The notes: a model not told the origin generated them from the letters alone. A stretch of 64,000 nt of DNA from a virus (IMGVR_UViG_3300043411_001314:1-64000); one strand, 5' to 3'; positions 1-64,000 are shown, numbered from the stretch's first letter. A program made the numbers and translations.

Positions 1-192
1 GGTTGACATCGCCACGATTTGGTATCGAAAAGGTCGGGGCTAGTGCTGTTTGACGCGTTGTGGCGCGTTCTGGGGCCGTATGGTGCGGCTTTGGTGCCGT
101 TAGCTCGAGGCCCAGCGCCGGCCCGGCCCAGGCGCTTGATGTCCATCAGATTTCGTTGTACGGTGAGCTCTTCGACGGCATGAGGAGATCTG
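1..192. other. Non-coding leader at left window edge
   Basis: No reading frame of useful length crosses this stretch; all three forward frames close within about 60 bases. A TTGACA hexamer stands at 3-8 but I see no good -10 box 16-18 bases after it, so a promoter for the rightward genes is only possible. The GAGGAG at 182-187 is the ribosome site of the next gene. Confidence 0.4.
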
Positions 193-432
193 ATGGGTGA
201 CTGGAAGTACGTCACGGACGACGAGTGGAGCGATGGCGACCGGGAGGCGATGGCGAGCCTGCTTGTCCCGTTCCGTGAGTCGGGTGCGGGATGCGTTTCG
301 GCCACCGGTCTGACCGACGACGACCGACCGGTCAAGTCCTACGCCTTGGCAAAGGTGAAGGGCCGGGATGTGGGGATCGTCGTGGACCATCGCGACGGCT
401 CGCTCGTGTGGGCGCATCGGAGTCAGCGATGA
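193..432 (+). CDS. Hypothetical protein, 79 aa
   Basis: A small acidic protein of 79 residues with no family I recognise. The start is the ATG eight bases after a GAGGAG ribosome site; the stop overlaps the next ATG (ATGA at 429-432), the translational coupling used throughout this phage. It is the first gene of the rightward accessory cluster. The alternating hydrophobic and charged residues (for example VGIVVDHRDGSLVW near the C-terminus) suggest a compact beta-rich fold, but no function can be given. Confidence 0.6.
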   Translation: MGDWKYVTDDEWSDGDREAMASLLVPFRESGAGCVSATGLTDDDRPVKSYALAKVKGRDVGIVVDHRDGSLVWAHRSQR

Positions 433-650
433 GGGCGCAGCGCCGGCGTGATGCCGAGCTCCTGGAAGCCCTGGCCCGGATCGAGGAGCTGCTCAAGCTG
501 CAGTTGAAGGCCCAGGCCCTGATCATGTCTCGAGCCTCCGGATGGCTCGGGACGAACGGGCGGCGTCACGTCAATGACGAGATGCTCGTTCGAGCCGTGG
601 ACGAGTTGGCCGACGTCGACGTCCCTTCGCTGAGGAGCGTGAACAAGTGA
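429..650 (+). CDS. Hypothetical helical protein, 73 aa
   Basis: The ATG at 429 overlaps the upstream stop by four bases. The N-terminal 30 residues (RRRDAELLEALARIEELLKLQ) form an obvious amphipathic helix or short coiled coil. The same opening (ALTRIEELLL after a short basic stretch) recurs in the gene at 790, so the two may derive from a common module. No known domain is recognised. Confidence 0.55.
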   Translation: MRAQRRRDAELLEALARIEELLKLQLKAQALIMSRASGWLGTNGRRHVNDEMLVRAVDELADVDVPSLRSVNK

Positions 651-793
651 CGGAGCCATGGGAGTACTGCGTCATCCTCCTGCTGGTGAGCGGTCTGCTG
701 TCCTTCGGGCTGGGGACGTCTTTCACCAGGACTACCGCCGTCATGGCCGGCCTCTTGCTGTTCGCTCTCCTGACCCGGGATTACCTGGCATGA
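647..793 (+). CDS. Small two-helix membrane protein, 48 aa
   Basis: GTG start overlapping the upstream stop (GTGA). The 48-residue product has two hydrophobic stretches, about residues 8-20 (VILLLVSGLLSFG) and 29-42 (VMAGLLLFALL), separated by a short polar turn, so it is probably an inner-membrane hairpin. It is tightly packed between two genes with overlapping ends, which supports it being translated. Function unknown. Confidence 0.5.
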   Translation: MTEPWEYCVILLLVSGLLSFGLGTSFTRTTAVMAGLLLFALLTRDYLA

Positions 794-1332
794 AGGCGCG
801 GACTGACGCCCTGATCCTCGATGCCTTGACCCGGATCGAGGAGTTGCTCTTGGGAGGGGGTGCCGGGGGCCGCGAGGACCCGGGGCCGGTCGCTGGCGTG
901 GGCAAGCACGCCGGGCCGGTTGCTAACACCCCCTCCCTCGTCGGGCCTGACCTCGACGCATCACTCCGGGTCTTCACCAACAGCCTCGGCCTCCCCATGT
1001 CCCAGGCGGAGGCGGTGGCCATCCTGGCAGATGCTCAGGAGATCCGGCAGGCTCGGGAAGCTCAGGAGCGGGCTGCCTCGTGGGATCGGATCCTCTGGAA
1101 CCGCCGGCCGAAGAACGTCAGCGACGTTGGCGACATCGACGAGATCGTGGCCCACAACGTGACGGTCCATATCGAGCAGATGGATGACCGCTGCTGGTGG
1201 ATCGGTATCACTTGGCCCGATGGGAGCTCCTGGGATGGGAACTTCCATGCCACCAAGAAGGGCGAGATGACCTTCGGGCAGCAGTGCCACCGTGACGGTG
1301 GATGGCCATCGGATGAGGAGCACGAGCAATGA
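790..1332 (+). CDS. Hypothetical protein, 180 aa
   Basis: The ATG at 790 overlaps the previous stop. Residues 1-20 form an amphipathic helix (ALTRIEELLL) like that of the gene at 429; a low-complexity Gly/Pro linker follows, then a helical segment rich in Ala/Glu/Arg (about 85-105) and a C-terminal Trp-rich domain (CWWIGITWPDGSSWDGNF). The final region looks like a small beta fold. No recognised family. Confidence 0.6.
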   Translation: MKARTDALILDALTRIEELLLGGGAGGREDPGPVAGVGKHAGPVANTPSLVGPDLDASLRVFTNSLGLPMSQAEAVAILADAQEIRQAREAQERAASWDRILWNRRPKNVSDVGDIDEIVAHNVTVHIEQMDDRCWWIGITWPDGSSWDGNFHATKKGEMTFGQQCHRDGGWPSDEEHEQ

Positions 1333-1333
1333 G

Positions 1334-1525
1334 GTGCCTCGCAGGTGCCCCGTGTGCTGGCCCCCAGACGTGCTCGAGCGGGTGTTCCCCGCCGACCAGT
1401 GCGACTGGGAGTACGTGGCGGGCGCAGGTTGCTGCGGCCGCCGACCGGCGACCGATCGACGACGAAGGAGACGTGGCGTGATCTTCTCGGGTTTGTGGTT
1501 GACGTTGTATCGGGAACGTGGTTAG
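1334..1525 (+). CDS. Putative Cys-rich small protein, possibly frameshifted
   Basis: From the GTG at 1334 the frame has strongly GC-rich third codon positions to about 1440 and gives CPVCW followed by CDW and GAGCC, the look of a small zinc-binding protein. After about 1441 the frame turns Arg-rich and unlikely. The alternative ATG at 1329 (ATGA overlap, stop at 1481) ends in a natural-looking acidic tail (PIDDEGDVA). The true product may join the two frames, so either a frameshift lies near 1440 or only one frame is used. Confidence 0.3.
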   Translation: MPRRCPVCWPPDVLERVFPADQCDWEYVAGAGCCGRRPATDRRRRRRGVIFSGLWLTLYRERG

Positions 1526-1527
1526 AT
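1499..1527 (+). promoter_or_regulatory. Sigma-70-type promoter, leaderless
   Basis: TTGACG at 1499-1504, a 17-base spacer, then TTAGAT at 1522-1527. The next gene's ATG follows after only six bases and has no ribosome site, so the transcript should begin at or next to the start codon, as is common in actinobacteria. Confidence 0.55.
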
Positions 1528-1533
1528 CCTTCC

Positions 1534-1956
1534 ATGACCATCACCACTGACCCCACCCCCTTCGCCACCATCGTCGACCTGTTCGACAGCGACGCCCCCG
1601 GGTGCCGCCGTGAGGCCCTGCGCCTCGCCCGGGACACCGGCCACCACCTGGAGCTGCGTGCCCTTCTCGACGCACGACGCGATGCCGACCGTCGCGAGCA
1701 GGCGGTCCGCGACGAGATCCGCACCTTCGAAGCTCGCCAGCGGCTCTCGACCCCGTGGCTCGAGGACATGGCCGACGACGCCACCAACCCTCAGGCTCGA
1801 CAGGCCCGGATCCTGCTCATGCTCCCGACGATCGACCAGCGCCAAGCGGCCCGTGGCGGGGCACACCGCTACATGAACGCCACGCCCGACGCCGGCCGCT
1901 ACTCCGATGCGCTCCTGTCGGTTGTCCACTCCATGCTCGCCGGATACCCGGCCTGA
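1534..1956 (+). CDS. Hypothetical alpha-helical protein, 140 aa
   Basis: Probably read from a leaderless mRNA: the ATG lies six bases after a -10-like box and no Shine-Dalgarno sequence precedes it. The protein is helical and charged (many Arg/Asp/Ala). It heads a run of overlapping genes leading to the WhiB-like protein and a DNA methyltransferase. Family not recognised. Confidence 0.6.
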   Translation: MTITTDPTPFATIVDLFDSDAPGCRREALRLARDTGHHLELRALLDARRDADRREQAVRDEIRTFEARQRLSTPWLEDMADDATNPQARQARILLMLPTIDQRQAARGGAHRYMNATPDAGRYSDALLSVVHSMLAGYPA

Positions 1957-2183
1957 TGGTCCCCACCCCCGAGTACCAGCGCAAGCGCCGTGCAGACGCG
2001 GCGCTTGCCGCTGGTCGGGAGCCAGGGCGGCCAGGGCGGCCCGCCACCCACCCGTGCGGCACGAACGCCGCTTACAAGCGACACCAGCGCAACGGCGAGC
2101 AACCGTGCGACGCCTGCCGTGCTGCGTGGTCTGCGTATCAGCGAGAGCTCTACGCCCGACGACGAAAGAAGAACGACCCGTGA
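1956..2183 (+). CDS. Small CGT...CDAC zinc-motif protein, 75 aa
   Basis: The start overlaps the upstream stop by one base (TGATG). The centre reads HPCGTNAAYKRHQRNGEQPCDACRAAW: a Cys, about 20 residues, then CxxC, with an intervening basic YxRHxR element. This motif is frequent in small actinophage proteins and probably binds one zinc ion. The same motif is fused to the C-terminus of the next gene (WhiB-like), suggesting a shared DNA-binding or partner-binding element. Confidence 0.65.
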   Translation: MVPTPEYQRKRRADAALAAGREPGRPGRPATHPCGTNAAYKRHQRNGEQPCDACRAAWSAYQRELYARRRKKNDP

Positions 2184-2605
2184 TCCCATCCCTGCAACTG
2201 GTGGCCTACGAGCCCCCCGACCCGGAGCCGATGGCGTGGCAGGACCACGGCGCGTGCCGTGGCGCCGACCCCGACCTGTTCTTCCCGGGGCCGAAACAGA
2301 ACGCCCGGGCCGCCAAGAAGATCTGCGCCGAGTGTGATGCCGACGTGCGGGCCGAGTGCCTGGCCTACGCGCTCGACAACGAGCCGCTGGGCGTGTGGGG
2401 CGGCATGTCCCCACGGGAACGCATGGCGGTCCGCACGGAGCCGATGAGCAAGGCGTCACGGTTCGCGGCGAGGTGCGGGACGGTCGGTGGCCGTTCGGCG
2501 CACCAGCGGCGCAACGAGTTGCCGTGTGATGCGTGCCGTGACGCCTACAACGAGCACGAGCGGGCGAAGGCGCTACGGCGTCGGCTGGCGGAGGGGCGAG
2601 GATGA
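2180..2605 (+). CDS. WhiB-family regulator with C-terminal CGT/CDAC extension
   Basis: Residues 20-85 carry the WhiB signature: C26, LFFP at 33-36, C49-x2-C52, C60, and the GVWGG turn (71-75) followed by SPRER. WhiB proteins hold a 4Fe-4S cluster and bind the primary sigma factor to regulate transcription in actinobacteria. Two points are odd: the last two cysteines are separated by seven residues instead of the usual five, and a CGT...PCDAC motif like that of the previous gene is fused at about 99-125. GTG start overlapping the upstream stop. Its presence points to an actinobacterial host. It could modulate host sigma activity during infection (inference). Confidence 0.85.
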   Translation: MIPSLQLVAYEPPDPEPMAWQDHGACRGADPDLFFPGPKQNARAAKKICAECDADVRAECLAYALDNEPLGVWGGMSPRERMAVRTEPMSKASRFAARCGTVGGRSAHQRRNELPCDACRDAYNEHERAKALRRRLAEGRG

Positions 2606-3798
2606 GCGCCCGCTACATCGTGGGCGACGTGCGCGACGTGCTCGCCACGATCCCTGACGGGTCGATCGACCTCGTGTTGACCTCCCCGCCGTTCCTGGCG
2701 CTCAGGTCGTACCTGCCAGCCGATCACCCGGACAAGCACCGGGAGATCGGGTCGGAGCCTGACCCGGCGACGTTCCTCGACACGTTGCTCTTGCTCACGG
2801 CCGAGTGGGGCCGGGTGTTGGCGCCGCACGGGTCGATCTGCGTGGAGCTCGGGGACACGTACAGCGGCTCAGGCAACGGCGATGATCCGACGTACCACCC
2901 CGACGGCGGCAACTGGTCGCGTCGCACCCCCGCCCGAGGCTGGCCCCTCCCGAAGTCTCTGTGCGGGATCCCGCACCTGTACCACCTGTCCCTCGCCTAC
3001 GGGCGCAACCTGCTCACCGGCGAGGAGTCGCCCGCGGGTCGGTGGCGGGTGCGGAACGTGGTTGCGTGGTGCCGTCCGAACCCGCCGGTGGGTGCGTTGG
3101 GCGACAAGTTCCGACCGGCCACCAGCTACATGACGGTGGCGACGAGGGCGCAGAAGCGGTACTTCGACCTGGACGCCGTGCGGACGGCGCACAAAGACCC
3201 AACCAACAACCGCGCAGGGAAAGCAAAAGGTGGTGAGGACGTGAACCCGTCGCACGGGTGGGGCGACTCTCCTGGCGGCAAGCAGAACCCCGCGGGTGCC
3301 CCGCCGCTCGACTACTGGGTGATCCCCCCCGCCCCCTACAGCGGCAGCCACTATGCAACGTTCCCCGGTGCGTTGTGTGAGCGGCCTATCAAGTCGATGG
3401 TCCCGGCGAAGGTGTGCACCGTGTGCGGGGCACCATCGGAACGGATCACGTCGGAGCCGGAGTACGTGAGCACCACCGGCGGCAGAGTGGTCAACCACTT
3501 CGATGGGGACCGCAAGGGGGAAAGCGTGAACGCGTGGGAGGTCGACGGCGGCAACCCCGGGCACGTCGTGCGCTCCACCACCACCATCGGCTGGACGGAC
3601 TGCGGCCACGACTCGTGGCGTAACGGCGTCGTCCTCGACCCGTTCGCCGGCAGCGGAACCACCCTCATGGTTGCCACCGGCCACGGCCGCGACGCCATCG
3701 GCATCGACATCGACGCCCGCAACGCCGATCTGGCGCTCGACCGGGTGGGGCCGCTCATGCTCACGGTGGAGCACCTGGCCGACGAGGTGGCGTCGTGA
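2602..3798 (+). CDS. DNA methyltransferase, N4-cytosine/N6-adenine type
   Basis: A 398-residue beta-class amino-methyltransferase of the N6_N4_Mtase family. The catalytic motif IV is TSPPF at residues 27-31, and the SAM-binding motif DPFAGSGTT lies near residue 350, followed by AIGIDID. A Cys pair (CTVCG, near 273) in the middle may form a zinc knuckle. No restriction gene is adjacent, so it is a solitary methylase, probably protecting phage DNA from host restriction. The start overlaps the WhiB stop by four bases. Confidence 0.9.
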   Translation: MSARYIVGDVRDVLATIPDGSIDLVLTSPPFLALRSYLPADHPDKHREIGSEPDPATFLDTLLLLTAEWGRVLAPHGSICVELGDTYSGSGNGDDPTYHPDGGNWSRRTPARGWPLPKSLCGIPHLYHLSLAYGRNLLTGEESPAGRWRVRNVVAWCRPNPPVGALGDKFRPATSYMTVATRAQKRYFDLDAVRTAHKDPTNNRAGKAKGGEDVNPSHGWGDSPGGKQNPAGAPPLDYWVIPPAPYSGSHYATFPGALCERPIKSMVPAKVCTVCGAPSERITSEPEYVSTTGGRVVNHFDGDRKGESVNAWEVDGGNPGHVVRSTTTIGWTDCGHDSWRNGVVLDPFAGSGTTLMVATGHGRDAIGIDIDARNADLALDRVGPLMLTVEHLADEVAS

Positions 3799-3841
3799 CC
3801 GGGCTGATCATCTTCGTCGGCGTTGAGACTGGAGACTTGGC

Positions 3842-4144
3842 GTGACGGCCCGGTTGGCGATGCTGCTGACCCTTGCCTCCACGGTGGCCATGACGGCGTG
3901 TGGAGACGTCGCGCCGCCGTCGGACAAGCCAACCAGCCCCGTGACGAAGTCAGTTCTTGGTGAGCGGGTCATCATCGACCCGAAGATCGCTGACTTCCCG
4001 AAGGTGCTGCTGTGGTGCGAGGGCACGACGCTGTTCGCCCTGTCCAGAGTTGATGGCTCGGACTGGGACGACAACGCAGCCGGAGGAGGCGGTGTCGCCG
4101 TCGCCGTCAACGGTTGCCCGAACGGAGAGGTGCCGGGCCGATGA
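3842..4144 (+). CDS. Putative lipoprotein, 100 aa
   Basis: The GTG start yields a basic N-terminus, a hydrophobic stretch (AMLLTLASTVAM) and a lipobox ending TAC at residue 20, so the mature protein should be lipid-anchored outside the cell membrane. The rest has two more cysteines (C58, C92) and a Gly-rich turn. Phage lipoproteins are often superinfection-exclusion factors; that role is only suggested here. The gene at 50395 encodes a second lipoprotein. Confidence 0.6.
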   Translation: MTARLAMLLTLASTVAMTACGDVAPPSDKPTSPVTKSVLGERVIIDPKIADFPKVLLWCEGTTLFALSRVDGSDWDDNAAGGGGVAVAVNGCPNGEVPGR

Positions 4145-4449
4145 GGTCAAGGAGCATCACGGACTGGATCGTCCCAGCCCGGGCCCTGAGTTGGGGGTTC
4201 CTTGACGGCTACCTGCCGCCGGCGCCCGAGGGGATGACCTGGGGCGGGTGGGCCAGTCGTGACTACGGGGGGGTCAAGCTCGGGCCGAAGCTCGAGTGGC
4301 CGATGCTCAAGCTGGAGCCCGTGACCTACCGGTTCGGGCAGGAACTGCGGCACATCCAGGGCGCATGGTGTGTGCCGGGCGTGGTGAAGCGCCCCACCAG
4401 CGAGATCCTCGGCGACTTCGACTGCGACCGCCCGGATCTCGGCCGATGA
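4141..4449 (+). CDS. Hypothetical protein, 102 aa
   Basis: ATGA overlap with the upstream gene. Trp- and Pro-rich with no membrane segment or recognised domain; two Cys residues near the C-terminus. Located in a string of small overlapping accessory genes. Confidence 0.55.
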   Translation: MRSRSITDWIVPARALSWGFLDGYLPPAPEGMTWGGWASRDYGGVKLGPKLEWPMLKLEPVTYRFGQELRHIQGAWCVPGVVKRPTSEILGDFDCDRPDLGR

Positions 4450-4778
4450 GCTCGGCCCCGGAGCGTCCAGGAATCAGTCCGCCGGCGGACCCGATCCCAG
4501 ACTGCGGGGGCATCGGGCCCCATCCGGCTTCGGCCCACGACCACGACTGCGTGGCTGAGCGCCGGTCGCTTTGGAAGAGCGGCGTTTCGATGGGGCTTGT
4601 AGCCCAGCCCGAACCGATCTGGCATGTCGTCGAACATCGTGGCCGGACCCCCGATTTTGTGCCGATCCGTTGCTCAGCCGATCAGGGGATCAACTTGCCG
4701 GGCCCGTCCGAACGCCGGCAGCCGACCTGCCTTGACTGCATCCGCATCCTTCAAGCCAGATGTTCAGGAGACACCTGA
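4446..4778 (+). CDS. Hypothetical Cys-containing protein, 110 aa
   Basis: ATGA overlap with the previous gene. The N-terminal half is Pro/His-rich; the C-terminus ends with CLDCIRILQARC, a CxxC plus a further Cys that could close a zinc site with C77. A beta-rich segment (EPIWHVVEHRGRTPDFVPIRC) resembles small zinc-ribbon proteins of actinophages. Function unknown. Confidence 0.5.
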   Translation: MSSAPERPGISPPADPIPDCGGIGPHPASAHDHDCVAERRSLWKSGVSMGLVAQPEPIWHVVEHRGRTPDFVPIRCSADQGINLPGPSERRQPTCLDCIRILQARCSGDT

Positions 4779-4981
4779 TGCAAGAGAACGAACGACGCAA
4801 CATCCGGGTCTGGCCGGCCGGCACCCCCGCCAGCGTGTCCGGAAACTCCTGGACCGCCCTCGGATGGACCATCACCACGTGGGAGAAAACAAACCCGGAC
4901 GGCAGCCACACCTACGGCACCGACTACGACCTCCCCGAGCCCGCCACCTGGCAAGAAGCGGCCCGCCACCCATGCCCGTAG
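4778..4981 (+). CDS. Hypothetical protein, 67 aa
   Basis: One-base overlap with the upstream stop (TGATG). The product is Thr/Trp-rich (SWTALGWTITTWEKT) and predicted to be a small beta protein. No family recognised. Confidence 0.5.
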   Translation: MQENERRNIRVWPAGTPASVSGNSWTALGWTITTWEKTNPDGSHTYGTDYDLPEPATWQEAARHPCP

Positions 4982-5005
4982 CACTAGACGACAGGAAGAA
5001 GTGCG

Positions 5006-5188
5006 ATGAGTAAGCTCACCATTGAGGACTGGGTCGCCCTCGGCGTGGACATGGGTTGGGCCTCCGAGGTGCATTGCGCCACCCACGACGGCGTGAAGAA
5101 CGTCGGCGACGAGGCCGCCCTCTGGGACGAGGGGTACGACCCCTGCCAGCTGGTCGTGCGGATCCTGCCTGGAGGGTCAGATGCCTGA
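5006..5188 (+). CDS. Hypothetical protein, 60 aa
   Basis: Preceded by an AGGAAGAAG ribosome site five to eight bases from the ATG. The protein is acidic, 60 residues, with two Cys. No domain is recognised. It overlaps the next gene by eight bases. Confidence 0.5.
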   Translation: MSKLTIEDWVALGVDMGWASEVHCATHDGVKNVGDEAALWDEGYDPCQLVVRILPGGSDA

Positions 5189-5537
5189 GCTCAACGAGAT
5201 CGACATGGACAAGCTACGCAGGGACCTCTCCTACTCTTTGACGGATCGGATCCTGAAGGAGTTCCCGCCGAACGCGTACAGAGCCCCGGACCCCGTGACC
5301 ATGGAGTCCGTCATCGACGCCATGGCTGAGATCCAGGCTCACGTCGAGGCCGAGGTCGTGGCCCGACGGGATGCGATCCACGCTGCGTGCGTCGATGCCC
5401 TCGCCCGAGACTGCGGGGTCGTCGTTGATGAGGTGGCCTGCACGGCCAGCGCCTCACCGATGGTGCCGGCCGGCGAGATGTACGTCGTGAACCACCACCT
5501 CTTGGCTCAGTTCCAGGAGAGGGGGTCCTGGGTGTGA
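5181..5537 (+). CDS. Hypothetical helical protein, 118 aa
   Basis: ATG preceded by GGAGGG. Residues 5-80 are predicted helical (ELNEIDMDKLRRDL, AEIQAHVEAEVVARRDA), with three Cys around 73-91. No family is recognised. The stop overlaps the following GTG. Confidence 0.55.
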   Translation: MPELNEIDMDKLRRDLSYSLTDRILKEFPPNAYRAPDPVTMESVIDAMAEIQAHVEAEVVARRDAIHAACVDALARDCGVVVDEVACTASASPMVPAGEMYVVNHHLLAQFQERGSWV

Positions 5538-5764
5538 GGACCGGGAAGATCTACAGCCCGCCAGAGGGGGTGCATGGCCCGACGCTGGGCCGTGACCTAC
5601 CCCAGGATTGCGACTACCTGCCGGCGGTGGGCGACCCCCGCGACGAGCGGCACGCCGAGATGTGGATGCCGTGCTGCGAGCTGGTGATGGCGACCTCGCT
5701 CTACTGGTGGCGCTCGCCGTCCACCATGTGGAACCAGGCCCAGGCGAACGGAGAGAGCCAGTGA
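5534..5764 (+). CDS. [15 protein letters not shown]-family protein, 76 aa
   Basis: GTG start overlapping the upstream stop. The segment [15 protein letters not shown] (residues 9-23) is shared almost exactly with the proteins at 15163 (- strand) and 46855 (+ strand), and a YWWR element follows in all three, here at about 57-60. This is therefore the shortest of three paralogues; it lacks their C-terminal beta domain. Function unknown. Confidence 0.6.
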   Translation: MRTGKIYSPPEGVHGPTLGRDLPQDCDYLPAVGDPRDERHAEMWMPCCELVMATSLYWWRSPSTMWNQAQANGESQ

Positions 5765-6108
5765 GCTCCATCAACTTCATGCCCTGGCCAGCGAGATCCT
5801 CGGTCACCTTCAACGACGAGCTCGAGGTGGTCGAGGTGCGCAAGCCCTCATCCATGGTCCGCCTGGACGTTGAACACGACCAGGGCTGGACCGCCACCTG
5901 GAACCTGACCACGGCCGACTGGGTGAAGGTCCGTGACGCCGTGGAGGTCAAGCGGCTGGAGGACATGGAGGATCAGCTGTTCGCCGGCGGGCTCGTGTTC
6001 GCCCCGCAGTGGGACTACGTCGAGGAGATGATCCGCCAGCTTGTGGAGACCTTCGGGATCCCGGAGAACTTCCGGGTTGAGCCGACACCTCTGAGACGAG
6101 TCCGATGA
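5761..6108 (+). CDS. Hypothetical protein, 115 aa
   Basis: GTG start overlapping the preceding stop. Predicted mixed alpha/beta; beta strands around VTFNDELEVVEVRK and helices near the C-terminus (EEMIRQLVETFG). No recognised family. Confidence 0.55.
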   Translation: MSSINFMPWPARSSVTFNDELEVVEVRKPSSMVRLDVEHDQGWTATWNLTTADWVKVRDAVEVKRLEDMEDQLFAGGLVFAPQWDYVEEMIRQLVETFGIPENFRVEPTPLRRVR

Positions 6109-6308
6109 GGCTGGTCAGGGCGGACTGGAGCTCGAGTTGGGCGGGTCTACCGCTGTCACCGCTGCAGGGTCTGGTGGGTGCGCGGCTTCCGCCCCGGGCT
6201 CGTGCTTCAACGCTGGAGGTGGTCTCGATGAACGAGATCTGCAACCGCCTCATGGGCCATCTCGCTGAGTCCCACCCCCGGGGCTGGGGCGACCTCGTCA
6301 TCCTCTAG
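6105..6308 (+). CDS. Small hypothetical protein at end of rightward cluster
   Basis: ATGA overlap with the previous gene supports translation, but the 67-residue frame has no recognisable features and its last 100 bases overlap the 3' end of the convergent gene at 6207-6641. It may be a real last gene of the cluster or an accidental frame. Confidence 0.3.
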   Translation: MRLVRADWSSSWAGLPLSPLQGLVGARLPPRARASTLEVVSMNEICNRLMGHLAESHPRGWGDLVIL

Positions 6309-6641
6309 TCCAAGGAGGCCGCGAAGGTCCTCGGGTGCCAGCTCGCGCTCGCGCGTAACCCAATCGAGGTAGGCGCGGCCGAGGTCTGCCTCCGGGCTCC
6401 GGGTATACCCGGACCAGCCGGCGGCGGTGATGAGCTCCACCAGCAGGATCGGGCACTCCGCCAGGCCCCGGGTGTCGTCCCGGACCAGCACGCCAGACGA
6501 CCGGTCGTACACGTAGATGTCGACGCGGGTGGGGTTGATGAAGGTCGCGCTGACGACCACCGAGTTGATGATCCAGCGGGCCTCGAGGTGGTCGTCCTCA
6601 CCGAGGTACAGCCCGGGCCAGCGTCCCGTGACGGCCGTCAT
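6207..6641 (-). CDS. Hypothetical protein, 144 aa
   Basis: Last gene of the long leftward accessory operon. Its start overlaps the stop of the methyltransferase by four bases. The N-terminal half is beta-rich (ARWIINSVVVSATFINPTRV), the C-terminal half helical and acidic. No family recognised. Confidence 0.6.
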   Translation of the reverse strand: MTAVTGRWPGLYLGEDDHLEARWIINSVVVSATFINPTRVDIYVYDRSSGVLVRDDTRGLAECPILLVELITAAGWSGYTRSPEADLGRAYLDWVTRERELAPEDLRGLLGLEDDEVAPAPGVGLSEMAHEAVADLVHRDHLQR

Positions 6642-7774
6642 CTCGTGGATCGAGGCTGAGGGGTAGCAAGAGCTCGAAGGACCTGCCGGGCTACGGCTTC
6701 CGCGAGCTTCGGTGGGACGGCGTTGCCGATCTGCCGGTACTGCGACGAGCGGGCTCCGGAGAAGCTCATGGCCTTCGGGAACGTCTGGATCGCTGCTGCC
6801 TCGGCGACGGTGATCCTGCGGGCGCCCGGGACCGTGCCGGTTCGTGGCGGCCCGCCCTCCATCAAGTGCTGGTGGTAGTCAGGCACGACCTCATCGAGGT
6901 CGATCCACGGCGTCTTGTTGCCGCCCATCGAGGCGAGGAGCGTGGGCGCCGGCCGATCAAGGTTCATCGGCCTTCCTCCACCGTTGAAGATTTGCCCATG
7001 GTACGGATCTGGTCGGGTCGACGGGTTCTTTGCGTAGGTGACGATGCTCCGGTTCGGAGTGCCGGCTGGCTCGGCGTCGATCACCTGACGAACCGCCTTG
7101 TGCGGCCACCTGCGACCAGGTCCATGCGTTCTCGTCGGCCACTCGAAGGTCAGCCCGGCGGCGACACCGACTACGAAGGTGCGCTCTCGGCGCTGGGGCA
7201 CGCCGTAGTCAGCGGCTTGGAGAACTCGGAAATCGACGTTGTAGCCGAGTCGGATCTCGTCATAGCCCTCGCCCAGGAGGGTGGACAGGGGAAGGTGCCC
7301 TCTGAATACATCGAGGACCCGTTCGAAGTCGGCACGCGCCGTCCCCTTCGTCAGCCCTGCGACGTTCTCCATCACGAACGCCTGCGGCTGAACCTCGTGA
7401 ACGACACGTGCGAACTGCGGGATGCCGTCTCGGGGATCGGCATGTCCACGACGGAACCCGCCGAGGCTCCAGGGCTGACACGGTGGTCCTCCGACCACCG
7501 CAGCGACTGCCCCGGCGAACGGCGTGAAGTCGACCTCGCAGATGTTGCGCCGGAGCATCAAGATCGAATCTCCACGGGCGGCGGCGTACGTGGACGCTGC
7601 GTCCGCATCGAGCTCAACGGCGGCGACGGCGTGGAAGCCGGCCGCCTCAAAGCCGAGCGAGAGACCACCGGCCCCGGCAAAGAGGTCGATGATCCCGGTC
7701 GCCTTGGCGGCAGGCGACAGGTCTGGTGGCACCTCGTCAAGCAGGGTCATCTGGGTGAACCTCTGGAACCTCAT
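6638..7774 (-). CDS. dcm: C5-cytosine DNA methyltransferase
   Basis: A 378-residue Dcm/HhaI-type enzyme with all key motifs in order: FAGAGG (32-37) for SAM binding, GGPPCQPWS with catalytic C99, ENV (motif VI), QRRER (motif VIII), the target-recognition region, and QIGNAVPP (motif X) near the C-terminus. It transfers a methyl group to C5 of cytosine in a specific site. No cognate restriction enzyme is nearby, so it probably protects phage DNA. The ATG at 7774 follows GAAGGAG; it overlaps the upstream gene by 38 bases. Confidence 0.93.
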   Translation of the reverse strand: MRFQRFTQMTLLDEVPPDLSPAAKATGIIDLFAGAGGLSLGFEAAGFHAVAAVELDADAASTYAAARGDSILMLRRNICEVDFTPFAGAVAAVVGGPPCQPWSLGGFRRGHADPRDGIPQFARVVHEVQPQAFVMENVAGLTKGTARADFERVLDVFRGHLPLSTLLGEGYDEIRLGYNVDFRVLQAADYGVPQRRERTFVVGVAAGLTFEWPTRTHGPGRRWPHKAVRQVIDAEPAGTPNRSIVTYAKNPSTRPDPYHGQIFNGGGRPMNLDRPAPTLLASMGGNKTPWIDLDEVVPDYHQHLMEGGPPRTGTVPGARRITVAEAAAIQTFPKAMSFSGARSSQYRQIGNAVPPKLAEAVARQVLRALATPQPRSTR

Positions 7775-8084
7775 GGATCCAGCTCCTTCGCGGCGTGCTG
7801 CTGCTTGGGGAGGCTGGATCGAACATACGCGCGGGGAGTGACAATGAAGGTAGCCCGGCTTCGGCGCGGTTGCCGCAGCCCCCGACGTTGCGTCGTGGAC
7901 AACCGAGGTCGGCCCGCAGCTTCGCCGCAGCTTCAGGGTCCATGATCAACGAGACCTTAGGGCAGTCTGACCGGTGGGTTGTCCCTGGCATCCTGATCGG
8001 CTCGCCGGGTAGGTCGTAGACGGGTGGCTCATACCGGCACTCGGGGCACGGGATGTAGGAGCCGTCGGGCTGGAGGCCGGTCAC
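7737..8084 (-). CDS. Hypothetical Cys-rich protein, 115 aa
   Basis: GTG start overlapping the upstream stop. The N-terminus reads IPCPECRYEPP and later HRSDCPKVS, then GCGN, consistent with a small zinc-ribbon protein. The last 13 codons overlap the start of the methyltransferase gene. No function known. Confidence 0.5.
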   Translation of the reverse strand: MTGLQPDGSYIPCPECRYEPPVYDLPGEPIRMPGTTHRSDCPKVSLIMDPEAAAKLRADLGCPRRNVGGCGNRAEAGLPSLSLPARMFDPASPSSSTPRRSWIHEVPEVHPDDPA

Positions 8085-8299
8085 GGCAGGGCGGCCCTCA
8101 CCGCAGCGTCCTTGGACTCGAGGAGCTTGCGGAGCGCCACGGACTTCTCCGGGCCTCCGGGGAGGTTCTGGTCAATGTGTTGGGCGAGCTCGCAGAACGG
8201 CCGGCTGACCGCGGCCAGGGCCTCAGGCAGGTGGCCGTACTCGAAGTAGCGCATGATCGGGGTCGCTGCGAGCAGGGATTTCGTGGTTGGGGTTTCCAT
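8081..8299 (-). CDS. Small helical protein, possible Acb2/Tad1-like hairpin
   Basis: The 72-residue product contains MRYFEYGHLPEALAAVSRPF, then CELAQHIDQNLPGGPEK and SVALRKLLESKDAAVRA. This is a very common actinophage protein type. The block GPEKSVALRKLLESKDAAVRA resembles the REKSLAL...LEEA...A core of Acb2/Tad1 hairpin proteins, which sequester cyclic nucleotides of CBASS and Thoeris defence. I chose the ATG at 8299; GTG at 8308 or an earlier start is possible. The defence role is an inference from a short motif and needs a profile search. Confidence 0.6.
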   Translation of the reverse strand: METPTTKSLLAATPIMRYFEYGHLPEALAAVSRPFCELAQHIDQNLPGGPEKSVALRKLLESKDAAVRAALP

Positions 8300-8304
8300 G
8301 GTCG

Positions 8305-8724
8305 TCACCCTATCCCAAACGCCTCGTTGAGTGCTCGGGTGCAACGGCCCCCGATTCCGCGGATCGACTGCTTGTCCTCCTCGCCCAGATCCTCGAACCC
8401 GTCATCCCCGAGGAGGGTCAGGGCCAGCTCGTAGAGGTCGCAGAGGTCGTAGAGCGGGACGGCCACCAGCGGCTCGATGGAGCCACCCTCTGGAGTTTCC
8501 GTAGATGCCTCCAGGTTGTGGGTGTGGCGCCAGTCGATGAGGGCCCTGCCGTAGATCCAGACCAGGGTGACGTTCAGAAGCAGGAGGCCCCATGTCCGCG
8601 TCTGGAGGATGAGGGCCAGCCAGAGGGCCTGGTTGGCCAGACCCACAGCCCAACCCTCCCAGCGCTTCTTGGCCACCAGGTGGAACCCGATGATCGTGAC
8701 GATGGATGTGGCGAGTGAGAGCAT
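8305..8724 (-). CDS. Membrane protein with cytoplasmic tail, 139 aa
   Basis: Residues 1-60 contain two or three hydrophobic stretches (SLATSIVTIIGFHL, NQALWLALIL, WGLLLLNVTLVWIYG); residues 65-139 are soluble and helical. ATGA overlap with the upstream gene. No family recognised; possibly works with the small membrane protein encoded just upstream. Confidence 0.6.
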   Translation of the reverse strand: MLSLATSIVTIIGFHLVAKKRWEGWAVGLANQALWLALILQTRTWGLLLLNVTLVWIYGRALIDWRHTHNLEASTETPEGGSIEPLVAVPLYDLCDLYELALTLLGDDGFEDLGEEDKQSIRGIGGRCTRALNEAFGIG

Positions 8725-8939
8725 CAGGTCTCCTGGCCGTAGTGATGGCTGTGTCTGTGCAGGATTCGGATCGTCCGGTACTGCCAGGCGGTGAAGGCAG
8801 CGGAGAAGGCGAAGTAGACGGCCTGAGGATACTGGCTGGCCGCCAAGGCCAGTAGGGCGGCGATGGCGCAGATGATCGAGGCGGCGACGGCCATCCGCCG
8901 CCATCTCCGGTCCCACTTGGCGGTGGAGAGGGTGCTCAT
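8724..8939 (-). CDS. Small two-helix membrane protein, 71 aa
   Basis: A basic N-terminus (KWDRRWRR) precedes a hydrophobic helix at about 16-35 (MAVAASIICAIAALLALAA) and a second at 39-55 (AVYFAFSAAFTAW), then a His-rich tail (HRHSHHYG). Positive-inside pattern suggests both ends are cytoplasmic. Coupled by overlaps to genes on both sides. Confidence 0.55.
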   Translation of the reverse strand: MSTLSTAKWDRRWRRMAVAASIICAIAALLALAASQYPQAVYFAFSAAFTAWQYRTIRILHRHSHHYGQET

Positions 8940-9217
8940 CGGGCCTGGCCCGTTCGCTCCGGCAGGTCGGTGTGGATGCCAGCGGTATCGGACGAGTACA
9001 CCACCGGGTTCTGCCACCAGTAGGGGTACTGCGGCGCCACTGGCGGGACGACCCAGATCGGTGCCGGCGCTGGAGACACGGGCGGTCCGTCCCAGAGCGT
9101 CCTGACAGCGCGGGCATCCAGGCATCGCTGATGTCGCTTCCGCCAGGGCTCCAGGGCCTCCATGGCGCTGTCGCCGTCGAGCTCGATCTTCGCCCCACAG
9201 GAGCATGTTTCCTTCAT
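8936..9217 (-). CDS. Small Cys-motif protein, 93 aa
   Basis: Begins MKETCSCGAKIE, a CxC zinc-like knuckle, with another Cys at about 31 (HQRCLDAR), giving CxC...HxxC. The C-terminal half is Pro/Trp/Tyr-rich and probably disordered. The start is set by the AAGGAAAGGA ribosome site, which lies directly after the hairpin at 9238-9269. Confidence 0.55.
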   Translation of the reverse strand: MKETCSCGAKIELDGDSAMEALEPWRKRHQRCLDARAVRTLWDGPPVSPAPAPIWVVPPVAPQYPYWWQNPVVYSSDTAGIHTDLPERTGQAR

Positions 9218-9237
9218 GGAAGAATCCTTTCCTTTAT

Positions 9238-9269
9238 GTTCGGTGTTCGGTACCCACCGGACACCGAAC
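9238..9269. promoter_or_regulatory. 14-bp stem hairpin in operon gap
   Basis: GTTCGGTGT at 9238 pairs perfectly with ACACCGAAC ending at 9269; inside it TCGGT pairs with ACCGG (one wobble) around an ACCC loop. It lies in the only sizeable gap of this leftward operon and immediately before the ribosome site of the gene at 8936-9217. There is no U-tract in the transcribed direction, so it looks more like an RNA regulatory hairpin, processing site or operator than a terminator. Confidence 0.55.
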
Positions 9270-9299
9270 ACGAGATGTCCCAGCCATTGAGACAGTTCT

Positions 9300-9581
9300 T
9301 CACAGGTCGTCGTCCCGTTCAGCGAGGGCGGCCAGGGTCCAGAACCCGTCGGGGTCGAGGTCGGCAAGGAGCTCGGGGTCGGCGGGGATCACAGCCACCT
9401 CGACCTCGCGCCGGCCGGCCCACTGGACGACCCGGTTGAGGGCTGAGTACGTCCGGTGTGTTCGACATCTACTCATCAAGGCGACGGCCAGCTCCTCGAT
9501 GACCACGGCGTACAGCGGCCGGTCCAGGAAGACGATCTCGGGCTCGTCGCCGTAGGTGATGGCCCACGTCCATACGGTCAT
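9300..9581 (-). CDS. Hypothetical protein, 93 aa
   Basis: Preceded by GGGGGAGC. A mixed alpha/beta protein (MTVWTWAITYGDEPEIVFLD, RREVEVAVIPADPELLADL). The start overlaps the stop of the small gene upstream. No family recognised. Confidence 0.55.
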   Translation of the reverse strand: MTVWTWAITYGDEPEIVFLDRPLYAVVIEELAVALMSRCRTHRTYSALNRVVQWAGRREVEVAVIPADPELLADLDPDGFWTLAALAERDDDL

Positions 9582-9739
9582 AGAGCTCCCCCCATTGCCA
9601 TCACTTCTTTCTCCTCCAATGCAGCCAAGCATGAAAGTGAGCAGGCGTCCAGGTCTCTTCGTCGACCGCGGCTCCCTCGCTCCAGCACCCAGTGCTGGGA
9701 TCCGTTGATTTCCTGGCGGCAGTTGGAGCATCGTGTCAT
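9578..9739 (-). CDS. 53-aa zinc-knuckle-like protein
   Basis: A very short gene with CSNCRQEI (CxxC) at residues 4-7 and CSLSC (CxxxC) at about 33-37, so four Cys in zinc-finger spacing, with HWVLERG in between. ATGA overlap with the next gene and overlap with the previous one support it. Resembles small zinc proteins common in actinophages. Function unknown. Confidence 0.5.
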   Translation of the reverse strand: MTRCSNCRQEINGSQHWVLERGSRGRRRDLDACSLSCLAALEEKEVMAMGGAL

Positions 9740-10056
9740 GGATCTTCTTTGGTCGAAGCCAGTGTGAGCGGGCCAAGATGCCTGTCGAGGTCGGACTTGA
9801 GCGTGTCCAGCAGGTTGCGATACTCGAGGTGGCGAGCGATGTGTTTTGCGGCTTTGGGGCCGTGCGCTCGGAGCAGGTTGGCGTGGTGTTCATCGGTCGT
9901 TTCCCACCGGGCGTTCGAGGGCGCGTTGGTGATCTGGGCGTCCACGTAACGGGCGAGGACCACGGCCTGGTGGGAGACCATCTCGTCGGACACCACCTTG
10001 ATCGCGTTGCGCAGCACCGCTTCGTGAGTGCGGCGCTCGACCATAACTCCGGTCAT
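9736..10056 (-). CDS. Hypothetical protein, 106 aa
   Basis: Helical, basic and His-rich (for example TTDEHHANLLRAHGPKAAKHIARHLEYRNLL). Overlaps both neighbours by four bases; the ATG at 10044 is an alternative start. No family recognised. Confidence 0.5.
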   Translation of the reverse strand: MTGVMVERRTHEAVLRNAIKVVSDEMVSHQAVVLARYVDAQITNAPSNARWETTDEHHANLLRAHGPKAAKHIARHLEYRNLLDTLKSDLDRHLGPLTLASTKEDP

Positions 10057-10256
10057 TGGGGCTGGGGCCAGAGCTGCTTGATGATGTCCATGATGCCCGC
10101 TACGTCCGCCGTCACGGTCATGGTGTACCCGGACTTCAGGACGACGATCGTGCCCCCCGAGTCGGGGTCTACGTCCAGGGCGGCGAGCTCGGTGTCGTTG
10201 ACGGCGACATCGAATCCGTCCAGGCGCTCCAGGGTGATCATGTGGAAGCCGTCCAT
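10053..10256 (-). CDS. Small FlbD-like beta protein, 67 aa
   Basis: The sequence MITLERLDGFDVAVND followed by DPDSGGTIVVLKSGYTMTV and a C-terminal helix (GIMDIIKQLW) has the layout of FlbD-family proteins (I-x-L-x-R-L-N-G, two strands, PDT-x-I-x-L-x-G, helix). FlbD is a small protein of flagellar operons. The match is by eye and the protein may be a generic small beta fold. It overlaps the upstream gene by 19 bases. Confidence 0.45.
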   Translation of the reverse strand: MDGFHMITLERLDGFDVAVNDTELAALDVDPDSGGTIVVLKSGYTMTVTADVAGIMDIIKQLWPQPQ

Positions 10257-10555
10257 GTTTCCTCCACACCACCTTCCTCGGCCTCGAACGTGAAGTCGAG
10301 CTCGAGCGACCCGTCCTCTTGCCTCGTGAGGTGCACGTTGATCCCGCTGGCAGCCTTGCCTTCGGCCCACGCTAGAGCCTCCTTCGGGTTGAGGCCGGTC
10401 CTCAGCCCGGCACTGGCCAGGACCGCCACCACGCAGGCGTCGACCACCCGGTCAGCTAGGCGGACCTGACCGGTGAGGTGGGCGACGAGGGCCTCGGACA
10501 TATCCGACATGTCTTCGGCGTCGAGTGGGGTCCAGTTGTTGGTGATGGTCGTCAT
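10238..10555 (-). CDS. Hypothetical protein, 105 aa
   Basis: Helical N-terminal two-thirds (EALVAHLTGQVRLADRVVDACVVAVLASAG) and a short acidic beta C-terminus (GSLELDFTFEAEEGG). Coupled to both neighbours. No family recognised. Confidence 0.5.
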   Translation of the reverse strand: MTTITNNWTPLDAEDMSDMSEALVAHLTGQVRLADRVVDACVVAVLASAGLRTGLNPKEALAWAEGKAASGINVHLTRQEDGSLELDFTFEAEEGGVEETWTAST

Positions 10556-10989
10556 GGGGCTTCCTGGGTGAGGTCGAGGTTCTCGATGATGGATGTGGCG
10601 TTTCGCACGGCCGAGGCCATGAAGTTGACCCGAGCTCTGAGACGATTGTTTTCGTTGTGGAGCATCTGGATGGTGGTGGCGTACTCCGGGTCCATGTCCT
10701 CGGGGGCCGGCCAGCGGATCGGGATGGGAGCGTCGAAGGTGGACTCCACGTACCGGAGGCTGTTGTCGTCGCCCGGCAACTGGCCGAGGAACGACACGGT
10801 CTCATCCGACGCCGACTTCGGCTCGGTCGACACCGTGAGCCAAGCCCCGTACATGATGTGGCTCGTCAGGTTGTGGGGGTCGGGTCTCGTGTAGTGGCAG
10901 TACACGACATCACCCGGCTTGACGTGACGTGCCTGGGTGAGGGACACGATGTGGGCAGTGGATTCTCCGCGATCTGGTAGCTCAGCCAT
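10552..10989 (-). CDS. Hypothetical protein, 145 aa
   Basis: Residues 20-80 look like a small beta barrel (KPGDVVYCHYTRP, MYGAWLTVSTEP); the C-terminal 40 residues form a helix with heptad character (TIQMLHNENNRLRARVNFMASAV), probably a coiled-coil dimer. Start chosen at MAELPDRG. No recognised family. Confidence 0.5.
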   Translation of the reverse strand: MAELPDRGESTAHIVSLTQARHVKPGDVVYCHYTRPDPHNLTSHIMYGAWLTVSTEPKSASDETVSFLGQLPGDDNSLRYVESTFDAPIPIRWPAPEDMDPEYATTIQMLHNENNRLRARVNFMASAVRNATSIIENLDLTQEAP

Positions 10990-11506
10990 GGTCACCCTCG
11001 CCGAAGTTGGCCCAGCCGTGCGGGAGGCCCCACTTGTGCATCGCCACACCCACGGCGGCCTCGGCGGTGGTGCTGGGCCAGTTCACCATGGTCATGCTTG
11101 TCGCCTCGTGCTCGCTGAGTACGTGGACGAGCTCGTCGATGAAGTACATCGAGATGGAGTGGCAGCCACTCGCATCGACCACCACGCGACCCAACTTCCC
11201 CATGGCCCGGAGCCCGAGGATCGTCGGGCCGCCGGGGCCTTCCGGGTGCTTGGGGAGGAGGATCGTCAGGAGGTCTGCGTCGTTGGCCGCCGGCTGGCGC
11301 TTCCGGTCGAAGGCGGTCATCTCCCCGTCGACCACGATCACCGCGTGCGGGTAGTACGCGACGTGCCGGCGTGGGCCCATGGAGTTGCTGTACCGGTGGT
11401 CGTCGTCTCGGGCCAGGGAGAAGGTGCCGTTCTCCGCCTGGGTTACCAGGACGGGGGCGTCCCACTGGTTGGTGGTCGGGATGATCTCTACGTCGATGCC
11501 GTTCAC
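10982..11506 (-). CDS. Hypothetical protein, 174 aa
   Basis: Mixed alpha/beta protein of 174 residues with several hydrophobic strands (HAVIVVDGEMTAF, GRVVVDASGCHSI). It overlaps both flanking genes by a few bases. No family is recognised and no membrane segment is seen. Confidence 0.5.
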   Translation of the reverse strand: MNGIDVEIIPTTNQWDAPVLVTQAENGTFSLARDDDHRYSNSMGPRRHVAYYPHAVIVVDGEMTAFDRKRQPAANDADLLTILLPKHPEGPGGPTILGLRAMGKLGRVVVDASGCHSISMYFIDELVHVLSEHEATSMTMVNWPSTTAEAAVGVAMHKWGLPHGWANFGEGDHG

Positions 11507-11745
11507 TTGCTCTCCTCGTTGAGGTCGATGAGTTCTGATGTGGGCAGTACTTCGAAGGTTGCGGTCCAGCAGAGCATCTTGATCTCGATGCTGCCGTTCT
11601 TGGCGATGATGTCGCGCACGTCCTGCCAGGTGAGGGGCTCATCCGAGGCTTCGGCGATTGCCCGGTAGGCCGCTACCTCGGTGCGGCACACGTTGACCAC
11701 GCTGCCGTCTTCGGCGACGATTGCCCAGCCGGCCATCATTGCCAC
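11503..11745 (-). CDS. Hypothetical protein, 80 aa
   Basis: Small protein with an N-terminal hairpin (AGWAIVAEDGSVVNV), a helix (EVAAYRAIAEAS) and a C-terminal acidic tail. Two starts two codons apart (11745 and 11739). No recognised family. Confidence 0.5.
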   Translation of the reverse strand: MAMMAGWAIVAEDGSVVNVCRTEVAAYRAIAEASDEPLTWQDVRDIIAKNGSIEIKMLCWTATFEVLPTSELIDLNEESK

Positions 11746-12023
11746 TCCCCCTCGCGTATCTGATCACGTACCCGGGTGGCCAGGCTGTCGCGCAGGGCTT
11801 GGAGCCGGGCCTTGGTCACCTCGTGCTCGGCTCGCTCGAGCCGTAGGCGTGCCTCGCATGCTATGACCCGTCGAGCCTCGACCTCGGGTGAACGTTCGAC
11901 GATCACCCGTTCGGCCCGCATGCGCCAGGCGACCGCTCGGGCGCGGGCCAGCTTGAGCTCGTTGCGCTGCACCCAGTTCAGGACCATGAGTCCGATGGCA
12001 AGGATTGCCCAAAATGTGGTCAC
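11736..12023 (-). CDS. Membrane-anchored coiled-coil protein, 95 aa
   Basis: One N-terminal membrane helix (TTFWAILAIGLMVLNWV) followed by a long, highly charged Arg/Glu/Ala helix to the C-terminus (about residues 20-90), giving an N-out/C-in or reverse anchored coiled coil. No family recognised. Confidence 0.55.
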   Translation of the reverse strand: MTTFWAILAIGLMVLNWVQRNELKLARARAVAWRMRAERVIVERSPEVEARRVIACEARLRLERAEHEVTKARLQALRDSLATRVRDQIREGEWQ

Positions 12024-12433
12024 CCCGGTCCTCCGTTCGCCAGTTCGAGTAGCACGTCGGCGTGGCAGGGCTGGTCAAGCGGGCACCAGCACGCCAGGTC
12101 ATGACCGCGTAGCTCGGCCTTCACGTCACTTGCGCTGATCCATCCCGAGCCGGTGCGGGGTGACGGGTAGCCCTCCCACGCGAAACCATTGTCGTGGTCG
12201 GTGACCAGGTGGTCCCGAAACGCCCCTCGAAACGCCTTGACCGCGAACTCCGCCGCCGCCGCTTTGTCGAGGAAGAACCACCCTGTGGTGGGGCTCCGAA
12301 CTCCCCAGAACCCATCGCGCGTTTCGATCAGTCGGTAGGGGTTCCCCCACTTCGACGGGCGTGCCACGACGATGGCCCCCTCGGGCTTGCGCCAGCCCTT
12401 GGTGCGACGCAGCTGGATCCGTTGCGGGCTCAC
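12020..12433 (-). CDS. DUF4326 family protein, 137 aa
   Basis: Shows the DUF4326 layout: RRTKGWRKPEGAIVVARPSKWGNPY at the N-terminus and LRGHDLACWCPLDQPCHADVLLELA at the C-terminus with the conserved CWC...CHAD cysteines and histidine. The family is widespread in phages and bacteria and its biochemical role is not established. GTG at 12433 is chosen because it overlaps the upstream stop (GTGA), although the ATG at 12445 is possible. Confidence 0.8.
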   Translation of the reverse strand: MSPQRIQLRRTKGWRKPEGAIVVARPSKWGNPYRLIETRDGFWGVRSPTTGWFFLDKAAAAEFAVKAFRGAFRDHLVTDHDNGFAWEGYPSPRTGSGWISASDVKAELRGHDLACWCPLDQPCHADVLLELANGGPG

Positions 12434-12624
12434 CCTTCCTCCCATTCGATTGTCACCGTCACCAGATCGCCCACCAGTGGGCCGGCTACCCCTGCCTCTG
12501 TTGCCTGCGGCCATCGGATGCCGATGTACTCGTAGGCGGTCCATCCGTCGCCCTCCACCCACTCCATGTCGGATCCCTTGACCGCGACAACAGCCAGATT
12601 CTTGGTCATGCGCTTCGTCATCAC
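12430..12624 (-). CDS. Hypothetical protein, 64 aa
   Basis: Starts MMTKRMTKN and continues as a small beta protein ending in acidic residues (VTVTIEWEEG). Coupled to both neighbours by four-base overlaps. No recognised family. Confidence 0.5.
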   Translation of the reverse strand: MMTKRMTKNLAVVAVKGSDMEWVEGDGWTAYEYIGIRWPQATEAGVAGPLVGDLVTVTIEWEEG

Positions 12625-13136
12625 AGGTCCTTCAGGATCGCAGCGTCACCCTTGGCGGCCCAGAGGGCGGCCTCGAGCTCGGCGACCCGCAGCTTGAGCT
12701 TCTCGGCCTCAGCGACGGCCTCCTGGTGGAGCGCGTAGGGGGCCTTGCCCTCGGGGTTCAGGATGGTGACCGCTACCTGGATGGTCCCCTCGGGGTCGAC
12801 CAGCCTCATCTCGAGGTAGTTGATGGCGTCGGGGTTGTTCGACAGGCTGGCCCGGGCGAGTCCGGCCGCCCACCGAGAGAGGACCTCGGCTGGCTCGACG
12901 GCCATGCCGTCGGGGTCGAGGGCCCACAGCTTGCCGGCGTCGTCGGTGTGGAGTCGGGCGTTCGGGACGTCCTCGGGGTCGAGCTCGGCCCGGGGAGCGT
13001 CGTCGGGGATCTCGAAGCGGAGGGCGGTCATGTTGGTGGTCAGGAACTTGGTGTCCGGCCACATCTGGCCAATCGCCCACATCAGGTTGCCGGCGATGTC
13101 CATAGGGAGGGGGAGTCGGATGAGTACTTCAGTCAT
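12621..13136 (-). CDS. Hypothetical protein, 171 aa
   Basis: Residues 1-130 are mixed alpha/beta with an acidic central loop (DDAPRAELDPEDVPNARLHTDD); residues 135-170 form a coiled coil (HQEAVAEAEKLKLRVAELEAAL). No family recognised. Confidence 0.55.
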   Translation of the reverse strand: MTEVLIRLPLPMDIAGNLMWAIGQMWPDTKFLTTNMTALRFEIPDDAPRAELDPEDVPNARLHTDDAGKLWALDPDGMAVEPAEVLSRWAAGLARASLSNNPDAINYLEMRLVDPEGTIQVAVTILNPEGKAPYALHQEAVAEAEKLKLRVAELEAALWAAKGDAAILKDL

Positions 13137-13143
13137 GGGGGTC

Positions 13144-13362
13144 CTATCTGTTCTTGGGGGGTCGTGTTCCGAGGTGCCAGAGCCCGCAGTTGAGGCACTG
13201 GTAGGCGTGGAGGCCGAGGGGGTGCTTGTTGTTGCGCCTGGCCCGGGAGCGAATCCCCCCGGCCGCGGCTTTGGCTGTGGGCCCGTCCGGGTACTGGAGC
13301 TTGCGCATGCAGGTGATCTGCTGCTTCGCCTTCGCCCGTTTCTTCGAGCCGCGGTGCTTCAT
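13144..13362 (-). CDS. Basic zinc-ribbon-like protein, 72 aa
   Basis: A Lys/Arg-rich N-terminus (MKHRGSKKRAKAKQQITC) with one Cys, and a C-terminal YQCLNCGLWHLG (CxxC plus His). This pattern, KxxY...A...A...R...L...YxCxxCxxWHL, is frequent in actinophage genomes and is probably a nucleic-acid-binding zinc ribbon. The start overlaps the stop of the peptide gene upstream. Confidence 0.65.
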   Translation of the reverse strand: MKHRGSKKRAKAKQQITCMRKLQYPDGPTAKAAAGGIRSRARRNNKHPLGLHAYQCLNCGLWHLGTRPPKNR

Positions 13363-13430
13363 GGGCCTAGTAGCTCTTTGATCACCGCCATCGCTGCGAG
13401 TGCTGCGAGGCACCACGTCTGGCGGGTCAC
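13359..13430 (-). CDS. 23-aa MTRQTWC-family membrane peptide
   Basis: GTG start overlapping the upstream stop and stop overlapping the downstream ATG, so it fits the operon exactly. The peptide starts VTRQTWCLAALAAMAV, one short hydrophobic helix. Near-identical openings occur in the genes at 48823 (56 aa) and 49686 (28 aa); the first ~45 bases are nearly the same as at 48823. It may be a truncated copy of that membrane protein. Confidence 0.45.
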   Translation of the reverse strand: MTRQTWCLAALAAMAVIKELLGP

Positions 13431-13636
13431 GGGGTGGTGTCCTTCGCTCGCCACTCCGCCCAGAAGTTGGCGAGGATCACCCTGCACTCGTCGGCGTCGG
13501 CAAGCTCGGCCTCGGTCGGGTCGTCGGGATCGGCTGCGATCATCCGGGCGAGCGCCTGGGTAGCGTTGTGCTCGTCGAACGGGCGCCACTCGGTGTCGCC
13601 GCACGTGAAGGTGATCTCGTAGGTGATGTCGGTCAT
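13427..13636 (-). CDS. Hypothetical acidic protein, 69 aa
   Basis: Starts with beta strands (ITYEITFTCGDTEW) followed by acidic helices (DPDDPTEAELADADECRVILANFWAEW). ATGA coupling with the upstream gene. No recognised family. Confidence 0.5.
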   Translation of the reverse strand: MTDITYEITFTCGDTEWRPFDEHNATQALARMIAADPDDPTEAELADADECRVILANFWAEWRAKDTTP

Positions 13637-13950
13637 GCGTCCTCCAGGTCGATCTCGACCCCCTGCTGCAGGTCGTTGAGTTTCGCCCCGATGTCGAGGT
13701 CGATCTCCGTCCAGTCCTCGGCTGTCTTCGCCCCCAGTGGCTGGTAGGTGGCGCAGAGGTGGTTCACTTCGTCGGCTGTGAGGTACAGCGGGTACTGGCC
13801 GGGCTGGTTGACGGCCTGGGCTGAGACCCGGGCCTGCTCTGTGAGGTGAAAGGCCCTGGCTGTGGCGAGCTCGGCGCCGAGCCTTCGCACCTCCGCCCGG
13901 AGCTTGCCGTTCTGCTCTGTCAGGATGGCATGCTCGCGCTCCAGTGTCAT
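13633..13950 (-). CDS. Hypothetical protein with N-terminal coiled coil, 105 aa
   Basis: Residues 2-40 form a heptad-rich helix (EREHAILTEQNGKLRAEVRRLGAELA); the C-terminal half is acidic and mixed. Four-base overlaps on both sides. No recognised family. Confidence 0.5.
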   Translation of the reverse strand: MTLEREHAILTEQNGKLRAEVRRLGAELATARAFHLTEQARVSAQAVNQPGQYPLYLTADEVNHLCATYQPLGAKTAEDWTEIDLDIGAKLNDLQQGVEIDLEDA

Positions 13951-14321
13951 GTGCACTCCAAGATGTTGATGATGATCCCGTCGGATCTGGTGGGGTCCAG
14001 CCGCGGTGCCAGGTAGGTGATTGCGTGGACGTACTTGCCGCTGTCGTCGGGGAGAACGCCGGCGGCGACGAAGCCGTCGATGATCCCCTTGGCCGACGGC
14101 GCGATGGCGCCGGGGTCTGGAAGCGGATCCTCGGTGAGGCGGGCCTGGAAGGTGAGCTCGACGAGCTCGAGCTTGGGGATGCCCTTGAGCCGCACGGCTT
14201 GGATGCTGGCGTTCTTCCACTTCTGGCGCTCGCGGTGGGAGGTCATGTAGTGGTTCCGGCGCTCGTGGTTCTCGAGCGTTGGCCGGCCGAGCCAGTCGAT
14301 GGCGAAGGTCCAGGAGGTCAC
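13947..14321 (-). CDS. RusA-like Holliday junction resolvase
   Basis: A 124-residue protein with the RusA layout: an N-terminal strand region, basic RRNHYMTSHRERQKWK, then the catalytic Asp segment DPDPGAIAPSAKGIIDGFVAAGVLPDDSG in which K and the DD pair match the RusA pattern (D...K...D...DD). RusA enzymes are dimeric Mg-dependent nucleases that cut four-way junctions and branched replication intermediates before packaging. The first metal-binding DN pair is not in its usual form, so activity is likely but not certain. Confidence 0.72.
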   Translation of the reverse strand: MTSWTFAIDWLGRPTLENHERRNHYMTSHRERQKWKNASIQAVRLKGIPKLELVELTFQARLTEDPLPDPGAIAPSAKGIIDGFVAAGVLPDDSGKYVHAITYLAPRLDPTRSDGIIINILECT

Positions 14322-15166
14322 GGGTCCTCGCTGAGGACTTCGACTGTGCCGGAGCCGTCCCAGCCGATCGCTGGGTCATGGACGTTCGCCAAGAGAACGC
14401 CGTCGTGGTCCGTGAACGCCAGGCATCCGTCAGCCCCGTAGCGGGTTCCGCCGACCTCAGGGAACCCCACTAGCCGCCTCTGGTCGGCAACGACTTCCCA
14501 CCACGGCACCCGCTCCGTCTCGGGCTCCGGCACGGCCCGGGGAGCACGCACCTCCACCCACGTCCTGTCGGATGCGTTGTCGGAGCCACACACGAACCAC
14601 GGGAAGTCGACGCACGTCCGCACGGCCTCGCCGAGCACGTTCGGCGCCAAGGCGAGCCACGTCGGCACCCCGTCCTCGTCCGTCAGACCGGACAGCACCG
14701 CACCCGGCCACGGCGGGACGGGGGGTGGGGTGGTGCTTTCCGGCCGACCAGCACCCACCCATGCGTCGTATCCGCTGAACAGGCCGCGTCTGGCGTTCGT
14801 TGTCTCCGGTGAATCCCCACCCTCGGACTCGGTGTATCGGCCGATCAGTCGCATGGCGTCCCCAAGGGACGACGGGGTGCGCGTGGGGGGTGGGTCCTCC
14901 GTGTCGCCGTTCAGCATGGCGTCCTCGATCCGGCCCACCACTTCGGGCGTCAACCATTCCGGGGCGGGGGGCTCCTGGTGCCACGTCCACGAGGTGGGGA
15001 TGCGGTAGGTGATGCCAGCGCGAAGCGACCCAGCGAACTGATCGGCCGTCTGGTTGGCCGTCGGGAAGTCCCCCGCCCTGCCCATCGCCCGCACCTCTAC
15101 CCCTGCGGCGACCGCTGCGGCCAACTCGTCGGGGTCGGCGCAGTCACGCCACTCCGGGGCGGTCAC
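14318..15166 (-). CDS. [14 protein letters not shown]-family protein, 282 aa
   Basis: GTG start coupled to the upstream gene. Residues 1-25 ([24 protein letters not shown]) are identical to the start of the protein at 47169 on the + strand, and 74 of the first 75 bases match. The C-terminal part ([20 protein letters not shown] ... [12 protein letters not shown]) also recurs there and in the gene at 49253. Between them is a variable region. It is one of three paralogues in the phage. Function unknown. Confidence 0.65.
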
Positions 15167-15498
15167 GGGGTCACCACCCTGGTGAGGGCATCGGTGGGAA
15201 ACGGGCGCTCGTCGTCGTGGTCGCCGTCGATGGCGACGAAAGGCCAACCGCCCTTAGGTGCCACCACCACCGTGCCGGTGAGCTGCACCCGGTCGCCCAC
15301 CTTGAGCGGCGGGAAGCGCCACCAGTAGAGGTACTCGTCGACGGCAGCGCCACTAGCCAGCCAGCGGTCAGCGGACGCCGTATGGGGGTCCCAGGTCGCC
15401 CCCAGCCGCTCGCACCCGTCGGGCAGGTCGCGGCCCAGTGTCGGGCCGTGCACACCCTCGGGGGGTTGGTAGGTCGGAACCTCGTTGCTCTCGTTCAT
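15163..15498 (-). CDS. [15 protein letters not shown]-family protein, 111 aa
   Basis: Starts [11 protein letters not shown] and carries the shared block [20 protein letters not shown], then YWWRFPP and a beta domain ([12 protein letters not shown] ... ALTRVVTP). Nearly the same protein is encoded at 46855 on the other strand, followed there too by an MTAPEW-family gene, so the pair was duplicated together. Function unknown. Confidence 0.65.
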
Positions 15499-16790
15499 CG
15501 CTCCATGTCCTCTCGCTCGATCAGTCCATCGGGCAGCCCGCACACCTCGGCCCACAGGCCGATCAGCAGATCCCGCTGCGCCGCCGTGTAGGGGCCGTCG
15601 TCGGTGGCGAGATCCCACGTCACAACCGCCCTGGCCGCACCCCAGGCCGCACCCCTGGCCGCATCCCTGGCCGCACCCCTGGCCGCATCCCAGGCCGCAC
15701 CCCAGGCCGCACCCCAGGCCGCATCCCTGGCCGCACCCCTGGCCGCACCCCAGGCCGCACCCCAGGCCGCATCCCTGGCCGCACCCCTGGCCGCACCCCA
15801 GGCCGCATCCCTGGCCGCATCCCTGGCCGCACCCCTGGCCGCACCCCAGGCCGCAGCCAACCGCTTCGCCTCGTTGGGGGTGAGGGTCGCGGCACGTCGC
15901 ACCAGCGCCACGACCGCCCGCCACTGCGGCCCGAACGTCTCGATCAGGTCGGCGTCGGTGATGTCCCAGCCTGCACGGGCCAGCTGCACCACCTCGCCTT
16001 CCGTGCGGGTGATGGCGTCGTTCCATGTCGTGGACCAGCGATCGAGCCGGGCCTCGACCTGCTCGATTAGGTAGGCGTCACCGGGCACCGGGCAGCACCG
16101 ACGGATCGCACCGTGCAGGCACATCGCCTGCTTGTTGCCGTAGGCGCCTTTCCGCCAGTGGCCTGCCAGGGTGTCGGCCAGCTTGTCGCCGCCAACGTGG
16201 ATCACTGTCTCGTTCATCGCTGCTTCCTCTCTCGTCGGTCCATCACTCGTTCCGTCACACCCGCCGCCGTCGCCAGCGCGGCCAGCGGGCCAATCGGCAG
16301 GGACGCGGTATCGGGCAATGTTGGGATCGCCCTCGGATGGGAGGTATAGATCTTTGGCTGGCAGCCAGGCGCATCCCTCGTCGGACTGGTACTCCACAAC
16401 CCCGGCCCGGTGCGCCTCGTCGGCTTCCTTGTGGGTCGCCGGGGTGCGCCAGCCGTCTTCATGGACGGGGGTGTCCATCCGGTACTTCCACCCGGCGAGG
16501 TACGCGTCCCACGCCCGTCGTTCTTCCGTCGTCATCTTCCGAAGAACGAAGTCCATGTCCCGGGCGTGAAGCCAGATGTGGCCCATGATGTTCTCGATCA
16601 GCTCTTGGTGGTCGAGGACCACGGCCATGACTTCATTCACCATGTCGTCCGTGGTGTGGAACGTCGAGCCGGCGAACCCGTCGAGCGCCAGCCCGATCCG
16701 CTCCCGCAGCCAGGCGTCAGCGTACTGGGGGTCCTGCATGCGGCTGGCGAGGTACTCATCGGCGCCCGTCGGGGCTTGATCTGTCTCCAT
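15495..16790 (-). CDS. 431-aa protein with [RW][GD]AA tandem repeat
   Basis: First gene of the leftward operon; ATG eight bases after a TATGCT box, so probably leaderless. Residues 1-190 hold a helical domain, then a second start-like MNETVIHV at 192 (16217) with its own GAGGAAG site, then residues 315-386 are about 18 copies of a four-residue unit [RW][GD]AA encoded by a 12-bp tandem repeat. The unbroken frame may be two genes fused in frame, with internal initiation at 16217. Similar AAW/AAR repeat tracts occur in many actinobacterial proteins, with no established role. Confidence 0.6.
15633..15848. repeat. 12-bp tandem repeat, about 18 copies
   Basis: The unit on the + strand is GGCCGC followed by A/T-variable CCC(A/T); only two of twelve positions vary, giving four unit types that code on the - strand for [12 protein letters not shown] and WDAA. 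It spans 216 bases without interruption. Copy number is likely to vary by slippage or recombination. It is coding, directly adjacent, and has no spacers, so it is not a CRISPR array. Confidence 0.9.
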
Positions 16791-16798
16791 AGGGGATC

Positions 16799-16829
16799 AG
16801 CATACTCCATCCCATATCGGGCCCGTCAA
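16799..16829 (-). promoter_or_regulatory. Sigma-70-type promoter for leftward operon
   Basis: On the - strand: TTGACG (16829-16824), a 19-base spacer, TATGCT (16804-16799), then eight bases to the ATG at 16790. The spacer is slightly long. It would give an essentially leaderless mRNA and is placed back to back with the late-type promoter at 16839. Confidence 0.5.
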
Positions 16830-16838
16830 TGACCTTCG

Positions 16839-16866
16839 TGAACGCCCCCCCGTCAGCTGCCGATGA
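16839..16866 (+). promoter_or_regulatory. Late sigma-28-like promoter (copy A)
   Basis: TGAACG at 16839-16844, 14 bases, GCCGATGA at 16859-16866. One of seven copies of the same two-part motif in front of virion and lysis genes. The expected start point leaves a leader of about 45 bases containing a GGAG ribosome site before the ATG at 16918. Confidence 0.7.
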
Positions 16867-16917
16867 ATGGTCAGGAACTGGCGCAGCCGATGCTGCCCTG
16901 ACAGATCGGAGAAGTTC

Positions 16918-17343
16918 ATGTCCTACACTGGTCAGATCGCCCCTGATGGCAGACGGTACGCCGATGGTGACCCCGCCACCCCCACGGTGACCCCGACCCC
17001 GGCCGGCAAGATGGTCACCCACGGTTCGTTCGATGCGGTCACCGCCGACCTCGGCGACCTGGACGGCCTCCTGGTCCGCATCGCCCTCGACGCCGTCGTC
17101 ACCGCCACGGATGCCACGGTGACCTCGGCTACCGCTGCGTTCTCGTCGGCCGATGTGGGCGCTGAGATCTCCGGCGTGGGCATCCCTGCCAACGCGACCA
17201 TCGCCAGCGTCACCAACGCCACCACCATCGAGCTGTCGGCCGTGGCCACCGCCTCGGGTACTGGCGTGGACATCACCATCACCCGGAATCTCGCCGACGT
17301 GGTGGCCGACCACACCACCCGCATCGAGGTCCTCGAGCCCTGA
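16918..17343 (+). CDS. Putative virion/tail protein with ADVGA domain, 141 aa
   Basis: ATG preceded by CGGAGAAG. The N-terminus SYTGQIAPDGRRYADGDP belongs to a motif shared with the proteins at 17485 and 21037. Residues about 60-120 form a beta domain (TVTSATAAFSSADVGAEISG ... TIASVTNATTIELSA) that reappears in the tail tube protein at 57617, so this is probably a virion surface or tail protein. It is followed by a terminator and is a one-gene late unit. Confidence 0.6.
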   Translation: MSYTGQIAPDGRRYADGDPATPTVTPTPAGKMVTHGSFDAVTADLGDLDGLLVRIALDAVVTATDATVTSATAAFSSADVGAEISGVGIPANATIASVTNATTIELSAVATASGTGVDITITRNLADVVADHTTRIEVLEP

Positions 17344-17406
17344 GCCTGGGCCTGGCGCCGCCAAGGCTCCTACCTGGGGCGTGGGTGTCCTGTGGCTGAG
17401 CTGCCA

Positions 17407-17442
17407 CGAAACAGCCCCCTGCTTCGGCCGGGGGCTGTTTCG
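17407..17442 (+). terminator. Hairpin terminator
   Basis: A 13-bp perfect stem, CGAAACAGCCCCC at 17407-17419 pairing with GGGGGCTGTTTCG at 17430-17442, about 65 bases after the gene at 16918 and just before the next late promoter. Confidence 0.7.
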
Positions 17443-17448
17443 CGCAAG

Positions 17449-17477
17449 TGAACGCCCTCGCTGCGATCTGCCGATAG
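17449..17477 (+). promoter_or_regulatory. Late sigma-28-like promoter (copy B), leaderless
   Basis: TGAACG at 17449-17454, 15 bases, GCCGATAG at 17470-17477, then seven bases to the GTG at 17485. The spacing means the transcript should start at or beside the GTG. Confidence 0.75.
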
Positions 17478-17484
17478 GGGGAAT

Positions 17485-18933
17485 GTGGAGATTGAGCTGA
17501 CGACCCAAATCGGTGCCGACGGGATCCGCTACACCACCGGGGAGCAGCCCACTGACCCGGCGCCCTACCGGCGAGACCAGCCGACCCAAGCCGACCTGGC
17601 CACCCCGGACCTGCCGGGCGGCGTCGGGTTTCGCTCTGGTCTCAACGTGTGGAAGGCCAAGGTTCAGGCGGCTACCTCCGCATCCCCCGTGGATGTGGTG
17701 GTGATCCATGACTCCCTGTGGGACATCGGTGACGCCTCAACGCCGTCGGCTGCCCAGATGCTGCACCGAGCGCTCAACGCCGCCGCCGGTGTCTACGGCG
17801 CCGACCCGATCGGCACATCCACGCTGCCGCTGCCGGTGCACGGTCACCCGGGGGCGGGGACTGGGTCCACCTCATCGCAGGGTGTGGTGGCCACTACCGC
17901 CACAGGCAAGCAGGGTTCGACGCTCAGCAACGGGAACGTCCTCACCCACGTCGCCACCGCCACCGGGTTCAGCGTCCTATACCGCACTGACCCCACCTAC
18001 GGCTCCATGACGATTCGGGACGGCGCCGGGGGCACCGTCCTCGCCACGATCGACTGCGCGGCGACCGCCAAGTCCGGCCGCCTCTGGACCTCCGGCGCCC
18101 TGTCGGATGCCTCCCACACCCTGCACATCACGTCGACCGGCACCACCCGTGTCGAGATGGTCATGCCGACCCGTTCCACCAAGGTCCGCACCTGGCCCGC
18201 CGGGTGGGGCGGCGCCACCACCGACGACTTCATGGACAACGCGGACCGGGCGCTCGACCTCATCGACACCTTGGAGACGGCCGGGACGCTCGGTCTGGTG
18301 ATCGTCGCCATGGGGACCAATGACGACGGCGAGCCGTCGGATGTGTCCACCCTGGTTGACCTAGTCCGCACCCACACGACTGCTGACGTGGTGCTCTGGT
18401 TGCCGTACATGTCTGGGGCATTCGGCCAGGCTGAGTATGACGCGATGATCCCCTACGCCCGCGCCGCCGACGCCGTGCTCGTGGACGCCTCGGTGGTCGC
18501 AGATCAGATCGTCACGGTCGACGGCACTCACCCGGGCGGGGCCGGGCGGGCTGTCATGGCCGCCCACCTCGCGGCGGTCCTGTCCGGCGACCCGATCGGT
18601 GCTGCGATCCGCCTCGGAGCAGCCGTCGCCTCCGGGCGCGGGGCGACCACCACCCGGATGGAGGAGACGGGCCTCAACATCTCGGGTGACTCGTACATGC
18701 TGCGGACCGCTGCCGCCACGTTCGGGTTTGGGTCCGGGCTCTCCCTCCTGTTCGGGACCCCCGACGGCACCCTCCGGGCGTCTGCCCTTCAGGGCACCGA
18801 GAAGGCATCTGACCCTGCCGCTCCCGCCGCCAACACCGGGATCCTCTACTTCCGGGACAACGGGTCCGGCAAGACCCAGCTCTGCGTTCGCTTCGCCACC
18901 GGTGCCATCCAAGTCGTCGCCACTCAGCCCTGA
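17485..18933 (+). CDS. Tail-associated SGNH hydrolase-like protein, 482 aa
   Basis: Shares the N-terminal QIGADGIRYTTGEQP motif with two other virion-type proteins. The central domain resembles SGNH/GDSL esterases: VVVIHDSLWDIG (catalytic-type Ser at about 77, with HDS in place of GDS), AMGTND (the Asn block) and VDGTHPGGAG (the Asp-His block). The last 45 residues (DPAAPAANTGILYFRDNGSGKTQL) match a domain common at the ends of tail fibres. It probably de-esterifies a cell-surface glycan during adsorption. GTG start, leaderless from promoter B. Confidence 0.75.
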   Translation: MEIELTTQIGADGIRYTTGEQPTDPAPYRRDQPTQADLATPDLPGGVGFRSGLNVWKAKVQAATSASPVDVVVIHDSLWDIGDASTPSAAQMLHRALNAAAGVYGADPIGTSTLPLPVHGHPGAGTGSTSSQGVVATTATGKQGSTLSNGNVLTHVATATGFSVLYRTDPTYGSMTIRDGAGGTVLATIDCAATAKSGRLWTSGALSDASHTLHITSTGTTRVEMVMPTRSTKVRTWPAGWGGATTDDFMDNADRALDLIDTLETAGTLGLVIVAMGTNDDGEPSDVSTLVDLVRTHTTADVVLWLPYMSGAFGQAEYDAMIPYARAADAVLVDASVVADQIVTVDGTHPGGAGRAVMAAHLAAVLSGDPIGAAIRLGAAVASGRGATTTRMEETGLNISGDSYMLRTAAATFGFGSGLSLLFGTPDGTLRASALQGTEKASDPAAPAANTGILYFRDNGSGKTQLCVRFATGAIQVVATQP

Positions 18934-18961
18934 GTGCCCAACCCCGAAGGAACCGACCGAC

Positions 18962-19336
18962 ATGATCCCCAACGACAACATCCGGTTTGCCATCTACGCA
19001 ACCCTCGGCCTGGCCTGCGCCGTACTACTGGGCACCGGGCTCCTCACCGAGGAGAACCTCACGGTCGCCGCCAAGTGGCTCGCCGGCTTCGGGGTCGGGG
19101 CCAGCGTGTTGGCCGCGACAAACGTCCGCAGGAAGGACGCCGAGGTGCGGCCGGCTGCCCCCGATGCCCCGCCAGCAGTGGCGCCGGCCATCGAGGCCGA
19201 GGAGCTTCCCTGCCTTGGGTGTGACGAGCCCGAGGTGACCCGGGCCGCCGAGGACCTGATCACCTACGCCGAGGCGCTTCGCATGGCGGAGGACGCCGCT
19301 ACAGAGGCGTACCGCCAAATCGAACTCGGGGGGTAA
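18962..19336 (+). CDS. Putative holin-like membrane protein, 124 aa
   Basis: Residues 8-50 hold two hydrophobic helices (FAIYATLGLACAVLLGTGLL and AAKWLAGFGVGASVLAATNV), then a Pro/Ala linker and an acidic helical tail. Position directly before the endolysin and the 2-helix layout suggest a holin or a lysis-timing membrane protein. Preceded by GAAGGAACC. Confidence 0.55.
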   Translation: MIPNDNIRFAIYATLGLACAVLLGTGLLTEENLTVAAKWLAGFGVGASVLAATNVRRKDAEVRPAAPDAPPAVAPAIEAEELPCLGCDEPEVTRAAEDLITYAEALRMAEDAATEAYRQIELGG

Positions 19337-19340
19337 TCCC

Positions 19341-20147
19341 GTGAGCTGCAAGCGCCCGAACACACCCAGGTCTGATGCCAAGAGCATCGCCGAGCTCGAG
19401 GAGCCTCTTCGGTCGCGCATCTGGACGGCGGTGCAACATGCCCCCACCAAGGGCCTAGTCCTAGTCTCCGGCTACCGGGATCCTGGCCGCCAGTGGGATC
19501 TTCGCCATGACCGCTGCCCTGGCCGCGAGTGCGATCCGTCATGCAAGGGCTTCCCGGTCACCGCGGTGCCCGCCCAGCTCGCCATCTCCGGCAAGTGGGT
19601 CGGCGGCTCGAAGCACCAGCACCGCAAGGCTGCGGACATGGGTGGAAGAGACCTGGACTGGCTGATCCGCAACCGATTCGCGTACGGCCTCGGTCTGACC
19701 GTGTCGTCCGAGAACTGGCACTTCGAGGCGTCCGGCAGGGACGCCAGGACGGGTCGTCAAATCCCGGCGCCGTCCGTGCCGATAATGGTCTTCGGAGGGC
19801 TGGTTGCAGTGCCACCTCCACCCCAGATCGAAAGGCAGCTGTTCATGGCCCTCAGTGACGCCGAAGAGACAGAGATCCTGGACGGCATCCGAGAGATGCG
19901 GAAGAACCTCCCGCGCAAGGCGTTCGTTCTTCGCGACCCCCGCAACGCCAGCGTGTGGGTGTTCAGTGGCGCCGGCCGTTGGCACGTGCGCAACATGACC
20001 GGCCTGAACCTCCTCATCTGGACTGGGCAGGTCGCCGGCCTCGGCTCCGAGGGGATCCCCGTCGGCACCGCCGCGCAGTTCGATGCCATCCCCGAGATCG
20101 ACGCCCCCTTCGACTGGGACGAGCTTGAGAGCCGTCTGACCACCTGA
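19341..20147 (+). CDS. Endolysin, M15-type D-Ala/L-Ala-D-Glu peptidase
   Basis: The N-terminal domain (residues 1-150) has peptidase M15 features: SGYRDPGRQ (43-51), SKHQHRKAAD (90-99) matching SxHxxxxAxD with zinc ligands H92 and D99, and NWHFEA with H127. Such enzymes cut peptide cross-links or stems of peptidoglycan. An unusual Cys-rich insert (DRCPGRECDPSCKG, 57-70) may be disulphide-bonded or bind metal. Residues 190-268 form a separate C-terminal domain, perhaps for wall binding. GTG start. Confidence 0.85.
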   Translation: MSCKRPNTPRSDAKSIAELEEPLRSRIWTAVQHAPTKGLVLVSGYRDPGRQWDLRHDRCPGRECDPSCKGFPVTAVPAQLAISGKWVGGSKHQHRKAADMGGRDLDWLIRNRFAYGLGLTVSSENWHFEASGRDARTGRQIPAPSVPIMVFGGLVAVPPPPQIERQLFMALSDAEETEILDGIREMRKNLPRKAFVLRDPRNASVWVFSGAGRWHVRNMTGLNLLIWTGQVAGLGSEGIPVGTAAQFDAIPEIDAPFDWDELESRLTT

Positions 20148-20148
20148 C

Positions 20149-20352
20149 ATGGGGCGCAATGAAGATCGACGCGAGTTCACAACGGATACCCGGATGAGCC
20201 TGCTCGAGGGGGACCTCGACCGACAGGACCTTCGGCTTGATCAGTTCGTGGCTGAGCTGAAGGGGCTTCGCCAGGTACTGGTGGGTATCCTCGTCTCCCT
20301 GACCACAGCGAGTATCCTTCTTGCTGTGAACCTTGCGGTGGGCCTCGGATGA
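20149..20352 (+). CDS. Small membrane protein, hemolysin XhlA-like, 67 aa
   Basis: A charged helical N-terminus (TRMSLLEGDLDRQDLRLDQFVAEL) is followed by one C-terminal membrane helix (VLVGILVSLTTASILLAVNLAV). This layout is typical of small phage lysis-cassette proteins (XhlA/holin-like) next to endolysins. Its role in lysis is inferred from position. Confidence 0.6.
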   Translation: MGRNEDRREFTTDTRMSLLEGDLDRQDLRLDQFVAELKGLRQVLVGILVSLTTASILLAVNLAVGLG

Positions 20353-20750
20353 GTGAAGAACTCCACCACGCTCGGCCGTCGTTGACGACCCGCCGGCTCC
20401 TTTGGACCACGTCCGTCGTCACCTGCGCCGTGCTGATCATCGGCGGCACCACGCTCTACCAGACCATTGGGGCCCGGGCGACGTCCGAACAGATTCGGTC
20501 AGCCAGCTACATCACCGCCTGCCGGTCTGAGCTCCGAGCCGAGGTCGACCTCGCCACCACTGAGGTGCAGGACGTCGTGCTGCGTGGCCTCGTCGAAGTC
20601 GCCGAGGACGACCACGCCGGGCTCCAGGTCGTACTCGAGGACGCAGACAGAGTGCTGGCCGCCGCCCGCCGGACGGCCGCCAAGTACGCCGACGGTGTCG
20701 CCCTGTCCAGGACAGACCCAGAGGCTTTCGTCGCTGCCTGTGAGCGCTAG
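20349..20750 (+). CDS. Membrane-anchored protein of lysis cassette, 133 aa
   Basis: ATGA overlap. One membrane helix at about 18-40 (LLWTTSVVTCAVLIIGGTTLY) followed by an extracytoplasmic helical domain with two Cys (C58, C131). Signal-anchor topology and position suggest a lysis accessory protein, but no family is recognised. Confidence 0.55.
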   Translation: MSEELHHARPSLTTRRLLWTTSVVTCAVLIIGGTTLYQTIGARATSEQIRSASYITACRSELRAEVDLATTEVQDVVLRGLVEVAEDDHAGLQVVLEDADRVLAAARRTAAKYADGVALSRTDPEAFVAACER

Positions 20751-21040
20751 TGCTCAGCCACCTCGACCGGCTGTCTGCTGTTGAGGACCGGCTAGTCGAG
20801 GCCGAGGTCGACCTCGGGGAGCTTGCCACTTCCCATGATGGCGTCTTCGCCGTCACGTCCCACCTGGCAACCGAGGTCAAGCGCCTCGGCCGTCAGATGG
20901 TAGAGCGCGAAGCGGAGATCCTCGCCCTGAATGATCGCATGAGTATCCTGTTGTCATCCCGCGGTGAACTGCTTGGCCGGCTCGACGAGCTGGAGAGGTG
21001 GTACCGCTCCACCAAACCACAAGAAGGAAGAGTCGAATGA
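20750..21040 (+). CDS. Coiled-coil protein, 96 aa
   Basis: GTG start right after the upstream stop. Almost the whole protein is a heptad-rich helix ([20 protein letters not shown] ... [20 protein letters not shown]). It may pair with the membrane proteins of the cassette. No family recognised. Confidence 0.55.
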
Positions 21041-21420
21041 GCTACCAGGGAACGCAGATCGGTCCTGACGGCAAGCGCCGCCCCACTGGAGAGCCGGATC
21101 CGTTCGTGTCCGGCGTCGAGTTGCCGGTGGTCGAGGACGATGTCGTCGACCTCGCCGTCGCCTTCACCCCGCCGGAGTTCCTCGAGCTCCTCGGCCAGGA
21201 GCCGGCGCCCGAGCCCGAGCCGGAGCCGGAGCCGGAGGTCGCGCCGGAGCCGGCGCCCGATCCCGAGCCCGAGGTCGCTGCCGAAGCTGAGCCGGAGCCC
21301 GAGGTCACTGCCGAAGCTGAGCCGGAGCCCGAGGTCGCGCCGGAGCCCGGCGAGGTCTCCGCCCCGGACTACAGCGACTACGACCTCGTCGACGACGATG
21401 ACGACGACGACGAGGTCTGA
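21037..21420 (+). CDS. Pro-Glu repeat protein with QIGPDG N-terminus, 127 aa
   Basis: The N-terminus [21 protein letters not shown] belongs to the motif shared with 16918 and 17485. Residues 55-105 are a PE/PEPE low-complexity tract, and the C-terminus is [14 protein letters not shown]. The last 43 bases overlap the 3' end of the sigma gene on the other strand. Likely a disordered, highly acidic spacer or a virion-associated protein. Function unknown. Confidence 0.6.
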
Positions 21421-22163
21421 TCCCACTGCTCCATGAGCCGGCGGATCTCAACGACTGCCTGCGTGTGGAGCTTGGAGACGGTTCCGGCTGAGATGCCCAT
21501 GAGCTTGCCGATGTCCAACATCCGCATGGCTTTGAAGTAGTAGAGGCCGAACACGATCCGGGCGGGCCCGTCGATCTGGCGCACAGCGTCGGCGACGGCC
21601 GCCCGGAACTCGGCCGTGTCGATCAGGTCGTCCCCCGTCTGCCCGATGGACGACCGATCAGGCTTGGCCTCGGCCAGCAGAGGGAGATCGTGGATGTCGA
21701 CCGAGAAGGACGTCTCGGCTGCCGATCGTCGCAGGCGGTCAGCCTCCTCCACACTCACCTGCAGGTGGCCGGCCACCTCCATCAGGGTTGGCGTCCGGCC
21801 GAGCTTGTGGGTCAACCACTCCTCGGCGTGCTGGAGACGCCTGGCCTCATCGAAGACGGAGCGCGGGAGCGTCCCCTGCTGCCGGCCAGCGTCGTGGATC
21901 GCTCCCTTGATCCGACGCTGGGCGTAGGTCTCGAACTTGGCGCCCATGGCCGGGTCATACCGCTCGATGGCGTCGATGAGGCCGAACTGGCCGCTGGCCT
22001 TGGCGTCGTCGAGTCGGTCCCAGTCCCGGCTGTAGCTGGACTGGATGTGCCCCTTCGCCACCGTCTCAACCAGCGGCTGGTAGTGCACAACGAGGGCGTC
22101 TCGCTCGGCTCGCCCCCTGTTGGCGTGCCAGGCTTCCCACAGCTCCTCGATGGTCCGCTTCAC
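21378..22163 (-). CDS. FliA/WhiG-type (sigma-28) RNA polymerase sigma factor
   Basis: A 261-residue sigma-70 family protein of the FliA/WhiG/SigD group. Region 2 is [31 protein letters not shown] (61-91), region 3 follows LPRSV at 99-103 and includes [23 protein letters not shown] (120-142), and region 4 with its helix-turn-helix is at 187-245 ([21 protein letters not shown]). It should direct polymerase to GCCGATAA-type promoters, which occur seven times before the late operons. The GTG start overlaps the upstream stop; it ends the operon that begins at 34179. The C-terminal Ser run (251-258) is read from the complement of the neighbour's Asp run. Confidence 0.88.
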
Positions 22164-22351
22164 CGTCGCTCCAGGAGCTCGGCGAGGCTGGCGGCCTCGA
22201 TGCGTTGGTCGGCGCCGATCTCCTGGCAGGAGGCGTAGTGCCGTAGTGCCTGCACCACCATGGCGCGGCCGTTGCTGTCGAGTCGCCCCCGAGGCTTGCG
22301 CGGCCGGCCCTCCCGGTTGCTGATGTGCTCCATCAGGTTGATGACGTCCAC
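22160..22351 (-). CDS. Hypothetical protein, 63 aa
   Basis: Between the terminase and the sigma gene, coupled to sigma by a four-base overlap. Basic centre (NREGRPRKPRGRLDSNGR) and helical ends. Because of its place it could be a sigma partner, but there is no sequence evidence for that. Confidence 0.5.
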   Translation of the reverse strand: MDVINLMEHISNREGRPRKPRGRLDSNGRAMVVQALRHYASCQEIGADQRIEAASLAELLERR

Positions 22352-22365
22352 TTCGTTCCTTCCCC

Positions 22366-25341
22366 CTAGAGACCGAACCGGGCGATGACGGGCCCGGACG
22401 GCTTGCGTGCTTCAGCGAACATCGCCTCGATGGGCTGTTGGGCCCACCCGAGGGCGAACATGCGGCAACCATCCAAGATGTGGAAGGTGCCGATCGACCA
22501 GACGGATCGCCGGCGGCCGTACTTGTCGACGGGCTCCCTCGAGGAGGTCCACGTCTGGCCGTTCATCTGGTCGATCACCTCGTGGTCGTACGGGATCTTC
22601 AGCCGGCGCGTGTCCACCAAGTCGCGCAGCACGTCGGTGCTTGCGTCCTTGGCATGCTGGCGGATCGAGGCTTTCTCCAGGATGTCGCCGGGGTCGGACA
22701 GGTGGAGGTCGTCCACCATCTTCTCGTCGATCCCGATCACGACCTTCTCGGAGAAGTTGTAGCCCTTGATGACCGTGAGGGCGTCGCCGGCGGCGGAGGC
22801 CGCTGCAGCGTTGCGGGGATCGTCGGCCTCTTCGGCGATCACGAACCGGGCCGAGCCGGCCAGCTGCTGGATGTTCTGGAGGAGGCCGTGGCCAACGCCG
22901 GTGCGGTCCAGGGTGAAGGCCCGTGGCTTGTAGATGTTGATCAGGTGCATCACCACCCTCGCCTGGAGTGGGAGCGGGATCTGCTCGAGTCGGATCCTGG
23001 AGACGAGCTTGAACCGAGTCATCCCAGCGTCCGGGACAGCAATGTTGGCTCGGCGGTCGCGTTGTCGCTCCGCCTTGTCGGGGACGTACTCAGCCCACAC
23101 CACGATCTCAGTGGGGTCGGACACGACGCCGATGTCGGCACCCATCCAGAACACCGAGTGCATGGAGGTGTGCATCGTCGGTGGCTGGATCATCTGGGCC
23201 AGGACGTCGGCCATCTCCTCGGTCGACGCGTCGAGCTCCGAAACACCCTTGTCGGCGAGCCGGCCGATCACGTGGTCCGCCGAGATGTGGGTCTTGTAGT
23301 ACTCGTTGGTGTTGTAGTCCGAAGCCTCCATGACGTCACAGCCGGCCATGAGTCGGGTGAGTACGAAGATCCGGTTGGAGCTCGCCCCGGGCATGCCGTA
23401 GACGTTGCGGAGGAAGTCTGGGGAGCGGTCCGATCCGCCGTACTGCTTCACCTTGTCCGCCCTCTCTTCCTTCGACCAGCCCTCACGGTGGAGGCCGGTG
23501 ATGTTGAACACCTTGAAGCCTGAGTCGGGCCTCGAGTACTTGTCGAACGAGTCGCCCTGGATCCCCTTCGACACGCCGTGGATCTTCCACTTGTTGCCGG
23601 GGACGTCGTTGCGCACGATCTCGGGCATCTCCCGCCACGCCTGCTCGGACATGTCCTGAGCCTCATCGACGTGCAGGATGACGGGGTGGGTGCCCTTCAG
23701 GCCGATGCCTGACCGCTGGGGGAGGCGGGCGTACACCCGGGCCCCGTTCTGGAAGGTGGCCACGAACGGCTTGTGCTTGATGCCCGACCGGTTCCTCACC
23801 AGCATCTCCCGCAGGAGCCTGGTGCTGTTGATCCGGGCCTCAATGCGGTCCGTGAGGGACTCGACGTGCTGGCCCTCGGGGGCGGTGATCAGGAACTCTT
23901 GATCCGGGAAGTTGAAGGGGAACTGGCAGGCGTCGGCCATCACGGATTCCGATTTGCCGACCGACCTGGCGGAGGCGTCCATGGTGCGGGACTCCCGCTC
24001 GCGCCACCACGCCCATTGGGATGGCTGGGCCCGGTAGCAGTTGTCGCTCTTGTTGGGGTCCTTCCAGCAGTTGTGAACCGTGATGCCCTCAACGACGAAG
24101 CTGTGGTCTTCTTCGACGGATATATCCCACACATACTGCGCCCCGAAATCGGCAATCTCCTTGACCGCCGTCCACGCATGCCCCTCACCAGTGAACGTCT
24201 TCCCTAGACCTGTCTCGGATGTGACCTTCCAGTACGGGAGGCCCGGTGTGCCGAAGGATGAGGTGTACTCGCCGTAGTGGGTCATGCTGGCCGAGCGGCC
24301 CAGCGATGTGGCGAGGGAGCGCACCCCGAATGCAAGCTGACGGGACGTCGAGCTGTAGCAGCTGCCGCCAGTCGGAGTCGGGGTGCCGTCTCCGGCTGAT
24401 AGTCCATCGAAAAGAGCCTCGCGGCCCTCCGTTGGCAGTCCGAGAACCCAAGCTGGCAGCCGCTTATTACTAGACCTTCTCCCACCCTCGGCGGCGAGCC
24501 ACGAGGCCAGCTGCTGGGAATACACGGCAACGCGGTCGATGTTGTCGGAGCAGTTGTTCCCGTTGGTCACGCTATGGCGAAGGTTGAGGTTGTCGAGTCG
24601 ATCGGTCACTTCGTGGAGCACCCTCGGGTTGACGCTCCATGTAATCGAATAGCCAGCCCGATTGTCGCTGACGTTCCCCTCGGATAGCCAATGCCCAAAC
24701 AGCCAAAGCCAGTCAGGCTCCCATGGCCCGAAGGCGACCCGTAGCTTACCCACCTCAGGGAAAGGGGTAATCGGGAGGGGCTCGGCCTTCGACGGGCTAC
24801 CCCACCACCAGGATCTGTATTTGCCACCCCTGTAAGTCAAGTCCTTGAAGTCTTGGGGGGCGCGCCACTCCGCCGGCTCCAGTACCGAGTTGCGGTGTCC
24901 GTCGCCCCGTTCCGTGCCGCGTCGCGCCCGCCTCACCAACAGCTGGTGGTCCGGGGTTACCACGAGACCAGGATGCCCCTGCCCCCTTACGGTGACGACT
25001 TCCCTAACGCCGCGGTCGTAGACGGCCGACACCGGACGCCACCGGTTTTTGTGAGTGAGAACCAGCTGCCCGACGCGTACGTCTTGTATCGGGATCCACC
25101 CATCTCCAGTAATGACCAGCTGTCCCCCGCCGATGCAAAACTCAGCCTGGTCCAGCCCTGAGTGGTCCTGGAGGAGGACGGCGAGGTACTTCTCTTCCTC
25201 GGTGAGCGGCTCGACGGCGCGCGGGAGCTCGACGTCGAGCGGCTCGGGGTCGACGAGACCTTCCCACTCATCGGGCCGGTCGGTCTTCCTCCGGGTCGAC
25301 AGGTCGAGGGCGACGCTCACTTGGCGCTGGACGCCTGACAC
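22366..25341 (-). CDS. terL: Terminase large subunit with an intein
   Basis: The 991-residue precursor contains a 356-residue intein (C69-N424); the spliced protein is about 635 residues. Extein: ATPase motifs ARSVGKSE (Walker A, 458-465) and VILHVDE (Walker B, 554-560), then a nuclease domain with ADIGVVSDPTE and LDRTGVGHG. It packages DNA into proheads. The splice junction is EF|CIGG ... VHN|CWKD, just before the Q-motif-like region, so both termini of the intein have the right residues (Cys1, HN, +1 Cys). The N-terminal 40 residues overlap the upstream gene by 25 bases. Confidence 0.9.
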   Translation of the reverse strand: MSGVQRQVSVALDLSTRRKTDRPDEWEGLVDPEPLDVELPRAVEPLTEEEKYLAVLLQDHSGLDQAEFCIGGGQLVITGDGWIPIQDVRVGQLVLTHKNRWRPVSAVYDRGVREVVTVRGQGHPGLVVTPDHQLLVRRARRGTERGDGHRNSVLEPAEWRAPQDFKDLTYRGGKYRSWWWGSPSKAEPLPITPFPEVGKLRVAFGPWEPDWLWLFGHWLSEGNVSDNRAGYSITWSVNPRVLHEVTDRLDNLNLRHSVTNGNNCSDNIDRVAVYSQQLASWLAAEGGRRSSNKRLPAWVLGLPTEGREALFDGLSAGDGTPTPTGGSCYSSTSRQLAFGVRSLATSLGRSASMTHYGEYTSSFGTPGLPYWKVTSETGLGKTFTGEGHAWTAVKEIADFGAQYVWDISVEEDHSFVVEGITVHNCWKDPNKSDNCYRAQPSQWAWWRERESRTMDASARSVGKSESVMADACQFPFNFPDQEFLITAPEGQHVESLTDRIEARINSTRLLREMLVRNRSGIKHKPFVATFQNGARVYARLPQRSGIGLKGTHPVILHVDEAQDMSEQAWREMPEIVRNDVPGNKWKIHGVSKGIQGDSFDKYSRPDSGFKVFNITGLHREGWSKEERADKVKQYGGSDRSPDFLRNVYGMPGASSNRIFVLTRLMAGCDVMEASDYNTNEYYKTHISADHVIGRLADKGVSELDASTEEMADVLAQMIQPPTMHTSMHSVFWMGADIGVVSDPTEIVVWAEYVPDKAERQRDRRANIAVPDAGMTRFKLVSRIRLEQIPLPLQARVVMHLINIYKPRAFTLDRTGVGHGLLQNIQQLAGSARFVIAEEADDPRNAAAASAAGDALTVIKGYNFSEKVVIGIDEKMVDDLHLSDPGDILEKASIRQHAKDASTDVLRDLVDTRRLKIPYDHEVIDQMNGQTWTSSREPVDKYGRRRSVWSIGTFHILDGCRMFALGWAQQPIEAMFAEARKPSGPVIARFGL
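24070..25137 (-). other. Intein with LAGLIDADG-type endonuclease
   Basis: Block A: CIGGGQLVITGDGWIPIQDV; block B: VVTPDHQLL (the TxxH motif); LAGLIDADG-like motifs WLFGHWLSEGNV and LFDGLSAGDGT; block F/G: YVWDISVEEDHSFVVEGITVHN. All splicing motifs look intact. The endonuclease motifs retain acidic residues (E221 and D318), so homing may still be possible. Confidence 0.88.
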
Positions 25342-25730
25342 GGCTGGCTGTAGTCGGGGTGGCAGAACCTGCGGTCACCGACGACGAGGTACCCGGGAGC
25401 GCCCTGGCCGCAGTTGTCGCATCGTGGGCCACCCTTACCATCACTGAAGAGCCACGGCTCCACCGCTTCGTAGGTTGCCCCAAATATATCACCCCTACAC
25501 GGGTAGAACTCGCCCTGCACGCCACGGATCAGGTAGTCGCCCATGCCGGCGCGCATGTCGCCTTCGAGGGTGGGGATCACCAGGGCCTTGAGGCCGTTGA
25601 CGTCGTCCAGTAGGAGTGAGTGGTCCTGGCCCACCGCGTCCATCCACACGGACGCCTTGAGCATCTGCACCTGGTCCACGAGGTGGTGCGCTTCGATGTC
25701 GACGGGCAGCTTTCGGTAGATGCTCGGCAT
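25317..25730 (-). CDS. GDYLI...YP domain protein with zinc knuckle, 137 aa
   Basis: Residues about 62-90 read MGDYLIRGVQGEFYPCRGDIFGATYEAVE, a pattern (PGDWIV-TGVKGE-YP-KPDIF-TYE) found in many phage proteins of unknown role. A C-terminal RCDNCGQGAPGY...CHPDYSQPC gives CxxC...C...C and probably binds zinc. Located directly upstream of the terminase. Confidence 0.65.
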   Translation of the reverse strand: MPSIYRKLPVDIEAHHLVDQVQMLKASVWMDAVGQDHSLLLDDVNGLKALVIPTLEGDMRAGMGDYLIRGVQGEFYPCRGDIFGATYEAVEPWLFSDGKGGPRCDNCGQGAPGYLVVGDRRFCHPDYSQPCQASSAK

Positions 25731-26281
25731 CAGCCCATCACCGCCCGGTAGATAGCGAGCGCCCACTTGGCGTCGCCCATGGCGGTGTGGCGGCCGGCCT
25801 CGTCGGGCTCGACGCCGAGGGCCCACGACAGAGAGTCGGACTTCCAGGGGAGGCGTGTGGCCGCATCAGGCGGATCCTCGCGAGCGTTGAGGTAGCCGAT
25901 CGCCAGGGCCTCGACGTCGATCAGGTGGTAGTGCCAGGTGTGATCGACGCCGTGCTGGGCCAGGAGCCTGCGGAGCCGCTCTTCGTCGAACGACACGACG
26001 GCGCCGGCGAGGTGGTAGCCGCTGGCGAGGGCGGCGAACTCCACGGCGAACTCGAAGGGGTCGGTGTGCATGATCGAGTCGGCCCGGCGCTTCTCGAACT
26101 GGCAGATGTCCAGCGCCACTGGGTCCGCCTGGGCCATCTGCTCCGAGGTGAGCCCGAGCTGCCAGACCTGGGTGTCTTCGACCTTGTCGGTCTCCGGGTT
26201 GTAGAGGATGGCCGCTACCTCCCAGATTGCATGGAGGTCGGGATCGAGCCCGAGGGTCTCGGTGTCTACGAACAGAATCAC
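25730..26281 (-). CDS. DnaQ-like 3'-5' exonuclease, 183 aa
   Basis: RNase H-fold exonuclease of the DEDDh group: FVDTETLG with D6 and E8 (Exo I), VVSFDEERL (Exo II, the usual N-x-x-x-F-D reads V-S-F-D), and RHTAMGDAKWAL near the C-terminus (Exo III, H and D). It may proofread or trim DNA in phage replication or degrade nucleic acids. No polymerase gene is in the window. Confidence 0.8.
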   Translation of the reverse strand: MILFVDTETLGLDPDLHAIWEVAAILYNPETDKVEDTQVWQLGLTSEQMAQADPVALDICQFEKRRADSIMHTDPFEFAVEFAALASGYHLAGAVVSFDEERLRRLLAQHGVDHTWHYHLIDVEALAIGYLNAREDPPDAATRLPWKSDSLSWALGVEPDEAGRHTAMGDAKWALAIYRAVMG

Positions 26282-26490
26282 TTGATGTTGCCCTTCTTCT
26301 TGGATTGACGTGCTGCTGCCCTACGGAGGGCCCGGTTCCCTGGCTTCTGTTGTCCAGTGTCGAAGTGCCAATGGTTACTACTCGACAGGATCGGCGTCAC
26401 CCGGAAGCTCCCCTCGCTCTTGCCGTTGGTTCGAGCGTTCAGGTCTACGGCCGTCACATCCGGTCGTTGCGCTTCGACAGAGTCGACCAT
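26278..26490 (-). CDS. Hypothetical basic protein, 70 aa
   Basis: N-terminal half polar, then SNHWHFDTGQQKPGNRALRRAA and a Lys-rich tail (RQSKKKGNIK). It overlaps the 3' end of the HNH gene by 37 bases. No family recognised. Confidence 0.45.
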   Translation of the reverse strand: MVDSVEAQRPDVTAVDLNARTNGKSEGSFRVTPILSSSNHWHFDTGQQKPGNRALRRAAARQSKKKGNIK

Positions 26491-26930
26491 TCCTCATCTC
26501 CTTCCCTGACTACGAACATCGCCCCGAACATCACACGGACGAGCTCTGGTTGATCTTCGATGAACCCGTTCGATCGGTTGCAGCACGGGATCAGGTTGTC
26601 GGGGTTGACCCTCGACCCACCCGACCCCGACTTGCGCCGCTCATGGATCCCCTGCACCCCCGGACATCTCCCGCCGATCGACAGGCCAAGACGCTCGAGC
26701 TCCGGGCAGATCCGACACCCGCCTGGCGCTGCCGCCTGGACGGCTGGGATCCGCTCGTTCTTCATGTGTTCGGCCCGCTTCTCGGACCGCTGTTTCATGG
26801 CCGGCTGCTGCTCAAGCCATTCGGCGAGCCGGGCCACATCATCCTCCAACCCGAGCTCGGGGTGCTCCTCGAGTACTGAGTGAATCCGGCGGAGGGTGGG
26901 GCGGGCCCACTGGGGGGCCTTGTGTGTCAC
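26454..26930 (-). CDS. HNH endonuclease-like protein, 158 aa
   Basis: Residues 78-145 follow the HNH plan: CRICPEL, then GIHERRKSGSGGSRVNPDNLIPCCNRSNGFIEDQPELV, in which H (of IHER), N (DNLIP) and the CxxxN/H position line up with HNH proteins of the HHR-GG-NL-C-HxWI type. The final His is replaced by Asn (CNRSN), which is also common. HNH proteins next to terminases often take part in cos cleavage. GTG start overlapping the upstream stop. Confidence 0.65.
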   Translation of the reverse strand: MTHKAPQWARPTLRRIHSVLEEHPELGLEDDVARLAEWLEQQPAMKQRSEKRAEHMKNERIPAVQAAAPGGCRICPELERLGLSIGGRCPGVQGIHERRKSGSGGSRVNPDNLIPCCNRSNGFIEDQPELVRVMFGAMFVVREGDEEWSTLSKRNDRM

Positions 26931-27130
26931 GTCCCGTCCTTCGACCGCGGCAGCATGCCCTCGCTCCACAGCATGAGCCCGAAGGCGAAGTAGATGAGGT
27001 TGGGCCCACTCATCCCGGCTTCCTCGGAGGAGAGTGAGGAGAGCATGAGGGAGATGCCGATGATCCGGAGGGTGACCGAGGAGATCGCTGGATCGAGCCG
27101 TGTCTTACTCAGGAACCTCAAGACCCTCAT
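26927..27130 (-). CDS. Small membrane protein, 67 aa
   Basis: Two hydrophobic segments (VTLRIIGISLMLSSL and NLIYFAFGLMLWSEGML) separated by a short polar loop. Overlaps both neighbours. No recognised family. Confidence 0.5.
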   Translation of the reverse strand: MRVLRFLSKTRLDPAISSVTLRIIGISLMLSSLSSEEAGMSGPNLIYFAFGLMLWSEGMLPRSKDGT

Positions 27131-27642
27131 CGCAGCATCCGCTTCGTCAGGTGGATCGTGTGCTCCGGCTGCTCGGCCAGGTAGTCGGAGATCGCCGCCG
27201 TGATCATCTGGACCCGCCACTCGGCGAAGTACCAGGGGTTGCGGCCGTAGGCTTCGGCGATCGCCTTCATCTCCGGCACCGTCGGGGAACAAGCGCCGGT
27301 GAGGAGGCGGTGGGCCTGGGACCGCGAGATCCCGGTCTTGGCGGAGATCCCCCTCAGCGACCGGCCGGCCGTGATGTGGCGCATCGCCAGTGCGAAGGGC
27401 TGGGTGGTGAAGCCACCGTTGCGCAGGTCCTGCAGCCGAGCCAGGGCCACCCGCTCCGAGGGGATCGTCCTGACGCCGCGACCATGCGTGGAGTCCTCGA
27501 CCTTGATGATGTCGGCGATGATCGCCCCCAGGACGTCCTCGTCCATGTGGCTTGCGATCGTCGACGCCCATTCCGGGTCACTCAGCGAGGGGCGGTCCCG
27601 CTTCATGGTGTCGACGATGTTGTCCCAGTCCGGAGAGGCCAT
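27127..27642 (-). CDS. Helix-turn-helix DNA-binding protein, 171 aa
   Basis: An N-terminal acidic helical region and a central Cro/C1-type helix-turn-helix (SLRGISAKTGISRSQAHRLLTGACSPTVPEMKAIAEAYG, about 100-140). The predicted fold is that of an XRE-family repressor or transcriptional regulator. It sits within the terminase and sigma operon. Which operator it binds is unknown. Confidence 0.65.
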   Translation of the reverse strand: MASPDWDNIVDTMKRDRPSLSDPEWASTIASHMDEDVLGAIIADIIKVEDSTHGRGVRTIPSERVALARLQDLRNGGFTTQPFALAMRHITAGRSLRGISAKTGISRSQAHRLLTGACSPTVPEMKAIAEAYGRNPWYFAEWRVQMITAAISDYLAEQPEHTIHLTKRMLR

Positions 27643-27643
27643 G

Positions 27644-27826
27644 TCAGGGGGTGATGATCGCGATGCCGTAGGTGACGGGCCCGTCGAGGCGCCCGCCTTC
27701 CGCCTGCAGGGCATCGAGCGTGTCGGCGATCCCCCGCAGCTTCCCTACGAGCTCGTCGATGCTCTCTGAGCCGTCGAGGTCGTGGGCGAAGTTCCAGGTG
27801 GTGAGGGCTAGTGCTGTGCGCTGCAT
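27644..27826 (-). CDS. Hypothetical protein, 60 aa
   Basis: Small mostly helical protein (MQRTALALTTWNFAHDLDG ... LVGKLRGIADTLDALQ). No recognised family. Confidence 0.5.
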   Translation of the reverse strand: MQRTALALTTWNFAHDLDGSESIDELVGKLRGIADTLDALQAEGGRLDGPVTYGIAIITP

Positions 27827-27837
27827 GTTGTCTCCGA

Positions 27838-28503
27838 TCAGAGGTCCTGGACCCAGTACTGCTGGCTGTGGGTCCTGAAGTAGGCGTCGATCTCTTTGTA
27901 CTCAGGGCTGGCCACCTCGAGGATCCAGGTGATGATGTCCTCGGCGGTGTGGTGGATGAGCCGGCGCTCGTCTTCATCGACGGCGTTGGCGTAGACGGCG
28001 GCGATCGACATCAGCTGGTTCCAGAGCTCGAGGGCCCGATCCAGTTGGTGCTCGCGGTGGATCCCGAACAGACGGGCCTTCTCGCGTAGGAGTGCGATGT
28101 AGCTGGGCACCGAGCCCTCACCGCGGGTCTTCTCGCGGGTGACTGCGTCGATCCCCAGACCCTTCTTGGTCTGGCGGATCTCACCGGAGTACTCCTTGAT
28201 CCGCTTCTGCAGGTCCACGCCATCGACGGGCTTGTTGTTGTAGTCCATGCCGCGGGAGATGAACCTGTTCCACCGATAGGTCTGCACCTCCATGGCAACA
28301 ACTCGGTCAAGTTCCTGTATGTCGGAAATGTTGGAGAACTCAAAGGCTTTCGTGTACTGCTTCGAGAGGTGGTCGATGTGGTCGGCCTCCTCGTCGCCCA
28401 TCACCTCGAACGGGGCTCCACTTGGCAGCTGGACGTAGACCAGGTCGACCACTTGTCGGGGCACCCTTTCGAGCTTGGATCGGAGTTGGCGATACCGTAT
28501 CAC
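27838..28503 (-). CDS. Putative terminase small subunit-like protein, 221 aa
   Basis: A GTG-started helical protein, with a central region IKEYSGEIRQTKKGLGIDAVTREK and SVPSYIALLREKARLFGIHREHQLDRALELWNQL. Proteins with this arrangement lie upstream of large terminase genes in many actinophages and are candidates for the DNA-recognition subunit. Position and motifs support this, but I cannot confirm it by search. It could also be an unrelated structural or accessory protein. Confidence 0.5.
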   Translation of the reverse strand: MIRYRQLRSKLERVPRQVVDLVYVQLPSGAPFEVMGDEEADHIDHLSKQYTKAFEFSNISDIQELDRVVAMEVQTYRWNRFISRGMDYNNKPVDGVDLQKRIKEYSGEIRQTKKGLGIDAVTREKTRGEGSVPSYIALLREKARLFGIHREHQLDRALELWNQLMSIAAVYANAVDEDERRLIHHTAEDIITWILEVASPEYKEIDAYFRTHSQQYWVQDL

Positions 28504-28536
28504 ACATCCCGAACTCTGGGACAGGAATCTGGGTGA

Positions 28537-29184
28537 TTATTCGGCGGGGGCGACCGGCTGCTTGTGGGCCATGTAGTCGGCGTCGCAGAGCAACACCCTG
28601 AATCTCGTCCAGGACCGCAGGGCCACCGGGTACTCGAGGTCTTCACCACAGACCGTGCATGCCCCGGGCTCGTCCTCCGTCGGCCGTTCCCGTTCTGGCG
28701 GCTGTGGGGCGGTCGGGCGGGTGTCCACCTCGACCTCATCCTCGACCACCTCAAGCTCCGGGACAACGAGCTCGTCGTCGTCCCCCTCGGGCTCGGGCTC
28801 CACATCGGGCTCCTCGCCCTCAGCCTCACCCTCGCCGACCTCATCCGGCCCGGGCTCAGGCTCCTCCTCTGGTGGGGGTAGGACCGCAGCTAGAGCCTTC
28901 ATCGCCTTCTTGGCGTTGGGCTCGTCGGCGGCCAGGGCCTCCATGGCGGTGATCACCGCATCCTCGAGGTCGGCCAGCCGGCCCATGGGGGCGAGCTCGA
29001 ACCCCTGGGCCAACATGAGCCGCTCACGGGGGATCAGGTCGCCGCTGTTGATGGCGTCCTCAATGAGGGGCTCGGCCACCACCCGCGCCACGTCGGGGTC
29101 GGTGAGGAGATCAGTTAGGAGGCGGTCGGCCACCTCCCGCAGTTTCTTGGTCGTGTCCCGGTCGATCCGGCGATCAGCCATCAA
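28537..29184 (-). CDS. Acidic protein with C-terminal zinc knuckle, 215 aa
   Basis: Residues 1-100 are helical (KLREVADRLLTDLLTDPDVARVV); 105-165 are an extremely acidic, Pro/Glu-rich linker; the end carries CTVCGEDLEYPVAL...LLCDADYMAHK, with CxxC and C and His/Asp as possible zinc ligands. The next-upstream gene (metallophosphoesterase) overlaps by 11 bases. Function unknown. Confidence 0.55.
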   Translation of the reverse strand: MMADRRIDRDTTKKLREVADRLLTDLLTDPDVARVVAEPLIEDAINSGDLIPRERLMLAQGFELAPMGRLADLEDAVITAMEALAADEPNAKKAMKALAAVLPPPEEEPEPGPDEVGEGEAEGEEPDVEPEPEGDDDELVVPELEVVEDEVEVDTRPTAPQPPERERPTEDEPGACTVCGEDLEYPVALRSWTRFRVLLCDADYMAHKQPVAPAE

Positions 29185-29896
29185 GGAACCAGTCGGTGTC
29201 GATCATCATCCATGAATCGGCGCCGGCGCCGGCACACGAGAGCCCCTCTATGGCCACCTGGCCGATCGTCCTGCTGTAGCGACCGTGGTAGTGGCCATGC
29301 ACGACCAGCCCTGGGGTGAGGTGCTCAACGACCTTGTCCAAGGCAGCCCTCGACAGGGCGCTGTCGCGGAGCTCCCCCGGTCCGACGCCAGGCAGGAAGA
29401 ACTGCTCCAGGCCACCGTTGTTCGGAGCGTCGTGGCAGAAGAGGATGTCGATGAAGGAGCCATCGAGGGCCCGGTCGACTTGGCGGTTGGTGATCGCCTC
29501 CTGGCGCCACCAGGACACGCCAGGCTTACGCCACTGCCGGTCGATGGAGATCGCCCCCCCGAAGGCCATACACCTGACCCCATCCAGGGTGAACCTGTAC
29601 CCACGTGGCATGTAGGTGATCCACGTCCCCGTCTTCGTGGCGACCGGGTCATCAGGGGTGGCCCCGAAGCCGATCTCGAGGATGTCGAAGTTCTCGTGGT
29701 TGCCGTCGAGCCACCAGAGCTCGATGCCGTACTTACCTAGGAGCTCGTCCGCCTGGCTCAGCGCCCCGAGGGACCAGGAGAACCCGAAGTCGCCGACCTG
29801 GATGATCAGGTCGGCGCCTTCGTCGACGGCCGCTGCACACAGCCTGGATAGGTGTTCGAGTGAGCCGTGGGTGTCGCCGGCGACCAGGATCTTCAC
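29174..29896 (-). CDS. Calcineurin-like metallophosphoesterase, 240 aa
   Basis: Classic metallophosphoesterase motifs: GDTHG (7-11), GDFG (36-39), GNHE near 64-67, HGHYHGRY near the C-terminus. The enzyme binds two metal ions and hydrolyses phosphomonoesters or diesters. Phage members act on DNA ends, RNA or signalling nucleotides; the substrate cannot be inferred here. It lies in the DNA-metabolism operon. Confidence 0.9.
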   Translation of the reverse strand: MKILVAGDTHGSLEHLSRLCAAAVDEGADLIIQVGDFGFSWSLGALSQADELLGKYGIELWWLDGNHENFDILEIGFGATPDDPVATKTGTWITYMPRGYRFTLDGVRCMAFGGAISIDRQWRKPGVSWWRQEAITNRQVDRALDGSFIDILFCHDAPNNGGLEQFFLPGVGPGELRDSALSRAALDKVVEHLTPGLVVHGHYHGRYSRTIGQVAIEGLSCAGAGADSWMMIDTDWFLDG

Positions 29897-29897
29897 G

Positions 29898-30176
29898 TCA
29901 ATCGAGGTCCAGGTAGGAGCGAATCCTGTTCCTTAGCTCGACTTCCTCGGGGGAGTCCTCGGGGGAGACATGCAGCACCTCCTGCGCTTCGAGGAGTAGC
30001 TCGCGCGCCTCCTCGGAGTTGCGATAAACGCCCTCTCCATGCGCCTCACAGAACCGTACCGAAGTGGTCACCATCGAGGGGTCCTCCGGCCTGATCACCA
30101 GGGTGCGCGTCGGGGCTGAATCGCACGATACTGATGCGCACACCGCTGCCGGGAAGGAGTGGATGTTGACCGTCAT
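29898..30176 (-). CDS. Hypothetical protein, 92 aa
   Basis: Two Cys in the first 18 residues (VCASVSC) and a third in FCEAHGEG (residue 43); a helical acidic C-terminus (NSEEARELLLEAQEVLHVSPEDS). No family recognised. Confidence 0.5.
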   Translation of the reverse strand: MTVNIHSFPAAVCASVSCDSAPTRTLVIRPEDPSMVTTSVRFCEAHGEGVYRNSEEARELLLEAQEVLHVSPEDSPEEVELRNRIRSYLDLD

Positions 30177-30370
30177 CAGCGCCAGTTCACCTTGTAGTAC
30201 GGATGCCCATCGAAGAGCTGGTGGGCCATCTTCTCGGCGTGATCCTCGTTGTAGTACCCCTCATGGGAGGTGGCGATCACCTTGCCGTTGGCGTCAGACG
30301 CCCTCCAGCCCCACCGCTCCGAGAGGCGCAGTGTCCGCCGGCGAGTGATCTCGACGTAGAGGGTTCTCAT
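30176..30370 (-). CDS. YegP/DUF1508-like small protein, 64 aa
   Basis: Contains WGWRASDANGKVIATSHEGYYNEDHAEKMAHQ, close to the DUF1508 pattern (WRLKAANGEVIATSEGYSSKAACENGI). DUF1508/YegP proteins are small beta-alpha folds of unknown role. The start at MRTLYVEI is coupled with the upstream gene by ATGA. Confidence 0.7.
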   Translation of the reverse strand: MRTLYVEITRRRTLRLSERWGWRASDANGKVIATSHEGYYNEDHAEKMAHQLFDGHPYYKVNWR

Positions 30371-31035
30371 GTCCGTACATCCTTCCGTACAGCCTTCAGG
30401 TGTTGTTCCCCGGCCCGGGTGATGCCGAGGTACTGGAGCCGCCGGCGGTCGTTGTGGACCGTCTTGACCCATTCCTTCTCGCGTGCCACGGCGATCGGCT
30501 CCCGGGTCTCCTGGGGCCTCACGTTGAGCTTGTCGGCCAGCTGGCGGGTGACGGCCTGGCTGTTCGGCCCATCGAGGGACAGGTCCTCCTCGACGAGCAC
30601 GGCCAGCATCTTGTCGACCATGTGGTCGACGGGCCCGGCGGTGAGGTAGGCCGGCGAGGGCATCTCATCGTCGGGACCCGGCACGATCTCCTCGGGCCCA
30701 TCCTCAGTGTCGAGGTAGGCGCCGGTCACGATGTTGTTCACAATGCTCTGCATGACCTCATTGGCCCCTCGGGTGGCCTCCTCGCGGCGGGCAGCATCTT
30801 CGGTGGCGGACCGCTCGAGGGCAGCGGACTGCTCGGGGGTCAGCTCGAACTCAGCCCGCGCCTGCTCGGGGAGGGGGCGCCGCCTGATCCCACCTGAGTG
30901 CTCCACTGCGTAGCAGGCGCCCGCCAGGGCGTCGATGAGGTACTTTACCCCGGGGGTGTCGGGGGTGTCCCAGACACCCCCCTCGGCCTCGATGGTGATC
31001 GTGATGTCGCCGACCGTGGCGGTGACTCGGCTCAC
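30367..31035 (-). CDS. Hypothetical protein, 222 aa
   Basis: N-terminal beta domain (VTATVGDITITIEAEGG), a helical middle with an acidic linker (DTEDGPEEIVPGPDDEMPS), and a basic helical C-terminus (VHNDRRRLQYLGITRAGEQHL) with the look of a winged helix. May bind nucleic acid. No family recognised. Confidence 0.5.
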   Translation of the reverse strand: MSRVTATVGDITITIEAEGGVWDTPDTPGVKYLIDALAGACYAVEHSGGIRRRPLPEQARAEFELTPEQSAALERSATEDAARREEATRGANEVMQSIVNNIVTGAYLDTEDGPEEIVPGPDDEMPSPAYLTAGPVDHMVDKMLAVLVEEDLSLDGPNSQAVTRQLADKLNVRPQETREPIAVAREKEWVKTVHNDRRRLQYLGITRAGEQHLKAVRKDVRT

Positions 31036-31262
31036 TTGTCACCCCGAGCGCGACGGGCCCGGTCCTTGTTGTGCTGGATCAGCTTGTCGTAGGGGTTGCC
31101 GGCAGGGGCGACGGGAGCCGGAGCCTCTGCCGCGTCCTCGTCGGCTTCATCCTCGGTCTCGTCGTCGACGAGCTCCTCGTCCACGGCGTCGGGATCATCG
31201 TCGAGGTCGAGGCCCTTGATGAGCTCACCGCTGGTTGAATCATTCTTGTTCAGGAAGGACAT
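31032..31262 (-). CDS. Acidic hypothetical protein, 76 aa
   Basis: Residues 18-45 are almost entirely Asp/Glu (DLDDDPDAVDEELVDDETEDE). The C-terminus is basic (HNKDRARRARGDK). Likely intrinsically disordered; function unknown. Confidence 0.5.
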   Translation of the reverse strand: MSFLNKNDSTSGELIKGLDLDDDPDAVDEELVDDETEDEADEDAAEAPAPVAPAGNPYDKLIQHNKDRARRARGDK

Positions 31263-31279
31263 GATGTCCCCGCTTTCTC

Positions 31280-31615
31280 TTATTGGCCGCGTAGTTCGCG
31301 GAGGTCGAACATCCCAGCCAGATCAGGCTCTTGATCCATGAGCAGTCTGGCATACCGGGATGTGAGATTGTTGTTCAGCTTGAACTGCCGGTCACCCTTG
31401 GTGCTTCTGATCAGCTTCCACCGGGCGACCTCCCACAGCATCTTGATCCCGGCCTTCTCGTGTCCTTCGTGCCGAAGCTCGAGGGCGAGATCCCGGATTG
31501 TATCGTAGACGTCTGGGTTGGCGGCATGGAACTGCTCGAAGGCGCGATCCAGCCTGGTTGTAGCGACTTGGTCGAAGAGGGTCGCCGGCCCGTCGTTGGT
31601 TGACGGGCGGGTCAC
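31280..31615 (-). CDS. Conserved phage protein, 111 aa
   Basis: GTG start overlapping the methylase stop. The sequence LDRAFEQFHAANPDVYDTI ... LRHEGHEKAGIKMLWEVARW and FKLNNNLTSRYARLLMDQEPDLAGMFDLREL follows a pattern found widely in phages (the FHxxNPxVY ... KLNNN ... YARxxMxxxPDLxGxFxxR type). It is often near recombination or replication genes; its function is unknown. Confidence 0.65.
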   Translation of the reverse strand: MTRPSTNDGPATLFDQVATTRLDRAFEQFHAANPDVYDTIRDLALELRHEGHEKAGIKMLWEVARWKLIRSTKGDRQFKLNNNLTSRYARLLMDQEPDLAGMFDLRELRGQ

Positions 31616-32364
31616 TTCGTCACCTGGAACACCAGCATGGCGCTGTAGTTGCGGTGGGAGTGTTCCTGGGTCGTCACGGTGGGTGAGTGGGGCGTGCCGT
31701 CGGGACAGGTGCTGGTGGGCGGTGTAGACCTCGTCATGGTCGCCCAGCACCCCTTCAGGTCGCCGGATGAGCGGAGCATGATCGCTGCCCCGCACCCGCC
31801 GCACCTGGAGCGCTCCGGTTGCCCGCGATGGGCGAGGAATAGGAACTCGTCCACCTGCTCGAGTCCGAGCCGGCTTTCGCCGTACTCGACCATGATGTGT
31901 GGTTGGTTCCAGTATCTGCCGGAACAGACCTGAGCTTGGCATTTGAACAGGATGGTCCCGCCTGGCCGCACGTACCTCGCTGCCTCCTTCATCATTGCCT
32001 TCATCAAGCTGTGGCGGAACTCGACTGTTTCGTATTCCTCTACTCCGTACCGCTCGTCCATTTCAGACGAGGATGAGCCCCTCAGTTGGTAAGGGGCGTC
32101 GATCGTGGCGGCGTCCACGGAGTTGTCATCCAGTGGCATCTTTGTTGCATTGAGACTCAGACCGGAGGGTGACTTGCTCGCGTTCAGGTCGGACGCCAGG
32201 AGTGTTGCCGGCTTCCACTGGGTCCAGAAGGCGCCCTCACCGTAGGTTGGGTCGACCACGGTCCACTGCTCATGGAGCCAGCCGACCTTGGCGATCGCAG
32301 CGATCAGTGCGCCGTTCGTCTTCCATCGGCTCGCCGACAAGACCGGCGGTTCCAGGACACCCAT
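31612..32364 (-). CDS. SAM-dependent methyltransferase-like protein, 250 aa
   Basis: Motif I-like TVVDPTYGEGAFW (about 35-47), an acidic end-of-strand LLASDLNASK (56-65) and a motif IV-like AATIDAPYQL (DAPY in place of DPPY), then RYVRPGGTILFKCQ. This is the arrangement of DNA adenine or cytosine-N4 methylases. A CGGCG knuckle follows near 190. It would be the third methyltransferase of the phage. Whether the DAPY variant keeps activity is unknown. Confidence 0.65.
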   Translation of the reverse strand: MGVLEPPVLSASRWKTNGALIAAIAKVGWLHEQWTVVDPTYGEGAFWTQWKPATLLASDLNASKSPSGLSLNATKMPLDDNSVDAATIDAPYQLRGSSSSEMDERYGVEEYETVEFRHSLMKAMMKEAARYVRPGGTILFKCQAQVCSGRYWNQPHIMVEYGESRLGLEQVDEFLFLAHRGQPERSRCGGCGAAIMLRSSGDLKGCWATMTRSTPPTSTCPDGTPHSPTVTTQEHSHRNYSAMLVFQVTK

Positions 32365-32416
32365 GCGGCGAGCTTATCGACTCGGCGGTCCCGTATCAAG
32401 GGATCCGATCAGATCG

Positions 32417-32557
32417 TCAGCGATGCCGGTCCACGGTGCGTCCGAGATGGCGCACGACGGCGTCCACGATCATCACGCAGCACAACGCTCCAGCGGCGCC
32501 GGCGGTGAACCCGGAGGCGACCAGCACGATGGCTCGAGCGGGGGTGATGTGGGCCAT
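32417..32557 (-). CDS. 46-aa membrane peptide
   Basis: One-base overlap with the upstream stop. A single hydrophobic helix, about residues 8-36 (ARAIVLVASGFTAGAAGALCCVMIVDAVV), then a basic tail. A small membrane protein of unknown role. Confidence 0.45.
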   Translation of the reverse strand: MAHITPARAIVLVASGFTAGAAGALCCVMIVDAVVRHLGRTVDRHR

Positions 32558-32880
32558 CACGCCCCGATGGCTTCCTTGGCCCGCTCACGCAGAACGTCGG
32601 CGAGTGCTTCGCCGTGCTCGGCTGGCGCCCCGAGCGCGTCGACGAGCTGCGGCACCAGTACCGCCAGGATCCACCGGTCGACGTCGTCGACGGTCCCGAG
32701 GATCGCGTTGCGCTGCTGGACGAGCCGGCCGACCTGGTCGCGCAGCTGGGTGTTCTCGGCGAGGAGCCTGCAGATCGTGGTCTTGGACTGCTCAGCCTCG
32801 GCCTCGAGTTGGCGGAGCTCTGCGGCCGCCTCGACGGTCAGTGCCGGCCAGCGAGGGCCGTCCGCCCCCGGCTCAGACAT
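32557..32880 (-). CDS. Coiled-coil protein, 107 aa
   Basis: Starts at MSEPGADG with GGAG upstream. Residues 17-65 are heptad-rich (AAAELRQLEAEAEQSKTTICRLLAENTQLRDQVGRLVQ); the remainder is helical. It overlaps the zinc-ribbon gene by eight bases. No family recognised. Confidence 0.5.
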   Translation of the reverse strand: MSEPGADGPRWPALTVEAAAELRQLEAEAEQSKTTICRLLAENTQLRDQVGRLVQQRNAILGTVDDVDRWILAVLVPQLVDALGAPAEHGEALADVLRERAKEAIGA

Positions 32881-33085
32881 CCTGGGCTCCAGGCATGCCG
32901 GAGGCCGCCAGGGCGAGCTCCTGCTGGCGCTCCCGGCGTTGCGTGGCGTAGCGGGCCCACTCCTCGTCCGAGCCGGCGAACACGATCGAGCAGGCGTGGC
33001 AGTAGAAGTTCCCAGCCCGCTCACGCGGCAGGGTTTCCACGGTGTCGTCGGCCCCGCACGTCGGGCACATCTTGGGTGGGATCAT
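32873..33085 (-). CDS. Zinc-ribbon protein, 70 aa
   Basis: MIPPKMCPTCGADDTVETLP ... NFYCHACSIVF gives CPTC...CHAC, a complete four-Cys zinc ribbon (about residues 7-32), followed by a helix. Coupled to the initiator gene. Probably a nucleic-acid or protein interaction module. Confidence 0.7.
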   Translation of the reverse strand: MIPPKMCPTCGADDTVETLPRERAGNFYCHACSIVFAGSDEEWARYATQRRERQQELALAASGMPGAQDV

Positions 33086-34179
33086 CAGCTGGCCTTTCGG
33101 GTGTCAGGTTCTTCGGCAGAATCGCTCTCGGCGTTCACCGCTGAGCGTCGAAGTGTTGGTTTTGCTGGGGTTTCCGATCGCATGGCCTCGAGTCGGGCCT
33201 GGGTTTCTTCTTCGAGCTGGCGGGCCTGAGCCCGGGCCGCGGCGACGGCCGCGGGGTCGCCTGCCGAGCCGGGCGGCGGGGGCGGCGGGTCCCACCAGCG
33301 GGCCACGATCTCGTCATCGCTGAGGCCCGTGGCCAGGCTGGCAGCGATCCGCTGCCGGTCTGCGTGGCGGTCGGCGTCCTGGAGAATCCTCCGGGTGACC
33401 CCGGCTGCGTAGGAGCCGTGGTCGTCGGGTGCGTCCCGGTCCGCTGCGGCCAGCCCGATGCGTCGGGCGACCCGCCGAAGATTCTGATCAGGATTTCCCA
33501 TGCCACCCGGTTGAGGATCCGGGCCGGCGGGTTGTAGGTAGTCCTGAGACTTGGTGGGAGTGTTAGAGGGTGGAGGGTGGAGGGTGGAGGTACGCGTTAG
33601 CAACCCTTCCCCAAGGGGTTCCGTAAACCCTTCCTGGAAGGGTTCCGTAAGGGGTTCTGGGAACCCTTCCCCAAGGGGTTCCGTCGATCCGGCAAAGCCC
33701 TGGTCAGGGGCAACTTCCGGCATCCCGGCGAGAAGTGTCTTGATGGCTGTCGGGTGCATGGACACGATTTTGTCCGGGAAATACCCCCGAAGCTGTGCCG
33801 GCAGCTCCCTCAGGATGGCTTCCTTGACCGTTTCGGAGTGGATCGCGCCGAACTGACGGGCGGCTGACTTCAAGATGTTGGGCGATTTCAGGATCCCGTC
33901 GTGGCGCATGAAGGTGCGGATCAGCACCTCGTCGGTGTCCTCATCGAAGACCAGGAACCCGCGGTCGTGGAGCCCGATCACCAAGTCCTCGACCTGGGTC
34001 CGGGAGATGCCCTCGGCGAAGCGGGCCCACATCTTGGGGCGGTGCGCGATCACGCCACAGGAGTTCAGGTCCTGCTGGGAGAGTAGGAGCAGGTACATCC
34101 ACTGAGCCTTCGGGTTCAGCGCGTTGAAGTCAGGGTCCTGCCAGATGGCCGAGAGGATCGTGGCGTGGTTCCGTGCCAC
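33085..34179 (-). CDS. Phage replication initiator-like protein, 364 aa
   Basis: The N-terminal winged-helix-like domain (NHATILSAIWQDPDFNALNPKAQWMYLLLLSQ) is typical of phage replication initiators or replisome organisers in actinophages. Residues about 165-200 are the repetitive TEPLGEGF/TEPFQEGF tract, coded by origin-like palindromic repeats at 33602-33685. The C-terminal third is helical and charged. GTG start with no ribosome site, perhaps coupled to the 14-codon leader upstream. First gene of the leftward operon ending with sigma. Confidence 0.65.
   Translation of the reverse strand: MARNHATILSAIWQDPDFNALNPKAQWMYLLLLSQQDLNSCGVIAHRPKMWARFAEGISRTQVEDLVIGLHDRGFLVFDEDTDEVLIRTFMRHDGILKSPNILKSAARQFGAIHSETVKEAILRELPAQLRGYFPDKIVSMHPTAIKTLLAGMPEVAPDQGFAGSTEPLGEGFPEPLTEPFQEGFTEPLGEGLLTRTSTLHPPPSNTPTKSQDYLQPAGPDPQPGGMGNPDQNLRRVARRIGLAAADRDAPDDHGSYAAGVTRRILQDADRHADRQRIAASLATGLSDDEIVARWWDPPPPPPGSAGDPAAVAAARAQARQLEEETQARLEAMRSETPAKPTLRRSAVNAESDSAEEPDTRKAS
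33602..33685. repeat. Iteron-like palindromic repeats, possible origin
   Basis: Units of 24 bp start at 33602, 33626 and 33662, each AACCCTTCC + centre + GGAAGGGTT/AAGGGGTT + CCGT. The unit at 33626 is a perfect 9-bp inverted repeat around one T. A half unit lies at 33650-33661. They sit inside the putative initiator gene, as origins do in lambda-like phages. Confidence 0.6.
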
Positions 34180-34180
34180 G

Positions 34181-34225
34181 TCAGCAGGCGGCCGGGGTCG
34201 GGCGGTCCATGCGGGGCTCCTTCAT
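34181..34225 (-). CDS. 14-aa leader peptide candidate
   Basis: An ATG at 34225 opens 14 codons (MKEPRMDRPTPAAC) ending in TGA one base before the GTG of the initiator gene. The initiator has no ribosome site, so translation coupling from this leader is plausible. Very short and not otherwise supported. Confidence 0.25.
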   Translation of the reverse strand: MKEPRMDRPTPAAC

Positions 34226-34237
34226 GTTGGGCCCCTA

Positions 34238-34267
34238 TCTCTACCGCGTCCGCATCGGTTCTGGCAA
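34238..34267 (-). promoter_or_regulatory. Sigma-70-type promoter for replication operon
   Basis: On the - strand: TTGCCA (34267-34262), 18-base spacer, TAGAGA (34243-34238). Lies about 12 bases before the leader ATG at 34225 and divergent from the late promoter at 34311. Confidence 0.45.
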
Positions 34268-34310
34268 TACCTATGAGGGGAGTTCATCGCGCCGGCCGAG
34301 TGAACCGGAG

Positions 34311-34339
34311 TGAATCACTACCCCTTCACCTGCCGAAGT
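34311..34339 (+). promoter_or_regulatory. Late sigma-28-like promoter (copy C), leaderless
   Basis: TGAATC at 34311-34316, 15 bases, GCCGAAGT at 34332-34339, then six bases to the GTG at 34346. The -10 differs from the others in one base (GCCGAA). Confidence 0.65.
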
Positions 34340-34345
34340 AAGAGC

Positions 34346-36250
34346 GTGGCATCCATCAGCACCATCGAGTTTGGGCCCAACGGTGTTCCGATCGTGAACG
34401 CCTCCGGCCTGGACCTGTCCACCATCGCGGGCGCCCTCGGCGGACTCCCGATGAACGACCCGACCACTCGTCGGATCGTGGACACGCTCGGCGGCTGGTC
34501 CGGTGCGCAGCGGCAGCGTAAGCCGCGGCTCGGTGGGATCCTGGACCGAGATCGCTACCTGACGCCGGTCACCCACTTCGAGAAGATCCGCACCGCCCGA
34601 GACGCCCTCCGTGACGACGTGATCGGTGGGGCGGCCGACACCACCGAGGCCCTGGCCCTCTCTTCCTGCAGCCTCTTCTCGGACGACGTCGACCACCAGG
34701 ACGTGTGGAACCAGTGGGCGGCGAAGATCGACCTCGACTCCAAGCTCCGTGAGTTCTGGCGGATCCTCTACACCGACTCCCAGGCCGTGGTCGCCCTGTG
34801 GTGGGAGCAGCAGACCTTCAAGGTCCGGGGCGTCGGCGACGAGGGCCGCCAGCGGCGCAAGCGGATCTCCATCCTGGCTCCGTCGGCCTGGTCCTTCATC
34901 GACTCGACGAAGGTGGTGCCGGTCGGCAGTCAGATGTTCAACCGTGGCGCCCTGGCCTACATCGCCGACGCCGACGAGGCCGAGATGCTCGATCGGGTCA
35001 TCGAGGCGCGCGAGGGGATGGCTCCCCCGAAGAACTCCCGCGGCATGCCGGTCCGCTTCAGCGAGCGGTCTGGTGGTCCGACGGCGCCGGCGGCGTTCGA
35101 CCCCGAGGACGACGCCGTGGCCGCCCGCCTGATCCGCCGGCGGTACAACCCACCCGAGCATGAGCGGACGAGACTCACCCAGCACGGCATCGCGTGGGAC
35201 AACCTGTTCCTCCTCGACAGCCGGATGGTGTTCCGCCACACCCTCACGAAGCCCGACTACGACCTGTTCCCAGACATCCGCCTGGAGGGCGCCTTCCCGC
35301 TCCTCGACCTGAAGGCCCAGCTCCGCCAGATGGACCGGGCCTTCCTCGTGGGTGGCGCCGCCTACATCCTGGTACTGACCCAGGGCTCGGACGCCCACCC
35401 CGGCCAACAGCCCGAGATCGACGCGCTGAAGGCCGGCGCCGCCATGCTCGGGTCGCTCCCACTCCTGGTTGGTGATCACCGACTGAACCTCGAGATCGTC
35501 ACCCCACCCATCGAAGCCACGATCAACAAGGCCAAGTGGGACACGATCGACGCCCGGCTCACCAGCCTGGCGTTCCGCACCTTCGCCGCCGGCGGCAGCG
35601 ACATGGACGACCCGATGAAGACGGGCCGCATCGTGGCCCGGGGGCTTGAGGGCCGCCGGCGCATGATGCGGCGTTCGATCGAGCAGAACGTGCTCAGCCC
35701 GATCTTCGAGTCCTCGCCGGAGCTCCTCACGCCGGCCAAGCTCCGGTTCCACCCGGCGCAGATCCACCTGGCGTTCGACCAGGGGTGGGCGAACCTCCTC
35801 CTCGACCTCCGTGAGGCCAACGAGCTCTCCCGTGAGACCATGCTCTCTCAGCTCGAGTTTGACCAGGCCGACGAGGCCATCGAGCGCGAGCGTGAGCGCA
35901 AGCTCTACGACGACATCTTCCAGACGTTCGTCCCTCACGGTGCCAACCCCAACGGTGGCGACCCAGAGGGCGATCCTGGCTCCACAAGGCTCGCTCAACG
36001 TATGGGTGGTCGCCGGCGAGGCGGGAACCGCGCCGGCGGCGGTGCAGCGCCCGGCTCAGGCCAAGGGCAGGAGTCGAGGGATCCCCGTCGGTCCCGTGAG
36101 CGGCCGGCCAACGACCTGCTGATGGACATGACGCGCGACGAGCTCATCGCCGAAGCGGCCCAGTGGGGGGTCCAGGGCCGGCACCAGATGAAGAAGCAGG
36201 ACCTGGTCGACGCCATCAGTGATGCACAGAACGGAACCGAAGATGACTGA
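34346..36250 (+). CDS. Portal protein, 634 aa
   Basis: The GTG at 34346 is chosen because the frame's earlier GTG (34310) lies inside the promoter motif; the start is six bases after the -10 box. The protein is a long, alpha/beta, low-hydrophobicity protein with the size and position of a portal, directly before the head protein gene. The C-terminus (TRDELIAEAAQWGVQGRHQMKKQDLVDAI) looks like a small SAP/Rho-N type nucleic-acid-binding helix-extension domain. It should form the DNA entry ring and dock the terminase. Confidence 0.75.
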   Translation: MASISTIEFGPNGVPIVNASGLDLSTIAGALGGLPMNDPTTRRIVDTLGGWSGAQRQRKPRLGGILDRDRYLTPVTHFEKIRTARDALRDDVIGGAADTTEALALSSCSLFSDDVDHQDVWNQWAAKIDLDSKLREFWRILYTDSQAVVALWWEQQTFKVRGVGDEGRQRRKRISILAPSAWSFIDSTKVVPVGSQMFNRGALAYIADADEAEMLDRVIEAREGMAPPKNSRGMPVRFSERSGGPTAPAAFDPEDDAVAARLIRRRYNPPEHERTRLTQHGIAWDNLFLLDSRMVFRHTLTKPDYDLFPDIRLEGAFPLLDLKAQLRQMDRAFLVGGAAYILVLTQGSDAHPGQQPEIDALKAGAAMLGSLPLLVGDHRLNLEIVTPPIEATINKAKWDTIDARLTSLAFRTFAAGGSDMDDPMKTGRIVARGLEGRRRMMRRSIEQNVLSPIFESSPELLTPAKLRFHPAQIHLAFDQGWANLLLDLREANELSRETMLSQLEFDQADEAIERERERKLYDDIFQTFVPHGANPNGGDPEGDPGSTRLAQRMGGRRRGGNRAGGGAAPGSGQGQESRDPRRSRERPANDLLMDMTRDELIAEAAQWGVQGRHQMKKQDLVDAISDAQNGTEDD

Positions 36251-37892
36251 CTCAAGCATCATCCAGCCAGGCTCCGATGGCCGGCTTCACATCCTGAGCC
36301 CGCTGGTGGTCTGCGACCAACTCCCAGACTGGGACCAACTCGACGACGTCCAACCGTCTGCCGACAAGGTGTACCTGCGGGCCCGCTACGTCCACGGTGG
36401 CCTGCCGGCGAACCAGAACGGCCACATCTTCCGCACGGAGCAGCTGGTCGACGCCCATCGCAACCTCCCGCACACCTACCTCAACTGGCTCCACCGGACC
36501 AAGCACACCATCGGCTGCTTCGTGGCGTCCCGGCTGGTGGACGAGGCCACCGGCGCGGTCATCGCCGACGCCAAGGCGGTCGACGCCTACGACTCAACCC
36601 CCTACGTCGACACCGTGGCCGCCTTGTGGCGGTTCGCGTACCCCGACGAGTACAAGGCGGTGCGCCGGGCCTATGACGCCGGCATGGGTTTCGTGTCGTG
36701 TGAAGCCTTCCCTCAGCAGAACACCTGCCCGACCTGCGACGCCACCTACGACTGGAAGGGCTACGTCTCTGACTCGTACTGCGAGCACCTCAACCGTCGG
36801 CGGGCGCCCCGCTGGCTGGAGGGCCCCACCTTCGTCGGCGGAGCCGTCGTGGTTCCTCCGGCCCGCCCGGGCTGGAAGGAGGCGTCCATCACCCGGATCG
36901 CCGACTGGATGCACAAGGATCCTTCCGCCGCCAGGGACCTGTTCACCCAGGTGGCTGCTGTCGCCCCCCACCTGTCCCAACTCGAGCTCGAGGCCATGAT
37001 GGGCGTGATCGTGGAGAACACGTCCCCAGACCTGCTGTCGGACCCCACCTCGGTCATCGCCCCACTGTGGGACAACCTCGCCGGCCGCTACGCCGGTCGG
37101 GTGGATCTGGTTCCCCCGGTTCCTGTTGCCGCCGCCGCTGCCGCCGGCGTGCTAGCCGCCGAGAACCTGGCGCCAGTGGAGCTCCACCGCTCCATGAACC
37201 TCGCTCATCGCCGGCCGCAGTCCCCGCCAACCGTTCGCCGGATGGCCATGGAGCTCGCGTCCCACCGGGTCGGAGACTCCGCCAAGTTCGACTCACTCGG
37301 TGGTGAAGTGGTGGCCGAGTGGGTCGAGCTCACAGCGGATGCCATGGCCGCCATCGACGCCGAGGGGGTGCACCCATCCAAGCCGTCCAAGCCGTCGGCT
37401 GTCATCGTGGTCCGTCCCTCCGTTGACGTGGCCGCCGACCTAGCGGCTGTGGCCGGCCTCCCGGTCGACGAGATCCATGTGACCATGGCGTTTCTGGGCC
37501 CGGTCGTCGACGGGGTGCTGGAGGGGTCGAGCTTCGGGCCCGACGAGATCGCCTCTGTCATCCGGTCTGTGGTCTCCAATAAGGCTCCACTGTCGGCGAC
37601 CGTGAACGGTCAAGGGGTATTCAACACCGGTGGCGGTGAGGTCGCCGTGTGGGCGGCCGTCGACTGCCCCGGGCTGGCCGAGCTCCACGTCGAGTTGATC
37701 GACGCCCTCCACCGGGTTGAGGCCCCCCACTCCCGCCAGCACGGGTTCACGGCCCACTCCACCGTCGCCGTTCAGCCGGCCGATGCACCAGTCCCCACTG
37801 TTCCCTCCGGCATGGCCTGGGCGGTGGACAGCGTGGAGTTGTGGTGGGAGGAGCTCGAGCCCCTGGTGATCCCATTCGATCAAGGGTCTTGA
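36243..37892 (+). CDS. Putative head protein fused to 2H phosphoesterase domain, 549 aa
   Basis: Residues 1-330 have the position and style of a phage head protein or capsid maturation protease, with a zinc knuckle CPTCDATYDW...YCEH at about 160-185. Residues 395-520 carry the two HxT motifs of 2H phosphoesterases: IHVTMAFLG (H412, T414) and FTAHSTVAV (H505, T507). Such domains cleave 2'-5' or cyclic phosphodiesters; Acb1 of phage T4 uses one against CBASS. ATG overlaps the portal stop. The exact role of the N-terminal part is uncertain. Confidence 0.7.
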   Translation: MTDSSIIQPGSDGRLHILSPLVVCDQLPDWDQLDDVQPSADKVYLRARYVHGGLPANQNGHIFRTEQLVDAHRNLPHTYLNWLHRTKHTIGCFVASRLVDEATGAVIADAKAVDAYDSTPYVDTVAALWRFAYPDEYKAVRRAYDAGMGFVSCEAFPQQNTCPTCDATYDWKGYVSDSYCEHLNRRRAPRWLEGPTFVGGAVVVPPARPGWKEASITRIADWMHKDPSAARDLFTQVAAVAPHLSQLELEAMMGVIVENTSPDLLSDPTSVIAPLWDNLAGRYAGRVDLVPPVPVAAAAAAGVLAAENLAPVELHRSMNLAHRRPQSPPTVRRMAMELASHRVGDSAKFDSLGGEVVAEWVELTADAMAAIDAEGVHPSKPSKPSAVIVVRPSVDVAADLAAVAGLPVDEIHVTMAFLGPVVDGVLEGSSFGPDEIASVIRSVVSNKAPLSATVNGQGVFNTGGGEVAVWAAVDCPGLAELHVELIDALHRVEAPHSRQHGFTAHSTVAVQPADAPVPTVPSGMAWAVDSVELWWEELEPLVIPFDQGS

Positions 37893-37916
37893 CCGGGCAT
37901 GTCGTAATCTGATAGT
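37889..37916 (+). promoter_or_regulatory. Sigma-70-type promoter for recombination genes
   Basis: TTGACC at 37889-37894, 16 bases, GATAGT at 37911-37916; GTG of the next gene at 37926, nine bases later, with no ribosome site. A -10-like TAATCT with six bases before the ATG also stands at 38139-38144, in front of the exonuclease gene. Confidence 0.5.
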
Positions 37917-37925
37917 CCTTCATCC

Positions 37926-38141
37926 GTGATCGAACCCGGCGACAAGATCAGATTCAGGCCGCGGCCCAACTCCAACCACTCCGATGGGGTGGTCATCGCC
38001 GTGGACGGAACGATCGTGCACATCGCTGATGAGTCCAAGCGGAACCGGTTCATCCCAGTCGACCGGGTGTTGGTCCGATCCGTCGGGCCGCGTGGTGGTC
38101 TGTCGTGGGTGCCCGCCGTCGTTGTCACACCCGGTTCGTAA
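37926..38141 (+). CDS. Hypothetical small beta protein, 71 aa
   Basis: Compact SH3-like or KOW-like barrel pattern (GDKIRFRPRP ... DGVVIAVDGTIVHIADESKRNRFIPVDRVLVRSV). GTG start, probably leaderless. Precedes the exonuclease. Might bind DNA or RNA; no family identified. Confidence 0.6.
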   Translation: MIEPGDKIRFRPRPNSNHSDGVVIAVDGTIVHIADESKRNRFIPVDRVLVRSVGPRGGLSWVPAVVVTPGS

Positions 38142-38150
38142 TCTGCCGGC

Positions 38151-39182
38151 ATGGATAAGCAGACCCAGACGATGATCCTCGACGCAATCGCCCCTCACGC
38201 CATCTCCCTGCCCGTTGCCCAGGAGGTCGATGAGAAGGTCTGGCTCGAACAGCGCCGGAAGGGCATCGGTGGATCCGACGCCGGCACTGTGCTCGGGATC
38301 AACCCCTACCAGGGCCCGTTCGAGCTCTGGCTGTTGAAGACCAACCAGATCCCCGACCCAGACCTGTCCGACCGTGAGGCTGTCTACTGGGGGCACACCC
38401 TGGAGTCGATCGTCTGCGACGAGTTCGGACTCCGCAATGGCGTCCCGGTGATGAAGCCGAAGGTGATGTTCCAGAGCATCGAACGCCCCTGGCAACAGGT
38501 CAGCCTCGATGCCCTCACCCTGGATCCTGAAACCGGCGAGCCGGCCATCTTCGAGGCGAAGACGGCCTCGGAGTACTTGGCTTCCGAGTGGGCTGACGAC
38601 AGTGTGCCCCAGCACTACGAGGCCCAGTGCTACCACGCAGCGGCGGTGACCGGGATCCGCAACGTCTGGATCGGCTGCCTCATCGGCGGCCAGCGGTTCA
38701 GTGGTGAACGTGGGGCCGGCACGCGGGTCACTATCGACGAAGAGGTGCTGGCCGACGTGTGCGCCGCTGAGGAGCGGTTCTGGCATCAACACGTCCTGGG
38801 TGGTACCCAGCCACCACCCGACGCCTCGACGTCGTGCACCGACCTCCTTCGGGCTATGTGGGAGGCCAAGGAAGGCGAGGTCGAGCTTCCACCCAGGGGG
38901 CTCGACGTCGCCATCGGCTACCTGGACGCCCATCGTCGGCTGAATGCAGCGAAGGACGAGAAGGCCGAGCTCGGCAACTGGCTACGCCAGGAGATGGCGG
39001 CCAACACCATCGGCATGGTCCAGGGCGTCCAGGTGGCCACATTCAACAAGCAGCCCGACAACAGATTCGACCTCGAGACGTTCAAGGGTGATCACCCCGA
39101 CCTCTACGAGAAGTACTTCAAGAAGGGCAGCACCCGCGCCCTTCGAGTGAACCCCAAGCTCGCAAACATGAAGGAGAGTTGA
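38151..39182 (+). CDS. YqaJ-type viral exonuclease, 343 aa
   Basis: Lambda-exonuclease/RecE-like family (YqaJ). The nuclease motifs are WLEQRRKGIGGSDAGTVLG near the N-terminus, WGHTLESIV (E in the GxxxE element), DALT(L)DPETGE and IFEAKTA (the D...ExK metal site). It degrades one strand of double-stranded DNA and works with the RecT-type annealase encoded right behind it, for phage recombination or end processing. Confidence 0.88.
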   Translation: MDKQTQTMILDAIAPHAISLPVAQEVDEKVWLEQRRKGIGGSDAGTVLGINPYQGPFELWLLKTNQIPDPDLSDREAVYWGHTLESIVCDEFGLRNGVPVMKPKVMFQSIERPWQQVSLDALTLDPETGEPAIFEAKTASEYLASEWADDSVPQHYEAQCYHAAAVTGIRNVWIGCLIGGQRFSGERGAGTRVTIDEEVLADVCAAEERFWHQHVLGGTQPPPDASTSCTDLLRAMWEAKEGEVELPPRGLDVAIGYLDAHRRLNAAKDEKAELGNWLRQEMAANTIGMVQGVQVATFNKQPDNRFDLETFKGDHPDLYEKYFKKGSTRALRVNPKLANMKES

Positions 39183-39183
39183 C

Positions 39184-40059
39184 ATGGCAGCCCCCAAGCA
39201 GTCCCTGGCCGACGCAGCGAAGGGTGCCGCCAGCGGCGAACCCACGAGCGCCGTCGTACCCAAGGCACCCGAACCGCCCAGCATCGTCAAGATGTTGGAG
39301 TCGCCCGCGCAGCTGGAAGAGCTCCGCAAGGCCCTCCCCCCCGGCCTGAGCGTCGAGCGGTTCGCTCGCATGGCGCTCACGCTGGTGAAGTCCGATCCGG
39401 AAATGCTGGAGCTCGGCTCCACGCCCGAGGGGACCAAGTCGCTGATCACGGCGTTCCACCGCTGCGCCCAACTCGGGCTCGAGGTCGGCCCGGACCTGGG
39501 GCAGGCGTACCTGCTCCCCTTCCGCATGCGCGACACCCTTACCCTGCAGTTCATCCTGGGCTACAAGGGCATCCTAACCATGGCTCGTCGCAGCGGCGCC
39601 CTCCGCCGGCTCGACGTCCACGAGGTCTACCAGAACGACGAGTTCGAGTACTCCTACGGCCTCAACGGAACCCTGCATCACCGTCCCACCCTGGAGAAGG
39701 ATCGTGGGCCCATCATCTGCTACTACGGCTTCGCCGAGTTCACAGATGGCGGCTACTACTACACGGTGCTGACCCTCGACGACATCGACTCTCGCAAGCA
39801 ACGGTCGGCCTCAGTCAAGGCCGGGCGGAAGTCGCCCTGGGACACCGATCCGATCGCCATGTCCAAGAAGACGGTCGTCCGCGCCATGGCCCCGTATCTC
39901 CCCCTCTCCGTCGAGGCCCAGGACGCCATCGCTGACGACGAGAAGATGGTGGTCGGCGACCAGCTGTCCTACATCGACGTGGGCACCGTGGACCACACGC
40001 CCATGCGGGACACCCAGGAGCCGGTCCAGGAGGTCATCGAGGTGGACGCCGGTGGCTGA
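39184..40059 (+). CDS. recT: RecT-family single-strand annealing protein
   Basis: A 291-residue RecT homologue: SVERFARMALTLVKSDPEM, LGLEVGPDLGQAYLLPF and TLQFILGYKGILTMARRSG match the conserved RecT blocks. It anneals complementary single strands made by the upstream exonuclease. Placed two bases after that gene; likely translated from the same mRNA. Confidence 0.93.
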   Translation: MAAPKQSLADAAKGAASGEPTSAVVPKAPEPPSIVKMLESPAQLEELRKALPPGLSVERFARMALTLVKSDPEMLELGSTPEGTKSLITAFHRCAQLGLEVGPDLGQAYLLPFRMRDTLTLQFILGYKGILTMARRSGALRRLDVHEVYQNDEFEYSYGLNGTLHHRPTLEKDRGPIICYYGFAEFTDGGYYYTVLTLDDIDSRKQRSASVKAGRKSPWDTDPIAMSKKTVVRAMAPYLPLSVEAQDAIADDEKMVVGDQLSYIDVGTVDHTPMRDTQEPVQEVIEVDAGG

Positions 40060-40342
40060 GGACACGTTGTTCGGGCCGGCTGAAACCCCAGTGCGGATCT
40101 CGGCCGATCGGAAACGCACCCTTCGCAACACCTCAGCGCTGACGGCTGGCAAACACCCGGTGACAGGACTGCGCTTATCTTGGGTGGATGGTCAAACATG
40201 CGGCAACTGCGACCACCACTTCAGCCACACCCGCAACAAGACCTGGCACAAGTGCGACCTCAACGCCACCCGTGGCGCTGGTACCGACATCCGGGTGTCC
40301 TGGCCGGCCTGCACCGCATGGGTAGCTGAACAGGACTCGTGA
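40052..40342 (+). CDS. Cys/His-rich protein, 96 aa
   Basis: Contains TCGNCDHHFSHTRNKTWHKCDL and later WPACTAW, with four Cys and several His in zinc spacing. Homologues often sit next to recombination genes in actinophages; role unknown. GTG start inside the recT 3' end. Confidence 0.6.
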   Translation: MAEDTLFGPAETPVRISADRKRTLRNTSALTAGKHPVTGLRLSWVDGQTCGNCDHHFSHTRNKTWHKCDLNATRGAGTDIRVSWPACTAWVAEQDS

Positions 40343-40387
40343 TCCATCTCCCGCTCACCGAGTGGGATCAACAGAAAGGAAGCGGCT

Positions 40388-40516
40388 ATGCCGACGGAAG
40401 AGGAAATCAGAGAGCAGTTCGACTACCGGTCCCACCCTCCGGTGACCAGCGTCGACCTCGATGAAACCGAGGAGTCCGACGAGGAGTCCGACGACGTGGA
40501 CGACAAGACCGAGTGA
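40388..40516 (+). CDS. 42-aa acidic protein
   Basis: ATG preceded by AGAAAGGAAG. The C-terminal half is an acidic run (DETEESDEESDDVDDKTE). Overlaps the helicase GTG by four bases. Too short for a known family. Confidence 0.5.
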   Translation: MPTEEEIREQFDYRSHPPVTSVDLDETEESDEESDDVDDKTE

Positions 40517-41841
40517 GCGGCGGGGCCCGAGAGACCCCGTGCAACCTTGACGCCGAAGAGTCGCTGCTCGGGGCAATGATGCTGTCCCGAGCAGCGATCG
40601 ACGTCGCCTCGGAGCGGCTCTCTCCAGATGACTTCTACAAGCCCGCGCACGGCCACATCTACGACGCGATCACGTCCCTCGCCGGCCGGGCCGATGCCGT
40701 CGACCCCATCACGGTGGCCGACCACCTGGAGCGGGCCGACCTCCTTGAAGCCGTCGGCGGGGCGTCCCGACTCCTGGAGCTCCAGGCCGGCACGCCGGCC
40801 ACGTCGAGCGCCGGCCGCTACGCCAAGATCATCGAGGACCACTCGATCCTCCGCCGTCTGGCCGGGGTGGCGGGTGAGATCTCCGAGATCGCCTACAGCT
40901 CCCCCGACGACGTGCCGAAGGCGATCGACCAGGCCGAGACACTGGTGTTCGAGATTGCCCAGCACCGCGACACCGACACCACCAGCGCCCTCCCCGAGCT
41001 TCTCGACGCCACACTCGACTCCCTGGAGGCGCTCGCTGAGCGGGGGGATGAGATCACCGGCACCCCAACCGGCTACACCGACTTCGACGAGCTCACCGCT
41101 GGGCTCCAACCGAACGCCCTCATCGTACTCGGGGCCCGCCCCGGCATGGGCAAGACCAGCTTCGCCCTCGGCATGGCCTCCCACGCCGCCCTCGACCACC
41201 AGCTACCGGTCCTGTTCTTCTCCCTGGAGATGTCCAGAGTCGAGCTCACCCAGCGACTGCTGTGTGCGCACGCCGGCGTCGACTCCGTGAAGCTCCGCAA
41301 CGGTCGCCTCAATGAGTCCGACTGGAAGCGGATCGGGACGTCGGTCGGCAAGCTCGGGGACTCCCGCCTGTGGATCGACGACAACGCTCACGCCAGTGTC
41401 ATGGAGATCCGGGCCAAGGCCCGCCGCCTGCAGTCCAAGGTGGGCCAGCTGGGCATGATCGTGGTCGACTACATCCAGCTGATGAGCGGCACCGGTAGGT
41501 TCGAGAACCGCCAGACCGAGGTGGCCGAGATCAGCCGTGGCCTCAAGATCCTGGCCCGCGAGCTGCAGTGTCCGGTGGTCGCCCTGGCCCAGCTGAACCG
41601 GGCCCTTGAGCAGCGAGCAGACAAGCGCCCCATGCTCGCCGACCTTCGCGAGTCGGGCAGCCTTGAGGCCGACGCCGACATCGTGGTGTTCCTCTACCGG
41701 GACGAGCTCTACGACAACCAGTCACCAGACCGAGGTACCGCCGAGGTGTTGGTGATGAAGCATCGGGCCGGCCCCACCGGTATGGTGCGTCTGGCGTTCC
41801 TGGAGCACTACACCAAGTTCGCCAACATGGCTAGACCCTGA
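40513..41841 (+). CDS. dnaB: DnaB-like replicative helicase
   Basis: A 442-residue DnaB-family helicase: N-terminal domain (residues 8-110, NLDAEESLLGAMM...), Walker A GARPGMGKTS at 209-218, Walker B IVVDYIQLM, and the arginine-finger region. It unwinds DNA at the replication fork. No helicase loader or primase is visible in this window. The last gene of its strand run: the neighbour on the other strand starts two bases after its stop, so any terminator must overlap coding sequence. Confidence 0.93.
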   Translation: MSGGARETPCNLDAEESLLGAMMLSRAAIDVASERLSPDDFYKPAHGHIYDAITSLAGRADAVDPITVADHLERADLLEAVGGASRLLELQAGTPATSSAGRYAKIIEDHSILRRLAGVAGEISEIAYSSPDDVPKAIDQAETLVFEIAQHRDTDTTSALPELLDATLDSLEALAERGDEITGTPTGYTDFDELTAGLQPNALIVLGARPGMGKTSFALGMASHAALDHQLPVLFFSLEMSRVELTQRLLCAHAGVDSVKLRNGRLNESDWKRIGTSVGKLGDSRLWIDDNAHASVMEIRAKARRLQSKVGQLGMIVVDYIQLMSGTGRFENRQTEVAEISRGLKILARELQCPVVALAQLNRALEQRADKRPMLADLRESGSLEADADIVVFLYRDELYDNQSPDRGTAEVLVMKHRAGPTGMVRLAFLEHYTKFANMARP

Positions 41842-41843
41842 GG

Positions 41844-42761
41844 TCAGGTCACTCGGAAGAACCCGAAGGTCGCTTCTGTGTTGATGGAGTTCGTCGTATC
41901 CTGGCTGCACGCCAGGCCCATGTGGGTCGGCGTGAACCCGGGGTTGAAGGTGACGAGCTCAACCCACACGTAGCCATCGTCCGAGTAGTAGGCCGTGGCG
42001 CTCGACGCCGACGCGACGGTGACTCGGCCGTACTTGGCATCGCCGCGCCCAGCATGAGAACCGGGGCTGGTGTAGAACGCCCCAGCGTAGGACTGGTTGC
42101 CCACCCACCACTTCTGTAGGCCGTCCCATACTTGGCCGACATACCAGACGGACGACCCGGAGGTGAGGCCGTTGGACAGGATGATCCCGCCGTTCCGGTG
42201 GTAGTTCACGGGGGCTCCGCGGGAGGCGAGCTGGAAGGTGATGGTGTACGGGAAAGAGCCGGGCGGGGCCTGGACTACCCCGATGAGGTTGTTGTTCGTG
42301 CCGACGCCCTTCAGGTGTAGGCACCCGGAAACGAACGAGTTGGTGTCCTTCGTGGTGGCAGCTGTTGGGGTGTCAGACCAGGTGACCGTCGACCACCCGT
42401 CGAACTCGTCGTCGTAGGCGGACGGCGAAGACGGTGGAGCCGGCTCGTGGAGGTGGGAGACCTCGAAGTCGGCGGCAGTGGGAGCATGGACCCAGGCGAC
42501 CGCCGAGGCGTGAGCCGCAGCGGTGGTTCCCTCCCTGCCCCGCACTACCGTCGCGGTGGTCGCTGCCGTGGAGTGGGCGGTGATGTGCACGATCTCTCGT
42601 GCCCCGCCGGCGCCTGGGTCGAGGGTGATGGCGATCACCTTCCCAGACCCACCAACGACCTCCGGGAACCCAGCGAACTCGGCGGAGGTCAGTGAGGTGG
42701 TCGAGTCGGACGCCGAGGAACTCAGCGTGCCCTGCATGAAATCAAATCGGAGCCGAGGCAT
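41844..42761 (-). CDS. Tail fibre/receptor-binding-type protein, 305 aa
   Basis: Residues 1-95 match a domain common at the beginning of phage tail fibres (ALTLDPGAGGAREIVHITAHSTAAT, VVRGREGTTAAAHASAVAWVHAP); the remainder is a beta-rich domain (EFDGWSTVTWSDTPTA ... GGIILSNGLTSG) with a lectin-like style. Last gene of the leftward fibre operon. Likely a host-surface binding protein. Confidence 0.65.
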   Translation of the reverse strand: MPRLRFDFMQGTLSSSASDSTTSLTSAEFAGFPEVVGGSGKVIAITLDPGAGGAREIVHITAHSTAATTATVVRGREGTTAAAHASAVAWVHAPTAADFEVSHLHEPAPPSSPSAYDDEFDGWSTVTWSDTPTAATTKDTNSFVSGCLHLKGVGTNNNLIGVVQAPPGSFPYTITFQLASRGAPVNYHRNGGIILSNGLTSGSSVWYVGQVWDGLQKWWVGNQSYAGAFYTSPGSHAGRGDAKYGRVTVASASSATAYYSDDGYVWVELVTFNPGFTPTHMGLACSQDTTNSINTEATFGFFRVT

Positions 42762-42774
42762 GGTGTTCCTTTGG

Positions 42775-42984
42775 TCAGGCGAGGCGGACGTAGCCGGTGG
42801 CGACGGTGTACACGTCGAAGAGTGCTGGGCAGTCGGTGCGGCGGATGGCGGCGGTGAGTGAGGCGATCACGTCGAGCAGCCGGGCGATCAGATCCCGCGA
42901 CTCGGGGTGCGTGCGGGCGTGCGCCCGGGCGTGGGTGTCGAGCACGGCGAGCGGTGCGTGAGCGTCGAGCGGGTGGACCATCAC
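42775..42984 (-). CDS. Hypothetical protein, 69 aa
   Basis: GTG or ATG start (42984 or 42981). The segment THPESRDLI is identical to part of the protein at 47169 (HADTHPESRDLIEELL), so the two share a motif. Otherwise unknown. Confidence 0.5.
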   Translation of the reverse strand: MMVHPLDAHAPLAVLDTHARAHARTHPESRDLIARLLDVIASLTAAIRRTDCPALFDVYTVATGYVRLA

Positions 42985-42989
42985 GCCCC

Positions 42990-43328
42990 CTAGGTGTCGC
43001 TGGTGTCGGTGAGGTCGCGGAGTAGGCGGCGGATCAGCGCCGTGGTCTGGCGGGTGAGCCGTGCGACCTGGGCGCGTTGCTGCGCCGCGGTCGGCGTGTC
43101 GATCGCCAGGTACGTGCGGTTGGCGTCGAGCGCCCGACGGAGCCGGTCCTCGATGGTGCGCTGGTTGCGGTCGGCGGGTGACTCGACGGGCAACCCGGTG
43201 ACCTGCTCGGTGGACGTGACGTTGCCGTCGGCGTCGTAGACGGTGCGGGTGCCGGTGCCGTCGCCGTTGTCGGTCACCTGCTCGATGATGTTCCCATTGC
43301 CGTCCTCGTGGGTGAAGTAGACGGACAT
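42990..43328 (-). CDS. Hypothetical fibre-operon protein, 112 aa
   Basis: Starts at MSVYFTHEDGNGNIIEQVTDNGDG after GAGAGGAG, then DGTGTRTVYDADGNVTST, a repeat-like beta structure, and a helical C-terminus. Likely a tail or fibre accessory protein because of position. Confidence 0.5.
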   Translation of the reverse strand: MSVYFTHEDGNGNIIEQVTDNGDGTGTRTVYDADGNVTSTEQVTGLPVESPADRNQRTIEDRLRRALDANRTYLAIDTPTAAQQRAQVARLTRQTTALIRRLLRDLTDTSDT

Positions 43329-43333
43329 TGCGG

Positions 43334-44737
43334 TCACGCTCCTCTCAGGGCCAGCCAGGGGCCGAAGTCCGACCACGACGTCGCCGGGCACGTGGCGGGC
43401 ATCGCCCCAGTAGTGACACCCGTCGCGGTGCGGGTGATGTTGTTGCGGGTGATGTTCGATCCCATCGTGTTGGGGGTCCATGGCGGATCGACCACGAAGC
43501 TCCCGCCGCCGCCGCCGACGCAGTGGACGGTCGGCGCCGTCGTGAGCGCATCGAGCAGGACCCCCGCCCAGTACAGGGTGGGGACCGTCGGCGACACCGA
43601 CGCAGCGACAGTGCGGTACCCGGTCGTCGTCGACATATTGAGGGTGCCGAGATCGGCGATCAGTGCCAGCCCGTCAGGGAGCAGGGTGGTTGGGTCCGAC
43701 GGGTACAGCCCGAACCGCCACGTCGAAGTCCCCACCACCGTCTGGTTCAGGGCGAGGGCGTCGTAGCTGCCAGGCTCGACGAACACCGGGACGAGAGCCA
43801 TCCGCCCGGTGACAATCATGAAGTGGTAGGTGGCGTTCGCCGCGCGGGTCTGGAGCCCGTGGTACTGGCCGGACTGTGCGGGCAGGATCAAGCCGGGCCT
43901 GCCCCACGTCTGATCGCCTCGCAGGAACGTGGCCGACGACGCCGTACCCGACCCGAGGCGTGCGGTGGCGACGGTGCCCGACGAGATATCTGCGGCCCCG
44001 TGAACGTGGCTCGTCGGGGTGCGGGCATCGGACAGCCGCGAGTCGTTGCCCTGCGCTGCGGTGCCCGCCGTGGTGCCGTAGGAGACGGCCAGGGTGCGGT
44101 TGGCCGACAGGTCCCCACCACCGGTGAGCCCGGTCCCGGCAGAGATCGTGCGAGAGGTTGGGGCGGCGCCCACGTCGGCGGCGTCGAGCACCACCGCGCC
44201 CGTCTCGCCGTTCACCGAATCGACCGCACCACCACCGGCGCCGATCGGCCCCACTTCCGCGCCAGCCTCGTCGCGGACATACAGCCCGTCGGTGCGGGCG
44301 ACGAGGCGCTGCGACCCCGCTGCGGGGTTGGTCACGTCCGCGGTCTCGGGGAGGTCCACGAACCCGTTGGCGGTGAGTGTCACGATCGTCCCGGTCGACC
44401 CGACCCCCACGACATCAGACAGGTCGACCGCCCCGCCGGCGGGAGCCTCGATGTCATACACCGGGTACTCCACCCCGCCGATCACCTCGAGCACCTGGTA
44501 CGTCCAGTTGACCGGGACCACGTCGGGGTCGTCCGTGGCGGGAAGGCTGATGCTGATCGCGCCGTCCTCAAGCCACACCCGTCGAGCGGTGGGGAGTACG
44601 ATGGCATCGGACGTCGTGGTGATGCGAGTGGCGCGCGGTGTAAACACCACATACCCACTACCCGGGTCTCCGGTGGCGATGTCCACCCAAGTCCCAGTGA
44701 CGGTGCAGGTTTGGTAATCAACGGGGAGAGGCATCAA
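43334..44737 (-). CDS. Tail fibre protein, 467 aa
   Basis: Rich in fibre-type sequence: RTISAGTGLTGGGDLSANRTLAVSYG, SDARTPTSHVHGAADISSG, ATARLGSGTASSATFLRGDQTW are typical distal-fibre repeats. The N-terminal 100 residues (VVFTPRATRITTTS, VNWTYQVLEVIGG) resemble Ig-like domains. Probably a structural fibre that carries receptor binding. Two Met starts (44737, 44734). Confidence 0.75.
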   Translation of the reverse strand: MMPLPVDYQTCTVTGTWVDIATGDPGSGYVVFTPRATRITTTSDAIVLPTARRVWLEDGAISISLPATDDPDVVPVNWTYQVLEVIGGVEYPVYDIEAPAGGAVDLSDVVGVGSTGTIVTLTANGFVDLPETADVTNPAAGSQRLVARTDGLYVRDEAGAEVGPIGAGGGAVDSVNGETGAVVLDAADVGAAPTSRTISAGTGLTGGGDLSANRTLAVSYGTTAGTAAQGNDSRLSDARTPTSHVHGAADISSGTVATARLGSGTASSATFLRGDQTWGRPGLILPAQSGQYHGLQTRAANATYHFMIVTGRMALVPVFVEPGSYDALALNQTVVGTSTWRFGLYPSDPTTLLPDGLALIADLGTLNMSTTTGYRTVAASVSPTVPTLYWAGVLLDALTTAPTVHCVGGGGGSFVVDPPWTPNTMGSNITRNNITRTATGVTTGAMPATCPATSWSDFGPWLALRGA

Positions 44738-45060
44738 ACAATCACGATCGTCTTGTCGGCTTTCAGGCTGATGTCTTGGAACTCCCAGGAGTCCAATCCA
44801 CCCGGGCCCAGGAACGTAGCCTTCACTCTGTAGGACCCAGCTTCACACCCGGTTGTGTCCCAGTTGTATCGCCAGACCTCATGGTTGTCGTCCCATGTCA
44901 ACGGTTCATCCTCCACGGTGTAGACGGTCCCGGTTTTGAGCCATACAGAGATGGTCGCGTCCGTCACATCAGCGGGGACCAACGGGGACGACAAGGTTGG
45001 GGATCTGTCGTAGCTGGCCGCCACGGCGATCCGAGCGATCTCACCCACGTATACGGTCAT
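44734..45060 (-). CDS. Hypothetical fibre-operon protein, 108 aa
   Basis: A beta-sandwich-like protein (MTVYVGEIARIAVAASYD ... GSYRVKATFLGPGGLDSWEFQDI). Similar proteins are found beside tail fibre genes as fibre connectors (Ig-like). Four-base overlap with the next gene. Confidence 0.6.
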   Translation of the reverse strand: MTVYVGEIARIAVAASYDRSPTLSSPLVPADVTDATISVWLKTGTVYTVEDEPLTWDDNHEVWRYNWDTTGCEAGSYRVKATFLGPGGLDSWEFQDISLKADKTIVIV

Positions 45061-45647
45061 CAGGAGGTCCTTGTCGCTACAGAGTCTTGGAGGGTGATGG
45101 TTGCGGTCATGTCTAGGGTGGAGATGGACACTGCCATGTCGAGGAGGGAGAAGGAGACGGCGTCGTCCATGACGGAGATGGTGATCGTGACCGGCCTGAT
45201 GGTGGCGGCGATTGCCTCCCAAACCCCGCTCCCTTGGCCGACGAACGCAAAGCCGCCCGTCCCGGCGCCAACCCGCGACGCGGCCGAGGTTGCCCAGCCT
45301 GGGAGCAGGAACCCGCCGTAGCCAGAACCGGACCTACTGGTGGCCGAGAAGCCGACGCCAACAAGCAGGGCCCCGCCGACACCGGCGCCAGTCCTAGTGG
45401 TGGCCGAGGTTGCCCAGCCTGGGAGCAGGAACCCGCCGACACCGGCGCCAGTCCTAGTGGTGGTGCCGGTGGCCGACCCGACGACATGGATGAGCGAGCT
45501 CGAGGAGCCGCCGGCGGACTTGGTCCCCCCGGTGGTCCCGATCGCGACGATGAACCCGGCAGCGGATGCCCCATACGACGGAGGCGTGGAGCCGGAGTGA
45601 GTTTCGCCGTAGACCTGTTCGCCGTAGATTTCCTGCCCATAGGCCAC
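45060..45647 (-). CDS. Gly-rich repetitive tail fibre protein, 195 aa
   Basis: Residues 55-145 consist of about four copies of a 20-residue unit, [TV]GGFLLPGWATSATTRTGAG, with an alternative GGALLVGVGFSATSRSGSG version. The C-terminus is beta-rich (VTITISVMDDAVSFS). This looks like a trimeric fibre shaft or hydrophobic plug. Confidence 0.6.
   Translation of the reverse strand: MAYGQEIYGEQVYGETHSGSTPPSYGASAAGFIVAIGTTGGTKSAGGSSSSLIHVVGSATGTTTRTGAGVGGFLLPGWATSATTRTGAGVGGALLVGVGFSATSRSGSGYGGFLLPGWATSAASRVGAGTGGFAFVGQGSGVWEAIAATIRPVTITISVMDDAVSFSLLDMAVSISTLDMTATITLQDSVATRTS
45260..45475. repeat. 60-bp-period direct repeats in fibre gene
   Basis: A 36-bp segment is identical at 45283-45318 and 45403-45438, and an adjoining ~31-bp segment is repeated at about 45374 and 45434. 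The period is 60 bp, matching the 20-residue unit. Suitable for length variation by recombination. Confidence 0.75.
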
Positions 45648-45655
45648 GGTTCACC

Positions 45656-46261
45656 TCAAGGAATCGCGACACTGATGGACGAAATCGTGTAGGTGCCCTG
45701 GCCGCCATAGGTCTCAAACGTGGCCTCCTGGACGGCCGCTCGCCCGGCAGCGGAGATGGTGATGGCCGCCCCACCAGAGGAGGCCGCCAGCTTGAAGGTG
45801 TCGCCAGAGACATCCCGCACCCAATACGTGGATCCCTCGGTTGTGCCTGTCGGCAGGGCCCCGTAGGTCTTCAACACCACGACGCTGTCGCCGTCGGAGA
45901 ACGTGTGCCCCGGGGCGGTGAAGGCGCCGCTCGTGGCGGCGGTCGCCAGTTGCGGGTCGCCAACGGGGCCCAGTGGGATGGAGCCCAGGAACGTGCCGGC
46001 CGTGATGGCGGACCAGAACCCGGCGAAGCCGACCGTCGCCCCGGCCGGCACGTCGAAGGCTGCGGGGGCGACGCTGGTGGTGAGGACGCCTGATGCGGCG
46101 GCGCCCCAGGTTACGGCCTTGCGGGCGTAGGCGGGGCTCCCACCAGTGAGTTCGCTGGTCCCACCCGTCCCGGGGAAGGCGGAGTGCAGGCTGATGTGGG
46201 TGATGTTGGATGCGAGCTCGTTGAGCGTCAGGTTCCTCGCGGCATCAACAAGATCGGTCAC
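45656..46261 (-). CDS. Tail/fibre protein, 201 aa
   Basis: The N-terminal segment ASNITHISLHSAFPGTGGTSELTGGSPAYARKAVTWGAA is the hISLHtxxPGxxGxxEvxGGsPaYaRkavtw block of a phage tail-protein family. GTG start 35 bases after the late promoter at 46296-46323. First gene of the leftward fibre operon. Confidence 0.75.
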   Translation of the reverse strand: MTDLVDAARNLTLNELASNITHISLHSAFPGTGGTSELTGGSPAYARKAVTWGAAASGVLTTSVAPAAFDVPAGATVGFAGFWSAITAGTFLGSIPLGPVGDPQLATAATSGAFTAPGHTFSDGDSVVVLKTYGALPTGTTEGSTYWVRDVSGDTFKLAASSGGAAITISAAGRAAVQEATFETYGGQGTYTISSISVAIP

Positions 46262-46295
46262 GGTGGTCCCCTGGGTGGTCGTCGCGTCTTAGGTG

Positions 46296-46323
46296 TTATC
46301 GGCCCTCGGCCAGGATGGATTCA
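46296..46323 (-). promoter_or_regulatory. Late sigma-28-like promoter (copy G, - strand)
   Basis: On the - strand: TGAATC (46323-46318), 14 bases, GCCGATAA (46303-46296), then 34 bases to the GTG at 46261. It overlaps the 3' end of the regulator gene. The only late copy on this strand, matched to the fibre operon. Confidence 0.7.
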
Positions 46324-46544
46324 CCTGGGTCGGCGATGGTGTAGGAGTTGGACCTGGCGTTCCGCGTGAGCCGGCCGGCGTCCTCGAGTTGCTGGAAGAG
46401 CTGGGTGATCCGTTGCCGCGACAGCAGGAGGTCGGCGGCGATGTCGGCCTGCTTCATGCGGAGGATCCCCCCGGTGGAGTAGACCCAGAGAAGCTCGTGG
46501 AGGTCCTCGAGGCTGATCGCCCCGCCGGTATGTTGATTGGGCAT
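46296..46544 (-). CDS. Winged helix-turn-helix regulator, 82 aa
   Basis: MarR/ArsR-style small wHTH: LEDLHELLWVYSTGGILRMKQADIAADLLLSRQRITQLFQQLEDAGRLTRNARSNSYTI, with a recognition helix at LLSRQRITQLFQQL and a short wing. Only 82 residues, so probably just the DNA-binding domain. It lies back-to-back with the gene at 46589, whose promoter contains a TGATTggAATCA palindrome, so it may regulate that block or itself. Confidence 0.7.
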   Translation of the reverse strand: MPNQHTGGAISLEDLHELLWVYSTGGILRMKQADIAADLLLSRQRITQLFQQLEDAGRLTRNARSNSYTIADPGESILAEGR

Positions 46545-46553
46545 GCCCGCCCC

Positions 46554-46582
46554 TTGATTGGAATCAGGGAATCAGATACGGT
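46554..46582 (+). promoter_or_regulatory. Sigma-70-type promoter with operator, leaderless
   Basis: TTGATT at 46554-46559, 17 bases, TACGGT at 46577-46582, six bases before the ATG at 46589. A perfect palindrome TGATTggAATCA (46555-46566) covers the -35 box, with a further GGGAATCA half downstream; a likely repressor site for the neighbouring wHTH protein. Confidence 0.6.
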
Positions 46583-46588
46583 GGGGGC

Positions 46589-46858
46589 ATGCGCTCAGCA
46601 ACCCTCATCACCGAACGGTACACCCAGACGAGGCCGGCCATGAGATGCCCCCTCTGCTCTCGGGCCATCCGCGTCGGCCAGTACACCCTCCGCCTGAAGA
46701 CCGGCGCCCGATGGGACACCAACGTCCACGCTTCCTGCCTGAAGGAGTGGGTGGTCGGTGTCCCGGAGGACGAGACACCACCCTTGGCGGTGGAGGCCGA
46801 GTTCCAGCGGATCAGGCGCGAGCTCGTCGGGTTCTGCTCAGGAGGGGATGGCCGATGA
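46589..46858 (+). CDS. Zinc-knuckle protein, 89 aa
   Basis: Contains MRCPLCSRAIRVGQYTL and NVHASCLKEW, a CxxC...H...C zinc site. ATG six bases after a -10 box, no ribosome site, so leaderless. First gene of the second accessory block. Function unknown. Confidence 0.55.
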   Translation: MRSATLITERYTQTRPAMRCPLCSRAIRVGQYTLRLKTGARWDTNVHASCLKEWVVGVPEDETPPLAVEAEFQRIRRELVGFCSGGDGR

Positions 46859-47172
46859 ACGAGGTACCGACCTACACACCCCCCGAGGGTGTGCACGGCC
46901 CGACACTGGGCCGCGACCTGCCCGACGGGTGCGAGCGGAAGCCTGCCGGGTCCCCCACGGCGAGGTGGCTGTGTGGTGCGGCTCCCGCGGCGTACAGGGA
47001 CACCCTCTTCTGGTGGCGCTTCCCGCCGTTCGAGCCGGGCGACCGGGTGCAGCTCACCGGGACGGTGGGGGAGACGGACGACGGATGGCACGTCGTCGTC
47101 CTCGACGGCGACAACGACGATTCCACGCGGTGGTTCCCCACCGCCGCCCTCACCCGTGTGGTGACCCCGTGA
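46855..47172 (+). CDS. [15 protein letters not shown]-family protein, 105 aa
   Basis: Starts [28 protein letters not shown], almost identical to the protein at 15163, followed by [18 protein letters not shown] and ALTRVVTP in the same order. ATGA overlap with its neighbour. Part of a duplicated gene pair. Function unknown. Confidence 0.65.
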   Translation: MNEVPTYTPPEGVHGPTLGRDLPDGCERKPAGSPTARWLCGAAPAAYRDTLFWWRFPPFEPGDRVQLTGTVGETDDGWHVVVLDGDNDDSTRWFPTAALTRVVTP

Positions 47173-48599
47173 CCGCCCCGGAGTGGCGTGACTGCGCCGA
47201 CCCCGACGAGTTGGCCGCAGCGGTCGCCGCAGGGGTTGAGGTGTTGTTGGTCGTCCAGTCCTTCGATCCCCGGCCGACCAACTGTGTGACGGATACGGAG
47301 TTCGCTGACAACATGAATGTGGGCGCCGCCTATCGCGTCCCCACCGCGTGGACGTACCTCGGGACGTTCCCGAGGCGCCCGGAGCCCCCCGCCCCCGACG
47401 ACACCACGGAGCCACCGTGCCAGAAGTGCGGTCACTACGAGCCAGACGTCGTGGTCCCGTCGCCGCTGTGGAACTACGTCATGCGGGGCAACGACATCGA
47501 CGGCCCGGCGCTCTATGGCGATCTGGTGTGTGCTCGGTGCTTCATCGGGCTTGCGGTCGAGGCCGGGGTGGAGCACGGCTGGCGGCTCACAACCACCGCC
47601 ATGCCTGAGGGTCTGGTCTACGAAACGCCGTCGGGCCGCGTGTGGGACCACTCCGCATGGATGTGGGTGGAACCCCCCGCCACCGACAACCTCGCGGCCC
47701 GTGCCCGCCGACACGCCGACACGCACCCCGAGAGCCGGGACCTGATCGAGGAGTTGCTGGGGGCGTGGGACCAGCTTGCCGACCGTGCGGCCGAGGCCCA
47801 GGCGGCGGCATGGGACCAGCGGCTCAACTGGACGGGTAAATGGCCCACACCCCCGGACGGATGCGAGGCGGTGTTCCTGCCGACCGACGTGGTGGACCAC
47901 TACGTCAGCGCCGAGCCACCCTCCGGGCGGTGGGAGCGACAAGCGTCCTTCGTGGTCGACGCCTGCCGCGAGGCGCAGGCCCGCCGTGGCACCACCCCCA
48001 CCACCCCAGGCGGCGACCCGCGGGACGCCGTGCGCTTGCTCGACCTGGCGTGGGGTGTGATCGCCAACGCCGACGGGTGGGACGACGACACCTCATGGCG
48101 GCAGGCGGCTGAGCGGTGGCGCGACGGGTACCACCGGTTCCTCGACGCACTGCGCGAGGAACCCACCGCGCCCCCGGCCCCCACCCCGCCCCCCGCCCCG
48201 CCGTGGCCGGGTGTGGTGCTGTCCGGTCTCTGCGACGAGGACGGGCAGCCGACGTGGCTCGCCCTGGCTGGGGACGTGCGCGGCGAGCAGGCTCGGCAGT
48301 ACCGGGATGATGAGTGGTGCGGGTCCTACAACGAGACGGACGAGTGGTCCGAAACCGCGTGGGTGGAGGTGCGTGCTCCCCGGGCCGTGCCGGAGCCCGA
48401 GACGGAGCGGGTGCCGGTGCTCGACGCCATCCGCGACCGGATCGAGCTGACGCACCCCGAAGGCGAGTTCCTGGCGGTCGGGGTGGAGTTGCGCGAGGAC
48501 GGCGACCTCGTGGCCATCGAGCAACAGGAACCGTGGGGCAAGGCCCAGCCCGTCGCCCCCGATGGCACCGTTGAGGTGCTGAGGGACGGCGGGCGGTGA
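47169..48599 (+). CDS. [14 protein letters not shown]-family protein, 476 aa
   Basis: GTG start overlapping the upstream stop. The first 25 residues are identical to the protein at 14318, but this copy is much longer. It carries an inserted zinc-knuckle region (CQKCGHYEPD...CARCF, about 78-125), a Pro-rich linker near 340 and the shared C-terminal [15 protein letters not shown]...DGTVEVL. A likely mosaic accessory protein. Function unknown. Confidence 0.6.
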   Translation: MTAPEWRDCADPDELAAAVAAGVEVLLVVQSFDPRPTNCVTDTEFADNMNVGAAYRVPTAWTYLGTFPRRPEPPAPDDTTEPPCQKCGHYEPDVVVPSPLWNYVMRGNDIDGPALYGDLVCARCFIGLAVEAGVEHGWRLTTTAMPEGLVYETPSGRVWDHSAWMWVEPPATDNLAARARRHADTHPESRDLIEELLGAWDQLADRAAEAQAAAWDQRLNWTGKWPTPPDGCEAVFLPTDVVDHYVSAEPPSGRWERQASFVVDACREAQARRGTTPTTPGGDPRDAVRLLDLAWGVIANADGWDDDTSWRQAAERWRDGYHRFLDALREEPTAPPAPTPPPAPPWPGVVLSGLCDEDGQPTWLALAGDVRGEQARQYRDDEWCGSYNETDEWSETAWVEVRAPRAVPEPETERVPVLDAIRDRIELTHPEGEFLAVGVELREDGDLVAIEQQEPWGKAQPVAPDGTVEVLRDGGR

Positions 48600-48826
48600 G
48601 CGGCCCGCTTGACCTTGTGGTGCTTCTAGACCCCTGCGCCCCCCGCCCCGTGTACCACGCCATCGGCAACTACCGGGACCAGCACCCGGAGGGCCTGACC
48701 GTGGCGTGTGGCGCCATGTGGGCGCCGCGGAACCGGTGGGGCTTCATGGACTACGGCCTCTCGGCACGGCTGCGCCGGGAACACGCTCGGCTGTTCGCCC
48801 GGCCGTGCAAGCGGTGCTTCGGATGA
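48596..48826 (+). CDS. Hypothetical protein, 76 aa
   Basis: GTG start coupled to the previous gene. Ends RPCKRCFG, a CxxC; an additional Cys lies near 13 and 38. Basic helix (SARLRREHARLFARP) before the Cys pair. No family recognised. Confidence 0.5.
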   Translation: MSGPLDLVVLLDPCAPRPVYHAIGNYRDQHPEGLTVACGAMWAPRNRWGFMDYGLSARLRREHARLFARPCKRCFG

Positions 48827-48993
48827 CCCGTCAGACGTGGTGCCTCGCAGCACTCGCAGCGATGGCGGCGGCCGGGTGCTGGCACGCCGGCCGCACCGGT
48901 GAGGCCGTGTGGTCGGCGCTGTTCGGCCTGCTCGGCGGCGGGTTCCTGTTTCTGATCGGTTGGACATGGCATGACGAAGGAGTGAGCGAGTGA
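48823..48993 (+). CDS. MTRQTWC-family membrane protein, 56 aa
   Basis: Opens MTRQTWCLAALAAMAAAGCWHAG, then a second hydrophobic helix (WSALFGLLGGGFLFLIGWTW). The first ~45 bases nearly match the peptide gene at 13359 (- strand), and the 28-aa gene at 49686 has the same opening. Small inner-membrane protein of unknown role. Confidence 0.55.
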   Translation: MTRQTWCLAALAAMAAAGCWHAGRTGEAVWSALFGLLGGGFLFLIGWTWHDEGVSE

Positions 48994-49256
48994 AGGCAAC
49001 AACGACCTACCGAAAGGTGGGCACGCTGCGGTACGAGTGCGCCGGATGCGACAACACGGCCGAGGTCCCCGTGCGAGTGGAGATCTTCACCGAACCCATC
49101 GGCCCTACGTGGGTCAAGACGACCACGCGACTGCCGAAGCTCCCGGATCTCACGCCCGACGGGTGGATGGTGTCCGACCCATACACGCACCTGACGTACT
49201 GCCCAACGTGTTGGGCGCAGATCGACGCGGATGTGGCCGAGAAGGCGCAGGGATGA
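48990..49256 (+). CDS. Zinc-ribbon protein, 88 aa
   Basis: Contains RYECAGCDNT (CxxC) and TYCPTCWAQ (CxxC) at opposite ends, a typical four-Cys zinc ribbon with a beta-rich middle. GTG start. No family recognised. Confidence 0.6.
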   Translation: MKATTTYRKVGTLRYECAGCDNTAEVPVRVEIFTEPIGPTWVKTTTRLPKLPDLTPDGWMVSDPYTHLTYCPTCWAQIDADVAEKAQG

Positions 49257-49492
49257 CCGCCGCCAGTCAGGGCGCAACGAATCGCCGCAAGGGCCACGAG
49301 ACGGAGCGGGTGCCCGCGTGGGAGGCGGTCAAGGATGGGCGTCGAGTCGTGGGAGCATCCGAGCCTTTCGAGGCGCACTACATCTGGCGAAGCGGTCCGG
49401 ACCGGGCGTTCATCGGGGAGCGGACGATGGATAGGGCGGTCCTGATCGCCCCCGATGGCACGGTCGAGGTGCTGAAGGACGGCGGGCAGTGA
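49253..49492 (+). CDS. MTAPEW-family C-terminal copy, 79 aa
   Basis: Contains HETERVPAWEAVKDGRRVVGASEPFEA and ends IAPDGTVEVLKDGGQ, matching the C-terminal block of the proteins at 14318 and 47169. A shortened third copy. Four-base overlaps on both sides. Confidence 0.5.
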   Translation: MTAASQGATNRRKGHETERVPAWEAVKDGRRVVGASEPFEAHYIWRSGPDRAFIGERTMDRAVLIAPDGTVEVLKDGGQ

Positions 49493-49689
49493 GCGGCGAC
49501 CTGAGCGTGCGGCTCACCCACCACGACCCCGGCGCCAACGTGCGCGTGGAGGTGGGCGAGGAGGGCACCGTCTGGCTGTGGCTCGTCACGGACGAGGACC
49601 AGCCCGCAGAGGACGCCACGTTGACCCCGGCCGAGGCGCGATCCCTGGCCGCTGCGCTGAACCACATCGCCACCGAGGCCACCCCGTGA
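49489..49689 (+). CDS. Hypothetical protein, 66 aa
   Basis: Small acidic beta protein (SVRLTHHDPGANVRVEVGEEGTVWLWLVTDEDQ) with a helical end. GTG start overlapping the preceding stop. Confidence 0.5.
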   Translation: MSGDLSVRLTHHDPGANVRVEVGEEGTVWLWLVTDEDQPAEDATLTPAEARSLAAALNHIATEATP

Positions 49690-49772
49690 CCCGCCAGGCG
49701 TGGTGTCTGGCGGTGCTCGCGGTCGCGGCAGCGGCCTTGACCCGATCGGGTGGGGTGATACTGTATCAGTAG
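49686..49772 (+). CDS. 28-aa MTRQTWC-family membrane peptide
   Basis: GTG overlaps the upstream stop (GTGA). VTRQAWCLAVLAVAAAAL is a single hydrophobic helix; the C-terminus (TRSGGVILYQ) is formed by the promoter region of the next gene. Third member of the family. Confidence 0.4.
   Translation: MTRQAWCLAVLAVAAAALTRSGGVILYQ
49737..49764 (+). promoter_or_regulatory. Sigma-70-type promoter for metallopeptidase
   Basis: TTGACC at 49737-49742, 16 bases, TACTGT at 49759-49764, then 31 bases with an AGGAGA ribosome site before the GTG at 49796. Confidence 0.6.
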
Positions 49773-49795
49773 CCCCGATCTCGACAGGAGACAGA

Positions 49796-50398
49796 GTGAC
49801 CGTCTACAGCCCCGCCTCAGAGGTCGAGCGCATCGCCCGCAGCCTCATCCCGTTTCACCACTCCCATCTCGCCGGCGTGCGGATCGAGTACGTGTTTCGG
49901 GAGAAACCAGCGGTGTCGGGCGGCGTCACCACCTGGGGCTCGGCTCGTAAGATGTCCGGCCTCGCGGCGCTGCTCGGTACGCCAGGCGCCCTGGACTCCT
50001 CACACCTGGACTTCTTCGTGATCGAGATCGCTCGGCCGGTGTGGGACGAGATCGGTTCAGCCCAACGCAAGGCGCTGGTCGACCACGAGCTCTCCCACTG
50101 TGGCCTGAAGATCGACGACGAGACAGGCAACGTGAAGCTGGTGATGCTCACCCACGACCTCGAGGAGTTCTCCGGGGTGCTGCGCCGGCACGGCATGTGG
50201 AAGCAGGACATCGCCAGGTTCCTCGGCGATGTGGGCCCGGCCCAGTTGGCCATGTTCAGCGACACGCTCGAGTTGGTGGACGCAGACTCCTTCGACCCGT
50301 CGAACCCGGCCCACTCTGGCGCCCCTTCGAACCCGGTGGAGAGCACGCCGGATTCGACCCCCTTCCCAACCACCCCAGACATCCAAGGAACAACATGA
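49796..50398 (+). CDS. Putative phage metallopeptidase, 200 aa
   Basis: Contains HELSH (97-101), the HExxH zinc-binding motif, in VDHELSHCGLK, with a surrounding pattern (RIARSLIPFHHSHLAGVRIEYVF at the start) matching the putative phage metallopeptidase family. The C-terminal 45 residues are Pro/Ser-rich and likely disordered. It may cleave a host protein; substrate unknown. Has its own promoter and a good ribosome site. Confidence 0.75.
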   Translation: MTVYSPASEVERIARSLIPFHHSHLAGVRIEYVFREKPAVSGGVTTWGSARKMSGLAALLGTPGALDSSHLDFFVIEIARPVWDEIGSAQRKALVDHELSHCGLKIDDETGNVKLVMLTHDLEEFSGVLRRHGMWKQDIARFLGDVGPAQLAMFSDTLELVDADSFDPSNPAHSGAPSNPVESTPDSTPFPTTPDIQGTT

Positions 50399-50799
50399 AG
50401 AAGCTCGTCCTCATCCTCGCGGCCCTGGCGCTGTCCGTTCTGGCCTGCACGCCGTCCGCCGAGGTGATCGAACGCGACGCCGTCGACCGCATCGCTGACG
50501 CCCTCGACATCACCGACCTGAAGTGCGAGGAGGTCCGCGCTCACCCCAACCAGGAGAACGTGTGGATCCTCTACTGCGACAAGTCCGGGCCCGGCGCCCC
50601 GAGCTCCGACTGGGCCCTCGTCGACGCAGCGGTGCGCTACTCCGGCTCCAACGCCACGGCAACCTCCTCCGCCACGTTCGAGTCCGCCGGCTACGTGGTG
50701 ACCTACAAGCAGACCTGCAAGTGGGTCAGCCGCAACAACAACTGGACCGTCTCGTCCTGCACCGCCCCGCTCCGCACGTCGTCCTTCCCGCTCGGATGA
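50395..50799 (+). CDS. Lipoprotein, 134 aa
   Basis: Signal peptide KKLVLILAALALSVLAC with lipobox VLAC (C18); the mature part has more Cys and a beta-rich C-terminus (FESAGYVVTYKQTCKWV). ATGA overlap with the metallopeptidase. Could act in superinfection exclusion (inference). Confidence 0.65.
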   Translation: MKKLVLILAALALSVLACTPSAEVIERDAVDRIADALDITDLKCEEVRAHPNQENVWILYCDKSGPGAPSSDWALVDAAVRYSGSNATATSSATFESAGYVVTYKQTCKWVSRNNNWTVSSCTAPLRTSSFPLG

Positions 50800-50836
50800 G
50801 CGACGCCCCCAACCCCAACCCTGAGAAGGAATAGCT

Positions 50837-51295
50837 ATGGACAACACCGTGACCCTCGTGGGCAACGCAACCAGGGAGCCAGAAGTTCGCTACACCCCCA
50901 GCGGACAGACCGTGGTCACCTTCGGCCTGGCGGTCAATCGCCGCTGGCAGAACAAGACCACCAACGAATGGGAGGAGCAGGTCTCCTTCTTCGACGTCAA
51001 GTGCTGGGGTCAGATGGGCGAGAACGTCGCCGAGTCGGTGCCCCGCGGTACCCGCGTCGTCGTCACCGGTCGCCTCGAGCAGCGCTCGTGGGAGTCCGAC
51101 GCTGGCGAGAAGCGCTCCAAGGTGGAGGTGGTGGCCGATGAGGTCGCCCCCAGCCTCCGCTGGGCCACCGCCCAAGTGCAGAAGATCGAGCGCCAGGGGT
51201 CCGGTGGTTCGGGTGGCGCTGGCTACCAGGCGCAGGCGGGGGGCGGGGGTCGCCAGGCCCCGGTCGACAACTACGGGGACGAGGAGCCGTTCTGA
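50837..51295 (+). CDS. ssb: Single-stranded DNA-binding protein
   Basis: A 152-residue SSB: MDNTVTLVGNATREPEVRYTPSGQTVVTFGLAVNRRW, SFFDVKCWGQMGENVAESV and RVVVTGRLEQRSWESDAGEKRS are the conserved OB-fold blocks; the C-terminus DEEPF is the acidic interaction tip. Protects single-stranded DNA during replication and recombination with RecT and the helicase. Ribosome site GAGAAGGAA before the ATG. Confidence 0.95.
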   Translation: MDNTVTLVGNATREPEVRYTPSGQTVVTFGLAVNRRWQNKTTNEWEEQVSFFDVKCWGQMGENVAESVPRGTRVVVTGRLEQRSWESDAGEKRSKVEVVADEVAPSLRWATAQVQKIERQGSGGSGGAGYQAQAGGGGRQAPVDNYGDEEPF

Positions 51296-51296
51296 T

Positions 51297-51524
51297 ATGT
51301 CGGACCTGATGGAGTGTCCCGACGTCCGCACGACGGACCACGAGGACAACGACGGGTGCGCCCATGTGGTGGTGCCGGCCTCGGCCGTCACCGAGGCGTA
51401 CATCACCGGCGCCCCGGTGACCGCCCTGTGCGGGAAGACGTGGGTCCCGAGCAGGGACCCCAACAGGTACCCGATGTGCCAGACCTGCAAGGAACGGCTT
51501 GAGTCCTTCAGGGCGCCCACGTAG
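51297..51524 (+). CDS. DUF3039-like zinc protein, 75 aa
   Basis: Residues 40-70 read VTALCGKTWVPSRDPNRYPMCQTCKERLE, the DUF3039 signature found in actinobacteria, with C...CxxC. Probably binds zinc; function unknown. One base after the SSB stop. Confidence 0.75.
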   Translation: MSDLMECPDVRTTDHEDNDGCAHVVVPASAVTEAYITGAPVTALCGKTWVPSRDPNRYPMCQTCKERLESFRAPT

Positions 51525-51555
51525 ACTGGCCGTCATTGACAGTGCGGTGCAACCC

Positions 51556-51591
51556 AAGAAGGCCCCCCCGCTCCGGCGGGGGGGCCTTCTT
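51556..51591 (+). terminator. Strong hairpin terminator
   Basis: A 16-bp perfect stem, AAGAAGGCCCCCCCGC (51556-51571), tetraloop TCCG, GCGGGGGGGCCTTCTT (51576-51591), followed by a short T-rich end. It closes the SSB operon just before the late promoter at 51604. Confidence 0.85.
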
Positions 51592-51603
51592 GTCGTTGGT
51601 GAG

Positions 51604-51631
51604 TGAATGAGACTTTCGGTGCCTCCGATAA
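51604..51631 (+). promoter_or_regulatory. Late sigma-28-like promoter (copy D), leaderless
   Basis: TGAATG at 51604-51609, 14 bases, TCCGATAA at 51624-51631, then seven bases to the GTG at 51639. Heads the capsid operon. Confidence 0.75.
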
Positions 51632-51638
51632 CTGAATC

Positions 51639-52343
51639 GTGGATGTTTCACCAGAAGCGAAGCGGGTCGCACACGACCTTCTGATTGACCTGACGGGTGA
51701 TCATCCAGCCGATTGCGTCATCTGCGCGACGGCCAACCACGATCTAGGAGACGCCCACGTGGCCGAGATCACCGAAGCTGACGTCACCGCCGCGGTGGCC
51801 AAGGCCGTAGCAGACAAGGAAGCCGAGTTCCAGGCGCAGATCTCCGATCTCCAAGCCAAGCTCGACTCCCGCGAGACCGAGTCCAAGGTTGCCGACCTTC
51901 AACGGCAGCTTGACGCCGAGGCGATCGCCCGCAAGGCCGCCGAGGATCAGCTCAACGACACCGTCGCCTTCCTGAGCGCCGAGCATGTCCGCCTCGAGGA
52001 TGAGGCTCGCATCGAGGCCGCCAAGGCCGAGCGTGTCCAGGCCGTCCGCGACCTGGACCTCTTCCCCGAGGATCAGCTCGAGGGTCGCATCGAGGCGAAC
52101 GCCGACCGCTGGGCGGCCATGGACGCCGACCAGTGGGGTGAGCAGCTCGCCGACTACCAGGCCGTGAAGGCCCGGATCGTCGACGCCCTGGGCGCCTCCC
52201 ACAACCCCGTCGGTGACGCCAAGGAGCCCGGGCAGTCCGCCCTCGGCGGCGCCGGCGTGAAGGACTCCAAGGACGACGGGGACTCCCGGAGCCTGGTGAC
52301 CGACATCATGTCCGACCGCTACGCCATCACCGGCAGAATCTGA
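51639..52343 (+). CDS. Putative scaffolding protein, 234 aa
   Basis: GTG start, leaderless. A Cys/His pair at the N-terminus (DCVICATANH) is followed by a long coiled coil (residues 40-140, VADKEAEFQAQISDLQAKLDSRETES...) and an acidic tail. Its position immediately before the head genes and its coiled-coil composition suit a capsid scaffold. Confidence 0.6.
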   Translation: MDVSPEAKRVAHDLLIDLTGDHPADCVICATANHDLGDAHVAEITEADVTAAVAKAVADKEAEFQAQISDLQAKLDSRETESKVADLQRQLDAEAIARKAAEDQLNDTVAFLSAEHVRLEDEARIEAAKAERVQAVRDLDLFPEDQLEGRIEANADRWAAMDADQWGEQLADYQAVKARIVDALGASHNPVGDAKEPGQSALGGAGVKDSKDDGDSRSLVTDIMSDRYAITGRI

Positions 52344-52356
52344 AAGGCCAAGTTCG

Positions 52357-52917
52357 ATGAGCTCCCTTGGACGCAACTTCTCGTTCCTCCAGTCGCCGCT
52401 GCCCGAGCACCGTCTCGGCCGGTACAAGACTGGCGCAACCGTCTTCCCGCAGGGCGCGCCCGTGGTCGCCACCGGCGCCATGGACACCGCCGACAAGCGT
52501 CGCACCGTGGCCCTGGCTGCGGCTGACGCTGACGTCGCCACCGTCACCGGTGGCCTCGGCGGCATCCTCGTGTGGGATGAGGCATGGACCAACTTCCACG
52601 GCTACGACCCGGTGCTGACCACGGCTTCGGACATCGACACCGTTCCCACCTACACGCCCGCTCAGGTCGTGCACGGCACCGAGGTCCGGGTCCAGTTCCG
52701 CAACACCATCGACCGATCGTTCCTGGGCCTCCGGGACTACGACGGCCGGACCATCATCAACCTCACCAGCATGGTGCTCGGTGACTACCTCACGCCCGGT
52801 GCCGGCGACGACACCAACGGCTACTGGAAGCGGACCACCACCGCCGGTGATGGTTGGCTTCGTGTTACCGCAATCGACACCACCAACGGGCTCGTCGAAG
52901 CCCAGATGCTCTTCTGA
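52357..52917 (+). CDS. Putative capsid decoration/head protein, 186 aa
   Basis: A beta-rich protein (LGRYKTGATVFPQGAPVVATG ... VTGGLGGILVWDEAWTN) placed between the scaffold and major capsid genes, typical of head decoration proteins. Ribosome site GAAAGG. No family certainty. Confidence 0.5.
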   Translation: MSSLGRNFSFLQSPLPEHRLGRYKTGATVFPQGAPVVATGAMDTADKRRTVALAAADADVATVTGGLGGILVWDEAWTNFHGYDPVLTTASDIDTVPTYTPAQVVHGTEVRVQFRNTIDRSFLGLRDYDGRTIINLTSMVLGDYLTPGAGDDTNGYWKRTTTAGDGWLRVTAIDTTNGLVEAQMLF

Positions 52918-52931
52918 GAGGGGAGAACACA

Positions 52932-53867
52932 ATGGGCAGCATCCGACAGATCGGATACAAGGATTTCGGCGGCAAGAACGCCGAACTCGCGCAGAAGATT
53001 GCGATCCTGGACGCCGAGGCTCGCGAGAACTGGTACAACGACGAGTGGCGTGCCGAGCACATCCACGACGTCCAGACCACCATCTTCGAGGGCTTCACCC
53101 ACGAGAGCCTCCTGGGCCTCATGTCGACGGTCGAGACCGTCGACGAGGGCGAGCGCATCGTCATCGAAGAGGTCCGGGGCCTGAAGGTCTGGTTCGTGTC
53201 CGCTGGTGGTCAGATCGACGAGTCGACCATCACCAGCGAGTCGGCCGAGCTTCGCCGGGACTTCGTGGGCTACCACGTCAACGAGCGCACCGAGAAGATC
53301 CGCTCCGGGTTCTCCCGGCAGATGGCGACCATGGCGACGCTGGCGATCAGCCAGATGGACGCCGCCATCAACCAGCGTCTCCTCGGGGCCTTCCAGGCCG
53401 CGATCGACAACGCCTCGCCGTACTACATCAGCGGCGCCGGTCTCTCCCTGCCGGCACTGAACACCGCCATCACCGAGGTCGTCGATGAGACCCTCGATGG
53501 TCCGGTGACGGTCGTCGGCCGTGGCACCATGGTCGACCAGATCGTGAACGAACTCCAAGACCTGAACGGGTTCACCCCCGCCAGCAACGAGGAGATCCTT
53601 CGCACCGGCCGGCTCGGTGAGTACCGGGGCACCAACATCGTCCGCCTGAAGAACCACAAGGATGCCGACGGCAACTCCTTCTTCCCGGACAACGAGATGT
53701 TCGTGCTCGGGGCCGACGCCTCGAAGACGGGCTTCTGGGGTGGCATGCACTCCGCCGAGTGGACCACCCCCGAGGGCTTCTACACCAACATCCTCGGCGT
53801 GCGCACCTTCGGGTGTGCGGTCCACCACCCGGAGCGTGCTCGCCGGATCGTGGACACCTCGCTCTGA
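52932..53867 (+). CDS. Major capsid protein, 311 aa
   Basis: Starts MGSIRQIGYKDFGGKNAELAQKI after GAGAGGGGAG. The blocks FTHESLLGLMSTVETVDEGERIVIEEVRGLKVWFVSAGG, STITSESAELRRDFVGYHVNE, NILGVRTFGCAVHHPERARRIVD match HK97-fold capsid proteins of actinophages. Forms the icosahedral shell. Followed by a terminator, so it is the last gene of this operon. Confidence 0.8.
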   Translation: MGSIRQIGYKDFGGKNAELAQKIAILDAEARENWYNDEWRAEHIHDVQTTIFEGFTHESLLGLMSTVETVDEGERIVIEEVRGLKVWFVSAGGQIDESTITSESAELRRDFVGYHVNERTEKIRSGFSRQMATMATLAISQMDAAINQRLLGAFQAAIDNASPYYISGAGLSLPALNTAITEVVDETLDGPVTVVGRGTMVDQIVNELQDLNGFTPASNEEILRTGRLGEYRGTNIVRLKNHKDADGNSFFPDNEMFVLGADASKTGFWGGMHSAEWTTPEGFYTNILGVRTFGCAVHHPERARRIVDTSL

Positions 53868-53890
53868 TCCCTCCCGGTCACGAGTGATGC

Positions 53891-53919
53891 AGAGGCCGGG
53901 CCTTCGGGGCCCGGCCTCT
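53891..53919 (+). terminator. Hairpin terminator after capsid gene
   Basis: A 12-bp perfect stem AGAGGCCGGGCC (53891-53902), loop TTCGG, GGCCCGGCCTCT (53908-53919), directly before the late promoter at 53928. Confidence 0.85.
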
Positions 53920-53927
53920 TCGCGTTG

Positions 53928-53955
53928 CGAATGACTGGATCGGATGGGCCGATAA
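53928..53955 (+). promoter_or_regulatory. Late sigma-28-like promoter (copy E)
   Basis: CGAATG at 53928-53933, 14 bases, GCCGATAA at 53948-53955. The start gene is at 54003 with a GGAAGGATGG ribosome site, so this one has a leader. Confidence 0.75.
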
Positions 53956-54002
53956 CAGTTCGTAGACGCCGCGCCCCAGCGGCGTGATGGAAGGATGGAA
54001 TC

Positions 54003-54554
54003 ATGACTGTGGAACTGGAAACCTGGGTGAACGAGACCCGAGCGACGTGGCTGGTCAATCGGCTGAACCCCGATGGCACCACCCGCCAGGAGATGGTGCG
54101 TGGCAACGCCACGGTGATGCTCACCCCCCAGGAGCGTGAGCTCAACCAGTCGAACGCCAAGCCGGCGCTGGACCCGTTCCTGAACGGCACGTTCACCTGC
54201 CTCGCCGGCGACTCGGCACCGGAGAGCTCCAACCGCCTCACCGACGACGACATCGAGGAGCTCCTCTCGGGACACTGGAAGCGTGCGGCCAAGCGCCTCG
54301 AGGAGATCACCTCCGAGGCCGCCCTCACCCGTGTGCTCAACGTCGCCCTGGAGTCCGGCGCCGGCGCCAAGCGCATCGAGATGGTCCGCGACCGGATCCT
54401 GGAGATCAACCCCCGACGGGTGTTCCCCACCCAGTCCCGCTCGATCTCGCCGCAGTCTGAGCTGCAGGGCGTGGCCAAGCCGACCGACCTGATCCCCGAG
54501 CCCCCGAAGACGAACTTCCAGGAGCTCGCCGGCAACCTGATGGCGAACCTGTGA
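54003..54554 (+). CDS. Putative head-tail connector protein, 183 aa
   Basis: First gene of the head-tail operon. N-terminal beta portion (TWVNETRATWLVNRLNPDGTTRQEM) and a helical C-terminal half. Position after the capsid gene is typical of head completion or head-tail adaptor proteins. No confirmed family. Confidence 0.5.
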   Translation: MTVELETWVNETRATWLVNRLNPDGTTRQEMVRGNATVMLTPQERELNQSNAKPALDPFLNGTFTCLAGDSAPESSNRLTDDDIEELLSGHWKRAAKRLEEITSEAALTRVLNVALESGAGAKRIEMVRDRILEINPRRVFPTQSRSISPQSELQGVAKPTDLIPEPPKTNFQELAGNLMANL

Positions 54555-54587
54555 TGAGTGTCCCAGGGTTTGGAACGGAGATGTCCA

Positions 54588-55079
54588 GTGGAGATTGAGC
54601 TCCTCGTACCCAATCTGAAGAACTCCCTGAACGCCCCAGGCGAGGCGCTCTTCCAGGCGTCCGACAGTGAGTGGGTCGGGGCTCTGTCCAACGCGTTCTG
54701 GTGGGGCCGCATGAAGGGCTTCTTCACCGACTGGCGCACCGACACCGACGGCGAGAACATCGTCCCGGTGGTCGACGGCGGTGAAGAGATCCCGATGGAG
54801 CTCGCCCAGATCGTGGTGGCCATCGCCTCCCTCAACGCGCTCGAGGCCAAGCTCCTGTCCATGGAGACCAAGACCGTGGCCAAGGCCGGCCCCGTCGAGT
54901 ACGAGACCGGTCGGTCGGCCCAGGTGCTCACCGAGCTCCTCAAGCAGAAGCGCCGCGAGTTCGACGAGCTCAAGGCCGAGCTCGTCGGCTCCCGCTTCGC
55001 CATCTACGGCGGCATCATCGACATGGTGCTGAGCCGTGAAGGTGCCTACATGTCCGGCTACGCCTCCTTCGTGAACTGA
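54588..55079 (+). CDS. Putative head-tail connector protein, 163 aa
   Basis: GTG after a CGGAG ribosome site. Helical (NSLNAPGEALFQASDSEWVGALSN, LTELLKQKRREFDELKAELVG), a composition like head-tail connectors or tail assembly proteins. Curiously its first bases GTGGAGATTGAGCT equal those of the SGNH gene at 17485. Family unconfirmed. Confidence 0.45.
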   Translation: MEIELLVPNLKNSLNAPGEALFQASDSEWVGALSNAFWWGRMKGFFTDWRTDTDGENIVPVVDGGEEIPMELAQIVVAIASLNALEAKLLSMETKTVAKAGPVEYETGRSAQVLTELLKQKRREFDELKAELVGSRFAIYGGIIDMVLSREGAYMSGYASFVN

Positions 55080-55540
55080 TGGCCGGCGCCGACCCGAGGG
55101 GGTCCTTCAGCGGCGACGTGTTCAGGACGGCGATCCGTGCCGCCATGTCCATGGGGTCCCCGACGGTCGTCGAGGACCGAGCCACCTTCCACTTCGCCGA
55201 CGGCCGCACCTTCACCGTCGCCGATGACGCCGGCGACCCCTACGACTGGACTCTGGCCCCGGACGGCGGCCTGGCCGCCCGCGCCTCAGTGCAGGTGCTG
55301 TGCGCCATCGACACCAAGTCGGCCGTAGGTGCTCGAGGTCAGCCCCGTACGCCGGTCGGCGAGTTCGACGAGGACACAGCCACCCTCTACCTGTTCGAGG
55401 ACGAGTGGGCCCTAGTCTCCGACTTCACGTCAGTGGACCTGGGCGGCTCGACCTACGTCCGCATCAAGCGGCTCATCCCGCTTGGGCTCTTCGATGTTCA
55501 GGTGGAGCAGGTGCACGTCCGGGCGGTGGACGAGTCGTGA
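55079..55540 (+). CDS. Head-tail joining-type protein, 153 aa
   Basis: Contains beta strands (RATFHFADGRTFTVADDAGDP, TATLYLFEDEWALVSDFTSV, STYVRIKRLIPLGLFDVQVEQV). Proteins with this pattern and position are head-tail stoppers or joining proteins. One-base overlap with the upstream gene. Confidence 0.5.
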   Translation: MAGADPRGSFSGDVFRTAIRAAMSMGSPTVVEDRATFHFADGRTFTVADDAGDPYDWTLAPDGGLAARASVQVLCAIDTKSAVGARGQPRTPVGEFDEDTATLYLFEDEWALVSDFTSVDLGGSTYVRIKRLIPLGLFDVQVEQVHVRAVDES

Positions 55541-56055
55541 GCACCTTCGAAGGTGGCCTCCTCGACCGGGTGGTGTTCGACTCGTTCGTGCACATGATCC
55601 GTGACTCCCTCAACCAGCTCGGCTGGTTCGACGTCGTGGACTCGGGGCGGACGCCCATCACCCTGATCACCACACCCGTGTCGCTCCATGACGAGATCCA
55701 GCCGAACACCATCGCCATCCAGTTCGAGGACCAGTTCGACGAGCCGGCCGAGATCGGCTCCAACCTGACGTTCGACAACACCATGGCCTGGGTGGAGATC
55801 TACCCGGAGTCCATGGCCATCGGGCGCCACATCGCCGGCGACGTGCGGGACATCCTGCGAGGCAAGATGCCGTCGATCGACCGGACGGACCCGAGCTTCG
55901 AGGTCCTCGACTTCCCTAGCGGCGTCGATCCGCCGGCAGTGCTCTTCCTGGCCGACATCTCCAAGGTGGAGGTCCATCGCGACCGGGAGCCCACCACCAC
56001 GGCAGGCCGGTTCTGGTTCGCTGTATCAGCGATTCTTGAGGAGGAGAGACCATGA
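55537..56055 (+). CDS. Tail terminator/completion-type protein, 172 aa
   Basis: GTG start. A predicted alpha/beta protein (DSFVHMIRDSLNQLGWFDVVDSGRTPITLITT ... TMAWVEIYPESMAIGRHIAGDVRDILRG) with the size and position of tail completion proteins. No definite family. Confidence 0.5.
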   Translation: MSTFEGGLLDRVVFDSFVHMIRDSLNQLGWFDVVDSGRTPITLITTPVSLHDEIQPNTIAIQFEDQFDEPAEIGSNLTFDNTMAWVEIYPESMAIGRHIAGDVRDILRGKMPSIDRTDPSFEVLDFPSGVDPPAVLFLADISKVEVHRDREPTTTAGRFWFAVSAILEEERP

Positions 56056-56309
56056 CGGCGTTGGAGGATGTGACCGAGCTGGTTCGCCGACACCAGAAGC
56101 GGTGCGCCCGCACCATCCTGGAGGCCAAGGACGCCGGCGCCACCGACGACGTCCTGCGCAAGGTGGTGCTCGACGCCATCGGCGACTTCGCCGACCTCGT
56201 GGTGTCCGTGTTGCCATCAGTCACCCGCGAGGACATCATGCTGAACGGGTACGCACTGGAACTGCTCGAGCAGATCCACACCTCAGTGGGCGCGGCAGCG
56301 GAGTCCTGA
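56052..56309 (+). CDS. Hypothetical helical protein, 85 aa
   Basis: Helical throughout (LEDVTELVRRHQKRCARTILEAKDAG ... LELLEQIHTSVGAAA). ATGA overlap with the previous gene. A small structural operon protein of unknown role. Confidence 0.5.
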   Translation: MTALEDVTELVRRHQKRCARTILEAKDAGATDDVLRKVVLDAIGDFADLVVSVLPSVTREDIMLNGYALELLEQIHTSVGAAAES

Positions 56310-57250
56310 TGGCGAAGAAGGTGGCCCTCTCCAAGGGTCAGTTTCACGATCTCGTCCCCTTCGCGTCCGCCGCCCTCAACGACATAGCGGTACAGGGGTC
56401 CGGGTTCGCCGGATCACTCATCGCCACAGCGGTAGCGGAGACGGTCGACCAGTCGACCAGGGCGGTGGCCAAGCAGCTGGCCGAGGTGGCTCGCGTCATC
56501 AGTGAGGGCCTGGAGCCGGAGGAGTTCCGTAAGGCCCACCAACGGATCGGCGAGGCCGCCCAGAGGTCCGTGGTCGCCTCCTACAACGCCTCGAGGAACG
56601 GCCAGACGCGAGGCGCTTCCGGCTACCGCTCCGATGAGCGCTACTCCGGTGGCAAGCTGCTCGGCGCCTTGAACAGCCCGGACTTCTTCCGCGCCACAGC
56701 GGCGGGCCTGGAGTTCATCAACGTCGGCATGCTCAACGACCAGGCCGCCCAGTGGGCGCGCCTCAACTTCGGCGCCCAGCCCCGGGGCCGCGGTTCACGA
56801 CGTCAGTTCAGCGTGCAGGTCGGCCAGATGATCCTGGCGACCATCGGGTTCAACGAACCAGCGCGGCCCGGGTTCCTGCTGCCGAAGGGCTACTTCTGGA
56901 AGGACGGTCAGCCCGTCCGCCCAGGCCCCCCCACACCTGGGACGGAGTTCTACCTCGCCGGTACTGGTCCCCGGAAGGGGAAGGACCGGGTTCGGGGTGC
57001 CGCCGACGGCGAACGTGGCAGCTTCAACGCCATGGTCGGCCCGAAGCGTTCCCTCGGCATCGAGGCCCGGAACTTCCTGGATGCCGGCCTCTATACCATC
57101 GCTCATGAGATCGGCCCTGCCTACATCAAGATCGTCAACGACATGTACCGTCGCGGCGAGTCGACTGTTCGTCCGGCGCCCATCACCTTCAAGGTGCACA
57201 CGAATGCGACGTTCCGACGTTCGTCGACTTCAGGCTTGAAGTGGGACTGA
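56309..57250 (+). CDS. Hypothetical structural-operon protein, 313 aa
   Basis: Residues 1-110 helical, 110-313 mixed with basic and Gly-rich loops (RSDERYSGGKLLGALNSP, AQPRGRGSRRQF). Its position between head-tail and tail genes suggests a minor virion protein; no family recognised. Confidence 0.5.
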   Translation: MAKKVALSKGQFHDLVPFASAALNDIAVQGSGFAGSLIATAVAETVDQSTRAVAKQLAEVARVISEGLEPEEFRKAHQRIGEAAQRSVVASYNASRNGQTRGASGYRSDERYSGGKLLGALNSPDFFRATAAGLEFINVGMLNDQAAQWARLNFGAQPRGRGSRRQFSVQVGQMILATIGFNEPARPGFLLPKGYFWKDGQPVRPGPPTPGTEFYLAGTGPRKGKDRVRGAADGERGSFNAMVGPKRSLGIEARNFLDAGLYTIAHEIGPAYIKIVNDMYRRGESTVRPAPITFKVHTNATFRRSSTSGLKWD

Positions 57251-57253
57251 TCC

Positions 57254-57282
57254 TTGACTCACCACTGGGTGGTCTGTAGGAT
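57254..57282 (+). promoter_or_regulatory. Sigma-70-type promoter for tRNA genes
   Basis: TTGACT at 57254-57259, 17 bases, TAGGAT at 57277-57282, a near-consensus promoter about 80 bases before the first tRNA. So the tRNAs can be made before or independently of the late sigma programme. Confidence 0.65.
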
Positions 57283-57370
57283 TTCAACCGTGCGCACCAC
57301 CCTGCTCCCACCCGTCCCGCGATGGCGGGGCTGACGGCCTGATTGGTCGGTCACACCCCGCGCGAGTCTC

Positions 57371-57444
57371 CGGGGTGTGGTGTAGTGGTAGCACGGGTAG
57401 TTTGGGACTATCTGGTGGGGGTTCGATTCCCTCCACCCCGACCA
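57371..57444 (+). tRNA. tRNA-Pro (anticodon UGG)
   Basis: Complete cloverleaf: acceptor CGGGGTG paired with CACCCCG, D-stem GTGT/GCAC, anticodon stem GGTAG/CTATC around TTTGGGA (anticodon TGG with G37), T-arm with TTCGATT, discriminator A and encoded CCA. C1-G72 is typical of bacterial tRNA-Pro. Confidence 0.9.
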
Positions 57445-57463
57445 GCAGGCTTCATCCATTCCT

Positions 57464-57537
57464 ACGGGTGTAGCTCAGTGGTAGAGCAGCGGCTTCCAAT
57501 CCCGCCGGCGAGGGTTCGACTCCTTCCACCCGTGCCA
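57464..57537 (+). tRNA. tRNA-Trp (anticodon CCA)
   Basis: Acceptor ACGGGTG paired with CACCCGT, D-arm GCTC/GAGC, anticodon loop TTCCAAT (anticodon CCA, A37), T-arm TTCGACT, discriminator G and encoded CCA. One mismatch closes the anticodon stem (C-C next to the loop), otherwise intact. Confidence 0.85.
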
Positions 57538-57546
57538 CGCAGGCGC

Positions 57547-57575
57547 TGAATGAACCCCCCTCCAGGGGCCGATGA
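57547..57575 (+). promoter_or_regulatory. Late sigma-28-like promoter (copy F)
   Basis: TGAATG at 57547-57552, 15 bases, GCCGATGA at 57568-57575. The tail tube gene starts at 57617 after a CTGGAG ribosome site. The spacer contains CCCCtccaGGGG, a small inverted repeat. Confidence 0.7.
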
Positions 57576-57616
57576 ACGTTCGTAACCAAGTTCGTTCACC
57601 AACCCTGGAGTGATCT

Positions 57617-59014
57617 GTGAGCGTCAAAGCAGGCAAGGTTCTTACTGTCGGCAACGGCTTCCTCGTGGATCGCCTCCAGTCGACCGGTGGGTCCGGCGTC
57701 AACTTCCCCGAGGAGAGAATCCTCGAAACCGGCAACGAGCTGGCGGTCGACACCGTCTCGGACACCCCGCAGGTGTCGATCGAGCTCGAGTCGCTGGACA
57801 CCACGGTCGAGACCGAGGCGATCCTGATCAACGTCGACGAGACCACGCTGTCCGACGGCGACATCATCGACCTCCGTGACGCCAAGCCGCTGGACATCGT
57901 GTCCCCGGTGAAGGGCGCCGGTACGTCGAAGGACACCGTGGCCGGCGTGATCTGGGGTCAGTGCCAGCTGGAGTCCGCCACCTGGCGGTACGGTGTTCGC
58001 CAGAACGCCACCCAGTCGTTCTCGCTGACCTCCGACTCCCAGTACATCGGCGTCTACACGCCGTACCGTCAGGAGTGGGCTGCGGCCGGCACCGGCCCGT
58101 ACGCCTTCACCAACACCGCCATCAAGACGGTGGAGAAGGGCTCGGACCTGTACGCCCTGGCCGTGTGCATCCATGAGTCGGACGGCACCTACACCCCGCT
58201 GTTCCATGGTGCGGACTACACCAACACCAACGCCGGGTTCACCCTCGTCTCCGCTGCACCCGGTGGCTCGACCGTGACCGCCTGCTACTTCTCGGCGACG
58301 GACACCACGTTCGCTCAGACCGTGCACCCGACCCCGTCGGTGAAGCCGGCGGCTGTGCGCGGCAAGGACATCGAGTTCTACCTCGGCGTTGGCCCGACCC
58401 GCGTCTTCACTGGGTCCACCACGAACGCTGACGCCACGCTGACGGCTGCTGGCGGTGCGTTCACCTCGGCTGACGTCGGGGCTCTCATCGAAGCGACTGG
58501 CGTCACCGCCGGCACCACCATCGCGTCGGTGACCAACTCGACCACCGTGGAGCTCTCAGCCAACGCCACCGCCACCGGCAGCGTCGATGTCACCCTTCGG
58601 CCACCGCTGGTGTGGTGGAGAGGCGTCCAGTCGGTGGACGTCTCCTGGCGTGTCCAGATGGAGCGTGAAGAGGAGCTCGGCAACCCACACAACGTGGCGT
58701 CGGACTACGACGTGCCTGAGGTCGGTGGCTCGATCACCATGCGCCCGTCCACCATCGACTACCTGGTGGAGAAGGCAGCGCAGATCGCCGGCGTGCCCAC
58801 CACGCAGATCTCGAACCTCCTCCAGTCTGCGCTCCTCGAGCTGCAGATCCGGATCAACCACCCGTCGACGGGCTCTCGCCTGAAGACCTTCCGCTGCCGT
58901 GACGCCCGTGTGCGTCCGCCGGCGTTCGGTGCCCGGGTGAACCAGAAGGTGGAGCCGCAGTTCCAGTGGACCTCGGCTTCCGGCGACCTGGAGATCATCA
59001 AGGGCGCCCCGTAA
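57617..59014 (+). CDS. Major tail (tube) protein with ADVGA domain, 465 aa
   Basis: N- and C-terminal parts (ERILETGNELAVDTVSDTPQVSIELESLDTTVE; DYDVPEVGGSITMRPSTIDYLVEKA; LLQSALLELQIRINHPSTGS) have the all-beta style and length of phage tail tube proteins. Residues about 270-320 hold an inserted beta domain (TNADATLTAAGGAFTSADVGALIEATG ... TIASVTNSTTVELSA), also found in the protein at 16918. The gene is followed by a terminator and the tail chaperones. Confidence 0.7.
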   Translation: MSVKAGKVLTVGNGFLVDRLQSTGGSGVNFPEERILETGNELAVDTVSDTPQVSIELESLDTTVETEAILINVDETTLSDGDIIDLRDAKPLDIVSPVKGAGTSKDTVAGVIWGQCQLESATWRYGVRQNATQSFSLTSDSQYIGVYTPYRQEWAAAGTGPYAFTNTAIKTVEKGSDLYALAVCIHESDGTYTPLFHGADYTNTNAGFTLVSAAPGGSTVTACYFSATDTTFAQTVHPTPSVKPAAVRGKDIEFYLGVGPTRVFTGSTTNADATLTAAGGAFTSADVGALIEATGVTAGTTIASVTNSTTVELSANATATGSVDVTLRPPLVWWRGVQSVDVSWRVQMEREEELGNPHNVASDYDVPEVGGSITMRPSTIDYLVEKAAQIAGVPTTQISNLLQSALLELQIRINHPSTGSRLKTFRCRDARVRPPAFGARVNQKVEPQFQWTSASGDLEIIKGAP

Positions 59015-59020
59015 TCGAGG

Positions 59021-59061
59021 CGGGGGCGATGCCGTAGGCAGGGGACACGGCATCGCCCCCG
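59021..59061 (+). terminator. 15-bp stem terminator/attenuator
   Basis: CGGGGGCGATGCCGT (59021-59035), an 11-base loop, ACGGCATCGCCCCCG (59047-59061): a perfect 15-bp stem just after the tail tube stop. No new late promoter is seen before 59108, so it may only attenuate, lowering the chaperone and tape-measure level relative to the tube protein. Confidence 0.75.
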
Positions 59062-59107
59062 ACGGTGGCCAGCATTTCGAAGGAACAACGGAAGGACAAG
59101 GATCAAC

Positions 59108-59971
59108 ATGCGCCTCAGCGACATGTACAAGACCAGTGAGGAAGTCACGTTCATGCAGGGGTCCGACGCCGAAGAGACGGTGGCGGTCGTCAAGCTGAAC
59201 GAGCCGGAGCAGGCCACCTTGGCCCGCAAAGCCGGTGCCGCCCGAGCCCGGGCCATCGCCGAGCTCCGAGACCCGGAGTCGGATCTCTCACTGGAGCTTC
59301 GGATGGTCCTCGTCGGCATGACCGAGGACGAGTTGATCTCCCAGATCATCGACGAGGATCTCGAGCAGAAGCTCCTGTCGGTCCACGAGGAGCTCGCCGC
59401 ATCGGATGAGTGGTCGACTGACGACTACCTCCACGGCCTCGAGGAGGCGTGGAACGGCTCGGCCGACGAGCCTGGCCTCAAGGTCACCGGCGCCGACACC
59501 GAAGAGGGCCAGCGGGTCCTCAACGAGTTGTCCCGCTTCCACACCAAGGTAGGGGAGCTCATCGCTGCTGAGCGGGCGGATCTCCGCGCTGGGTTCGAGG
59601 GGCTCGACATGGAGTTCCTCCTCGACAAGGCGTACGCAGCCTGCGTGAAGCGCAAGGCCGACCAGGTGTTCATGGACGAGTACGTCCGCCGGCGCACCTA
59701 CATGTCGACCCGTGTCGGATCCGCCCCCGAGGATCGCCGCAAGTACTACTTCGACTCGATCGAGGACTACGACGACTGCGATGAGCTGATGATCAAGCAG
59801 CGGTTGATGAAGGCGTACGCCGAGATGGCCGTGGAGGGTGTGGAGGGAAAAGAATCGCCGGGTCACCCCGGTTCCTCGCCCTCGTCCGAAGCTCCCGCCA
59901 CGGAGCCGGTGTCGGCTCGCTCCGCCCGTCCGGCTGCGAAGCGTTCGAAGACGTCCCGAGCGAGTGGGTAA
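59108..59971 (+). CDS. Tail assembly chaperone (G-type), 287 aa
   Basis: Helical protein with a low-complexity Ser/Pro/Arg C-terminus, located between the tail tube and tape measure genes as in most siphoviruses. It contains a GGGAAAA slippery heptamer at 59845-59851 near its end, for -1 frameshifting into the 59971 frame. It binds the tape measure and guides tail assembly. Confidence 0.7.
   Translation: MRLSDMYKTSEEVTFMQGSDAEETVAVVKLNEPEQATLARKAGAARARAIAELRDPESDLSLELRMVLVGMTEDELISQIIDEDLEQKLLSVHEELAASDEWSTDDYLHGLEEAWNGSADEPGLKVTGADTEEGQRVLNELSRFHTKVGELIAAERADLRAGFEGLDMEFLLDKAYAACVKRKADQVFMDEYVRRRTYMSTRVGSAPEDRRKYYFDSIEDYDDCDELMIKQRLMKAYAEMAVEGVEGKESPGHPGSSPSSEAPATEPVSARSARPAAKRSKTSRASG
59845..59851 (+). 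other. Programmed -1 frameshift site GGGAAAA
   Basis: G GGA AAA in the zero frame (GAG-GGA-AAA) fits X XXY YYZ exactly. The -1 frame stays open from 59851 through the 59971 gene to 60195, giving a 362-residue fusion. Classic for tail chaperones (G and GT). Confidence 0.8.
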
Positions 59972-60195
59972 TGGCCGTCGCCCACGCTGACCACATCCTG
60001 GAGCTCCAGGCGAACCTCGACGGCAAAGAGATGCCGCCGGAGTGGATGTGGACTCTGCCGTGGGAGATGGAGCGCCACATGAAGAAGGTGGTTGCCGCCC
60101 GCAAGGAGAAGTACGGGAAGGACGACGACGACGAGGACATGGAGGGGGAAGGCTGGACCCGCAATGAGATGATCCCTGACGCGTGGCGCGACTGA
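59851..60195 (+). CDS. Tail chaperone T part (frameshift extension)
   Basis: Reached by -1 frameshift at 59845-59851; an independent ATG lies at 59971. The sequence PPEWMWTLPWEMERHMKKVVAARKEKYG is typical of the second reading frame of tail chaperones in actinophages. The 114 residues added end in an acidic tail and DAWRD. Confidence 0.7.
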   Translation, partial: RIAGSPRFLALVRSSRHGAGVGSLRPSGCEAFEDVPSEWVMAVAHADHILELQANLDGKEMPPEWMWTLPWEMERHMKKVVAARKEKYGKDDDDEDMEGEGWTRNEMIPDAWRD

Positions 60196-60207
60196 GAGGT
60201 GTGAGCA

Positions 60208-63200
60208 GTGGAGACTTACAAGCTGAACTTCAAGGTCGGGATCGACAAGACCGACGTCACCGCGTTCATCAGGGACATGAATCGTGCCGCCGCCGAGGCG
60301 TCATCTTCCATCGCCAAGGCTGCTTCCGGCGCCCAGGCGAAGGTGGGCGCCGGAGCTCCTGGCGCTGTAGCCACCCGGGGTATTGCCGACATCGAAGGTC
60401 AGCTGCGCGGCAGGGTTGGCTTGGCCGAGCGGTCCGGCCTGTTCTCCACCGGCCAAATACGGGACCTTCAGGGTGCCGTCAACGAGATCGTCCGACTTGC
60501 CAGGTCGGGGGTCCGCAAGGACGTCACCGCCGCTGGGCGCAACCTCACGTCCGACCTCGGTGCGTCGGGCGGTAAGGCGTACCGGTCGCGTGTCGGCGGC
60601 GTCGAGCAGTCGGTCTACCGTCGCGCCGAGGCCGAGGCCCAGGCCGCCGAGGCCGCCACTCAGGCCGCCGCCGAAGAGGGGCGACTGAACGCTTGGCGTA
60701 AGAACGCCCGGGCCCGCCTTCAGGGGTCCATCTCCACCGAGAACGCCGCCCGCGCCGAGTCGGCCAAGGCCGCCGAGCTCGAGGCCGCTGCCCGACTGAA
60801 GGAGGCCAATGAGGCGGAGAAGCAGGCCGCAGCGGCCAAGGCCAGGGCTGACAAGGCCCGCCCCATCTACGGCCCCCCGAAGCCGCCGAAAAGCGGGGTC
60901 GCCCCAGGTGTCGCCGCGGCCGAACGGCAGGCCAAGGAGCTCGCCGCTGCCCAGGCCAAGCTCGACAGGGAGCAGGCCAGGGCCCAGGCCAAGGCCGCCG
61001 CCGCCGCCTCTGAGCCGGAAGATGCCGTCCTGAAGAGGTTTGGTCTCCTCCCAGAGGGGGGGCTGGACTATTACTCCAAGGTGATGGGTGGCCCTGGCCC
61101 TGGCCTTGGTTGGGCTCGCCTCAACGCCGGACCCACGTCGGCGCTCGATCGCTACCGCGACCTGAACACCGGCATCGGCCGTAACGAGTTCGCGAACAAC
61201 ACCGTCCTCGATGGGGATGACAAGACCCTCGCCGAGATGTCGGCCGAGGCCCGCGCCAACCTGACCTCGCTTGAGCGGATGCGTCAGGCCACCGAGGAGC
61301 TGGCCAAGGCCGAGCAGTACCTGGCAGACCTCATGGGCCTGTCAAGCCGCGACATGTCCGGCAAGCTCCGCGCCGCCGCCGGGCCCGGTCGTCTGGCCGA
61401 ACTCCTGGAGCTCCGTGCGAAAAGGGAGGGGACCGCCGGGCTTCAAGACCTTGAGGGGTTTGAGGCCGCCGCCGACCAACGCCGGGCCAACGAGGTCAAG
61501 GAAGCCAAGAACAGGTACATCACCGACGACGACCTCGACGCCGCCGTCGGCGTGAAGGTGGAATCGGAGAGGCACACCAACGTCATCCGCGGCCGTGCCG
61601 CCGACGAGAAGCGCAGCAACCAGCGGCTGATCGAGGCCGACGCGGAACGAATCGTCGCGACCAACTTGGCATCCTCGGCTTCGAAGCGCATGGCTGCCGA
61701 CATGATGCGTGCGGCGGGGGTGGGACGCGAACGTGAGGCGACGCCGACGCAGCGTTTCCAGGCGTGGATCGCCAACCGCGGGGGCGGCGACAACCTGCCC
61801 CGCCCAGCCACCGACTTCATGCAGGGCAAGCAGCTGGCTGCTTCCCGCATCATGACCACCGCCTCCTTCGCCGCCTCTGGTGGCCTGCTGTACGGCGCCA
61901 TGAGCCTCGGGTCCGACATCATGCGGGAGTCGACCGAGCTCCAGGTCGAGCTCGGGATCATCGAGTCCCAGATCAACTCCCTGGACGCCACCGCCAACAA
62001 GGTGTCGCTCGAGAAGCTCCGCGACGAGCTCCACAAGACGTCCGTGGCGTCGGGTGTGGAGATGAACGAGGTTGCCAACGTCACCCGCCAGCTCGCCGGG
62101 GCATTCGCCGACCCGGAGACCGGGAACGCCAACTTCGCCCTCGCCCAGAAGGAGGCGGACGTCGCCCTGCGGTACTCGAAGATCTCTGGGATCCCCCAGC
62201 AGGAGATCACCGACTCCATGTCGGCCATCTCCCTGGCCTTCCGGGATGTCGACACCGACGTACCGCTTGGGTTCGAGCGGATTCTCGACACGGTCCTGGC
62301 GCTGGAGAACCGCTTCGGCGTTCTCAGCCCGGAGATCGTCAAGTTCACCGCCGATCTTGCCCCCCTCGGCAAGGAGCTCGGCTTCACCCAGGAGCAGCTG
62401 TCCGGCCTCGGCGCCGTCGCCCAGTCGCGGTCCGGGCGCTCCGGCACGGTGCTGTCCGAGCAGCTCGGCCGGATCCTGCCGTCCCTCCAGGACCAACAGA
62501 AGAAGCTGTATGAGCTGTTCAGCTTGAACGCAAACACCGAGGGTGCCGTTGGCGATCTGATGAAGGGGTTCTCGGAGGGTGACACCCCCGAGGTCCTGCG
62601 GACCCTGGTGAAGAACTACGACAAGTTGACGAAGGAGCAGCAGAACGAGATGGCGTCTCTCGTCGGCTCCCGCCGCGAGGCCGCCACCTTCTACGCCCTG
62701 TTGGATTCGCCGAAGCTGACCGAGGATGTCCTCAACGGGGACTTCGTCGCCGGCGGTGAGTTCGAGAATCGCTGGGACAGCTACGAGCAGACCGTCACCC
62801 TGTCAACCCAGCGGATGCGTCGGGCGGTAGAGGAGTTCGGCCAGAAGCTGTTCGACGCTGGCATCGACGACCTGTTGATCAAGGGTGCTCAGTTCGGCAC
62901 CGTCATAGCCGCCGCCCTGTCTGGCGCTGTCAGCTGGATGACCAAGCTGAACGACCTGATGGGTGGTCACCTGACCACGGTACTGCTCGCCGTGGGGGCG
63001 TGGAGAACCTTCGGGCCCTACGTCGCCAAGGCGGTGGCGGCGATGAAGGGATCAGCGGCCTTCGGCGGCCTCATGGGGCGGAGCGGAGCGGTTCCCGGGG
63101 CGGCCGGCCCCATGGTCGGAGCGGGGCCGTTCGGTGGCATGCTGTACGCCGCCCCCCCCGTCCAGGGCCCCCCCGCCCCGGGCACTCCTGGCGCCCCCCG

Positions 63201-64000
63201 CCAGCCCCTTCGTTCGAGAATCGGTGGCTCGGCCGTCCTGGGTCAACTGTCGACGGCCGTCGCCGGATATGCAGTCCTCGAGCTCGGCGCCGAGATCGAC
63301 GAGGTCAAGAAGCAAATCGACGTCGCCCGGACGGATCTTCGGTCCAAGATCGCCGAGGCGCTTGACAGCGGGGTGACCGAGGAGGAGCTGCGCCGGCGCA
63401 TCGACTCGGCACCCCAGTACGACTCCGGCCTCTTCACGGAGTGGAGCGGCATCTCGGGGATCAGCTCCGGGATCCCCCTGCCAAACGTCAAGAACATCAT
63501 CGGCAAGATCTTCGGCGTGAACACGGACGCCAAGGCACCTGGACTCGAGGAGTTGGAGGGGGAGCTGACGGCTCGGGCGGCCGAGCGGCAGGTTGCGGAA
63601 GGCCAGGCCCTCATCGACGCATTCAATGAGGCATTCTCCAGTTCCGGAGAGAATGGCCTCATCGCTTCATGGGAAAACCTTGGGTTCAAGATTGACCGGG
63701 ATAAGGATCGGCTCCCCCCGGAAGTGAAAGCTGCCCTAGCTCTCCCGGGGATGGACAAGGTCGGCATCGACAGCGGTTTCTCAATGGACAACCTTGTCCA
63801 GCTGCTACTGCTCAGGCAGCAGAATCCGGACCAGAAGATCTACCAGCAGCTTCTGGACTTCATCATCAACCAGGCAAGCATGGACCCAGAGCTGTTGAAG
63901 TTGATCAACGCGGCGACGTCGGCGTTCGATGACAAGACGGCCAAGGACGCGGCCTCAGCTGAGCTCGAGACCGAGGTTAGCGAAGCTCGTACGGCGTTCG
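60208..64000 (+). CDS. Tail tape measure protein (3' end outside window)
   Basis: GTG at 60208 after GAGAGGTG. The 1264 residues present include long Ala/Lys/Glu coiled-coil segments (about 130-280), a TP901-type core (EMNEVANVTRQLAGAFADPET; QEITDSMSAISLAFRDVD; GERILDTVLA-like; LSGLGAVAQSRSGRSGTVLSEQLGRIL), then a hydrophobic segment near 890-930 (AAALSGAVSWMTKL, TVLLAVGAW) and further helices. It sets tail length and is ejected into the host envelope. It runs off the right edge without a stop. Confidence 0.85.
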   Translation, partial: METYKLNFKVGIDKTDVTAFIRDMNRAAAEASSSIAKAASGAQAKVGAGAPGAVATRGIADIEGQLRGRVGLAERSGLFSTGQIRDLQGAVNEIVRLARSGVRKDVTAAGRNLTSDLGASGGKAYRSRVGGVEQSVYRRAEAEAQAAEAATQAAAEEGRLNAWRKNARARLQGSISTENAARAESAKAAELEAAARLKEANEAEKQAAAAKARADKARPIYGPPKPPKSGVAPGVAAAERQAKELAAAQAKLDREQARAQAKAAAAASEPEDAVLKRFGLLPEGGLDYYSKVMGGPGPGLGWARLNAGPTSALDRYRDLNTGIGRNEFANNTVLDGDDKTLAEMSAEARANLTSLERMRQATEELAKAEQYLADLMGLSSRDMSGKLRAAAGPGRLAELLELRAKREGTAGLQDLEGFEAAADQRRANEVKEAKNRYITDDDLDAAVGVKVESERHTNVIRGRAADEKRSNQRLIEADAERIVATNLASSASKRMAADMMRAAGVGREREATPTQRFQAWIANRGGGDNLPRPATDFMQGKQLAASRIMTTASFAASGGLLYGAMSLGSDIMRESTELQVELGIIESQINSLDATANKVSLEKLRDELHKTSVASGVEMNEVANVTRQLAGAFADPETGNANFALAQKEADVALRYSKISGIPQQEITDSMSAISLAFRDVDTDVPLGFERILDTVLALENRFGVLSPEIVKFTADLAPLGKELGFTQEQLSGLGAVAQSRSGRSGTVLSEQLGRILPSLQDQQKKLYELFSLNANTEGAVGDLMKGFSEGDTPEVLRTLVKNYDKLTKEQQNEMASLVGSRREAATFYALLDSPKLTEDVLNGDFVAGGEFENRWDSYEQTVTLSTQRMRRAVEEFGQKLFDAGIDDLLIKGAQFGTVIAAALSGAVSWMTKLNDLMGGHLTTVLLAVGAWRTFGPYVAKAVAAMKGSAAFGGLMGRSGAVPGAAGPMVGAGPFGGMLYAAPPVQGPPAPGTPGAPRQPLRSRIGGSAVLGQLSTAVAGYAVLELGAEIDEVKKQIDVARTDLRSKIAEALDSGVTEEELRRRIDSAPQYDSGLFTEWSGISGISSGIPLPNVKNIIGKIFGVNTDAKAPGLEELEGELTARAAERQVAEGQALIDAFNEAFSSSGENGLIASWENLGFKIDRDKDRLPPEVKAALALPGMDKVGIDSGFSMDNLVQLLLLRQQNPDQKIYQQLLDFIINQASMDPELLKLINAATSAFDDKTAKDAASAELETEVSEARTAF

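What the first reader, a model, noticed from the sequence alone, without database searches (positions are those of the whole stretch)
36243..37892. 2H phosphoesterase domain fused to a head protein
A C-terminal domain with both HxT motifs (H412-T414 and H505-T507) is joined to a protein encoded right after the portal. T4 Acb1 and other 2H enzymes destroy CBASS nucleotides or 2'-5' RNA. If the fusion is packaged in the virion or cleaved during maturation, the enzyme could be delivered with the DNA, protecting the phage at once.
Basis: partly seen in the sequence, partly recalled or inferred. Interest (0 to 1): 0.65.

Follow-up and report, generated by a model that had tools for sequence, protein, structure and literature searches.

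The report
Capsid protease carrying a 2H enzyme
An uncultured phage's shell-maturing protease carries a second, apparently intact RNA/nucleotide-cutting (2H) enzyme at its tail end, one case of a wider habit in which phages attach this enzyme to proteins inside their heads, probably to disarm bacterial defences.

Summary
Window 36243-37892 encodes 549 aa with HxT motifs at H412-T414 and H505-T507; the C-terminus matches Pfam 2_5_RNA_ligase2 (E 1.3e-13) and folds as a 2H phosphoesterase (pLDDT 93.9; nearest solved structures are LigT/CPDase enzymes, Acb1 more distant). The "head protein" can be named more exactly: its N-terminal domain is a capsid maturation protease. The model's best PDB match is T4 gp21, then herpesvirus assemblins; H84 and S152 are invariant in 48 relatives; a portal-family gene lies upstream in 50 of 50 loci. 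In 28 phage records carrying this protease, all 8 2H domains above the Pfam cut-off lie inside the protease gene. The tree favours at least two origins of the fusion: C-terminal here and in one relative, N-terminal in others. Close 2H relatives sit in portals, other proteases, MuF proteins and protease-capsid polyproteins, also in cultured Gordonia, Arthrobacter and Streptomyces phages. 2H-MuF and 2H-portal fusions with an injected anti-defence role were already proposed (Iyer 2017, 2022), so this is a new variant of a known kind. Virion delivery and substrate are unproven. Because a prohead protease is a reported CBASS trigger, a testable "trigger carries its own antidote" model follows.

The parts
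36243..37892 (+). Gene for the 549-aa fusion: capsid maturation protease domain, flexible linker, C-terminal 2H phosphoesterase domain
36285..37052 (+). Stretch modelled as the protease domain (residues 15-270); AlphaFold pLDDT 85.5; best PDB match T4 gp21 protease
36492..36494 (+). H84, invariant in 48 relatives, proposed catalytic His of the protease
   Evidence: catalytic role inferred
36696..36704 (+). S152-C-E154; S152 and E154 invariant, S152 proposed catalytic Ser. In phage GX15bay an intein is inserted immediately before the equivalent Ser
   Evidence: catalytic role inferred
36726..36788 (+). C162..C165..C180-x-H182 cluster, each at least 90% conserved, resembling a zinc site
   Evidence: metal binding inferred
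37053..37358 (+). Non-conserved Ala/Pro-rich linker between protease and 2H domains; possible site of self-cleavage
   Evidence: sequence; cleavage is speculation
37359..37889 (+). 2H phosphoesterase domain as modelled (residues 373-549); Pfam PF13563 match at residues 410-536
37476..37484 (+). First catalytic motif H412-V-T414
37755..37763 (+). Second catalytic motif H505-S-T507
34310..36250 (+). Upstream portal-family gene, 38-42% identical to the intein-split GX15bay gene; ends in a Rho_N domain
51639..52343 (+). Scaffold-like coiled-coil protein; in relatives it directly follows the protease
52357..52917 (+). Conserved head protein between scaffold and major capsid protein (decoration-like)
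52854..53867 (+). Major capsid protein candidate (family profile matches PDB 6wkk gp27 major capsid protein, E 2.9e-6); the true start may lie downstream of this ORF start

Best explanation
The gene encodes a bifunctional head protein. The N-terminal domain is a T4 gp21/assemblin-type serine protease that matures the prohead (Ser152/His84 proposed). The C-terminal domain is an active LigT-type 2H phosphodiesterase, joined by a flexible linker. The protease is built into the prohead, so the 2H enzyme rides into the head interior as cargo. There, or after release by the protease and injection with the DNA, or while new heads are being made, it cuts 2',3'-cyclic, 2'-5' or cyclic oligonucleotide bonds made by nucleotide- or RNA-based host defences. 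My step-by-step estimates: 2H fold and intact tetrad 0.97; protease 0.9; enzymatically active 0.85; inside the prohead 0.75; counter-defence role 0.55; carried into the next host by the virion 0.35.
For: 2H domain: PF13563 E 1.3e-13; model pLDDT 93.9; Foldseek 5h7e drCPDase E 1.6e-9 and E. coli LigT E 7.5e-8. H412, T414 and H505 kept in 62/62 relatives, T507 as T or S in 61/62. Protease: Foldseek best match T4 gp21 5jbl, E 1.3e-3, probability 1.00, then HCMV assemblin; prohead proteases among BFVD matches; H84/S152/E154 invariant; portal upstream in 50/50 loci; scaffold and major capsid genes follow in most relatives, the canonical order (PMC5513430); no S78 or XkdF protease elsewhere in 28 records. 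Head cargo: in 28 records all eight 2H domains above the cut-off lie inside the protease ORF, which is 1.4-9% of each record (product about 3e-13 if independent, which they are not). The fusion appears to have arisen at least twice, in opposite order. Other carriers are portal C-termini, MuF proteins, other proteases and the N-terminal side of capsid proteins, which face or plausibly face the head interior (topology from general knowledge). Precedent: gp21 sits in the T4 prohead core at about 55 copies and T4 IPI is injected (PMC9958956); SPN3US protease removes its own C-terminal propeptide (PMC7411985). No RNA ligase family match in this genome.
Against: No experiment shows the domain in a virion. 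In T4 most core material is digested and thought to leave the prohead, so the cargo may be lost before packaging. The linker has no identified cleavage site. The protease fold match is moderate (E 1.3e-3, TM 0.41/0.60) and no sequence profile supports it. No substrate is known. First-motif conservation is inflated, because one search pattern contained that motif.
Confidence: 0.5

Rival explanations
1. Trigger carries its own antidote. The 2H enzyme acts inside the infected cell during late head assembly. It destroys the cyclic-nucleotide alarm that the prohead protease itself or other head proteins set off (CBASS or similar), at the place and time the alarm is raised. No virion delivery is needed.
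For: [quoted passage not shown] PMC12409349). Capsid mutations let other phages avoid CBASS. The fusion ties enzyme dose to protease dose. A similar argument for ADP-ribosyltransferase fusions is in PMC9503650.
Against: The domain is closer to LigT than to Acb1. Portal, MuF and capsid carriers are common too, so nothing singles out the protease. No host defence system is known for this phage.
Confidence: 0.25
2. RNA repair: the 2H domain opens 2',3'-cyclic phosphate ends left by defence RNases on tRNA, so that RNA can be healed.
For: LigT/CPDase enzymes are the nearest structures; this is the known chemistry of many 2H proteins (PMC5512222).
Against: No RNA_ligase (PF09414) or RtcB match in the 117.5-kb record, which may be incomplete. 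Two of eight fusion-bearing records have sub-cut-off RNA_ligase matches only. Iyer 2017 likewise never saw these 2H versions with RNA ligases. It does not explain the fusion to head proteins.
Confidence: 0.1
3. The domain is an attached RNase-type effector that cuts host RNA after injection.
For: Iyer 2017 considered a Usb1-like RNase role because 2H and PBECR RNase domains share fusion partners; human Usb1 structures are weaker fold matches (E 9.7e-5).
Against: Closest relatives are phosphodiesterases on cyclic or 2'-5' linkages; no direct evidence.
Confidence: 0.08
4. Structural or assembly role only: the 2H domain acts as a folded spacer or scaffold-like tail, and its chemistry is irrelevant.
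For: Relatives without 2H carry another C-terminal tail at the same place, so a bulky C-terminus may be tolerated.
Against: All four catalytic positions are kept at great divergence, including in the seven fusions found through the protease rather than through 2H motifs; many relatives lack the domain altogether.
Confidence: 0.07

Closest known systems
2H domains fused to MuF or portal proteins in phage 'polyvalent' proteins (Iyer et al. 2017, PMC5512222; 2022, PMC9503650)
   Same: Same idea and same kind of enzyme: a 2H domain attached to a head protein, predicted to be packaged and to counter nucleotide signalling
   Different: Here the carrier is the capsid maturation protease, of a family without a Pfam model match, with 2H at its C-terminus; the cited text names MuF and portal for 2H, and names the capsid-processing serine peptidase for Nudix domains
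Head proteins of cultured phages holding this 2H: Arthrobacter Edmundo gp18 and Kovu gp20, Microbacterium ValentiniPuff gp7 (2H-XkdF); Gordonia Tiamoceli gp18; Streptomyces YDN12 gp12
   Same: Homologous 2H domain in a head maturation or head morphogenesis protein; PHROGs phrog_14859 and phrog_18402
   Different: In the three XkdF fusions the order is reversed (2H first); the proteases belong to other families; often labelled RNA ligase or aldolase
T4 gp21 prohead protease
   Same: Predicted fold of the N-terminal domain (best PDB match) and the same place in head assembly
   Different: gp21 has no 2H domain; the family here adds a CxxC..CxH cluster and has no detectable sequence similarity to solved proteases
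LigT/ThpR RNA 2',3'-cyclic phosphodiesterase (PDB 5h7e, 1vdx, 1iuh, 5ldm)
   Same: Same fold and HxT/HxT tetrad; nearest solved relatives by profile and by structure
   Different: Those are stand-alone housekeeping enzymes
Acb1 anti-CBASS nuclease (T4, FBB1)
   Same: 2H fold and HxT/HxT tetrad
   Different: Only a distant structural match (E 3.4e-4 against 1.6e-9 for LigT-type) and no significant sequence match (E 0.12 at best); Acb1 is a free enzyme with a C-terminal lid
T4 injected head proteins (IPI; gpAlt)
   Same: Enzyme or effector placed in the prohead core and processed by the prohead protease
   Different: Separate proteins with an N-terminal targeting or cleaved peptide, not fused to the protease (gpAlt injection from PMC5512222)

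Membership tests
2H phosphoesterase superfamily | Two HxT/S motifs on a duplicated beta-sheet fold | tested here: met
   H412-T414, H505-T507; PF13563 E 1.3e-13; model matches 2H structures
2H phosphoesterase superfamily | Catalytic activity | not testable with these tools
   Catalytic residues conserved in 62 relatives; no assay
LigT/ThpR (RNA 2',3'-cyclic phosphodiesterase) family | Closest sequence and structure relationship among solved 2H enzymes | tested here: met
   PDB profile search E about 1e-11 for PH0099 and drCPDase; Foldseek E 1.6e-9. Nearest kin, not proof of the same substrate
Acb1 (anti-CBASS, PF23474) | Sequence match to the Acb1 family | tested here: not met
   No PF23474 match for the window protein even at E up to 5; profile against Acb1 chains E 0.12-0.73
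Acb1 (anti-CBASS, PF23474) | Cleavage of 3'3'-cGAMP and related CBASS nucleotides | not testable with these tools
   Needs assay
Capsid maturation protease (gp21/HK97/assemblin fold) | Fold | tested here: met
   T4 gp21 top hit E 1.3e-3, probability 1.00; assemblins next; prohead proteases in BFVD at E 3.4e-6 and lower ranks
Capsid maturation protease (gp21/HK97/assemblin fold) | Conserved Ser and His | tested here: met
   S152 and H84 invariant in 48 sequences; their alignment with the gp21 active site was not inspected
Capsid maturation protease (gp21/HK97/assemblin fold) | Gene order portal - protease - scaffold - major capsid protein | tested here: met
   Portal upstream in 50/50; scaffold and MCP follow in about 40 loci; in the window they lie 14 kb downstream
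Pfam Peptidase_S78 / S78_2 (XkdF) | Profile match | tested here: not met
   No match for the window protein or anywhere in 28 records
Virion-delivered (polyvalent-type) phage effector | Enzyme domain fused to a head protein | tested here: met
Virion-delivered (polyvalent-type) phage effector | Present in the virion and injected | not testable with these tools
   Needs virion proteomics or an injection assay

The most novel reading that the evidence does not exclude
The phage protein class reported to set off CBASS, the prohead protease, carries in the same chain the enzyme that destroys the alarm nucleotide. Enzyme and trigger are then made in equal amounts, at the same place and time. The recurring attachment of 2H domains to head proteins would be a general phage answer to capsid-sensing, nucleotide-signalling immunity.
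Probability: 0.2. Interest if true: 0.85.

Novelty: new variant of a known kind. Interest (0 to 1): 0.57.

Why it matters
Capsid-sensing CBASS and related defences are a live question: head proteins switch them on, and phages must switch them off. A 2H enzyme welded to the prohead protease, apparently gained at least twice in one protease family and repeatedly on other head proteins, gives a concrete system to test whether phages package, or co-assemble, the antidote with the head. Culturable Gordonia, Arthrobacter and Streptomyces phages hold homologous fusions, so the test is practical. Many of these genes are labelled 'RNA ligase' or 'aldolase', which hides the pattern.

Tried and rejected
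Direct search of viral contigs with the single protein found nothing; alignments were needed. The protease family was not found in 84,980 bacterial and archaeal genomes (only one short pattern was used). Sequence-profile comparison of the protease with S78, XkdF and Mu-I was not significant, but S78 against XkdF also failed, so the test has no power and was not counted. A PDB profile search with the protease alignment gave nothing. Portal identity was not confirmed by profile. I rejected 'Acb1 family member' (sequence test not met) and 'chance HxT pair' (domain profile and fold both match). I looked for published virion proteomics of 2H-head fusions and found none in the held library.

Full report
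OBSERVATION. The ORF starts at ATG 36243 and stops at 37892. Motif pairs of this spacing occur by chance in 4 of 282 window ORFs, so the claim rests on the domain. Pfam PF13563 matches residues 410-536 with E 1.3e-13. An AlphaFold model of residues 373-549 built from 57 relatives has pLDDT 93.9, and its best solved matches are LigT/CPDase 2H enzymes (5h7e E 1.6e-9). Acb1 appears at 3.4e-4. A profile search of PDB sequences ranks them the same way (LigT-type about 1e-11, a coronavirus 2'-5' phosphodiesterase 1.9e-5, Acb1 0.12).

WHAT THE HEAD PROTEIN IS. The N-terminal half has no Pfam or PHROGs match. One published relative, phage GX15bay, has it split by an intein and mislabelled 'portal protein'. 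IMG/VR scans with two alignments gave 59 loci in the larger scan. A 48-sequence alignment shows invariant H84, S152 and E154. The model (pLDDT 85.5) has T4 gp21 protease as best PDB match (E 1.3e-3, probability 1.00, TM 0.60 on the target), followed by herpesvirus assemblins. In the viral library, prohead proteases appear from E 3.4e-6 downwards, although the very top matches are unnamed or uncharacterised. In GX15bay the intein sits directly before the Ser equivalent to S152, as expected of an active-site insertion (inference). A portal-family gene lies upstream on the same strand in 50 of 50 loci. Scaffold-like, decoration-like and major-capsid families follow in about 40 loci, and the capsid family's profile matches a solved major capsid protein (6wkk, E 2.9e-6). 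This is the canonical place of the maturation protease (PMC5513430). None of 28 records holds an S78 or XkdF protease. I therefore call it a capsid maturation protease of the gp21/assemblin fold (about 0.9), while noting that it fails the sequence-profile tests for S78 and XkdF.

THE 2H DOMAIN IS SPECIFICALLY ATTACHED TO HEAD PROTEINS. The cleanest test selects records by the protease and then looks for 2H anywhere in them. Of 28 records, 8 hold a 2H domain over the Pfam cut-off, and all 8 lie inside the protease ORF. That ORF is 1.4-9% of each record. In the window and in L006 the 2H domain is C-terminal; in L101, L105, L109/L112, L111 and L116 it is N-terminal. In the 2H tree the window and L006 are sisters (support 94), while L101, L105, L111 and L116 group apart with a portal-borne 2H (support 93); L109 is unplaced. 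The tree therefore favours at least two separate fusions in one protease family, in opposite order. The tree is a quick search with long branches, and its starred branches alone do not exclude one origin for this group.

WIDER PATTERN. A scan with four 2H sequences gave 129 relatives (80 kept, 56 non-redundant). Nearly all sit inside large proteins: Phage_portal 11, Portal_Mu 2, XkdF 13, MuF 8, S78 4, Mu-I protease 3, Phage_capsid 3 and an encapsulin-like capsid 1, with some proteins counted twice (positions). In every portal fusion the 2H lies after the portal domain; in every capsid fusion it lies before the capsid domain. From general knowledge the portal C-terminus, MuF, the protease and the capsid N-terminal arm face the prohead interior, so the shared feature is probably the head lumen (inference). 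The query set came from head fusions, which biases this scan; the 28-record test does not share that bias. On the 2H tree the carrier label changes 18 times (shuffled mean 27.7; minimum 6), so the domain has been shuffled among carriers. The same domain is in at least 110 cultured phage records, mostly Gordonia, Streptomyces and Arthrobacter.

CATALYTIC INTEGRITY. H412, T414 and H505 are kept in 62 of 62 sequences, and T507 is T in 57, S in 4 and A in 1. One scan pattern contained the first motif, which inflates its figure; the seven fusions in the protease family were found without it or are the window itself, and keep both motifs (T507 as S in L006).

MECHANISM. Shown: fusion, fold, conserved tetrad, gene context. 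Inferred: the protease is built into the prohead, as gp21 is at about 55 copies in T4 (PMC9958956), and carries 2H with it; the linker allows self-cleavage, as for the C-terminal propeptide of the SPN3US protease (PMC7411985). Not shown: whether the enzyme stays in the mature head and is injected. A second model needs no injection. The Bas13 prohead protease is reported to stimulate a CBASS cyclase (PMC11312562; PMC12409349), so a 2H enzyme on the protease could destroy the alarm where it is raised. RNA repair is less likely for this phage: no RNA ligase family match was found in its record.

NOVELTY. Iyer et al. 2017 describe 2H domains fused to MuF or portal proteins and suggest RNase or anti-nucleotide-signalling roles (PMC5512222); the 2022 paper repeats this with injection and adds Nudix domains on the capsid-processing peptidase (PMC9503650). 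PHROGs phrog_18402 already groups a 2H with a 'head maturation protease', and RefSeq labels several such genes that way. New here: the carrier is a protease family without a Pfam match, the C-terminal fusion, the likely repeated gain in opposite order, and the link to protease-triggered CBASS. Hence a new variant of a known kind.

Noticed in passing
window 36125-36229: The portal-family gene ends in a Rho_N (SAP-like) domain (E 1.6e-5), another domain type listed in phage polyvalent proteins, at the portal C-terminus.
   Followed up: partly
L002 (MK557849.1 22352-25174 and 25301-27283): GX15bay genes annotated 'PhoH' and 'portal protein' are the portal-family protein and the protease, each interrupted by an intein; the protease intein sits directly before the putative catalytic Ser.
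   Followed up: partly
window 38151-41841: RecE-like exonuclease, a RecT-like gene and a DnaB-like helicase lie between protease and scaffold, so the head module is split by about 14 kb, unlike L006 and most relatives.
   Followed up: partly
L013, L047, L051, L061: Single ORFs of 900-1125 aa with 2H at the N-terminus and a capsid domain at the C-terminus (S78-like protease between them in L061): 2H as part of a capsid polyprotein.
   Followed up: partly
L039, L070, L043, L091: 2H domain together with Zeta-toxin, ART-PolyVal/GNAT, or portal-MuF-ADP-ribosyltransferase domains in one protein.
   Followed up: no
L007, L008, L010, L011, L002 C-termini; L132:4212-5051: A conserved tail (DGSFPIxNAxDLKNAIxAxGRAKNPAAAKAHIxKRA) occupies the 2H position in relatives without 2H, recurs in separate genes between portal and protease, and is followed by 2H in L006; possibly a head-targeting module.
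   Followed up: no
Arthrobacter phage Laroye gp18 and kin: A homologous 2H-bearing gene of the XkdF-fusion family is annotated 'aldolase class I' and was described as an inserted aldolase gene.
   Followed up: partly
L102, L104: Protease relatives with a roughly 360-aa C-terminal extension containing two copies of the conserved tail-like module and no 2H.
   Followed up: no
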